Positions 1 to 29,152 of a DNA stretch of 29,152 nt are shown one piece after another; positions within the stretch are counted from its first letter, which is position 1; each line of letters opens with the position of its first letter. The stretch lies in IMG/VR virus record IMGVR_UViG_3300043775_002897, positions 1 to 29,152 of that record; one strand, 5' to 3'. The notes beneath the pieces are model-generated. The model was not told the origin of the DNA, made no database searches, and saw nothing but the letters and a program-made list of their open reading frames with translations. Origin of the DNA: a virus. Both the position numbers and the translations under genes were made by a program.

Positions 1-7
1 ATTTTTA

Positions 8-319
8 TCATGCTTCTTCGAGGTGGTGGGAAAAATAATTCTCAACCGTATCAGTGTTTAAATGGAGTTGCGCCCACTCGAACGCTTCTTGTTCGCTCAT
101 GGGGATAAGTTTGCTGCCGCCGCTGCGCCCGTCACCGTAGTCTTCTCCGTATTCGGTCATGGCCCCGCCTATCCCGTGCAGGAAAAAATTCCCTTTGGCG
201 GTCTTGTAGAGCGACTCGGACTTTCTTCGGAAGTCGCCGTAGTGGTGGCCGTTGTGATCGCTTCCGATCAGCTCGGCGGTTTCGGTATTGTAAGTTCTGC
301 CTTCGATGATTTGTTTCAT
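8..319 (-). CDS. Conserved mobile-element protein of unknown function
   Basis: A 103-residue protein. The start at 319 (MKQIIEGRTYNTETAELIG) is chosen because the conserved core begins there; the reading frame stays open further upstream but only over the neighbouring gene. The pattern is an N-terminal KxIIxGxxYNTETA segment, a middle ESLYKTAKGNFFLHGIGG segment and a C-terminal EAFEWAQ segment. From memory this is a widespread family in phages, plasmids and integrative elements with no assigned function. No signal peptide or membrane segment is visible. It is the last complete gene of the left-hand run of small minus-strand genes. Confidence 0.85.
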   Translation of the reverse strand: MKQIIEGRTYNTETAELIGSDHNGHHYGDFRRKSESLYKTAKGNFFLHGIGGAMTEYGEDYGDGRSGGSKLIPMSEQEAFEWAQLHLNTDTVENYFSHHLEEA

Positions 320-335
320 TGTATGTGGTTGGGTG

Positions 336-623
336 TTAGTATTCGTCTGGGGTGATTGCTGTGGTGGTTGAGCGGTCGGCTTCGGTGATGATCCAAAACT
401 TCCCGACTGGTGACTCGTATGATGATAGGATGCGGTATCCGTGGAGAACCGCGTCTTCGTTGGTTTCTTTGTCTTCAAGGTCAAGGTTGCCCCAGTCGCC
501 CCGCCAGTGGCGGTCGATGTAGAGGTCAAGCAAGAGTCCTTTGTCGATGAGTTCTTCCACACCTGGGGTGACAAAGATTTGCCCTAGGTCGAACTGGTGT
601 TCTCCAATGATGTCTGTGGTCAT
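336..623 (-). CDS. Conserved phage/plasmid protein of unknown function
   Basis: A 95-residue protein. The core reads VTPGVEELI, then RHWRGDWGNLDLEDKETNEDAV, then GYRILSSY and WIITEADRSTTTAITPDEY at the C-terminus. This combination (TPGA-like start, H-x-RGDWG, late WIITEADRS) is a family I recognise as common in plasmids, integrative elements and phages, without a known function. Its ATG overlaps the stop of the upstream 69-residue gene (ATGA), so the two are probably translationally coupled. It is followed after 16 bases by the 103-residue family protein. Confidence 0.88.
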   Translation of the reverse strand: MTTDIIGEHQFDLGQIFVTPGVEELIDKGLLLDLYIDRHWRGDWGNLDLEDKETNEDAVLHGYRILSSYESPVGKFWIITEADRSTTTAITPDEY

Positions 624-829
624 AATAGTTTCTTGAGTTGTTTAATGGTTTTCCAAGCGGGGTGTTCTCTGTCGCCAATTCGGTTCAGCATAATGCCTTC
701 GAGGTCAGCAATGGCGCAGCGCAGGGCAAGTGTTACCTTGTCCCACGCCTTGTCGATGGACTTTGCTTCGGATGGACACTCTTGAACATAGGCTTCAAGA
801 GCAGTTTGTATTGTTTCTAATGGTTTCAT
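620..829 (-). CDS. Small hypothetical protein
   Basis: A 69-residue, largely alpha-helical protein beginning MKPLETIQTALEAY and ending with a lysine/leucine-rich tail. No recognised domain. Its start overlaps the stop of the upstream gene and its stop overlaps the start of the downstream gene (ATGA both times), the usual packing of this early operon. Existence is supported mainly by this coupling and an uninterrupted frame; function is unknown. Confidence 0.75.
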   Translation of the reverse strand: MKPLETIQTALEAYVQECPSEAKSIDKAWDKVTLALRCAIADLEGIMLNRIGDREHPAWKTIKQLKKLL

Positions 830-1122
830 ATAAGTGGTATGCGGATAATGCGGTTAATTGTCTCATCCTCCCAATATGAATCATATCGGGCGTCTGGGGA
901 CAGATTCATCAGGGCATGCTTTAGACCTTCCGGCAGGGTTCCTCCATCCAAGTCTATTTGGATGACATCATTCGCAGGGGAGTCCACTGTGACATGAACC
1001 ATGTGATCTTTGCTGTAATAAGCATGGCGCAAATATCTGCCTGAAAAGGTAGTTTTGTAATACTCTCTCATGTCAGGCAAAGCGGCGCTGATAATCGCAA
1101 CGATATTTTCTATGGATTTCAT
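826..1122 (-). CDS. Small hypothetical protein
   Basis: A 98-residue protein, start MKSIENIVAIISAALPDMREYY. It has an amphipathic helical N-terminus followed by alternating hydrophobic segments that look like beta strands (HMVHVTVDSP, DVIQIDL). The first residues MKSIE are shared with the next gene upstream, so the two leaders may be related. The stop overlaps the ATG of the 69-residue gene. Function not recognised. Confidence 0.75.
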   Translation of the reverse strand: MKSIENIVAIISAALPDMREYYKTTFSGRYLRHAYYSKDHMVHVTVDSPANDVIQIDLDGGTLPEGLKHALMNLSPDARYDSYWEDETINRIIRIPLI

Positions 1123-1125
1123 ATA

Positions 1126-1401
1126 TTATGCACGGCCCACGGCTCGCATATATTTGCGACCTAGGGCGGCTCTGAGGTTTGGTATGTAGTCCACGGGTTC
1201 AGTGTCATTCTCATCCGTCGCGTCGGCCATACTTTGGAACGCATCGGCGAGGAATTGCAGGTCGGGTTTCCACAGTTGATACTCCCCCTCCAACTTTGAG
1301 AGGACGCCCATGATTATCTCCAACTGTTCATCGCAGTCGTTGGTGTGTCTTTCAACCTCGTCAGCGAGGTAGCTTAGGTCTTCTGGTTCTATGGATTTCA
1401 T
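1126..1401 (-). CDS. Small acidic hypothetical protein
   Basis: A 91-residue acidic, helical protein beginning MKSIEPEDLSYLADEVERH. The final segment (ALGRKYMRAVGRA) is basic. No known motif. It lies three bases from the neighbouring gene and belongs to the same run of small genes. The start is the first ATG after an A-rich leader; no Shine-Dalgarno sequence is visible. Confidence 0.72.
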   Translation of the reverse strand: MKSIEPEDLSYLADEVERHTNDCDEQLEIIMGVLSKLEGEYQLWKPDLQFLADAFQSMADATDENDTEPVDYIPNLRAALGRKYMRAVGRA

Positions 1402-1420
1402 AATTTAGTCTTCGTCTTCT

Positions 1421-1714
1421 TTAGTCTTCGTCTTCGTCGTTTTCTGCGGCTTCTTCTGCGGTGAGCCAGCATTCCTCGTAATAGGTGTCATTGTCATGCC
1501 GCTCTAGGGTAGCGATATGACCTATGTGGTTGCAGAAGTGGTGCGGTGGGCCAGTAATAGTCCACTCGGAACCATCGTCACCTTCGGCTGTTGTGACTGA
1601 CCATATCTGGTCGTCGTCATAGCCTGCGTCTTTGGCCTCTTTCCAGTCTCGGAAGTAGTTTCCGTCTGGCCGCCGGATTTCTTCATAGGGGAAGTCGCCT
1701 TGGATTGTTGTCAT
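1421..1714 (-). CDS. Small acidic hypothetical protein
   Basis: A 97-residue protein rich in D, E and W (MTTIQGDFPYEEIRRPDG...), with a strongly acidic tail ending ENDEDED. A central THHFCNHIGH-like stretch (PPHHFCNHIGH) has several histidines and one cysteine but no clear zinc-binding pattern. The stop region is duplicated: the acidic codons and the stop occur again just downstream (1404-1435), a small local tandem duplication. The start overlaps the stop of the HTPAPW-family gene. Function unknown. Confidence 0.75.
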   Translation of the reverse strand: MTTIQGDFPYEEIRRPDGNYFRDWKEAKDAGYDDDQIWSVTTAEGDDGSEWTITGPPHHFCNHIGHIATLERHDNDTYYEECWLTAEEAAENDEDED

Positions 1715-2001
1715 TTGGTTACTCCTTTCGCTTTGAGGATTGCAGCGCGAGCCGCGTCCAGAAGTTTATGCTCGTCCCTGTCGCATGGTTTGCAGGACAA
1801 GATATTTTCCAAGTCTTTCAGCGATTCCAGCAAATCTGGAGCAGCGGCGATGAGGTGGGCGTTAGCCACAGAGGTATCAGGGATGACGATTGCGACATCC
1901 TCCATCTCGCCATCCACAAAAGCGCGGATGAACTCAGGAGTGTTAGATTGGTGATCCCATTCAATGGACCACGGTGCGGGGGTGTGTTGTGTTGTGTTCA
2001 T
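1711..2001 (-). CDS. HTPxPW-type phage protein
   Basis: A 96-residue protein with an N-terminal HTPAPWSIEW motif, a central VAIVIPD strand and the C-terminal signature ANAHLIAAAPDLLESLKDL. Small phage proteins combining HTPGPW with NARLIAAAPELLEAL are extremely widespread in siphophages and prophages; their function is not established to my knowledge. It overlaps the upstream 68-residue gene and the downstream acidic gene by ATGA, so it sits in the middle of a coupled operon. Confidence 0.9.
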   Translation of the reverse strand: MNTTQHTPAPWSIEWDHQSNTPEFIRAFVDGEMEDVAIVIPDTSVANAHLIAAAPDLLESLKDLENILSCKPCDRDEHKLLDAARAAILKAKGVTK

Positions 2002-2204
2002 AGTTCGTAAGAGTCAGCGACTACGAGTTCGCCATCGACCTCGTTGCCTTGTTCGTAGTTGACAGCGTCGGGCAACTCTCGGTCGCCGTTCAGCCCTTCG
2101 CGGATGATTTTCTCGGCCTCCTTTTGTGAGGTGGCGAGGACTTCGTATGTCCACTCGTTGACTGCTGCGGCGTGGACGATGACTGCGTATTTTATCTTTT
2201 TCAT
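1998..2204 (-). CDS. Small hypothetical protein
   Basis: A 68-residue protein, MKKIKYAVIVHAAAVNEWTYEV..., with a beta-strand-like N-terminus, a helical ATSQKEAEKIIREGL segment and an acidic C-terminus. The layout (strand, helix beginning with a serine and EAE, G-rich end) resembles many small phage proteins of unknown function. The stop overlaps the HTPAPW-family start. No function assigned. Confidence 0.75.
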   Translation of the reverse strand: MKKIKYAVIVHAAAVNEWTYEVLATSQKEAEKIIREGLNGDRELPDAVNYEQGNEVDGELVVADSYEL

Positions 2205-2248
2205 AATGTATTGTATTTGTTTAAAGGTTTATTTTGCGGTTGTTTGTT

Positions 2249-2515
2249 TTAGTTTAGGAAGGTGATCCAGACCACCCCGAAGAAGTCTTCTCCGAGGAGT
2301 TTGATGATCTCGTCCCAAACGGGTTCGGGCATATCGGAGTCGCTGCCTTCCCCTTTCTCGACCCATGTAAAGATGTCCGAGAAATCGGTGATTCTTCCGC
2401 CTTGGTGCCATGTGGCACAGGTTCTTTGGTTCAGCCAATCCACGAACTTGTCATTTTTGGCAAGCTCGGGGGCGTTGATCTTCACGACGGGATAATTTAC
2501 TGGCTCTAGTTTCAT
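2249..2515 (-). CDS. Small acidic hypothetical protein
   Basis: An 88-residue protein, MKLEPVNYPVVKINAPELA..., rich in W, D and E, with one cysteine. No known domain. The leader is AAACCAATGAAA, a form shared by several genes in the window, with no Shine-Dalgarno sequence. It is separated from the neighbours by 44 bases (left) and 24 bases (right). Function unknown. Confidence 0.72.
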   Translation of the reverse strand: MKLEPVNYPVVKINAPELAKNDKFVDWLNQRTCATWHQGGRITDFSDIFTWVEKGEGSDSDMPEPVWDEIIKLLGEDFFGVVWITFLN

Positions 2516-2539
2516 TGGTTTGTTTCCTTGCTCATAAAT

Positions 2540-2746
2540 TCATTTGGTTTCCCCGCCGAATGAGACGAGGGAGATTGAGGTTAGTGTGTTGTTAGTCTCT
2601 TCATCGAAGAGGTCTTCCCATGTGTGCTTGATGGGATACACATCGGAGTTGTTGCTGTGCCGATAGTTGACTTCGACATGACGGGGATCGACGCCGTTCT
2701 CGGCGCAGAGTTTTTGTATTCGGTTGATTAGTATTTGTGCGTTCAT
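2540..2746 (-). CDS. Small hypothetical protein
   Basis: A 68-residue protein, MNAQILINRIQKLCAENGVDPRHVEV.... The N-terminal helix followed by GVDPRHVEV, then a strand-rich end (TLTSISLVSFGG), suggests a small alpha/beta fold. It ends GGETK. It starts immediately after the 62-residue gene (1-base gap). No function recognised. Confidence 0.72.
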   Translation of the reverse strand: MNAQILINRIQKLCAENGVDPRHVEVNYRHSNNSDVYPIKHTWEDLFDEETNNTLTSISLVSFGGETK

Positions 2747-2747
2747 A

Positions 2748-2936
2748 TTAGTCTTTCAATGCGTCGATGATGATCCATGCTTGGTTGACGAGTTCATCTT
2801 CGACATAGCGGGGCTTGACTCCTTGCAGTTCTTCGGGGTCGAAGATCACAACGGCATAGCCTTTGTGACGAAGGGCTTTAAGGACGCCAGCTTCTTCGCT
2901 GGTGACGACTGAGTAGGTTGATGTTTGTTTGCTCAT
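2748..2936 (-). CDS. Small hypothetical protein, first gene of the left operon
   Basis: A 62-residue protein; start at 2936 (MSKQTSTYSVVTSEEAG) is preferred over an ATG at 2966, because the longer form would read into the hairpin region. It contains SEEAGVLKALRHKGYAVVIFDPEEL, a helix-strand pattern, and an acidic, tryptophan-containing tail. It is the first gene after the structured intergenic region 2957-3008, so its translation is the likeliest target of that structure. Function unknown. Confidence 0.72.
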   Translation of the reverse strand: MSKQTSTYSVVTSEEAGVLKALRHKGYAVVIFDPEELQGVKPRYVEDELVNQAWIIIDALKD

Positions 2937-2956
2937 AATGTATTGATGTTGATTGT

Positions 2957-3008
2957 AGGGGGTCACGCAACCCCTGCCCCGTGAATCACTTGTTCACGGC
3001 GACAGGGG
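2957..3008 (-). promoter_or_regulatory. Two mutually exclusive hairpins in the leader of the left operon
   Basis: A long interrupted hairpin pairs CCCCTG (2971-2976) with CAGGGG (3003-3008) and CCGTGAA (2979-2985) with TTCACGG (2993-2999). A second hairpin pairs GGGGT (2959-2963) with ACCCC (2970-2974), using some of the same C residues. The two cannot form together. No T-tract follows on the minus strand, so neither is a standard intrinsic terminator. Position, between the VWA gene stop (3024) and the start of the next gene (2936), fits an attenuator, transcript end or leader switch. Confidence 0.6.
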
Positions 3009-3023
3009 ACCATGCGTAATTGG

Positions 3024-4565
3024 TTAGAATTTGCGGCTGCGGAGGAACCGGACAAGCGCATCGGCAAGACCGAAGAGCGAGTCGCGGCTGATGAAGGAGT
3101 CGAAGTGCTTGCGGAGACACGGTGTCGTGTCTCGGACGGCGCAACAAATCCCTATGGTGTAAAGCCCTTTGGCTTTGAGCGCGTTGCGGTCTATTGGGTC
3201 GTCAGTAATATCACCGTCGGTGTAGATGATAGCTAACTTCGACTTTGCTGTAATCGCTGCGAAGGAGGGCGAGCCTGGCTTCAACACTAAACCGATACCC
3301 TCGCTGGGTGAGTGGCCCCACAGCAGGGCAAAGTCCCTGACATTCTTGACAGGAAGAGGGAGCCTCGCTGAGACCCCATAAGCGGTGCTCAAATAAACCT
3401 CGCCGCTGATAAGGCCCTTAGATGCAAGCTCCGACAAGGCACGCACCAAGACGCGGCCTGCGTCACTGGCACGGCACTCAGTCTTGCGCTCACGCTCAAG
3501 GTAGGCTCGGTGGTGGGACATCGAACCGCTGCCGTCGAAGATGAGCGTGACGTATGGCGCTCCATTGTCGGCAATCGTCTTACCAACAAACGGGAGGCTC
3601 CAGTCACCGCGCAGCAGCCCCTTGATATTGAGGCGCTTTGACGGGTTGGATGTCGGTGCCTTGGTCGGGCCAAAGGAACGGAACGCGCTGGCGAGCATCT
3701 TTGCAACCTGTCGCGCAACCACAGGCTCGTTGTTAATCATAGACTTAGGAGCCTCTCCTTCGTCAGTCATAGAACCTGATGGGGTGGCACGGCCTGGGTC
3801 ATCGACAGGTGCAGGAGGTGCGCCTTTGATACCCTCGACCTTGCCGCCCTCCCGCTCGATAGCCTCGGCAAGATCACCTGTGCCAAGACCGCCCTCGCCT
3901 TCGATGGTGTCGTCACCAGTCTCGGGGAAATCCTTGAGCCAGTCTTTGAGGACAGGGATCAAGTCTTTTGTGTCAAACTTGACACGGGCCAGATCGGTGA
4001 TGCGGATGTAGTAGCGCCAAACCTTGCTGAAGAAGGGGAGTGCTGTGAGCGATCTCAGCGCCTTGGGAATTGTGCGACCGATGTCGCCGCACTTGAAGCG
4101 GAAGAGCAATATGGACGGAGTCACTGTCGTTATATCGACGGGGTGCTTGCTCCAGCGTGTCCAGCGCCAATGCTTGCGGCATCGCTGATGATTCCACCAC
4201 ATACGCTCGATGCGGACATCCTCGAAGAGGTTCATCAACCGCCATGGAATCTTCTCGGTCTTGAGGGTCTCACCTAACTCTTTGAGAAACTTGGTGGTGT
4301 AGAGCGAATGGGCTGCCTCATGCTCGTAGATACCCTTGTAGAGTTCGGTCTGACCTCGCGTGATGCCCTTGTCGGCGATGACATCGAATGCCCCAGGGCT
4401 GATCGAGATGATGTGCCGCTTGGCTGCGTGGTCATAGCGCCAGCATCCCGTATTGGACGCTGAACCCCAGCTCAGGTCGTAGGTTTCGGGGAGAACCCCT
4501 GTGGTGCGGTAGCCGATGTGGTGGGTATCGACGTCGCGTCGTGTTTTAAATGTTGCAGTAGGCAT
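3024..4565 (-). CDS. VWA-domain protein with CobT/metallopeptidase-like HEAAH motif
   Basis: A 513-residue protein. Residues 82-86 are HEAAH, an HExxH zinc-binding signature, followed by NLFEDVRIE (112-120), which resembles the NxxEDxRIE segment of CobT-like proteins. Residues 215-285 are a glycine/proline/acid-rich linker. The C-terminal part is a von Willebrand A domain: MIDAS DGSGS at 344-348 and YTDGD at 448-452. Cobaltochelatase CobT and phage CobT-like proteins share this organisation; in phages the pair with a MoxR/CobS ATPase is not thought to make cobalamin on its own. It lies directly downstream of the AAA+ gene and has its own promoter-like box (4607-4615) 42 bases before the ATG. 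Role inferred: AAA+-driven remodelling or maturation of an unknown partner. Confidence 0.88.
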   Translation of the reverse strand: MPTATFKTRRDVDTHHIGYRTTGVLPETYDLSWGSASNTGCWRYDHAAKRHIISISPGAFDVIADKGITRGQTELYKGIYEHEAAHSLYTTKFLKELGETLKTEKIPWRLMNLFEDVRIERMWWNHQRCRKHWRWTRWSKHPVDITTVTPSILLFRFKCGDIGRTIPKALRSLTALPFFSKVWRYYIRITDLARVKFDTKDLIPVLKDWLKDFPETGDDTIEGEGGLGTGDLAEAIEREGGKVEGIKGAPPAPVDDPGRATPSGSMTDEGEAPKSMINNEPVVARQVAKMLASAFRSFGPTKAPTSNPSKRLNIKGLLRGDWSLPFVGKTIADNGAPYVTLIFDGSGSMSHHRAYLERERKTECRASDAGRVLVRALSELASKGLISGEVYLSTAYGVSARLPLPVKNVRDFALLWGHSPSEGIGLVLKPGSPSFAAITAKSKLAIIYTDGDITDDPIDRNALKAKGLYTIGICCAVRDTTPCLRKHFDSFISRDSLFGLADALVRFLRSRKF

Positions 4566-4592
4566 GGTTTTATTTCTTGTTGGTTGGTTTGT

Positions 4593-4615
4593 GTTCTGAG
4601 GGGAACGGTTCTTAC
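4593..4615 (-). promoter_or_regulatory. Promoter-like box (GTAAGAACC variant) plus hairpin before the VWA gene
   Basis: On the minus strand GTAAGAACC (4615-4607) is followed at once by GTTC (4606-4603), a six-base loop and GAAC (4596-4593). This is one of three places where the recurring box is directly followed by a GTTC...GAAC stem. It lies between the stop of the AAA+ gene and the ATG at 4565. The box has one mismatch from GTAATAACC. Confidence 0.55.
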
Positions 4616-4622
4616 ACCCGCA

Positions 4623-6155
4623 TCAGAATGGAGGCGGAGTCGGCAAGATCACCGCATCGACGGCGGGGTCTCCGGTGGGTTCGGGCTTGAAGCCAGGGAA
4701 TGCACCCCTTAGCGCATCGACGACTCGCTTGCACTGCTCGGGCTCGGGCAGACCATCGAGGGTCTCGGCAACCCAGATGTGCAAGCCCATGTCGAGGATG
4801 CGGTTTGGAACGTCAGCCTCATCCCTGCTGTATTTCAGCGCCTCGGCGAGGATTCGGGTGCTGGGGCACTGCTCAAGGAAGTTGTCGGCGACAAGCACCT
4901 TGCAAGCCTTCCAGAACATGATGATCGCATCGGTGACATGGGGGGTGAAACCCTTTGCATCGGCCCACGATTCGAGGATACCCCGCAACTTGGACTCTTG
5001 CACCTCGACGTGGACAGGAACAAAGCGTTCCTTCTCAGCCGGATCAGCAGGGCTGACATCGAACTTGCCGCCGACATTGGTGGTGGCGACGATTGCAAGG
5101 TTCTCCTGCGGAGCAAGAAGCACCTCGCTTGTCGTAGCACCAGTAAGCGCATCTTTGACTGGCTTGCCCGTGCGGAGGCGGTAGTAAGACTTGCCGTCAA
5201 TGTCGGCGGGGGCAAGTGGCGTGAGCAAGCACTGACGGGCTGGGCCGCTGGCGCGGTAAAGCTCGTCAACAACCATCAAGACCCGCAGACCCGCAGCCGC
5301 AGCACGGAACGCATCAGTGAGCGGTCCGTCAACCCATGGCTCGACTGGAGTCATGTAACCGATCAGGTCACTTGACTGGGTCTCAGGATAGACACCGATC
5401 TCAACATAACGGTCAAAGACCTTGCCATGCTCGCGAGCGGCGTAGGTTTTGCCAGAGCCAGGGCCACCCTTCACAAGGACAGGCTTGAGCGACGCGCCTG
5501 GCGCACAGTAATACTCTAGGGCACGCTTGATTGGATCGAACGTGCCACTCGCGGTGACACCGAGGATGGGAGCAATGACCCGCGCAGCAGCAGCGCCACC
5601 CGTGGAGAGCGCGTCAGCGATCTTCGTCTTCAGCGTCTCAAGGGAACTGTCAATCACGCTGCACTGACTCAAGACGGCGTCTTGCACTTTCTGCAAGCGA
5701 TCCTCGATGTCAGGCGGTGTGGAGCCGACCGCCTCGCTGATCTCGTCGAGTCGCTCGTGGATACCCTTCAAGTGCGAGTCAACCGCAGCGCCGATGGCTG
5801 CACCGAACATCCCGTCGAGTGAGACAGGAGCCGCTGGGGCAGGAGCGGGCGGTGCGGGCGGTGCGGGCGGGGGCACGGCTGCTGGTGGCGGCCCCGAGAG
5901 TAGATCATGCCCTGGTCCGGACGAAAACGGAGTCGTGATGATAGGCGTTGTCCCGCCGCTCTTCTTTGCCATCGCGCTGAGGGTGATGGTTGCCGCGTCG
6001 ATTGGTGTCACCTCTCCCTTGAGGAGAGACTTGAGCGTGCTTGAGGTGGCGTTGGCGATCCATGTGCCCTTGAATCCGCAGGCATAGACCTCTTTCTTGG
6101 CGGCGTCGTAGTTGAGGCCGTCGATTTCTGTTGGTGTTAGTGATGATGTTAGCAT
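4623..6155 (-). CDS. MoxR/CobS-type AAA+ ATPase
   Basis: A 510-residue protein. Residues 1-65 form a small N-terminal domain, 89-110 a proline/alanine-rich linker, 115-185 a predicted coiled region, and 195 onward the AAA+ domain. Walker A is GGPGSGKT (230-237), Walker B VLMVVDE (292-298), sensor I ATTN (357-360), and a likely arginine finger lies in EKERF (374-378). The SSDLIGY and PLTDAFRAA segments after Walker A are typical of MoxR/CobS ATPases. Its gene precedes the VWA/HEAAH gene in the same orientation, the standard MoxR-VWA pairing. The N-terminal domain and linker are not part of a typical MoxR. Function in phage infection is unknown. Confidence 0.92.
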   Translation of the reverse strand: MLTSSLTPTEIDGLNYDAAKKEVYACGFKGTWIANATSSTLKSLLKGEVTPIDAATITLSAMAKKSGGTTPIITTPFSSGPGHDLLSGPPPAAVPPPAPPAPPAPAPAAPVSLDGMFGAAIGAAVDSHLKGIHERLDEISEAVGSTPPDIEDRLQKVQDAVLSQCSVIDSSLETLKTKIADALSTGGAAAARVIAPILGVTASGTFDPIKRALEYYCAPGASLKPVLVKGGPGSGKTYAAREHGKVFDRYVEIGVYPETQSSDLIGYMTPVEPWVDGPLTDAFRAAAAGLRVLMVVDELYRASGPARQCLLTPLAPADIDGKSYYRLRTGKPVKDALTGATTSEVLLAPQENLAIVATTNVGGKFDVSPADPAEKERFVPVHVEVQESKLRGILESWADAKGFTPHVTDAIIMFWKACKVLVADNFLEQCPSTRILAEALKYSRDEADVPNRILDMGLHIWVAETLDGLPEPEQCKRVVDALRGAFPGFKPEPTGDPAVDAVILPTPPPF

Positions 6156-6186
6156 GGTTTTGTTTCTATGGTTTGTGGTTTTGGTT

Positions 6187-6384
6187 TTACTGTTCTTGGA
6201 GGACTTCGCTGTCGAAAGCGTAGGTAGTTGCGATTGCGTCTAACGCTTCATCTCCCTTGCGGTAGATGTCCACGGCTACGCCCTCATCCGTAGCGTGTAT
6301 GCGGATGGCAAAGTTCTTCACTTCAATCCACGCCGCTTTTTGCGATAGGATGTAATCTGCATCCTTTAATAGCTTAGGTTTCAT
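6187..6384 (-). CDS. Small conserved phage-type protein
   Basis: A 65-residue protein, MKPKLLKDADYILSQKAAWIEVKNFAIRIHATDEGVAVDIY.... The AWIEVxNFAIRIxxTDEGVxVDIY pattern suggests a compact beta sheet and, from memory, resembles small proteins found in mobile elements. It lies four bases from the ArdC-domain gene upstream and 31 bases before the AAA+ gene. No function known. Confidence 0.75.
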   Translation of the reverse strand: MKPKLLKDADYILSQKAAWIEVKNFAIRIHATDEGVAVDIYRKGDEALDAIATTYAFDSEVLQEQ

Positions 6385-6388
6385 TGGC

Positions 6389-6799
6389 TCAGTTGTTCTT
6401 TGCTTCTTGCTTCATTGGTTCAGTTTGCGAGATGTCAAAGACATTCCCAAAGGCGAACCGAAAGGTTGGTTTCTTCTCATCAGGGGTGGGGTCAGGAGTT
6501 GCTGCACTGGTTCTTGGCTTCAATGGAACCCATATGCCCAAGGCTTTACTGCCCTTGGAGACAACGCGCCCCGCTCTTTTCCATTGGTCGAAGCCGCCGA
6601 CTATGGTGGCGCTCTTCAACTGATTGAGGACGAGGTAGGTGTTCTTAGGGCTGAGTGGTTTCTTCTCAATAGTCATCACATCCACAGGGAGGAATGCCTT
6701 GAGTTCTTCCGGTGTCATAAGGCTCGCCTTGGCAGCGAGTTCTGTTAGCATGGCGCGGCGTGCATCCGCCGCAGGATTAGGTGGTCTTTTTGTTTTCAT
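6389..6799 (-). CDS. ArdC N-terminal (ssDNA-binding) domain protein, putative antirestriction
   Basis: A 136-residue protein. The segment SPKNTYLVLNQLKSATIVGGFDQWKRAGRVVSKGSKALGIWVPL followed by FGNVFDISQTE matches the ArdC N-terminal domain (DUF1738-type: N-x-L-x-L, W-x-x-x-GR-x-V-x-KG-x-K, VFDxSQT). In ArdC this domain binds single-stranded DNA and is normally followed by a zincin metallopeptidase domain, which is absent here. The protein ends shortly after the domain with EAKNN. Its start overlaps the stop of the 58-residue gene (ATGA). Antirestriction is inferred from the family; a role in DNA entry or ssDNA protection is the alternative. Confidence 0.85.
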   Translation of the reverse strand: MKTKRPPNPAADARRAMLTELAAKASLMTPEELKAFLPVDVMTIEKKPLSPKNTYLVLNQLKSATIVGGFDQWKRAGRVVSKGSKALGIWVPLKPRTSAATPDPTPDEKKPTFRFAFGNVFDISQTEPMKQEAKNN

Positions 6800-6972
6800 G
6801 GGTTGGTCGTCAAGTTATCTATTACGGCTTCAATCGTTTCATAAGCCTCCTGCCATTGGTCGCCCTCAATGCGGTATATTTGATTGGCGGCCTTGTTGAG
6901 GGCGGCGAGGGCGGCGGCTTTTATGGTGCCTATGTCTATGTCGCCCATGTCTATGTTCTTATTAGTTTTCAT
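6796..6972 (-). CDS. Small hypothetical protein
   Basis: A 58-residue protein starting MKTNKNIDMGDIDIGTIKAAA. The start at 6972 is chosen because of the ACCAATGAAA-type leader seen elsewhere in the window. It is helical and acidic, with no recognised motif. Its stop overlaps the ArdC-domain start, so the two are probably co-translated. Confidence 0.68.
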   Translation of the reverse strand: MKTNKNIDMGDIDIGTIKAAALAALNKAANQIYRIEGDQWQEAYETIEAVIDNLTTNP

Positions 6973-6976
6973 TGGT

Positions 6977-7174
6977 TTACTTTCTATGTTTGCCGATGAA
7001 GCGTAGGCTCCAATCGTCGGGTTTCTGTTGACCTGAGTGGTCGAAATATGTGCCGCACTTGCGACACACAAGAGCTTCATAACCAAGCGCCCCGTCGTAA
7101 TAAGCGAGGCGCTTGTTGTCATGGGGGAGTTCTTCACAAGTGACTGTGTAGAGGTCGTGGAGATCGGCGCTCAT
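6977..7174 (-). CDS. Small protein with a single CxxC knuckle
   Basis: A 65-residue protein, start at 7174 (MSADLHDLYTVTCEEL) because this ATG overlaps the stop of the upstream gene. It contains LVCRKCGTYFDHSG, one CxxC pair followed by His, so a half zinc ribbon that could bind zinc with C13 and the histidine or as a dimer. No further homology seen. Probably a small nucleic-acid- or protein-binding accessory factor; this is inference only. Confidence 0.72.
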   Translation of the reverse strand: MSADLHDLYTVTCEELPHDNKRLAYYDGALGYEALVCRKCGTYFDHSGQQKPDDWSLRFIGKHRK

Positions 7175-7548
7175 TCCGTTCTCCTTGGAAGTTTTTCGAG
7201 AAGGCACGCCGCATCAGTCACCCACCAAGGGGCTTGTTCGATGTAGTGGTTGCAAGTCTCCAGCCCATACCACCTAACGGCGGCTCGGAGTAGTTCGAGC
7301 AACCGTGGGGCGTTGGCGAACAGGTGGGCGTATTGCTCCTGATACTCATCGTCAGTCATCTTGGCGATAATCCTGCCGTTGAGGAGTTGCCAGTCGGATC
7401 GGTCGGGCTGAAGTTGATCCCCGAACTGGTTGGTCACAGGGACTTCGTTGACATGAACATCAGTGTCAATCGTTGCGATGTAACGGCAATCGTGGAGCGG
7501 GTGTTTCCCCGAATGTTCGGGGCATGGTAGTATTTTTAATGGTCTCAT
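7171..7548 (-). CDS. Hypothetical protein with Cys/His-rich N-terminus
   Basis: A 125-residue protein; start at 7548 (MRPLKILPCPEHSGKHPLHDC) is preferred because it overlaps the stop of the upstream gene. The N-terminal CPEHSGKHPLHDC resembles a small zinc-binding site. The C-terminal segment HLFANAPRLLELLRAAVRWY resembles the NARLIAAAPELLEAL end of the HTPGPW family, so this may be a distant, extended relative of the gene at 1711-2001. Function unknown. Confidence 0.72.
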   Translation of the reverse strand: MRPLKILPCPEHSGKHPLHDCRYIATIDTDVHVNEVPVTNQFGDQLQPDRSDWQLLNGRIIAKMTDDEYQEQYAHLFANAPRLLELLRAAVRWYGLETCNHYIEQAPWWVTDAACLLEKLPRRTE

Positions 7549-7793
7549 AAGTTGTGTCCGGTGATTTGTTCCCACAAAGGAACTGGTAATGATGAGGATA
7601 CGGCAACAATAGTGTGCCCTCCTTCTACTTCGTAGCTGGTAACGCACGATGCCGTGCGGTCTTGCTTGTTATAGAGGAAACGGCTCACAAGGGAGCGGTA
7701 TACCTTATGTGTCTCGTAGTCCTTGGGCGGCAACTCTACGCCGATGTCATAGACGATATGCTCGTCATCCTCTCCTACTAATTCAGGTTTCAT
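7545..7793 (-). CDS. Small hypothetical protein
   Basis: An 82-residue protein, MKPELVGEDDEHIVYDIGVELPPKDY.... Alternating hydrophobic stretches (HIVYDIGVEL, HTIVAVSSSL) suggest a beta-rich fold. The leader is AAGCAATGAAA. It overlaps the downstream gene by ATGA and lies nine bases from the 131-residue gene upstream. No function recognised. Confidence 0.72.
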   Translation of the reverse strand: MKPELVGEDDEHIVYDIGVELPPKDYETHKVYRSLVSRFLYNKQDRTASCVTSYEVEGGHTIVAVSSSLPVPLWEQITGHNL

Positions 7794-7802
7794 TGCTTGT
7801 TG

Positions 7803-8198
7803 TTAAGAAACTCCTGCGACGGACAGGAGGTGTTTGATTTTAGCTTCGGCGATTCTATTGGTTTCTTTTTCAATCCAATCGTGTTCCATCCAATCGATTA
7901 AGTCCTCCGGTGCGAACTCTATTCTCGCTACCATATAGGTCTCCTTGTATCCAGATGGGATGTCCTTGCGAGGGTCTCCGTGGGTTGATCCTTCATAGTA
8001 AACAGCGGATAGGGAACGCCCGTCGTTGCCAGATTTACGCAACTTCACTCGGTTGAAGTGAGCCGGGGGTAAAGAAGCGTGCATGAGTTTTGCAAACCGC
8101 TCCGCCGCTTCAGCGTGGGTATCTTGCCATGCTTTGCGAGCTTCTGTGCGGCTGATTGCGCGGATGTTTTCTTCGATTTTGGACATTGATGTTGTCAT
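7803..8198 (-). CDS. Hypothetical protein
   Basis: A 131-residue protein beginning MTTSMSKIEENIRAIS; an in-frame ATG at 8186 is an alternative start. It is helical at both ends, with a central basic segment (NRVKLRKSGNDGRSLSAVYYEG). No recognised domain. It follows the ligase-like gene by 12 bases on the minus strand and probably belongs to the same operon. Confidence 0.75.
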   Translation of the reverse strand: MTTSMSKIEENIRAISRTEARKAWQDTHAEAAERFAKLMHASLPPAHFNRVKLRKSGNDGRSLSAVYYEGSTHGDPRKDIPSGYKETYMVARIEFAPEDLIDWMEHDWIEKETNRIAEAKIKHLLSVAGVS

Positions 8199-8210
8199 TT
8201 GGTTTTCTTT

Positions 8211-8831
8211 CTAAAATTCCCAGCGGTGTTTGACCCACAATGGAAACTCCAAGCTGGGTGATCGGAGTTGTGGGGGATAGAGGGAGTCGGTGCGTTTTGC
8301 GACCAACCCCTCAAAGAGTTCCGCATGATAGCGAGTGTTGAGGCGCTGCAAGTGATCCCAAGCCGCAGCCTTGCCGCTGTCGTCATAACAGAAGTCAAAG
8401 AACATCAGCTTCTTTTCCCTAGGGCGCTCCTCAACACGCCAGGCTTCCCAGGCGGGGGTATTGCACAGCGCCAGGCGGATAACCTCACGGCGCTGCAAGT
8501 AGGTAGTCTTGTCGTATCTCGTTGGCATATAGTCGAGAACAACAAGGCTGCCGCGACCGACATCATGCCGACGCTCCAGCGCCTCGCAGTCCAACCAAGT
8601 CATCGACTCAGGCAGACTTGCGGAGCGTAGGGTGTCGAGAACCTCCGCAAACTCCTTCTCGATTGACAGGCGCTCGCCTCGGCGATTCCACATCTCACCG
8701 GTTTGCGTGTTCACTACTGCACGCCATCCGTTAATCTTTGGTTCATAGCTCCAGACCCCCGGCTTGATCCTCGCCCTAGGGAGAGGACCGCCGTTGATCG
8801 GACGCAGCGGGTAGGATGGCGGTTTACTCAT
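8211..8831 (-). CDS. Minimal ATP-dependent ligase-like nucleotidyltransferase
   Basis: A 206-residue protein. The start at 8831 (MSKPPSYPLRPING) is supported by overlap with the 40-residue gene's stop. Nucleotidyltransferase motifs: motif I EPKINGWR with candidate AMP-accepting K32; NRRGERL (49-55); WLDCEALE (79-86); LVVLDYM (96-102, motif III region); FEGLVAKR (173-180, motif IV); WVKHRW (199-204, motif V). The protein ends right after motif V, so the OB-fold is absent. Motif I is KxNG rather than the common KxDG. Most likely it seals nicks in phage DNA; RNA ligase activity is possible. It fits the early replication/repair genes. Confidence 0.85.
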   Translation of the reverse strand: MSKPPSYPLRPINGGPLPRARIKPGVWSYEPKINGWRAVVNTQTGEMWNRRGERLSIEKEFAEVLDTLRSASLPESMTWLDCEALERRHDVGRGSLVVLDYMPTRYDKTTYLQRREVIRLALCNTPAWEAWRVEERPREKKLMFFDFCYDDSGKAAAWDHLQRLNTRYHAELFEGLVAKRTDSLYPPQLRSPSLEFPLWVKHRWEF

Positions 8832-8946
8832 CGTCTTCCTCCTCGTCGTCTCTTGAGATTCCGTGCTCGCGACAGAAGTCATCGTGCCGCATTTCATCCA
8901 TCTCGCTGTCGTATTTACCGTGGTCGTATTCTTCTTCGTATGGCAT
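8824..8946 (-). CDS. Very small acidic protein
   Basis: A 40-residue open frame, MPYEEEYDHGKYDSEMDEM... ending EEEDDE, with about half its residues D or E. It starts one base after the stop of the 210-residue gene, and its stop overlaps the ligase ATG (ATGAGTAA), which argues that it is translated. Such acidic peptides in phages may act as DNA mimics or inhibitors, but nothing specific is recognisable here. Confidence 0.6.
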   Translation of the reverse strand: MPYEEEYDHGKYDSEMDEMRHDDFCREHGISRDDEEEDDE

Positions 8947-9579
8947 TTACTTGCGTCCTTTCGTGCTGAGTGCAATGCGAGCGGGGCAAACCCGTTCGAC
9001 GGCCATGTTCTCCTCTACCGACAGCGCCGTGTGGCGTGCGGCGTGGAAGTCAGGCGTCGGCTTGATTGCCGCTTTGAAGGTAAGCGCATCCGACGCGCCA
9101 TACTCGGCGAACAACTCTTGAATCGCGGCGATGAGCGCGTTAGCGTTGTCGGCGGGAATCTTGTCGCCGTCAATCTTTAGCTCGAAGGACTGGCGGAAAA
9201 ACTTGGCGGTGCGCTCCTCGCCAAGCACCTCTATGATAGGTGTTTCATCGGCCAGAGTTGCGTATCGGTTTTGGATACTGATAAGCACTTTCTCATTGTT
9301 CGCTCCGACAGCCTCCACACTTGATGGGACATCATGCTTGTTGTGGTGGTGGTTGAAGTAGAAGTCTTGAGCCAAGACCTTTAGCTCTCTTGTCTTGATG
9401 CTGACGCTGGCCTCTATGGCTTCAATCTCACGGGACTCATTGACGATGTCGCTCGTCAACTTGGCGACATCGCCGCATGGATCAGGTAGGGTGGGGTAGC
9501 TTGTCTTGCTGCCCTCTTTCTTAGTGGCGATGCCACCAAAGTTGATCTTCTTAATTGCTGGTGCTGTTGTGGTTGTCAT
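8947..9579 (-). CDS. Hypothetical phage protein, 210 residues
   Basis: A 210-residue protein. It has a T/K-rich N-terminus, a predicted helical segment DVAKLTSDIVNESREIEAIEASVSIKTRELKVLAQDFYF, then HHHNKHDVPSSVEAVGANNEKVLISIQNRYATL and a helical C-terminal half. Not recognised with confidence; the arrangement resembles conserved phage proteins of unknown function found near replication genes. It has its own box plus hairpin (9603-9625) and an A-rich leader (GAAATAAATG), so it probably heads the 9579 to 7803 (or further) transcript. No membrane segments. Confidence 0.82.
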   Translation of the reverse strand: MTTTTAPAIKKINFGGIATKKEGSKTSYPTLPDPCGDVAKLTSDIVNESREIEAIEASVSIKTRELKVLAQDFYFNHHHNKHDVPSSVEAVGANNEKVLISIQNRYATLADETPIIEVLGEERTAKFFRQSFELKIDGDKIPADNANALIAAIQELFAEYGASDALTFKAAIKPTPDFHAARHTALSVEENMAVERVCPARIALSTKGRK

Positions 9580-9602
9580 TTATTTCTATGGTTGATGGTT
9601 GT

Positions 9603-9625
9603 GTTCTGGGGAGAACGGTTAATAC
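9603..9625 (-). promoter_or_regulatory. Promoter-like box (GTATTAACC) plus perfect GTTCT/AGAAC hairpin
   Basis: On the minus strand GTATTAACC (9625-9617) is followed directly by GTTCT (9616-9612), CCCC loop, AGAAC (9607-9603). The box begins one base after the TAG of the 57-residue gene and lies 37 bases before the ATG at 9579. The same element precedes the VWA gene and the putative ssDNA-binding gene. Confidence 0.6.
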
Positions 9626-9799
9626 CTAGCTTTCTGCGCTAAACTCCGAGAGGAAATCAAAGTTGTTGATTAGGTCGTCAATGGAAAGCTGATGTGACTT
9701 CCAATCATGCACTTCTATGTCCAGTTGATCGCGGGCCTGCAAGGCTCCGATTAGATCGGCGCAAGCGCACCGTATGGCGTTTATTTGTTTTTCATTCAT
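9626..9799 (-). CDS. Small hypothetical protein
   Basis: A 57-residue protein (MNEKQINAIRCACADLIGALQARDQ...), with an ATG four bases downstream-in-frame-shifted as the only alternative nearby. It is a helical protein with two cysteines close together (CAC) and an acidic C-terminal half (SIDDLINNFDFLSEFSAES). It starts one base after the stop of the next gene. The regular packing (1-base gap upstream, promoter-like box immediately after its stop) supports it as real. Function unknown. Confidence 0.65.
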   Translation of the reverse strand: MNEKQINAIRCACADLIGALQARDQLDIEVHDWKSHQLSIDDLINNFDFLSEFSAES

Positions 9800-9800
9800 A

Positions 9801-9968
9801 TTATTTAAGAATGGCGCGGAGCGCCTTGGTTAATGCGATGGGGTTCTTCTCTCCCCACTCGGTTCGATACTTGTCGCCGTTGACTGGCGTGAGCCTTAGC
9901 GCCTCGGCAATCCTCTTGCCAAGACGCCACTCCTTCAGTGTGTCAGCTTCAATGGTTCTTTGATTCAT
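9801..9968 (-). CDS. Small basic hypothetical protein
   Basis: A 55-residue protein, MNQRTIEADTLKEWRLGKRIAEAL.... The basic helical middle and the final ALTKALRAILK helix suggest a small nucleic-acid-binding protein, but no defined motif is present. The start at 9968 has the GAACCAATGAA leader typical of the window, and a GTTAATAACC box lies 27 bases upstream. Confidence 0.65.
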   Translation of the reverse strand: MNQRTIEADTLKEWRLGKRIAEALRLTPVNGDKYRTEWGEKNPIALTKALRAILK

Positions 9969-9995
9969 TGGTTCAGGTTGTGGTTTTAGCGAAAC

Positions 9996-10005
9996 GGTTA
10001 TTAAC
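9996..10005 (-). promoter_or_regulatory. Promoter-like box GTTAATAACC
   Basis: Minus-strand GTTAATAACC followed by GTTT, 27 bases before the ATG of the 55-residue gene and two bases after the TGA of the small membrane protein. No GTTCT/AGAAC hairpin follows here. Confidence 0.55.
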
Positions 10006-10006
10006 T

Positions 10007-10174
10007 TCAAGCATATCTTTCGTGTATTATTCCAGCGATGAGGCCAAGGACACTTGTCGCCGAGAGTAGTGGGAGGGCTTCGCCAACCGAGAGGTTGCAA
10101 GCCCAGACGAGGGCGAACGCCGCAGGGAAAGCCAGGCACCATGCGACGGCGAGTAGGATGGATATAAGTTTCAT
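10007..10174 (-). CDS. Small two-helix membrane protein
   Basis: A 55-residue protein starting MKLISILLAVAWCLAFPAAFALVWACNL. Two hydrophobic segments, about residues 3-26 and 33-50, separated by a short polar SVGEA turn, predict a two-helix inner-membrane protein. Holins can have this size and topology, but it sits among early genes with no endolysin nearby, so a membrane-associated accessory or superinfection role is at least as likely. Start chosen at the first ATG before the hydrophobic stretch. Confidence 0.65.
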   Translation of the reverse strand: MKLISILLAVAWCLAFPAAFALVWACNLSVGEALPLLSATSVLGLIAGIIHERYA

Positions 10175-10208
10175 GGTTATGATAGGAATTATTTTTCTGT
10201 TGCTGATA

Positions 10209-10433
10209 TTAGTGGATGTCAATGCCATGCTCCAACATTGGGTCGAGGTTGCAATAAACACGGAGGTTGAAAGCGTGCCGAGACAGCCATTCCATTTGTT
10301 CGCCCCGAGTGAAGGAGCGAATCATGGCAACTTCTTCGGCTTGGAACTCGGGCGAGGTGTCGCCGAGCCAGCCGTTCATGAATCCGAACTTGCAAAGGAG
10401 GCGAACCGCCTCCTCGATTGAGATATTTAACAT
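10209..10433 (-). CDS. Small hypothetical protein
   Basis: A 74-residue protein, MLNISIEEAVRLLCKFGFMNGWLGDTSPEFQAEEVAMIRSF.... Helical, with the ending LRVYCNLDPMLEHGIDIH. No recognised family. Its ATG lies one base before the stop codon of the 172-residue gene on the minus strand, so the two are likely co-translated. Confidence 0.7.
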   Translation of the reverse strand: MLNISIEEAVRLLCKFGFMNGWLGDTSPEFQAEEVAMIRSFTRGEQMEWLSRHAFNLRVYCNLDPMLEHGIDIH

Positions 10434-10434
10434 A

Positions 10435-10953
10435 TTATTTGTATAGGTTGATGATGCACTGATCTAATTCTTTGGCGGCAACGTCGCCGCAAACTCGGGC
10501 AACTCTTGCCCTGATCTTGGCAACCTTCAGGTTGCAAGACCGCTTCACTATGGAGAACTCCTCACTGAATTTATTAGTTCCAATGATCGTGCCCTTCACT
10601 ACTCGGAGGGGCATTCTTATTGTCTCTCCATTCTTCTCCACTTCTGGGAAGAAAGTCTTAGTCTCCACCACGAGAACAAAATGCACAGGCTTCTTTGGTG
10701 CATGATTCAGTGATACATTGCCCCGCTCATGCTTTGCAATGAGGAGGCGGCTCTGAAGGGCAAGCCTTGTTTCGAGGGGAGTCGGCAAGGGCAAACGGGT
10801 TTCCTTATACTTGGATGTCTGGTTGCCTGCGACCTTGTTCTTGAATCGGGCGATGATCTCACCCCGCTTGTCAAAGCTCCAGTCCTTGCGGTCGAGCATT
10901 GTATCTTTGAGGAGGAGCCCATGCTCGCGGATTTGTTGGAAGTTGGATGTCAT
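10435..10953 (-). CDS. Hypothetical protein, 172 residues
   Basis: A 172-residue basic protein. N-terminal part: MTSNFQQIREHGLLLKDTMLDRKDWSF; a middle beta-rich stretch HFVLVVETKTFFPEVEKNGETIRMPLRVVKGTIIG; C-terminal RVARVCGDVAAKELDQCIINLYK. No catalytic motif is obvious. It lies directly downstream of the 104-residue gene with an ATGA overlap, and therefore on the transcript that carries the hammerhead ribozyme. Confidence 0.78.
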   Translation of the reverse strand: MTSNFQQIREHGLLLKDTMLDRKDWSFDKRGEIIARFKNKVAGNQTSKYKETRLPLPTPLETRLALQSRLLIAKHERGNVSLNHAPKKPVHFVLVVETKTFFPEVEKNGETIRMPLRVVKGTIIGTNKFSEEFSIVKRSCNLKVAKIRARVARVCGDVAAKELDQCIINLYK

Positions 10954-11264
10954 AATTCGTAGTTTCCTTCATGTTTCAGTTCATCAATGACGCCTCGATA
11001 AGCCTCGACTTCAGCGTCAAGGGCAAGAAGGCCGTAGTTCCGACGATCAGCGGGGTATGAAACGCCGCTGGCATGGTCAATCGGGGACATAAGCGTGGTC
11101 AGGTAGTCTTGAACCCTGACAAACGAGAGTCTTACCTCTCGATCCAGAGCCCCAATGGGCAGGGTGTCATTGAGCAGGGAGTCAAGCCGCATAATCATTT
11201 CCCGAGTCGCGGCGACGGCGGTGCGGACTTCTTTAGAGTCCATGATGTCTTCAGTATGTAACAT
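10950..11264 (-). CDS. Hypothetical protein just downstream of the hammerhead ribozyme
   Basis: A 104-residue helical protein; start at 11264 (MLHTEDIMDSKEV), with an in-frame ATG at 11243 as alternative. It contains ATREMIMRLDSLL and LSFVRVQDYLTTLMSP helices. No known domain. The 5' leader AACAAGAAAGAAAGTT is A/G-rich. Ribozyme cleavage at 11324/11323 would give this cistron a defined 59-base leader with a 5'-OH end, which could change its stability or translation. Confidence 0.75.
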   Translation of the reverse strand: MLHTEDIMDSKEVRTAVAATREMIMRLDSLLNDTLPIGALDREVRLSFVRVQDYLTTLMSPIDHASGVSYPADRRNYGLLALDAEVEAYRGVIDELKHEGNYEL

Positions 11265-11286
11265 AACTTTCTTTCTTGTTGATGGT

Positions 11287-11354
11287 TAATCTGATGGTCT
11301 CATCAGTGTCCGCATTACGGACAGACACCCCTTGCGGGGTGTTTCGACCTATTA
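11287..11354 (-). ncRNA. Type II hammerhead ribozyme
   Basis: On the minus strand every conserved hammerhead element is present in circular order. Stem II 3' strand GGTC (11349-11346); GAAA (11345-11342); stem III CACCCC / GGGGTG closed by a GCAA tetraloop, with the A-U pair of GAAA and GUC; cleavage triplet GTC ending at 11324; stem I TGTCCG / CGGACA closed by TAATG; CTGATGA (11306-11300); stem II 5' strand GACC (11299-11296), pairing with GGTC. An outer TAAT/ATTA helix (11354-11351 with 11290-11287), beyond an A/ATCAG internal loop, extends stem II. Predicted cleavage lies between 11324 and 11323. It starts on the stop codon of the 137-residue gene and ends 22 bases before the next ATG, so it would cut a polycistronic message between two genes. 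Hammerheads open at stem II (type II) are known from bacteria and phages. Confidence 0.94.
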
Positions 11355-11765
11355 CTCAGTGGCTTGGGTGAGCATCTTGAATGCAACTTCCTCAGTGACA
11401 CCGATTTGTTTCGCCAACTTAGCGGCAGCAGTCTTGAGAATTGCAGTCTCATCAGCGGCAGGAGCCGCATCAGGAGCAAAGCGGCAGGACATATCCAACC
11501 CAGTGAACTCATTGGTCTTGGCACTGAAGACATACTTCACTTTGGTCACGTCGAGAGTATGGTCGGCAGCGGCGAGCGCCAATGCCTTGCGGTTGCTGGT
11601 GTAGAACTCACGCTTGGCGAGATCGAATTGCTTGCGGGTTTCTTTGTTGACGACGAGCCCCTTCATTGTGGCGTAGTCGCTGATCTTGATCATGCTGCCC
11701 GATTTTGCACGGAGGGAATGGTCGATGGTAACGGTTTGATTATTGATTGTGATTGCGTTTGACAT
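11352..11765 (-). CDS. Hypothetical protein between the large RNA candidate and the ribozyme
   Basis: A 137-residue protein; start at 11765 (MSNAITINNQTVTIDHSLRAKSG) because the leader AAACTAAAACCATG matches others in the window, whereas upstream the frame passes through strong hairpins. N-terminal beta-like repeats (AITINNQTVTID), a basic middle (NKETRKQFDLAKREFYTSNRKALALA) and a helical, alanine-rich C-terminus (AADETAILKTAAAKLAKQIGVTEEVAFKML). No recognised family. Its TAA is inside the outer helix of the hammerhead ribozyme. Confidence 0.78.
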   Translation of the reverse strand: MSNAITINNQTVTIDHSLRAKSGSMIKISDYATMKGLVVNKETRKQFDLAKREFYTSNRKALALAAADHTLDVTKVKYVFSAKTNEFTGLDMSCRFAPDAAPAADETAILKTAAAKLAKQIGVTEEVAFKMLTQATE

Positions 11766-11779
11766 GGTTTTAGTTTTTC

Positions 11780-12534
11780 TATGAGTTGAATATCCATCTC
11801 CTGCGATTGTCGCAGGCCATGGATTGCAACCCATCGAAAGCGATGGATTGATTGTATGGACGCGGGAAGGGTTGCGATTGGATAGCCCAGACTACCCTCC
11901 CCGCTTTCGCTTGGCATAGCGCCAAGGCCACACGGCGCAATGATACACCCTTGCAGGGCACGGAGGCCGTTATATCTTGCGCTTGTTTGGTTAAGGTTGC
12001 TTTGTTGCATGGATTCACTCCACGCGGTTCCGCACTTTACGGGCGGCGTTCGTTTGACGTTTCCATTCACGGCGTTCAGACTCACTACACACTTTCCACT
12101 TTCTGACTAATCGCTATGGCGACCTCGCTACGCTCTCATCATGGCAAGGTTGCGACATTTTCAAGTAGTCGCGTCGCCCGTCACAGGCACTCGTTTTTCA
12201 CTAATTCCTTTCTCGGTTTGAACATTCACAAGCCTTATCCGCGCTACTGGCACTAATCCCCAGCGATCTTAGAAAAACACACACAGCCTTTAAAAGATAC
12301 TCACAGCGGCAGCTTGCTTTGACACCTTGTCAGAGCCTTAGCTTTTACTTCTCGAACCTCTTGCGAAGTCCCGAGCCAGCGGGCAGGATTTGCACCCTCG
12401 TTTCATCCTATGCTCTTGGAAAAGGTAGTGATGAACCACTGACACTTCTCTATACGGAATCTTTGCAACTTACTGCTTTTCAACGCTTTGCCTTGCCATT
12501 CCACGGCTTTTCTGCAAAAATTGCCAGTTATTAA
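11780..12534 (-). ncRNA. Candidate large structured RNA (about 750 nt)
   Basis: No convincing gene, but many perfect short helices: CCTGCGA/TCGCAGG (11800-11816), CCATCG/CGATGG (11831-11846), an 11-pair helix 11862-11872 with 11894-11904, CTTGGC/GCCAAG (11910-11926), ACGGC/GCCGT (11932-11936 with 11966-11970) enclosing CCCT/AGGG (11948-11958), GCGAC/GTCGC (12152-12172). In the 11-pair helix one position is A-C on the plus strand but G-U on the minus strand, which points to minus-strand transcription. A degenerate box TTAATAAC (12534-12527) could be its promoter. Two short frames on the minus strand here lack good composition. Size and phage setting recall the GOLLD and ROOL RNA classes, but I cannot match a consensus. 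It may instead be a very long leader of the 137-residue gene. Confidence 0.55.
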
Positions 12535-12659
12535 TTTTTCAACATACTACACTTAAAACATTGCGCCTTAGGGCATTGCATACTTTAAAAAATGGCGGCG
12601 TATAGGGTGAAATGTCAGGATAAAGCGGGACAAAGCAAAGGGCCGGTGATGCTAAAGTG

Positions 12660-12790
12660 CTGTGAATCAATGGTTTAATGATTCAAGGGATACGGGTTAG
12701 AAACCCGTGCAACGACTTAAAAATGGAAATTCGACCCACCACGGACCCCACCACGGTAGGGGGCTATCACCAGCTATCGCTGGTGCGATC
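12660..12790. other. Hairpin cluster in the non-coding region
   Basis: Three good hairpins in 130 bases: GAATCA/TGATTC (12664-12684), ACGGGTT/AACCCGT (12692-12708) and CACCAGC/GCTGGTG (12768-12785). The second can be drawn as a tRNA T-arm (ACGGG, loop TTAGAAA, CCCGT), but no acceptor partner or D-arm is present. Between them CCACCACGG-like words are repeated (12736-12755). Strand unknown; it could be part of the neighbouring RNA candidate or of an origin region. Confidence 0.4.
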
Positions 12791-12889
12791 TATCATTGAC
12801 CTAACAAAAATTTTTTGTGCGGTTTTTGGAAAAACATTATTATGCGCATATCTATCTTTGAGCCGATTTAGGGCCGAGTGGAGGGGCGA

Positions 12890-13200
12890 GCGCAGGCGGG
12901 GGGTTTAGAAAAATGGGGGGGTCTCGGGGGGTCAGTTTTGACCAAAACCCCCCACACTTAAACGCTCCGAGTGCAAGACTTTAACCCCTCTAAGGGGGGT
13001 TTGGGGGTTTGTCCTATTCTACTATTTAAAAAAAGTATATATATTAGGGTTATTCCTAGTTTTTTCCTGTAGTTTTTTCCCATGATCTCTTACCCCCCCC
13101 CCCCCCCCCAAACCCCCCTTTTGGTTGTAATGCGCTCCTTCGGAGAGACTTAATTTTTGACAAAAGTTAATAACACCCCCCTTTTGGCGCTAAACCCCCC
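12890..13200. other. G/C homopolymer and AT-rich non-coding region, possible origin
   Basis: Non-coding DNA with runs of G on the plus strand (GGGGGG around 12899, 12917 and 12925), a GGTCA/TGACC hairpin flanked by G6 and C6 (12925-12948), CCCCT/AGGGG, then an AT-rich stretch (13019-13045), two copies of TAGTTTTTTCC (13057-13067 and 13070-13080), and C17 (13093-13109) followed by further AACCCCCC words. Neighbouring AT-rich and G-quadruplex-capable segments fit a replication origin or a control region, but no DnaA boxes or initiator iterons are evident. The remaining bases between 12,790 and 12,890 hold nothing I can identify. Confidence 0.4.
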
Positions 13201-13214
13201 TCCTTCGGGGCAAG

Positions 13215-13242
13215 AAAAAACCCTCGGCACCACTACCGAGGG
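13215..13242 (-). terminator. Intrinsic terminator of the sigma factor operon
   Basis: Perfect stem CCCTCGG (13221-13227) / CCGAGGG (13236-13242) with an eight-base loop; on the minus strand it is followed by six T (13220-13215). It lies 32 bases after the stop of the sigma gene at 13274, so it ends the 14814-to-13274 transcript. Confidence 0.88.
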
Positions 13243-13273
13243 TTATTCTATACGCACATCCAGCGTTCAGCTT

Positions 13274-13771
13274 TTATGTGCGTATCTTTTTTCTATACCC
13301 ACGGAGCAAAGCGCCCTCGGCGCGGTGAAGACGACACTGCGTGGCGCTCTTCGACAGACCCGCCTCCTTCGCTATTTCCCCAACGCTCTTCCCCTCGAAG
13401 AAGCGTTTCTGGAGGAGCGCCCGTTTCTGTTCAGGCAACTCGCCCAGGGCCTCCATCAACCGGTCCATGCGCGGGTCGTCCTTCCTCGGGCGCTGCTCGA
13501 CGACCGTCTCTGCCCACAAGAACTCCATGCCAGCGAGCCTGCGCTTACGAGAGTCGAGGTGGCTTATGGCTTGGCGTTTCACTGCGACATGGAGCAGTGT
13601 AATAAAGGCTCCCTTCTTAGGGTCGAAAGTGGCGATGTTGTTCCAGATACGGACGAGGGCCTGCTGCACCGAATCCCTGGCGGAATCGTGGCACCCTAGG
13701 ACTGCTTCGGCGGTCCTCACCAGCTTTGCAAAGTTGTCGGCGACAGCTTGGTTAAATTCTTCTTCACTCAT
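13274..13771 (-). CDS. ECF-like sigma-70 family factor
   Basis: A 165-residue protein. Residues about 10-75 look like sigma region 2 (FAKLVRTAEAVLGCHDSARDSVQQALVRIWNNIATFDPKKGAFITLLHVAVKRQAISHLDSRKRR), with the usual A-x-D-xxQQ-xxxRIW pattern, where W is typical. Residues about 105-160 are region 4 (ALGELPEQKRALLQKRFFEGKSVGEIAKEAGLSKSATQCRLHRAEGALLRGYRK), a complete helix-turn-helix. Regions 1 and 3 are absent, as in ECF factors. No anti-sigma gene is adjacent. Its ATG overlaps the stop of the coiled-coil gene and an intrinsic terminator follows. It could direct host RNA polymerase to a phage promoter class; the GTAATAACC box is the obvious candidate, as inference. Confidence 0.9.
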   Translation of the reverse strand: MSEEEFNQAVADNFAKLVRTAEAVLGCHDSARDSVQQALVRIWNNIATFDPKKGAFITLLHVAVKRQAISHLDSRKRRLAGMEFLWAETVVEQRPRKDDPRMDRLMEALGELPEQKRALLQKRFFEGKSVGEIAKEAGLSKSATQCRLHRAEGALLRGYRKKIRT

Positions 13772-14370
13772 GGCTTCTGCTCATAGGCTTGGACGGCGTT
13801 CCGAAGGGCGTTAATGAACCCCGCAGTCGGAGCGGTGTCTTTCCATGAAGGCTGATCCCAACGAGCGATGAGTTCGTTGGCTTTCTCGGCCAATGTGTTT
13901 GCCTCTCGCAATTTGCACTGCGCTAAAACCATTTGGTCGGTAGCGATGACAAACGCCTCTCTCGCTTCGTCGCGCTCGCGTTGCATTTTAAATACACCTA
14001 TCTGCCAATGGATTACTGCTAAACGGTGTTTTTCTATCGCTTCGTCACGCTCATTGCACAGTTTATTGACGGCCAGCATGTGTTCGGCTGCGAGGCTGTC
14101 GTATTTTCCCCTCGCCTCGTCGCGCTCTCTGTAAACTTTTTCGAGTTCGCCCACCAGGCGGTCGTGGTGTTCGGCTTCTCGCTGGGCATCAAGCCGCAGG
14201 ATGTCCCGCTCTGCCCTCGCTTCGTCGCGCTCGCGCTCCATTTTTCGGCAAAAAGCTAAAATGTCGTCACTCCATGACCCTCTTTCACGGAAGAAAGCAT
14301 CCGTCTCTGGTGAGGAGCAAAAAAACTTCGTTACCGGAGTTTCAGCCCCTTTAATAATGTCAATTTTCAT
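13768..14370 (-). CDS. Coiled-coil protein with ERDEAR repeats
   Basis: A 200-residue protein; start at 14370 (MKIDIIKGAETPVTKFF) chosen because it overlaps the zinc-ribbon stop. After about 45 residues it becomes a long helix with repeated RERDEAR units (near residues 50, 83, 107 and 132), about 25 residues apart, predicting an extended coiled coil. The C-terminal part (WDQPSWKDTAPTAGFINALRNAVQAYEQKP) is non-repetitive. Partner unknown. It is coupled to the sigma factor start (ATGA), so it could be a regulator or scaffold for it, but this is speculative. Confidence 0.82.
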   Translation of the reverse strand: MKIDIIKGAETPVTKFFCSSPETDAFFRERGSWSDDILAFCRKMERERDEARAERDILRLDAQREAEHHDRLVGELEKVYRERDEARGKYDSLAAEHMLAVNKLCNERDEAIEKHRLAVIHWQIGVFKMQRERDEAREAFVIATDQMVLAQCKLREANTLAEKANELIARWDQPSWKDTAPTAGFINALRNAVQAYEQKP

Positions 14371-14557
14371 TTCTTTTTCTCTTTTGCTTCGGTTTGAACC
14401 AGTTAGGAAAATGGCCAAAGTCGCGGGGCTCGGTGACGTTATTGTTTTTGCCACAGACATCACACTTTCCGTAATGCCATGTTGCAATTTTACCTGTTAT
14501 TTTGCCGTGTTTAGCCCCACACTCCGCGCAGGCCCATTTGGGGTATTCTTTTTTCAT
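14360..14557 (-). CDS. Small zinc-ribbon protein
   Basis: A 65-residue protein with two CxxC knuckles, CAECG and CDVCG, 20 residues apart, and a basic tail (FKPKQKRKRNEN). Sequence around the first knuckle, PKWACAECGAKHG, is typical of small phage zinc-ribbon proteins. Likely binds nucleic acid or an RNA polymerase subunit; the exact role is unknown. It overlaps both neighbours (ATGA with the winged-helix gene; 11 bases with the coiled-coil gene). Confidence 0.82.
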   Translation of the reverse strand: MKKEYPKWACAECGAKHGKITGKIATWHYGKCDVCGKNNNVTEPRDFGHFPNWFKPKQKRKRNEN

Positions 14558-14814
14558 TTTACTGTGTAGGAGTATTTTCCCCGCCCTAGGTGAACCTTGT
14601 CCACAGTAAACCCGCCGAACCGCGCTTTGCGAAGGTGGCGGAGTTGAGCGGAGACGCTTGCCTCGGGCGCTCCGGTTTCTTTGGCGATTTGTTTGAGCGT
14701 CCGGCCCTTGCCGTCAATCATAAGGTTCTTTATCCGTTCATGTTGCACGGAGAGTCTTTCGGTGTCGCGGGATGGCTTGTAGTCGGAGCCGTTGAAGAGT
14801 TCGAGTTGTTGCAT
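14554..14814 (-). CDS. Small winged-helix DNA-binding protein
   Basis: 86 residues from the ATG at 14814 (MQQLELFNGSDYKP); in-frame ATGs at 14838 and 14859 are alternatives, but the GTAATAACC box would then be inside the gene (coding V-I-T), and the 14859 start lies in the terminator T-tract. The core is VQHERIKNLMIDGKGRTLKQIAKETGAPEASVSAQLRHLRKARFGG, a clear helix-turn-helix with a recognition helix, then a wing (TVDKVHLGRGKYSYTVK). It is a transcription-regulator-like protein at the head of the sigma factor operon, directly after a terminator and a promoter-like box. Confidence 0.82.
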   Translation of the reverse strand: MQQLELFNGSDYKPSRDTERLSVQHERIKNLMIDGKGRTLKQIAKETGAPEASVSAQLRHLRKARFGGFTVDKVHLGRGKYSYTVK

Positions 14815-14823
14815 AGGTTGTGA

Positions 14824-14832
14824 GGTTATTAC
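14824..14832 (-). promoter_or_regulatory. Promoter-like box GTAATAACC after a terminator
   Basis: Minus-strand GTAATAACC lies 25 bases downstream of the intrinsic terminator's T-run and nine bases upstream of the ATG at 14814. A gene cluster that starts after a terminator needs its own promoter, and this is the only recurrent motif in the interval. The short distance implies a leaderless or nearly leaderless message if the box acts as a -10 element. Confidence 0.6.
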
Positions 14833-14857
14833 AGACATTTTGGGGTTAAGATTGTTC

Positions 14858-14903
14858 AAAAAAAAAGTGCCCGCCTTCCGTGGTTAGGCCACACGCGGCG
14901 GGC
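14858..14903 (-). terminator. Intrinsic terminator of the replication operon
   Basis: Stem GCCCGCC (14869-14875) / GGCGGGC (14897-14903), extended inside by CGTGG (14879-14883) with CCAC; on the minus strand followed by GCAC and nine T (14866-14858). It lies about 90 bases after the stop of the SF3 helicase gene and separates the replication operon from the sigma factor operon. Confidence 0.92.
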
Positions 14904-14981
14904 TTGCGTGTCGAAAAAGGTATCAGCCAACCAAACCAAACGACTGCACCTTGACCAGGACACTCACGGCTTATCCAGTGT
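14904..14981 (-). other. Possible small RNA between box and terminator
   Basis: A 78-base interval without a recognised gene, directly after the GTAATAACC box at 14986-14994 and directly before the terminator. If the box is a promoter, the only product would be a transcript of roughly 120 bases including the terminator hairpin. A 14-codon frame starting GTG is present but has no supporting evidence. Confidence 0.35.
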
Positions 14982-14985
14982 AAAC

Positions 14986-14994
14986 GGTTATTAC
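14986..14994 (-). promoter_or_regulatory. Promoter-like box GTAATAACC at a stop codon
   Basis: Minus-strand GTAATAACCGTT whose first TAA is the stop codon of the SF3 helicase gene. No gene follows before the terminator at 14858-14903. Confidence 0.5.
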
Positions 14995-16643
14995 TCTTTC
15001 ATGGGAGCAAACACTACGGGCTCAGGTGCATCGACCCAAGGCATAAAGATTTTAAATTTCAGTGATTTCTTGGAGAGGGGCGACTTTGGGATCACATCCA
15101 CCCCCATGTCTCCTCGGGCCGCGAGTTCGCGCAGCTTTGAGGAAATGATGGTTTGGGTGAGCCCGCGAAGTTGTTCGGGGCTGTTTCGGAAGCAGGCCCC
15201 GAGTTCATCAAGGAGCGCCGATGCTGTTCCCGTGAATGGCTTTGAGCGTTCCTCGCTGGTTCTACGCGCCCACCATTCATTGAGCTTTTCGTGGACCGCT
15301 CCGGTGGAGGACGACTGAAACTGCCGTTCGCGTATCTCCTCGGCGACTATGGCGCGGATTCCGTAGCGCCCCCTGCGATCAATAACGTCTTCTGGCGCTT
15401 CCCAGTTGAGGAGCCATGCAAGAAAGTGTGGCAGTTCCGTATTTTCAAGGTTGTCGAATACCTCGGAGGATGGGTGGTCGGCCCAAGATTTCATGTAAAC
15501 GCCCACGATTTTATCGGCGTTGGAGAGTTCCATTGTCGGCATGAGGCGGATCGAGATGGGGTCATCGTTGAGAGCCAGCACGACACGCCCCTTCCACTCT
15601 ACTTCCGTAGGTGTTTGGTATTTCTCGTGATACATATGGCTCCCGTGAGCGACGAGCTTCTTCAAGGCGCTGGCGTAGGCGAGGCGCTTGTCTTCGCTTG
15701 ACGCTCCCTGCGAGTCGTCAATAACCGCCAGTGGCGCTCTGAAAACTTCTGCGTTAAACCCTCCCGCTGCGCCATTTGCCATGTTGCTCATGTCGGAGAA
15801 CCCGCCCATGGCTGGCTTGAGGATTTTGTGGATCGTCCAGCTTTTGTAGCAGTGAACCGGACCAACAAGGGCCAATATCTGCCCTAGAGCCGGGTCGCCT
15901 GCAAGGGCGGATTCATAGAACCGCTTGAACCAAGCAAGAAAGAGGTTCCGGTATTGGTCTGACGCAAAGACATTATCGTAAACTTGCGCGATAAGTGGGA
16001 ACTTCTCGCCCCAAGCCCCCACGGTGTCCGCTGGCTGCATGGCTTTGACCATAGACAGGTTCAGGAACTTGCGACCGCTCTTGTCCACGATGTCGTCGTG
16101 GTGGTAGAGAAAAGGGGCGGCTCCATCGACGCGGCGGCTTTTGAGGATAGTCCGCAGCGCGATGTCAATCTGCGAGGCGACTTGACCCTTTGCGGCCTTT
16201 GAACTAAGCCCGCGACCTTTGAGTTCCACATGAACCATGCTGGATGCGAGCGGCCTCCACCATCCGTCCTCGGCCTTGTCGTAGAAGTTCTTGCCGTCGA
16301 AAGCGAAGTCTTGGAAGCTGGCGGGATCGAGAACCGAGCCTATGCCGTTCGCTTGGGTAAAAGCTCTAGCGGCAGCAGCGAGGGCTTCGGATTCAGATAG
16401 ATTAGGCTCTGTTCCTTCAGGTTGTCCTTCCTCGTCACCTTCGGCAACCTCGTCAGCCTCACCGCTGTCAGGCTCCCTGGGCACGCTCCCAGCGGGACCA
16501 CCATCGCCGCTATGTCCCTCGCCGTCCTTGTCCACTCCTCCTTGTTCGTCGCTCCCACTTGGATTAGGGCATGCGCCGACGAGTTGCCCGACAAGGTTAT
16601 ACACGAAATTCGGAGTGGGAGTTGTTTGAGGATCGTGAGCCAT
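14991..16643 (-). CDS. SF3-type replicative helicase (DUF5906/D5-like) with altered P-loop
   Basis: Up to 550 residues. Residues 200-250 (LSMVKAMQPADTVGAWGEKFPLIAQVYDNVF) lead into an SF3-like ATPase: P-loop GPVHCYKS (261-268), Walker B PLAVIDD (304-310), motif C VVLALND (354-360). The C-terminal 120 residues look like a D5-type tail. The P-loop has Y where a glycine precedes KS in most ATPases. The first ~100 residues are acidic and low in complexity and overlap the upstream primase gene in another frame for 304 bases. The start at 16643 has a GAAATAAATCT leader like other genes here, but a later start (M136) or frameshift fusion to the primase is possible. Role: unwinding at the phage replication fork. 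Confidence 0.8.
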   Translation of the reverse strand: MAHDPQTTPTPNFVYNLVGQLVGACPNPSGSDEQGGVDKDGEGHSGDGGPAGSVPREPDSGEADEVAEGDEEGQPEGTEPNLSESEALAAAARAFTQANGIGSVLDPASFQDFAFDGKNFYDKAEDGWWRPLASSMVHVELKGRGLSSKAAKGQVASQIDIALRTILKSRRVDGAAPFLYHHDDIVDKSGRKFLNLSMVKAMQPADTVGAWGEKFPLIAQVYDNVFASDQYRNLFLAWFKRFYESALAGDPALGQILALVGPVHCYKSWTIHKILKPAMGGFSDMSNMANGAAGGFNAEVFRAPLAVIDDSQGASSEDKRLAYASALKKLVAHGSHMYHEKYQTPTEVEWKGRVVLALNDDPISIRLMPTMELSNADKIVGVYMKSWADHPSSEVFDNLENTELPHFLAWLLNWEAPEDVIDRRGRYGIRAIVAEEIRERQFQSSSTGAVHEKLNEWWARRTSEERSKPFTGTASALLDELGACFRNSPEQLRGLTQTIISSKLRELAARGDMGVDVIPKSPLSKKSLKFKIFMPWVDAPEPVVFAPMKE

Positions 16644-17266
16644 AGATTTATTTCGATGTTGTCGCTCTCAACGAGCAGGTATTTGAAGGATGTTGTGTTT
16701 TCTTCGGAGCGGCGGGAGGCTTTTCCTAAGCGTTCGTTTTTCTGGTATAGTCCGGTCACAGGGTTCATCAGGAACCAAGCGCCGTTCTGGTTGTGCTGGA
16801 GCATATTATCAAGATACTCCTGCGGGGTTGCGTGACTCCAGACGAGTTGGCCTTGACTGCGCTCGTTGGTGAAGATAATAGTTTTTTCACTCGCCCCGTA
16901 GAGGGCGCGGAGGGCTCCGGTGGTGGAAACCCAGTCGGGGTCAATTGGGCTCAGAGCCTTGATCTCCTCAAAGCTCGTTGGCCCCTTGGCGGTAAGGCGT
17001 TTGACCCCTGTTGGGTCGGGCAGGAATTTGGGTATGTATTCTCCACTTGGGGCCGCGCCCTGTGTAGCCCTGCGGATCGTGTTTTCGATCTCGTTAGGTT
17101 GAGGTGGGCGGCTCATCCACTCGGTAATAAGATCGAGAATTTCGTCTTCTTCGATCTCGTTGCGGATGAGGGCGTTCACCGCTGACATGAGCCAGCGGTG
17201 ACAGCCTTCTCCTGCTGCGGGGCATTCTGCGACCCCGAACTCACTTGGGCTTCTGAGCGTCATCAT
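16340..17266 (-). CDS. RepB-type (AEP) DNA primase domain protein
   Basis: A 308-residue protein. The region NGAWFLMNPVTG, FKYLLVESDNIE (E200, D202), SCITLSGNSSAHALIQVGA (226-239 with the SGxSxH motif) and RLTRLPKVTRKDNLKEQSLIYL follows the RepB/archaeo-eukaryotic primase pattern (ExD, SGGxSxH, RLPGxxR, QxLxYL). Residues 1-80 include a helical domain. In many phages this domain and the SF3 helicase are one polypeptide; here the helicase is in a different, overlapping frame immediately downstream. Its start overlaps the stop of the 105-residue gene. Role: primer synthesis. Confidence 0.8.
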   Translation of the reverse strand: MMTLRSPSEFGVAECPAAGEGCHRWLMSAVNALIRNEIEEDEILDLITEWMSRPPQPNEIENTIRRATQGAAPSGEYIPKFLPDPTGVKRLTAKGPTSFEEIKALSPIDPDWVSTTGALRALYGASEKTIIFTNERSQGQLVWSHATPQEYLDNMLQHNQNGAWFLMNPVTGLYQKNERLGKASRRSEENTTSFKYLLVESDNIEINLWLTILKQLPLRISCITLSGNSSAHALIQVGATNKEEWTRTARDIAAMVVPLGACPGSLTAVRLTRLPKVTRKDNLKEQSLIYLNPKPSLLPLELLPKRTA

Positions 17267-17580
17267 TCTTCGTATCCTTCTTGAATATCAGGTCGTAGTT
17301 TTCCCGATACCTCCCGTAGTTGACCCCCTTGCGGGGCTTGTCTCCCTTTCCATTTCTCACTCGTATTATGTCGGTTGTCATAAGCTGCTTTTCTTAAATT
17401 GTCTGCGGGCAAATCCATCGCGTAGCAGATGTCGTCATAGGTCTTGCTGTGCAGAAAGAACAGGGCCTCCTCGCGCACGCGGATGCTCTTCGAGCCTGCC
17501 TGAACAATGGACTGCTCGATGATGGCACAAAGCACGGCGCGGACGCCCAGCATGTCCAGTTCCTCGTGATTATTTGGCAT
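17263..17580 (-). CDS. Small phage protein between polymerase and primase
   Basis: A 105-residue protein, MPNNHEELDMLGVRAVLCAIIEQSI.... The central EEALFFLHSKTYDDICYAMDLPADNLRKAA resembles a family of small phage proteins in which [RE]xxALxFLxSxxFxxICxxLxLDPxxxR is conserved, commonly found near replication genes. The C-terminal 30 residues are basic and G/Q-rich. It overlaps the polymerase stop by 11 bases and the primase start by four, so it is part of the replication operon. Possible DNA-binding accessory; not proven. Confidence 0.8.
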   Translation of the reverse strand: MPNNHEELDMLGVRAVLCAIIEQSIVQAGSKSIRVREEALFFLHSKTYDDICYAMDLPADNLRKAAYDNRHNTSEKWKGRQAPQGGQLREVSGKLRPDIQEGYEE

Positions 17581-19375
17581 AATACCTCATAACTGTGGCC
17601 TCCGCGCCCATTGGCAGGCTCTTACACCATTCTGGAGGAGTCGCCATGATTGACTCGATGTCGGCTTGCGCTTCTTTCGCACTCGCTTCATTCACAAGGC
17701 ACACGACTTCGTCGTGAACCCTCAGAATCACCTCGTAGCCTTTTTCGGCCAAGACCGAGACGCGGTCCATGAAGATGTCGCGGGCGAAAGCCTGAGTTAG
17801 ATTCTCAGCTAACAGCCCGCCGTAAAGTTTGCTGCGGAGCATCTTGCCGTTGCGCGGGATGACCCCGCTATATCCCGTTTTTTGATACCCGTCAAAGTCG
17901 TGTAATTTCTCCCACCCCCCTTTAGGTATTACGGTTTGTGTCTGCCCGCTGATGTCTCGGTAAACGAGCCTGCGAAGATTGGGCAATTCTACTTCTAAGT
18001 GGGACCCTCGGGATTCCCTGAGCTTATTTTCGAGTTTACGCCAGAGCGCCACGATCTTCGCGTTGGTTTTGCGGTAATCGGTCACGATGCGCTCGGCTTC
18101 CGAAGGGGAAATCTCCAGACCCGCCATCATTTTAGCGACAACCTGGAATTTGTTAGCCCCGCAGCCGAAGCCAAGTCCTAGGACACGAGCTTTTGCCAGT
18201 TGGCGTAATGCTTTATCGACGTCCTTGAGAGGGCGGGGGTCTGTGTAGCCCATAGTCGCCCTTGCATGAGCCTCGTAAACATCAACCCCCGTGCGTAGGA
18301 CGTCGAGAGTCTCAAAGTCGTTTGCAAGATACAGGATACAACGGGCCTCGATTTGTGAGAGATCGCATACCACGAGCATTTTTCCTGCTGGGGCCTCGAT
18401 CAAAGAGCGAATATCGACGCCTGATACAACGTCACGGGGAAGGTTTTGAGCGTTCCACCCCCCTGAACCCGAGTCCCGCCCCGTGGTTGCCCCAAAATAC
18501 TTGAGATCATACCCCATCCGACCGCTCGGACGGGTGCGGGTGAGCATAGTTTGAATGGTTTTGAGATGCTTGTTGGCCTTGCGGTGTTCCCGCATCGCCT
18601 TGACCCACGAAAACTTGTCCGCAAACTCGTCTTCCCACCGTTGAGCCTGGTCTTCCTTTTCCGCGAAGGAGTCAGGAGCCCAAATTCCCTCCGCCGCGCA
18701 TTGGTCGCGCACTGCATGGAGGCTCAAGGCCGGACGACCAGGGTGCCACGGTAGAAGGTCGCGTGTTTTTTGGCTGGTTTCTTCTAATATGACTGAGCTT
18801 TCGTGCAGTTTTTCTATGTTTACTGGCACACCCCGCATCGTCATCTCGCGTGTGAGTCGGGATACCTTTTTCTCCTTGTCCGGCCATTTATCCGCGTGTT
18901 TAACCCACAGATTCAGAGTGTTTTCAGCGTCCGCGAGGGCATACTTGCGAACTTCTTCCTGAAAATCTGGCGTCATGGTCGCCCACTGCTTCTTTTTCAT
19001 CTTGTCGCGGACATCCTTCGATATTTCGACCCCGAGAAGGTGGTGACTCGCCTCTTTGAGCGAGCGGGGGTATCCGAGGTAGGCTGTCATGTCGGCGGTA
19101 TCGTGGACCGCTGCGGCTTTTACTGGCGGGAGGACTCCTTTTTCGATCAAGCACTCAACGAGCGTGAGGTCAAACCCCGCGTTGTGCATAATCCACGTCT
19201 GTCCATCGACTTGATCCCACGGAGCATCTTTCGGATGCCCGACAAAACGAAGCCCGTCATCCCCCGCCATTGAGACGAGGTAGATGTCGGTTGCGCGGGC
19301 ATAGTGCCACGCGCCCATAGTTGAGACACTGGTGTCATTGTCATAGTAAGATTCAAAGTCGATGGCGCAGATCAT
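17570..19375 (-). CDS. polA: Family A DNA polymerase with 3'-5' exonuclease domain
   Basis: 601 residues from the ATG at 19375 (MICAIDFESYYDND); an upstream in-frame ATG at 19411 would read the GTAATAACC box as coding and is rejected. Exonuclease motifs: IDFES (D6, E8), HNAGFD (64-69), YALADAENT (145-153). Polymerase motifs: CDLSQIEAR (A, 337-345), KARVLGLGFGCGANKF (B, 395-410), RVHDEV (C). Length fits phage single-chain replicative polymerases without a 5'-nuclease domain. It replicates phage DNA with the neighbouring helicase, primase and ssDNA-binding protein. The symbol is used only for the family. Confidence 0.96.
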   Translation of the reverse strand: MICAIDFESYYDNDTSVSTMGAWHYARATDIYLVSMAGDDGLRFVGHPKDAPWDQVDGQTWIMHNAGFDLTLVECLIEKGVLPPVKAAAVHDTADMTAYLGYPRSLKEASHHLLGVEISKDVRDKMKKKQWATMTPDFQEEVRKYALADAENTLNLWVKHADKWPDKEKKVSRLTREMTMRGVPVNIEKLHESSVILEETSQKTRDLLPWHPGRPALSLHAVRDQCAAEGIWAPDSFAEKEDQAQRWEDEFADKFSWVKAMREHRKANKHLKTIQTMLTRTRPSGRMGYDLKYFGATTGRDSGSGGWNAQNLPRDVVSGVDIRSLIEAPAGKMLVVCDLSQIEARCILYLANDFETLDVLRTGVDVYEAHARATMGYTDPRPLKDVDKALRQLAKARVLGLGFGCGANKFQVVAKMMAGLEISPSEAERIVTDYRKTNAKIVALWRKLENKLRESRGSHLEVELPNLRRLVYRDISGQTQTVIPKGGWEKLHDFDGYQKTGYSGVIPRNGKMLRSKLYGGLLAENLTQAFARDIFMDRVSVLAEKGYEVILRVHDEVVCLVNEASAKEAQADIESIMATPPEWCKSLPMGAEATVMRYYAK

Positions 19376-19393
19376 AGAAAGTGCGGGTTGCAA

Positions 19394-19402
19394 GGTTATT
19401 AC
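19394..19402 (-). promoter_or_regulatory. Promoter-like box GTAATAACC before the DNA polymerase
   Basis: Minus-strand TGTAATAACC followed by TTGCAACCC, 18 bases before the ATG at 19375 and 18 bases after the stop of the upstream gene. Confidence 0.6.
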
Positions 19403-19420
19403 ACCCTGCAACCCAATTTT

Positions 19421-20179
19421 TTAGGCGAGGTTGGCGATGAGTTCTTTCTGAGCCTCGGTCACGAGTCCTGCCGAGCGGATGGTGGGGGTCCACCAAGATT
19501 TGTCGGCCTTGGTCACGATGACACTCCCCAAATCCCACTGCCCGCCTTTGAGGCCCACGGCAGCGAGGTGAGTGCGAAGACTTGTTGCCAGGGGCACGGC
19601 GATCCCGCTGTATGAAGTGCTGGCGAATGTCGCCACGGCGCGTGTGTAGCGTGTGCCGTCGCTCGCGACATTGTAGAAGAGGCTTTCGCTGTCGTCACTA
19701 AGTCCCTCGACCGCCTGAATCATGAACTCAACGGTTGCCATCTCTGAGAAAAACCCGATTCCACGGGTCCAATGAACCTGACCGCCCGCTTCTCGAACTT
19801 GGGCTGCGGTGGAGAACATGCGAGCGGGGGTTTGCTCCCTGTCGTCGTAGGGGATATTCTCCTGATACTGCTTCATCATCTGGAGCGCGATGACGCGAAC
19901 CGGAACGCCCTTCTTTTTGTCAGTGGGGTCGATCGTGCTGATCTGGTGCTGCTTGTCCAAAACCCAAGTTCCTGGGCTGAACTGGTCGGCCAAGACACCT
20001 GTCTTATTGACAAGATTGATGCGTGGCAGGCGTGTGTCGCTGGAGTCCCAATCGCCAACGAGTCCCTTGTCTGCAAGAGTGTTGGGGGTTGCGATGTTGG
20101 CGAGCGTGTTAGGCTCTGCTGTGGTGAGTGCTTTGGACTCGGTGGTGCTTTCGATTTCGCTGAATGATATTGTAGCCAT
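19421..20179 (-). CDS. Putative phage ssDNA-binding protein
   Basis: 252 residues from the ATG at 20179 (MATISFSEIESTTESKAL). The in-frame ATG at 20248 is rejected because its leader would code through the box and hairpin. Recognisable stretches: RLPRINLVNKTGVLADQFSPGTWVLDKQ (about 58-85), VIALQMMKQYQENI, and a C-terminal KADKSWWTPTIRSAGLVTEAQKELIANL. Its gene lies between a helicase/nuclease and a family A polymerase, the usual place of phage ssDNA-binding proteins (DUF2815-type neighbours), and it has its own promoter-like box. The assignment is by position and size rather than by a firm motif; an uncharacterised replication accessory is the alternative. Confidence 0.62.
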   Translation of the reverse strand: MATISFSEIESTTESKALTTAEPNTLANIATPNTLADKGLVGDWDSSDTRLPRINLVNKTGVLADQFSPGTWVLDKQHQISTIDPTDKKKGVPVRVIALQMMKQYQENIPYDDREQTPARMFSTAAQVREAGGQVHWTRGIGFFSEMATVEFMIQAVEGLSDDSESLFYNVASDGTRYTRAVATFASTSYSGIAVPLATSLRTHLAAVGLKGGQWDLGSVIVTKADKSWWTPTIRSAGLVTEAQKELIANLA

Positions 20180-20203
20180 TTTTGGATTTTTAGTTTTAGT
20201 TTT

Positions 20204-20239
20204 GTTCTGGGGTTGTGGAATAGACAGAACGGTTATTAC
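20204..20239 (-). promoter_or_regulatory. Promoter-like box GTAATAACC plus GTTCT/AGAAC stem
   Basis: Minus-strand GTAATAACC (20239-20231), then GTTCT (20230-20226), a 17-base loop and AGAAC (20208-20204). It lies between the helicase/nuclease stop (20245) and the ATG at 20179. Confidence 0.62.
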
Positions 20240-20244
20240 TCCGT

Positions 20245-22620
20245 TCAAACTTTTTTTAGGAATTTTACTGTCCCCTCGATTTTTGCTGCATTGGCGTCAA
20301 GGAGGGAGTCACGCAGCGCAAGTTTGGCCTTTGCCATCTGGCCCCGCTCGGCGGTGCGCCCGATAGCCTTTTCAAGCTCACCAATTTTGAGTTTCGCGCA
20401 GGCTGCAAACGCCTCCGGCGTGATCTTGCTTTTGACGACTTCCCATGCGGCTTGCGCGTCGGTGATTTCAAACGCGCTGGAGCGTTCGGCGAGTTCATAG
20501 CCAGGAATTTCCACCCCCGACAAACGCAACTCTAGGGCGCGGGCGTCCACCTTCTCAGCCCATCCCTTCAATATTGGCGAGAGGCGTTTAGCAAGCGCCA
20601 TTTTCTCAGGGTCGGTGATGACCGCTGGATCGTATTCCGGTGGGAGCGAAAGCTCGTCGGGTTGATACTTGCTGGCAATCGTGAGCGCGAGGCTGTTGAG
20701 CTTAGGACACTCGGCACGGTGGTTGCACCATGCACAATGCCCCCCCGTCATGTAGGAGGCAGGATCGTTGCGCTTGGCGGCTTCGATGATGGCGGCAACT
20801 TGAGCTACGAGGCGGTCGTAATCCCCCTCGCGAGTCCACTCCACGACATCAATGACGCCTTGGAAGGGGAGAAGCACATGAACAGAAAGTTTGTTTATCT
20901 TGGGGGTTGCGTCCCAAATTCCGATGGCGTAAGCCCAGAATTGAGGAGAATCTGCTTCATATTTTCCCCAAGCGAATTTGTAGTCCACAAGCTCGGCGCT
21001 TGTTCCGTGAACCATGACGTGGTCGATGTGCCCGAATTGGTCCAGCACGGTGTAACGCCTCTCGCGAATATCCTCGACAGGCGCTTGACACTTTTCACGC
21101 AGGGCGCGGAGGTATTGAAGGCAAAGCCCCGCGCATTTGCGGAGGAACTCGTCGTCAGCGGGGATGACATCGAGGTTCTCTTTTTCAACGGCGAGGTGCC
21201 CTAGGGTTCCTCGATCTGCTGCGGTGGTGTCGCGGGTGTTGTCATTGCGAAAGCCTGGGCATTTCGCTTTTTCTTTGAGTGAGGACGGGGAGTGTTCCGC
21301 GTGCGCTCTCTCGTTGTGTTCTACTGCGGCGAGTGAAACTTCCTTCACGTCGCGTGGTTGTTCTTCTGTCATAATTCTTCCTTCGTTCAAAATGTTTTGG
21401 TTTTCGCGCTTGTGGCGCGTCAAGTGGAGAGCCGCTTGTTCAACGGTGCCTGGAGCGTAGAGCCGGAGCGCGAGCGCGCGGTTTTTGCCGCCGAAGCGAC
21501 GAATGCGCCCGATAGCCTGTTCTTCCGCTGTGCCGCTAAATTGTGGGCAGATGAGCGCCGTGCGAGGCGCGTTGCCGTGAACATCGTGGAGGTCGATGGA
21601 TTGGCCCCCAGCGCCGATTTGAACGACGAGGCACCGGAGAATGTTCGCTTGAAACTTGTCGCGGCTTTCTTGCCTGCGTTCTTGACGCACCCGCCCGTCG
21701 ATTGTCTCGCTCATCTCGCCAAGCAGCTTGGAAGCCTCGTCGATGGAAGCGTGGTAGTTCAGAAATACAATCGCACTGCCGCCGTCCTCCACGATCTGCG
21801 AGGCCCGCTCGACGAGGTAGGAAACTTTGATGAGTTCGATGGCTTGGCGCTGCCGCAGGTTTTTGACCGCGCCTGGATCAGCGGGATCGACCATTTCGCC
21901 GTAGAGCTTTTCAATCTCCGTCTTATCGGTCGGGGAAATGAAAATGGGCTCGTCGGAAAGGGTGAGGTCGGGGAGTTGTTCGCTGAGAACCGCGTCAGGC
22001 GTCCGGTTGCCGCGAGTTGTGAAAATGGAGTGGTGCAGATGCTCCATGCGGTCTTTGTTGTCGGCTGTTTTTGGGTCCCACTCCAACCCGCCCCATTGCC
22101 CTTTTTCCGCACCCATCTTCCGCGCCCAACTCCAGAACGCTCGCGGGTGGAAGAGCCCCAGCTTGCCGCCAATGCTTTTCATGCGGAGAGGGCTTTCCGC
22201 TGCTGTGGCCGAGAGCATCAGCACGCGGTAGGGAGCGTCTTCGAGCATCTGTCCGTTCTGGCTTTTCATTCCCGCACACATATGGACCTCATCAATAATC
22301 AGGAGGAGGGATTCGGGAACCCACTTGAAATTCTTGCCGACTTTTTTGAGCCATGGCGTGTTTCCTGTGCGGAGCTTTTCAGGGTTCTCGATGAACACCG
22401 CAGTAATACCAAAAGCCTCCAGAGTGGCTTGCCACTTGGCTTTGACGCTCTTCGGGCACACCACACCAACGGGCAGCGCATACCGCTTTGCCACTTCGCA
22501 GGCGATGATTGTCTTGCCCCCGCCGCATCCAGTGGCCTCCAGCGAGGCTCCGTTGGAGTCAAGACTTTTTAAATTCGCCTCCACGGCGTCCTGCTGGAAT
22601 TGATAAAGGTCGTATTTCAC
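20245..22620 (-). CDS. SNF2-like helicase fused to a Cas4/RecB-type nuclease (DUF2800-like)
   Basis: 791 residues. Helicase part (1-415): Walker A ATGCGGGKT (29-37), DEVH (110-113), LSATA (136-140), and motif VI QAIGRIRRFG (368-377). Nuclease part (about 440-791): SSLKEKAKCPGF with C454, RGTLGHLAVE (470-479), GHID (530-533), ELVDYK (543-548), and CAWCNHRAEC (629-638). C454 with C629, C632 and C638 gives the four-cysteine iron-sulphur pattern of AddB/Cas4 nucleases. The two halves are usually separate genes in phages. An in-frame ATG at 21372, between the halves, has AAGGAAG just upstream and may give a separate nuclease. Probable role: DNA end processing in replication/recombination. Confidence 0.9.
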   Translation of the reverse strand: MKYDLYQFQQDAVEANLKSLDSNGASLEATGCGGGKTIIACEVAKRYALPVGVVCPKSVKAKWQATLEAFGITAVFIENPEKLRTGNTPWLKKVGKNFKWVPESLLLIIDEVHMCAGMKSQNGQMLEDAPYRVLMLSATAAESPLRMKSIGGKLGLFHPRAFWSWARKMGAEKGQWGGLEWDPKTADNKDRMEHLHHSIFTTRGNRTPDAVLSEQLPDLTLSDEPIFISPTDKTEIEKLYGEMVDPADPGAVKNLRQRQAIELIKVSYLVERASQIVEDGGSAIVFLNYHASIDEASKLLGEMSETIDGRVRQERRQESRDKFQANILRCLVVQIGAGGQSIDLHDVHGNAPRTALICPQFSGTAEEQAIGRIRRFGGKNRALALRLYAPGTVEQAALHLTRHKRENQNILNEGRIMTEEQPRDVKEVSLAAVEHNERAHAEHSPSSLKEKAKCPGFRNDNTRDTTAADRGTLGHLAVEKENLDVIPADDEFLRKCAGLCLQYLRALREKCQAPVEDIRERRYTVLDQFGHIDHVMVHGTSAELVDYKFAWGKYEADSPQFWAYAIGIWDATPKINKLSVHVLLPFQGVIDVVEWTREGDYDRLVAQVAAIIEAAKRNDPASYMTGGHCAWCNHRAECPKLNSLALTIASKYQPDELSLPPEYDPAVITDPEKMALAKRLSPILKGWAEKVDARALELRLSGVEIPGYELAERSSAFEITDAQAAWEVVKSKITPEAFAACAKLKIGELEKAIGRTAERGQMAKAKLALRDSLLDANAAKIEGTVKFLKKV

Positions 22621-22904
22621 TCAGTCTCGAAGCCTGAAATTTGAGCCGCGCATTTTGCGTATCCGGCGATGTCAACATAGGTGTCGCGAGTCGGCGTGTA
22701 GCAGGCCCGCGCCAGCTTCAAGACAATCATCATATGGGCCACATCGAGCGCCGAAATCTTGGCTTGCGGGTCTTTCCGGCATTCGAGGTAGGCGTTGAAG
22801 AGCGCCGCAATCCGTTCATGGTTCGGAGTTGCTTTGTCATAGTCGCGCCGCCGGTCTCCGGTGGTCACCTCCATGGCGGTTTCAAGGATGCTTGCTGTGT
22901 TCAT
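22617..22904 (-). CDS. DUF6378-like small phage protein
   Basis: A 95-residue protein. The pattern DRRRDYDKATPNHERIAALFNAYL, ISALDVAHMMIVLKLARA and DTYVDIAGYAKCAAQ matches a widespread phage family I know as DUF6378 (RxxDYGxxxxNxxRIAxLW..., DVAxMMxLLKxAR, DxxxDxAGYxAL). Function is not established. Its stop overlaps the helicase/nuclease start and its own start lies within the end of the endonuclease gene. Confidence 0.9.
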   Translation of the reverse strand: MNTASILETAMEVTTGDRRRDYDKATPNHERIAALFNAYLECRKDPQAKISALDVAHMMIVLKLARACYTPTRDTYVDIAGYAKCAAQISGFETE

Positions 22905-23241
22905 TGACGAGCGATGATTCTCTAAGGATCGAAATGAAGTCTTCGGCCCGAACCACGACGATCCACTCGTGGTCGTTCCGCTTGTGAAATACGGCGGGGA
23001 TTTTTCCCGCCTTGGCGTCTCGCACGGCCTGTGCGAGCCAGTTGTAGGGGTTCCCCGCTTCGACCCGCTTGCATTCTATGTGGAGGGGCAGCGAGTCGCA
23101 GATGACATCGTCACCTGTCAGCCCGAAGCGTCCTTGCGAGAATTGGACTCCGCGTTTGGCGGGGAACCCCTGGTCCGTCAGAAAAGAGGCAAGCTCTCGC
23201 TCGCCGCGTGCGCCTTTGGCGCGTGAATTTATTTTTGCCAT
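22882..23241 (-). CDS. PD-(D/E)XK endonuclease, Holliday-junction-resolvase-like
   Basis: 119 residues from the ATG at 23241 (MAKINSRAKGARGERELASF); the ATG at 23274 is rejected because it would read through the GTAATAACC box. Motifs: GARGERELASFL with a catalytic-type E, GxFGLTGDDVIC (D of the PD motif), and HIECKRVEAGN (ExK), then WLAQAVRDAKAGKIPAVFHKR. This order (E, GDD, ExK, QA) is that of Hjc/VRR-like nucleases used by phages for junction or branched DNA cleavage. It is the first gene of the replication operon. Confidence 0.88.
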   Translation of the reverse strand: MAKINSRAKGARGERELASFLTDQGFPAKRGVQFSQGRFGLTGDDVICDSLPLHIECKRVEAGNPYNWLAQAVRDAKAGKIPAVFHKRNDHEWIVVVRAEDFISILRESSLVNEHSKHP

Positions 23242-23255
23242 GTATTCTAATACAC

Positions 23256-23264
23256 GGTTATTAA
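23256..23264 (-). promoter_or_regulatory. Promoter-like box TTAATAACC before the endonuclease
   Basis: Minus-strand TTAATAACCGT; its first TAA is the stop of the excisionase-like gene (23261) and it lies 14 bases before the ATG at 23241. Confidence 0.55.
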
Positions 23265-23557
23265 TACACCGCAACTTGACCTTTGGCCCACTTGACCAAG
23301 TCAGCCTCGCGATACACGAACTTTTTAAGCCCCAGCTTGCGGTAGGGCAGGTTCATGTTGTCGCGCCAGTAGGCGAGCTTGCTGCGCGTGACTTTGCGGC
23401 TTAGAAGCTCGCTCAGCCTCGCCATGGCTCCCTCTGCCTCGTAGGAGGCGTCGGCGTCTTTGGCTTTTTGGATCGCACCCGCGATCTCCAGCCGCATCTT
23501 TCCGTCCTCCAGCGGGGTCGCCGTGAAAGAACGGCATTCAAAGGTGAGTGTTGTCAT
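23261..23557 (-). CDS. Excisionase/MerR-like winged DNA-binding protein
   Basis: 98 residues; start at 23557 (MTTLTFECRSFTATPLED) because it overlaps the stop of the upstream gene. N-terminal half is beta-rich; the C-terminal LLSRKVTRSKLAYWRDNMNLPYRKLGLKKFVYREADLVKWAKGQ reads like the helix-wing of excisionase/MerR-type helix-turn-helix proteins (W, R, G..., F-Y-R-x-x-D-L-x-x-W). The setting between replication genes and an integrase is consistent with directional control of recombination or repression; which is inference. Confidence 0.75.
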   Translation of the reverse strand: MTTLTFECRSFTATPLEDGKMRLEIAGAIQKAKDADASYEAEGAMARLSELLSRKVTRSKLAYWRDNMNLPYRKLGLKKFVYREADLVKWAKGQVAVY

Positions 23558-23688
23558 TGTTTGAACCAGGCGCGAATGGCTTCGCGCACGATCTCCGATA
23601 TGGATTTTCCTGTGGCCTTGCGCTCGGCCTCCAACCACCTTTCGATGGTTGGAGTCGAGGCAAAAGAGCGGATCAGTTTCTTATTCAT
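23554..23688 (-). CDS. Small ribbon-helix-helix-like protein
   Basis: 44 residues from the ATG at 23688 (MNKKLIRSFASTPTIERWLEAERKATGKSISEIVREAIRAWFKQ without its first part). An N-terminal strand is followed by a helix (TIERWLEAERKAT) and the typical KSISEIVREAIRAW second helix of Arc/CopG-type regulators. The start overlaps the end of the 52-residue gene and the stop overlaps the next start. Probably a dimeric DNA-binding repressor or antitoxin-like regulator. Confidence 0.78.
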   Translation of the reverse strand: MNKKLIRSFASTPTIERWLEAERKATGKSISEIVREAIRAWFKQ

Positions 23689-23839
23689 CGGCGCTGACAA
23701 GCTCTGGGTCTGCGGATGCGGATAACACAATGTCATTCAATAAAAACTCGGCCAGTGTTTCAGGGGTGTCCCCCGAGACTTCGGCAAGAGCTTTGAGGTG
23801 CGCTGCGGTGGTTTCATTGACAGTGAGTGTTATTTGCAT
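23681..23839 (-). CDS. Small ribbon-helix-helix-like protein
   Basis: A 52-residue protein (MQITLTVNETTAAHLKALAE...). A clear N-terminal strand (QITLTVNE), a helix (TAAHLKALAEVSG) and a second helix after TPETLAEFLLNDIVL; acidic tail ADPELVSADE. Layout is that of a minimal ribbon-helix-helix domain, though less certain than for its neighbour. Preceded 13 bases upstream by a GTAAATAACC box; overlaps the next gene by eight bases. Confidence 0.68.
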   Translation of the reverse strand: MQITLTVNETTAAHLKALAEVSGDTPETLAEFLLNDIVLSASADPELVSADE

Positions 23840-23852
23840 ATGTATTCTGAAC

Positions 23853-23862
23853 GGTTATTTAC
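23853..23862 (-). promoter_or_regulatory. Promoter-like box GTAAATAACC
   Basis: Minus-strand GTAAATAACCGTTC, 13 bases before the ATG at 23839, heading the small regulator operon. A separate GTTC/GAAC hairpin (23898-23910) lies further upstream. Confidence 0.55.
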
Positions 23863-23923
23863 TTTTGATTTAGAGTTTGCCCAACTCTATTAAGGGGTTC
23901 TGGGGGGAACAGGGGAAATCAAA

Positions 23924-24211
23924 CTACTTTTTTAAAGCGGCAAGTTTTTTAAGCCGTTCTAAAATAGTGTCATCCAGTTTAGTTCGGAGACGCTCGTCTG
24001 CGCTGTCGCTCTGCCGTTCGATCAACGCTTTTGCAGTGGCGCGAATTTCTCCGCTTGGGTCTTCCACGTCCAGGAGCTTAATCACTGCCTCCCGTATAAC
24101 TGCGGAGATTGTCACGCTTTTAAGCCCCGCCAGCAGCGCAATGGCTTTGTTATTGACCTGGGATTCTACATAGGAGACGCGAAGCGTTCCGTCTTTGAGT
24201 TTATTTGGCAT
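23924..24211 (-). CDS. Ribbon-helix-helix-like regulator, 95 residues
   Basis: MPNKLKDGTLRVSYVESQVNNKAIALLAGLKSVTISAVIREAVIKLL... The strand TLRVSYVE, helix NNKAIALLAGLKS and helix TISAVIREAVIKLLDVEDP fit a ribbon-helix-helix fold, followed by a second helical region (EIRATAKALIERQ, DDTILERLKKLAALKK). It lies directly downstream of the integrase, where repressors or excisionases often sit. Which promoter it uses is unclear; a degenerate ATAACC word occurs near 24292. Confidence 0.75.
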   Translation of the reverse strand: MPNKLKDGTLRVSYVESQVNNKAIALLAGLKSVTISAVIREAVIKLLDVEDPSGEIRATAKALIERQSDSADERLRTKLDDTILERLKKLAALKK

Positions 24212-24284
24212 TTTTTCTTTTCTTTTCTTGGTTGGTTTGTTGCTACCGCATCACCGTCATAGCACGGATACTCGGTTTAGTAAT

Positions 24285-24358
24285 AGACACAGAGGTTATG
24301 CGGGTGTTCAAACAAAACTTATTTTTTTTTTCAAACTCCGCAAAAAACCTCCGTGTCT
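24285..24358. repeat. Imperfect inverted repeat between integrase and regulator
   Basis: AGACACAGAGGTTATGCGG (24285-24303) pairs with 24338-24358 (ending CCTCCGTGTCT), with about two mismatches and a small size difference, around a 34-base A/T-rich loop containing T10. Strong enough to act as a transcript end for the integrase or as a protein-binding palindrome. Confidence 0.6.
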
Positions 24359-24370
24359 CCGTCTAAGGCA

Positions 24371-25570
24371 TTACCATTCCAATGCTATGCCTTTTTCAAG
24401 CGCAAATTTTCGCACGGTGTCTGGGGTTATGGAAAACCACTCCTCGGCTGCAATTTTTGAGACGAGCGCCTTGTAGTGCTTGGCAAGAGTTGACGGTGAG
24501 TTGCCCGCGACATCGGCAGTCATTGCGGAGTTGCGGTGGATGGCCAGATGATAGGAGCAGAACGAGTGCCGGAGTGCGTTGTCCTTTGTCGCCACTCCGA
24601 GAGCCTTGAGCGTTGCCGCATCGGGCGAGTGGATTTTGTGTGTCGTCACTATGGGGCCGTCTTCCGGCGCGAACTCTTTGAGCCACGCTTCAAGATTGGG
24701 GGCGATGTCGAGCGTGCGTCCTGTGCGCGTCTTGGTGATCTCCGGCGAGAGGCGGATCATTTTTTCCTCGAACAGAACACTTGCCATTGTGAGTTTCCGA
24801 CTTCCAGCTTCCGAGCGGCGCGACCCGCCGAAAGCCATGAGAGCGGTGTAGGCGAGGTATCTCCTGTCGGTCGCCGCGAATACGGCAAGCAGCTCCTTCG
24901 GCGTGTAGAACTCTGGAGTCTCGTCCCCGATCGCTGGAAAATCCGCCTCGATCTCCACCTTGTCCTGGCTTATGAATCGTTGCTTGCGGGCGTAGCGCAG
25001 AAGCGCAACAAGCGAGCCAAACAGATTGTGTTTGGTGCGCGGGCTGCGAGGAAGTGAGCGAAGAAAATTCAAGTATTCCTCGTTGCCGATTGTGTCGATG
25101 AATCGCTTTCCAAATGTTGGCTCCCAAACATTGCGATGATGGCGAAGCGTCTGGTAGTAGCGGTTCGAGAGACGCCGATCCTCAACCCTTTTGTAGAACG
25201 CGTTCCAGACCTCGCTAAAAGTTTGCGGGTTCTGCGAGGTCATCTCATGGAACTTCAAATAAAATTCCACTGCCGCGTGCATGGGCACTTTTCCAAGACG
25301 CTCCTTGCACTCGTTCATGTAGCTCACATCCTCGCCCGAGAGCGCGGTGGCGTTGCCATCACATGTTGACAAGTGTCTAACAATTCTATCCGCCTCGGCG
25401 AGCGCCGCAGCTTCGTCGTTGTAGGCTCGGTAGTAGGTCTTGCGACCCACGCGCCACGCCAGTCGGTAGGTCGTGTATTTTTCGCGAGCCAGTTTATTGA
25501 CGCGAACAATCGCGTGTCCGCAGCGCACCACAGTTGTTTTTTCGTCGGGATTTTGAGTTTGGATTTTCAT
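24371..25570 (-). CDS. int: Tyrosine recombinase (phage integrase)
   Basis: A 399-residue protein. Residues 120-200 form the core-binding (SAM-like) domain and 225-370 the catalytic domain. Likely catalytic residues: R251 (GGSRRSE), K280 (ITKTR), R334 in NALRH, H335, and nucleophile Y366 in LAKHYKAL. Two positions that are usually histidine are asparagine: N331 (HxxR box) and N357 (LGH box, here AGN). The RHSFCSYHLAI and GNSPSTLAKHY strings resemble integrases I associate with Verrucomicrobiota and Planctomycetota. Start at 25570 directly after the TTTGTCC palindrome. It would integrate the phage at the attachment site next to it (25,571-25,760). Confidence 0.94.
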   Translation of the reverse strand: MKIQTQNPDEKTTVVRCGHAIVRVNKLAREKYTTYRLAWRVGRKTYYRAYNDEAAALAEADRIVRHLSTCDGNATALSGEDVSYMNECKERLGKVPMHAAVEFYLKFHEMTSQNPQTFSEVWNAFYKRVEDRRLSNRYYQTLRHHRNVWEPTFGKRFIDTIGNEEYLNFLRSLPRSPRTKHNLFGSLVALLRYARKQRFISQDKVEIEADFPAIGDETPEFYTPKELLAVFAATDRRYLAYTALMAFGGSRRSEAGSRKLTMASVLFEEKMIRLSPEITKTRTGRTLDIAPNLEAWLKEFAPEDGPIVTTHKIHSPDAATLKALGVATKDNALRHSFCSYHLAIHRNSAMTADVAGNSPSTLAKHYKALVSKIAAEEWFSITPDTVRKFALEKGIALEW

Positions 25571-25584
25571 TTTTTCATTTGTGA

Positions 25585-25609
25585 TTTTGTCCAGAAAGTC
25601 TGGACAAAA
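25585..25609. promoter_or_regulatory. Perfect palindrome TTTTGTCCAGA / TCTGGACAAAA, operator-like
   Basis: Eleven-base arms (25585-25595 and 25599-25609) with a three-base spacer, 15 bases upstream of the integrase ATG. The inner TGTCC/GGACA words recur at 25691-25719 and 25807-25832. A repressor or the recombinase itself could bind here. Confidence 0.72.
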
Positions 25610-25621
25610 CGTGCTTTGGGT

Positions 25622-25630
25622 GTAATAACC
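25622..25630 (+). promoter_or_regulatory. Promoter-like box GTAATAACC facing the late genes
   Basis: Plus-strand GTAATAACC, the orientation of the terminase operon, about 210 bases before the terminase ATG. It lies inside the control region between palindromes. Confidence 0.5.
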
Positions 25631-25690
25631 TAATACAGTTTTTGCACAACCGCAAATGAAAAACCCGTAGTCTTGCGTAGGAGAACCGAA

Positions 25691-25719
25691 TTTTTGTCCT
25701 AAGAAATTTTGGACAAAAA
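25691..25719. promoter_or_regulatory. Inverted repeat TTTTTGTCC / GGACAAAAA
   Basis: Nine-base perfect arms (25691-25699, 25711-25719) with an 11-base spacer; second member of the TTTGTCC family of sites. Confidence 0.65.
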
Positions 25720-25723
25720 AATG

Positions 25724-25743
25724 CGGAGCCTACGGGGCTCGAA
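25724..25743 (-). other. Candidate attP core: tRNA 3'-end-like sequence
   Basis: On the minus strand the sequence starts TTCGAGC (T-loop), continues CCCGT (T-stem 3' strand), AGGCTCC (acceptor 3' strand) and G (discriminator), followed by CA and a T-run. This is what the 3' end of a tRNA looks like; G as discriminator and the long-variable-arm class would suggest tRNA-Ser. The matching 5' strands are absent, as expected for an attP that restores a host tRNA on integration. It lies about 150 bases from the integrase start. Confidence 0.5.
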
Positions 25744-25806
25744 TTCGTTTGCGGTTTTGTCTAAACTCTTATAGGCTATATGTTTCTACAAAGTCGTTAT
25801 TGACCT

Positions 25807-25832
25807 TGTCCAGAGTTGGACATACTTTGTCC
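25807..25832. promoter_or_regulatory. TGTCCA/TGGACA palindrome and extra TTTGTCC before the terminase
   Basis: TGTCCA (25807-25812) and TGGACA (25817-25822) with a four-base spacer, then TTTGTCC (25826-25832) ending five bases before the terminase ATG. With the sites near the integrase this places the same element at both divergent genes. Confidence 0.65.
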
Positions 25833-25837
25833 AAAGA

Positions 25838-27619
25838 ATGTTCAAAAAGAGCGCGGGGATATTTGTGGATGACGGAAAAACGCCCGTCCCCAAGGGAAGC
25901 AAAGTTCGGTATGGGTTTGTCTATCCCGAAACGGCGGCGGATTGGACGATTGAGTTGCATGCTTACCGAAGCGTAGCCCCAGACGGCACCCCCCGCGAAG
26001 ATAATTTTCGCCGCGCTGCGCAGATGTTTTTTTCCAAAAGCACAGAGCCTTTTGTTTGGCACCCGTGGGCCGAAGAAATGCTTCACGAGTGTTGCACGAA
26101 TCAGTTCGTCGGGTTCGCTGGCTGCGGTTCTTCGGGCAAGTCAGATTTCATGGCGGTTTGGATTTTGCTTAACTGGCTCGCAGCGCCGTTTCACACGCTG
26201 GGCTTGCTGACCTCGACTTCCATCCGCGATTCCAAGAAGCGCGTGTGGGGTGCAGTTCAGCGATATTGGCCCGCGATCAAGCCTGTGAGCCCCGCGAAGC
26301 TCACGGACACTCCCACTCCGGCGATTTACGTCCTCCGCGATGGCGTGCGCATGGAACAAGCTGGCGTGTATCTTATCCCCGCTGAAGCGAAGAAGACGAG
26401 CGAGGTGACGGGAAAGATGCGAGGCATGAAAGCGCCCAGAGTCTTTCTGGCAGCGGATGAGTTGAGTGAGTTGTCGCACTCGCTTCTCGACACTGCGATC
26501 TCGAACCTTTCCAACAATGCGGTGCTGCACATTTGCGCGGCGGCAAATCCTGTCTCTTACTACGATCCGTTTGGAAAGTTTGTGGAGCCGAAGGATGGCT
26601 GGTCTTCAATCACGGTCAACGACGACAAGTGGGAAACCAAGCTGGGCGGGGTTTGCCTGCATTTTGACGCGCTGCGGAATCCCAACTATGCCGCCCGAGA
26701 AAATCTTTGGCCAATTCAGAAGTTTGAAAAAATCGACGACGCTGTTGAACGGTTAGGGGAGGACTCCCCGATGTTCTGGCGCGACTTTCGCGGGTTCTGG
26801 CCGCCGCAGGGAATTTCCAAGGCGATTTACTCCGAGTCTGAAATCATCAAGTTCAAGGGCGACCAGCCGCCCGTCTGGCAGGGCGCGACAACGCGCATCG
26901 CGGGGATCGACCCAAGCTTCGTTTCGGGCGGCGACCGTTGCGTTCTTTATATCGGCAGCTACGGATTAAATAGAGACGGCAATGAACAGGTATCATTTGA
27001 TACCTTCCACTACATCGAGGACGAAGCGAGTTCCAAGGAACCTCGCACATTCCAGGTGGCGCAGAAGATTGCAACCCTCCTGGAGCGTGAGCGCGTGAAG
27101 ATGCAATACGTCGGGGTGGACGTGACGGGCGGCGGCGTCCCGTTCTGCGATGCCCTGTCGCGGGTTCTCGGGAGCAATGAATTTCTGCGGGTTCATTTCG
27201 GAGGCTCGCCGACCGAGCGGAGTTTGAGCGCCTACGACTCGACGCTCGCGAAGGACAAATACATCAACCGAGTGACCGAGCTTTGGTTCGGGGCCAAGGA
27301 GTATCTCCAAAACGGGCAGCTTCGCGGCATTTGTTCCGACCTCGCCCAGGAGATGACCGCCCGAAACTTTGAAACCCGAAAGTCGGGGGGCATGAAACTC
27401 TGCGTCGAGCCGAAAGCCGATATGAAATCCCGCATGGGGCGCTCGCCCGACGTGGCGGATGCGGCATTCGTTTTGCTGGAGGTGGTGCGCGAGCGGCTCG
27501 GAATCCGACCGCCCCAGGAGGGGGCAGCGGGAAACAGGGGAGGGACGACTTGGCGTAGGACTATGGACAAAAAGTTTGCCCCAAGGCGAAATTCCCCTTG
27601 TCTTTTGGGCTCTATGTAA
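25838..27619 (+). CDS. terL: Terminase large subunit
   Basis: A 593-residue protein. ATPase part: P-loop GCGSSGKS (95-102), Walker B VFLAADE (203-209), and an AAANP coupling segment (235-239). Nuclease part (RNase H-like): IAGIDPS with D359, YVGVDV with D429, SPDVADA with D539 and D542. No SD is visible; TTTGTCC lies immediately before the ATG. The motor packages phage DNA into the prohead. A small-subunit gene is not seen in the 267 bases upstream; the first rightward gene is this one. The C-terminal tail after residue 555 is basic and G-rich. The last codons overlap a GTAATAACC box. Confidence 0.95.
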   Translation: MFKKSAGIFVDDGKTPVPKGSKVRYGFVYPETAADWTIELHAYRSVAPDGTPREDNFRRAAQMFFSKSTEPFVWHPWAEEMLHECCTNQFVGFAGCGSSGKSDFMAVWILLNWLAAPFHTLGLLTSTSIRDSKKRVWGAVQRYWPAIKPVSPAKLTDTPTPAIYVLRDGVRMEQAGVYLIPAEAKKTSEVTGKMRGMKAPRVFLAADELSELSHSLLDTAISNLSNNAVLHICAAANPVSYYDPFGKFVEPKDGWSSITVNDDKWETKLGGVCLHFDALRNPNYAARENLWPIQKFEKIDDAVERLGEDSPMFWRDFRGFWPPQGISKAIYSESEIIKFKGDQPPVWQGATTRIAGIDPSFVSGGDRCVLYIGSYGLNRDGNEQVSFDTFHYIEDEASSKEPRTFQVAQKIATLLERERVKMQYVGVDVTGGGVPFCDALSRVLGSNEFLRVHFGGSPTERSLSAYDSTLAKDKYINRVTELWFGAKEYLQNGQLRGICSDLAQEMTARNFETRKSGGMKLCVEPKADMKSRMGRSPDVADAAFVLLEVVRERLGIRPPQEGAAGNRGGTTWRRTMDKKFAPRRNSPCLLGSM

Positions 27620-27624
27620 TAACC
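27616..27624 (+). promoter_or_regulatory. Promoter-like box GTAATAACC at the terminase stop
   Basis: Plus-strand GTAATAACC; its first TAA is the terminase stop codon. The box ends nine bases before the ATG at 27634, in a stretch that also contains the small inverted word AACCTTTAAGGTT. Confidence 0.55.
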
Positions 27625-27633
27625 TTTAAGGTT

Positions 27634-27975
27634 ATGGAAGCCACTGAATACCCGATTACTATTGAGCAAGGTAGCACGTTCCAAAAGCAATTCCGTTGGA
27701 AAGTGGATGGCGTCATTATGAACCTGACGGGCTACACGGCAAAAATGCAGGTTAGGAAGGCGTTCGGCGGGGCGCTGGGGTTTGAACTCAGCACTCAGAA
27801 CGACCGCATCCTCCTTGGCGGGGCTACCGGCACAGTGGCGCTGGAAATGGCTCCTGATGAGACCGCTGCGCTTCCTGCGGGCAATTTTGTTTACGATCTC
27901 GAACTTACTGACGGGGGCACCGTAAGGAAGCTCATTCGCGGCACCGTGGTCGTGCTACCGGAGGCAACAATCTAA
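27634..27975 (+). CDS. Small phage structural-type protein
   Basis: 113 residues from the ATG at 27634 ([20 protein letters not shown]); the upstream in-frame ATG at 27598 lies inside the terminase. Pattern: [81 protein letters not shown]. Short beta-rich proteins of exactly this type (TFxxxxxW...LTGYTAxMQVR...G.YVYDLEL..G.V.RLLxG.V.V.PEVT) are common among tail/baseplate-associated phage genes. Followed after four bases by the collagen-like gene. Confidence 0.8.
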
Positions 27976-27979
27976 TAAT

Positions 27980-28513
27980 ATGGCTGAAATCATCGAAATT
28001 ATTGGCTCTGGTTTGACTGGACCCCAGGGCCCTCGCGGCCTGCCTGGCTTGAATGGCACCCCAGGAACTCCAGGAGCCGTAGGGCCTCAAGGATTGGTTG
28101 GCCCTCAAGGGCCGACTGGATTGCAGGGGCCTGCTGGAGCAAAGGGGGATCGCGGTTTGCAAGGTATCAAGGGCGATAGTATTGTAGGGCCGCAGGGCGA
28201 AACTGGCTCTCGCGGTTTGAAGGGCGAACAAGGCATTGCAGGGCCGCAAGGGCCAAAAGGAGATGTCGGGCCGGAGGGCGCTTTTGGTCCGCAGGGTTCC
28301 ATGGGCCCTCGGGGCTTTCAAGGGCTGCGCGGCGATTCCGGCCCGCAGGGGGCGGTTGGCCCGCAAGGACTTCGCGGATTTGATGGTGAGGCGGGGCCTG
28401 TTGGCCCGCAAGGCATTATGGGACTCCGAGGATACACTGGCCCGCAAGGCCCCCAGGGCGAGGTTTCCAAAAGCTCGGTCATGGCATTTTCAATCGCCCT
28501 AGGGGGAATTTAA
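27980..28513 (+). CDS. Collagen-like fibre protein
   Basis: A 177-residue protein. After a 10-residue N-terminus ([10 protein letters not shown]) it is almost continuous G-x-y repeat to about residue 163, rich in GPQG, GPRG and GLRG with many prolines; one imperfection (GDSIVGPQG) interrupts the register. The short tail is [17 protein letters not shown]. Collagen-like triple helices occur in many phage tail fibres as rigid stalks. A separate head domain is not encoded here, so a partner (perhaps the next gene) is needed for receptor binding. Confidence 0.93.
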
Positions 28514-29152
28514 GTGAAGCAGCAGTTCACCGGCAGTTACACGCTGGATGTTGCGAGCCGGACAATCACCTTGTTTGGGGTTGAAATTCCGCAAGAGCGG
28601 TTGTCGGTTCTTATCAACGCCACGGCTGGGTTTGTTTACCACAACATCGAGCATGAGCCGACGGGCAAAGTAACATTAGTCGGGGGGACCACGGTCATCG
28701 TCTTCCCCAAATACAAAGACTGCGAGACCCACCGGAACACGGACGCGCTTTCAATTTTTTATGACGACGGCGTTGATCTTGGTCAGCTTATTAAAGATGA
28801 GAGCGACGAGACGCAGGGGCTATTGACGGCGTTCAAAACAGAGGTCAAAGCCGAGAGCGACGAGACGCAGGCGCTCCTTCAGGCTGAGTTTGACGAGACC
28901 CGCACGACACTCACCGACTTCCGCACGGAGGTCAAAGCCGAGAGCGACGCGACGCAAGCACTCCTTCAGAGCGAGTTTGACGAGACCCGCACGACACTTA
29001 CCGACTTCCGCACGGAGGTCAAAGCCGAGAGCGACGCGACGCAAGCACTCCTTCAGGCTGAGTTTGACGAGACCCGCACGACACTCGCCGACTTCCGCAC
29101 GGAGGTCAAAGCCGAGAGCGACGCGACGCAAGCACTCCTTCAGAGCGAGTTT
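28514..29152 (+). CDS. Repetitive coiled-coil tail fibre protein (partial, runs off the window)
   Basis: A frame starting GTG at 28514, with GGGGGAA upstream as a possible ribosome-binding site, open to the end of the window. N-terminal ~95 residues (KQQFTGSYTLDVASRTITLFGVEIPQERLSVL...) are beta-rich and resemble a fibre anchor domain. After LGQLIKDESDETQ it consists of 29-residue repeats (FRTEVKAESDATQALLQ..., charged, heptad-like). This predicts a long trimeric coiled coil. Together with the collagen-like protein it probably forms the fibre. C-terminal receptor domain lies outside. Confidence 0.88.
   Translation, partial: MKQQFTGSYTLDVASRTITLFGVEIPQERLSVLINATAGFVYHNIEHEPTGKVTLVGGTTVIVFPKYKDCETHRNTDALSIFYDDGVDLGQLIKDESDETQGLLTAFKTEVKAESDETQALLQAEFDETRTTLTDFRTEVKAESDATQALLQSEFDETRTTLTDFRTEVKAESDATQALLQAEFDETRTTLADFRTEVKAESDATQALLQSEF
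28832..29152 (+). repeat. 87-bp tandem coding repeat
   Basis: Units begin at 28832, 28919, 29006 and 29093 (last one cut by the window end). Period is exactly 87 bases (29 codons); copies two onwards differ at only a few positions (alternating CAGGCT and CAGAGC). A degenerate half-unit precedes them at about 28794. Confidence 0.95.

Follow-up and report, generated by a model that had tools for sequence, protein, structure and literature searches.

Type II hammerhead ribozymes have been known and tested in phages since 2011 (Perreault et al. 2011, PMC3088659; Rfam RF02276). That survey describes in vitro cleavage of native polycistronic RNAs by tandem hammerheads of phages, some of which also cut in E. 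coli (PMC3088659). In Agrobacterium, Azorhizobium and Clostridium scindens, tandem prophage hammerheads lie at gene borders within one transcript, and it was proposed that they cut this transcript into gene-length mRNAs (PMC3088659). With regard to the haloviruses HF1/HF2, a transcript 5' end was mapped no more than 3 nt from where the hammerhead cuts, which can be taken as published support for cutting in vivo in phage (PMC3088659). In most published type II elements, loop I and the 3' tail form a pseudoknot (PMC3088659). With type II hammerheads familiar from phages for this long, the element described here is not in itself new; the more interesting outcome is a general rule for the placement of such elements behind stop codons.

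We analysed a virus record of 29,152 bases (hereafter the window). Judged from its letters, the segment listed in Table 1 is a genuine and complete type II hammerhead ribozyme (11349-11296, minus strand, by direct reading) with three helices and a canonical core, and the observation made in the initial annotation is thereby confirmed. The catalytic core that it had named (CUGAUGA, GAAA and a GUC triplet, the latter serving as the NUH before the cut) was borne out by the sequence and by the alignments to Rfam and to our own covariance model R1 (see below), and the predicted cut site agrees with the same sources. The three helices it had listed, with their GCAA and UAAUG loops and the open GACC/GGUC stem II, are all present in the sequence, and the descriptor scan likewise found stems I and III closed and stem II open. 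In folding, the stem III hairpin (11325-11342) reached -12.7 kcal/mol and the stem I hairpin (11307-11323) -8.5 kcal/mol. The intergenic position also agrees with the coordinates. The upstream gene ends with the stop TAA 11354-11352, followed by an in-frame TAG 11351-11349; the 5' strand of stem II abuts this double stop and shares the G of the TAG, so that the ribozyme lies 0-2 nt behind the upstream stop and on the same strand as both neighbour genes. The next ATG (11264) follows 22 nt past 11287 and 35 nt past the core end.

Table 1. Hammerhead parts and flanking genes in the window
Feature	Position	Strand	Basis or remark
Upstream gene (ORF of 160 aa; 137 aa from the probable true start ATG 11765)	11352..11834	-	ORF lists
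A before stem II	11350	-	Base present in most relatives
Stem II 5' strand GGUC	11349-11346	-	Sequence
Conserved GAAA (G12 A13 A14 A15.1)	11345-11342	-	Sequence; Rfam and R1 alignments
Stem III ACACCCC/GGGGUGU, 7 bp, loop GCAA	11342-11336/11331-11325	-	Sequence, folding
C17, predicted cleavage site 11324/11323	11324	-	GUC triplet in Rfam and R1 alignments
Stem I UGUCCG/CGGACA, 6 bp, pentaloop UAAUG	11323-11318/11312-11307	-	Sequence, folding
Conserved core CUGAUGA	11306-11300	-	Sequence; Rfam and R1 alignments
Stem II 3' strand GACC	11299-11296	-	Sequence
3' tail AUCAG AUUA	11295-11287	-	Sequence, folding, comparison with relatives
Downstream gene, 104 aa, ATG 11264	10950..11264	-	Not found in G004

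The initial annotation had proposed a search with the Rfam type II covariance model. In a permissive Rfam search RF02276 was the sole ribozyme match in the window, with the type II hammerhead ranked first (E 0.0021 when every family was run on the full 29 kb, and E 4.9e-7 as a single-family search), but its score of 33.9 bits stayed below the gathering score of 37 bits, which is a curator's cut-off and no defining feature of hammerheads. At the curated cut-offs nothing was reported in the window. R1, a covariance model trained on 26 phage type II hammerheads of the pentaloop subgroup described below, with the window copy and that of the related phage G004 left out, gave the window element 75.2 bits (E 1.9e-18) and the G004 copy 62.8 bits; the element thus scored better than chance with both models. 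A descriptor scan for core and helices found exactly one element in the window, whereas 300 shuffles that preserved the dinucleotides gave no match under the strict and the relaxed settings, and two at the loosest setting only. The folding energy of the element was unusually low (z -4.0), and together with the shuffles (0/300) this excludes a chance origin of the motif. Across the 26 relatives 98.6% of the positions concerned were paired, all six pairs of stem I varied on both sides and three of the four pairs of stem II did so, a strong covariation that should be read with the choice of the relatives in mind, as they were picked partly by stem pairing and for a 6-bp stem I. The motif between the stop and the next start on the coding strand is intact and selected for structure. 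Beyond this element, the window yielded neither a further hammerhead nor another Rfam ribozyme, and six related loci gave none either.

Phage type II elements fall into two structural groups, for which all counts were taken among the matches listed. In the group with a longer loop I, this loop can form at least 4 Watson-Crick pairs with the 3' tail in 78 of 109 elements, compared to 36.7 when the tails were swapped, which corresponds to the published pseudoknot. In the second group (n=42), stem I measures about 6 bp and loop I is short, mostly five bases starting with U, and here the pseudoknot stayed at chance level (3/42 versus 3.6 with swapped tails; the tally considers loop letters and Watson-Crick pairs only). 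With its 6-bp stem I and five-base loop, the window element belongs to this pseudoknot-free pentaloop subgroup. A UAAU/AUUA pairing is possible in the window and lost in G004, and given the chance level among the 42 members we rejected a pseudoknot for the subgroup. The extra outer helix on stem II that had been noted initially fared similarly: its UAAU/AUUA letters are indeed present, but the helix is missing in G004 and was found in 11 of the 42 members compared to 9.3 with swapped flanks, and it was rejected as a conserved feature. On the other hand, UCAG occurs in or after stem II in 26/42 elements of the second group as opposed to 10/109 of the pseudoknot group. In the window the tail's UCAG is complementary to CUGA of the core (11291-11306 region, minus strand), and this complementarity, which recurs in the pentaloop subgroup, may represent a tertiary contact or an off-switch.

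The two groups also differ in how they are detected. The Rfam cut-off recognises a hammerhead in 14 of 15 pseudoknot-subgroup contigs and in only 2 of 16 pentaloop-subgroup contigs, so the window element would go unannotated, as would many such phage ribozymes under current annotation. We also observed, on single viral contigs, arrays of at least six type II hammerheads each (six or seven) spaced a few hundred bases apart and scoring over the Rfam cut-off (L101 7030-11272 and L083 9828-12349). Hammerhead-carrying contigs further gave Rfam matches to RT-14 RNA and tmRNA (L041 5998-6156; L083 13474-13575).

In the minimum-energy fold of the window element, CUGAUG pairs with CAUCAG in a competing hairpin that masks the core, a result to be read with the caveat that folding energies take no account of the catalytic core. 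This fold and the score below the gathering cut-off are what one would expect if the hammerhead were decayed or misfolded and no longer cutting, its hairpins serving as exonuclease barriers or as a spacer. We consider this very improbable, as every core residue is intact and the core is unchanged in G004, the independent model R1 awards 75 bits, and most of the remaining pentaloop-subgroup members escape Rfam too. For an active ribozyme, the same hairpin could act as a brake.

To place the element among its kind, we searched viral contigs by pattern. When stem III was fixed to that of the window, the exact pattern matched 74 contigs, and a freer stem III gave at least 120 matches; such elements are thus widespread in phages, and the one in the window is an ordinary representative. 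After removal of near duplicates, 149 type II elements among the matches listed were examined for their position relative to the nearest stop. An element was called flush when the stop codon of an ORF (minimum length 50 aa) ended 0-8 nt before GAAA, at or inside the stem II strand. As many as 114 of the 149 were flush with the upstream stop, compared to 4.5 at random positions of the same contigs and 3.2 at nearby ones, while the opposite strand gave 0. The upstream proteins formed 111 unrelated clusters among the matches listed, 100 of them with a flush case, which demonstrates that the pattern does not stem from one repeated gene family. Measured at the 5' edge of the open helix, again among the matches listed, 116/152 type II elements were flush, compared to 18/46 of type I (Fisher p 9e-6) and 2/29 of type III (p 1e-12) taken from the same collection, with the reservation that the type I and III sample was picked by its stem II pattern and that relatedness was incompletely removed. 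Hence, starting in the stop codon, which the initial annotation had noted in passing, is a rule that phage type II hammerheads follow and type III elements do not. In the main text of the 2011 survey stop codons go unmentioned (PMC3088659).

The flush position may, however, reflect merely genome compaction and shared letters. The ribozyme would then be active with a position irrelevant to translation, the compact phage genome having reduced the gap to the least space needed and the stop (UAA or UA|G) supplying the A before stem II. This A is present in 39 of 41 subgroup relatives, and it is enriched also where no stop is adjacent (7/8, these being among the 41, and 17/27, compared to a background of 24%), which indicates that the stop codon supplies a letter that the ribozyme wants. 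The gaps on the 3' side of phage type II elements are short as well, some 25 nt separating stem II from the start codon. In contrast, type III elements are mostly set back from the nearest stop by 13-34 nt, and the low numbers of flush cases in type III and type I argue that compaction alone does not make hammerheads flush. Weighing both sides, we give this explanation somewhat less than an even chance. Type II hammerheads could also be built into the stop codon such that translation competes with self-cleavage, a terminating ribosome unfolding the ribozyme and cutting depending on upstream translation, with the pseudoknot-free subgroup of the window, largely overlooked by Rfam, doing so with a five-base loop I; such a device appears rather doubtful to us. 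The strict stop-codon placement of type II, which type III does not share, provides a testable lead on ribosome control of the cut.

Relatives of the window were collected via its DNA polymerase as 26 loci of other viral contigs, and their whole records were searched with RF02276. This yielded one further real copy, in G004 (62,760 bases), directly behind the stop of a gene that is similar to the window's upstream gene at its C-terminus; in the remaining related contigs the region was missing or no hammerhead was found. The core residues are unchanged in the G004 copy, in which A9 is followed by an additional U ahead of stem II; one extra base at this place occurs in 33/157 phage elements among the matches listed. 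The core genes of the window and G004 share about 82-84% nucleotide identity over long stretches. The nucleotide comparison showed the ribozyme as an island of 82 nt at 91.6% identity, with the first 50 bases identical, between two non-aligning stretches that hold both neighbour genes. The downstream gene of 104 aa was not found in G004, and a 172-aa gene further downstream is 89% identical at the protein level; used as an anchor, the latter led only to G004 among viral contigs and to none in bacterial genomes. That the ribozyme was kept while its neighbours were swapped argues that it serves the junction and not one particular gene. The identical island could also mean that the ribozyme is mainly a fixed homology block at which recombination swaps gene cassettes, a notion to which the arrays of six or seven hammerheads on other contigs would lend themselves. 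Yet the stems covary across the group, the structure being kept while the sequence changes, which points to selection on the RNA fold and not on sequence identity, and we regard the homology block as unlikely.

The minus strand of the window carries genes for a sigma-like factor, a primase-like protein, a family A DNA polymerase, a helicase/nuclease and an integrase-like protein, and the plus strand carries a terminase and a tail gene. Neither gene flanking the ribozyme matched a described family in PHROG or Pfam (for the upstream gene there was no PHROG match and a sub-threshold Pfam match only), neither had relatives among viral contigs, and the region around the ribozyme showed no DNA similarity in named phages. 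An intrinsic terminator at the ribozyme site was rejected, as no T run follows stem III and none was listed there. A strong terminator-like hairpin with a T run lies directly behind the sigma-like gene (13244-13219, minus strand), suggesting that the ribozyme belongs to a separate transcription unit. Between the sigma-like gene and the upstream gene, a stretch of about 1.4 kb contains few ORFs (11835-13273, minus strand). About 830 nt of it are 79% identical in G004, and it could be a leader, an origin or a large noncoding RNA, with no Rfam match; a long G run within it (approximately 13090-13110, minus strand) may be an assembly-sensitive homopolymer. Two further minus-strand genes were observed. 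A 254-aa protein (8211-8975) has weak similarity, just under the Pfam cut-off, to ATP-dependent DNA ligases, and a nucleic acid ligase beside a self-cleaving RNA would be of interest. A 136-aa protein (6389-6799) has weak similarity to the N-terminal domain of the anti-restriction protein ArdC; ardA, another anti-restriction gene, has been noted beside published prophage hammerheads.

The motif, its significance, its positional conservation and its flush placement across phages are observations, from which we infer cleavage, end protection, an effect of ribosomes and a regulatory role. We consider it quite probable that this type II hammerhead cuts the polycistronic minus-strand message between 11324 and 11323 during transcription, ahead of or between ribosomes, and yields hairpin-shielded, independent transcripts. 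By established hammerhead chemistry, cleavage after C17 would leave a 2',3'-cyclic phosphate and a 5'-OH. In the type II order the two closed stems, I and III, directly flank the cut, so that both products would end in hairpins, the upstream one with stem III at its 3' terminus and the downstream one with stem I at its 5' terminus. Such hairpins were predicted to be stable across phage elements (medians of -11.3 and -9.5 kcal/mol in folding, among the matches listed) and, judging from this anatomy, should slow exonucleases and 5'-end-dependent decay. The two genes would thereby reside on separate transcripts with independent decay and translation. A ribosome at a stop codon covers roughly the next 12-15 nt, and one terminating the upstream gene would accordingly cover stem II and GAAA. 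As the ribozyme starts at the upstream stop, cutting should occur ahead of or between ribosomes, and translation and cutting would possibly exclude each other in time. The masked core in the minimum-energy fold, the single relative with a copy and the extra U of G004 count against this explanation.

Processing of a polycistronic message is nevertheless the most likely reading, and it matches what was proposed for the published prophage hammerheads (PMC3088659). In those tandem systems several ribozymes flank the genes, in contrast to a single one found in the 29 kb of the window. The window element shares with the type II family RF02276 the core, the order GAAA - cut site - CUGAUGA, the closed stems I and III, the open stem II, and the intergenic location among phage genes on the coding strand. 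Unlike most published type II elements it lacks a pseudoknot linking loop I to the 3' tail (PMC3088659), and its subgroup differs further in the fixed 6-bp stem I, the five-base loop and the score under the Rfam cut-off. The hammerhead variant of HF1/HF2 (HHphage, PMC3088659) resembles it in lying within an early phage gene cluster, as does the VOLN27B element described next; the published position of HHphage, 13 nt ahead of the start codon of a helicase, differs from that of the window element. In another cultured halovirus, Halorubrum virus VOLN27B (L350 1496-1562), we found an unannotated hammerhead-like element that differs from that of the window in its altered core CUUUGAUGA and longer loop I, and that lies one or two bases behind the stop codon of a helicase gene.
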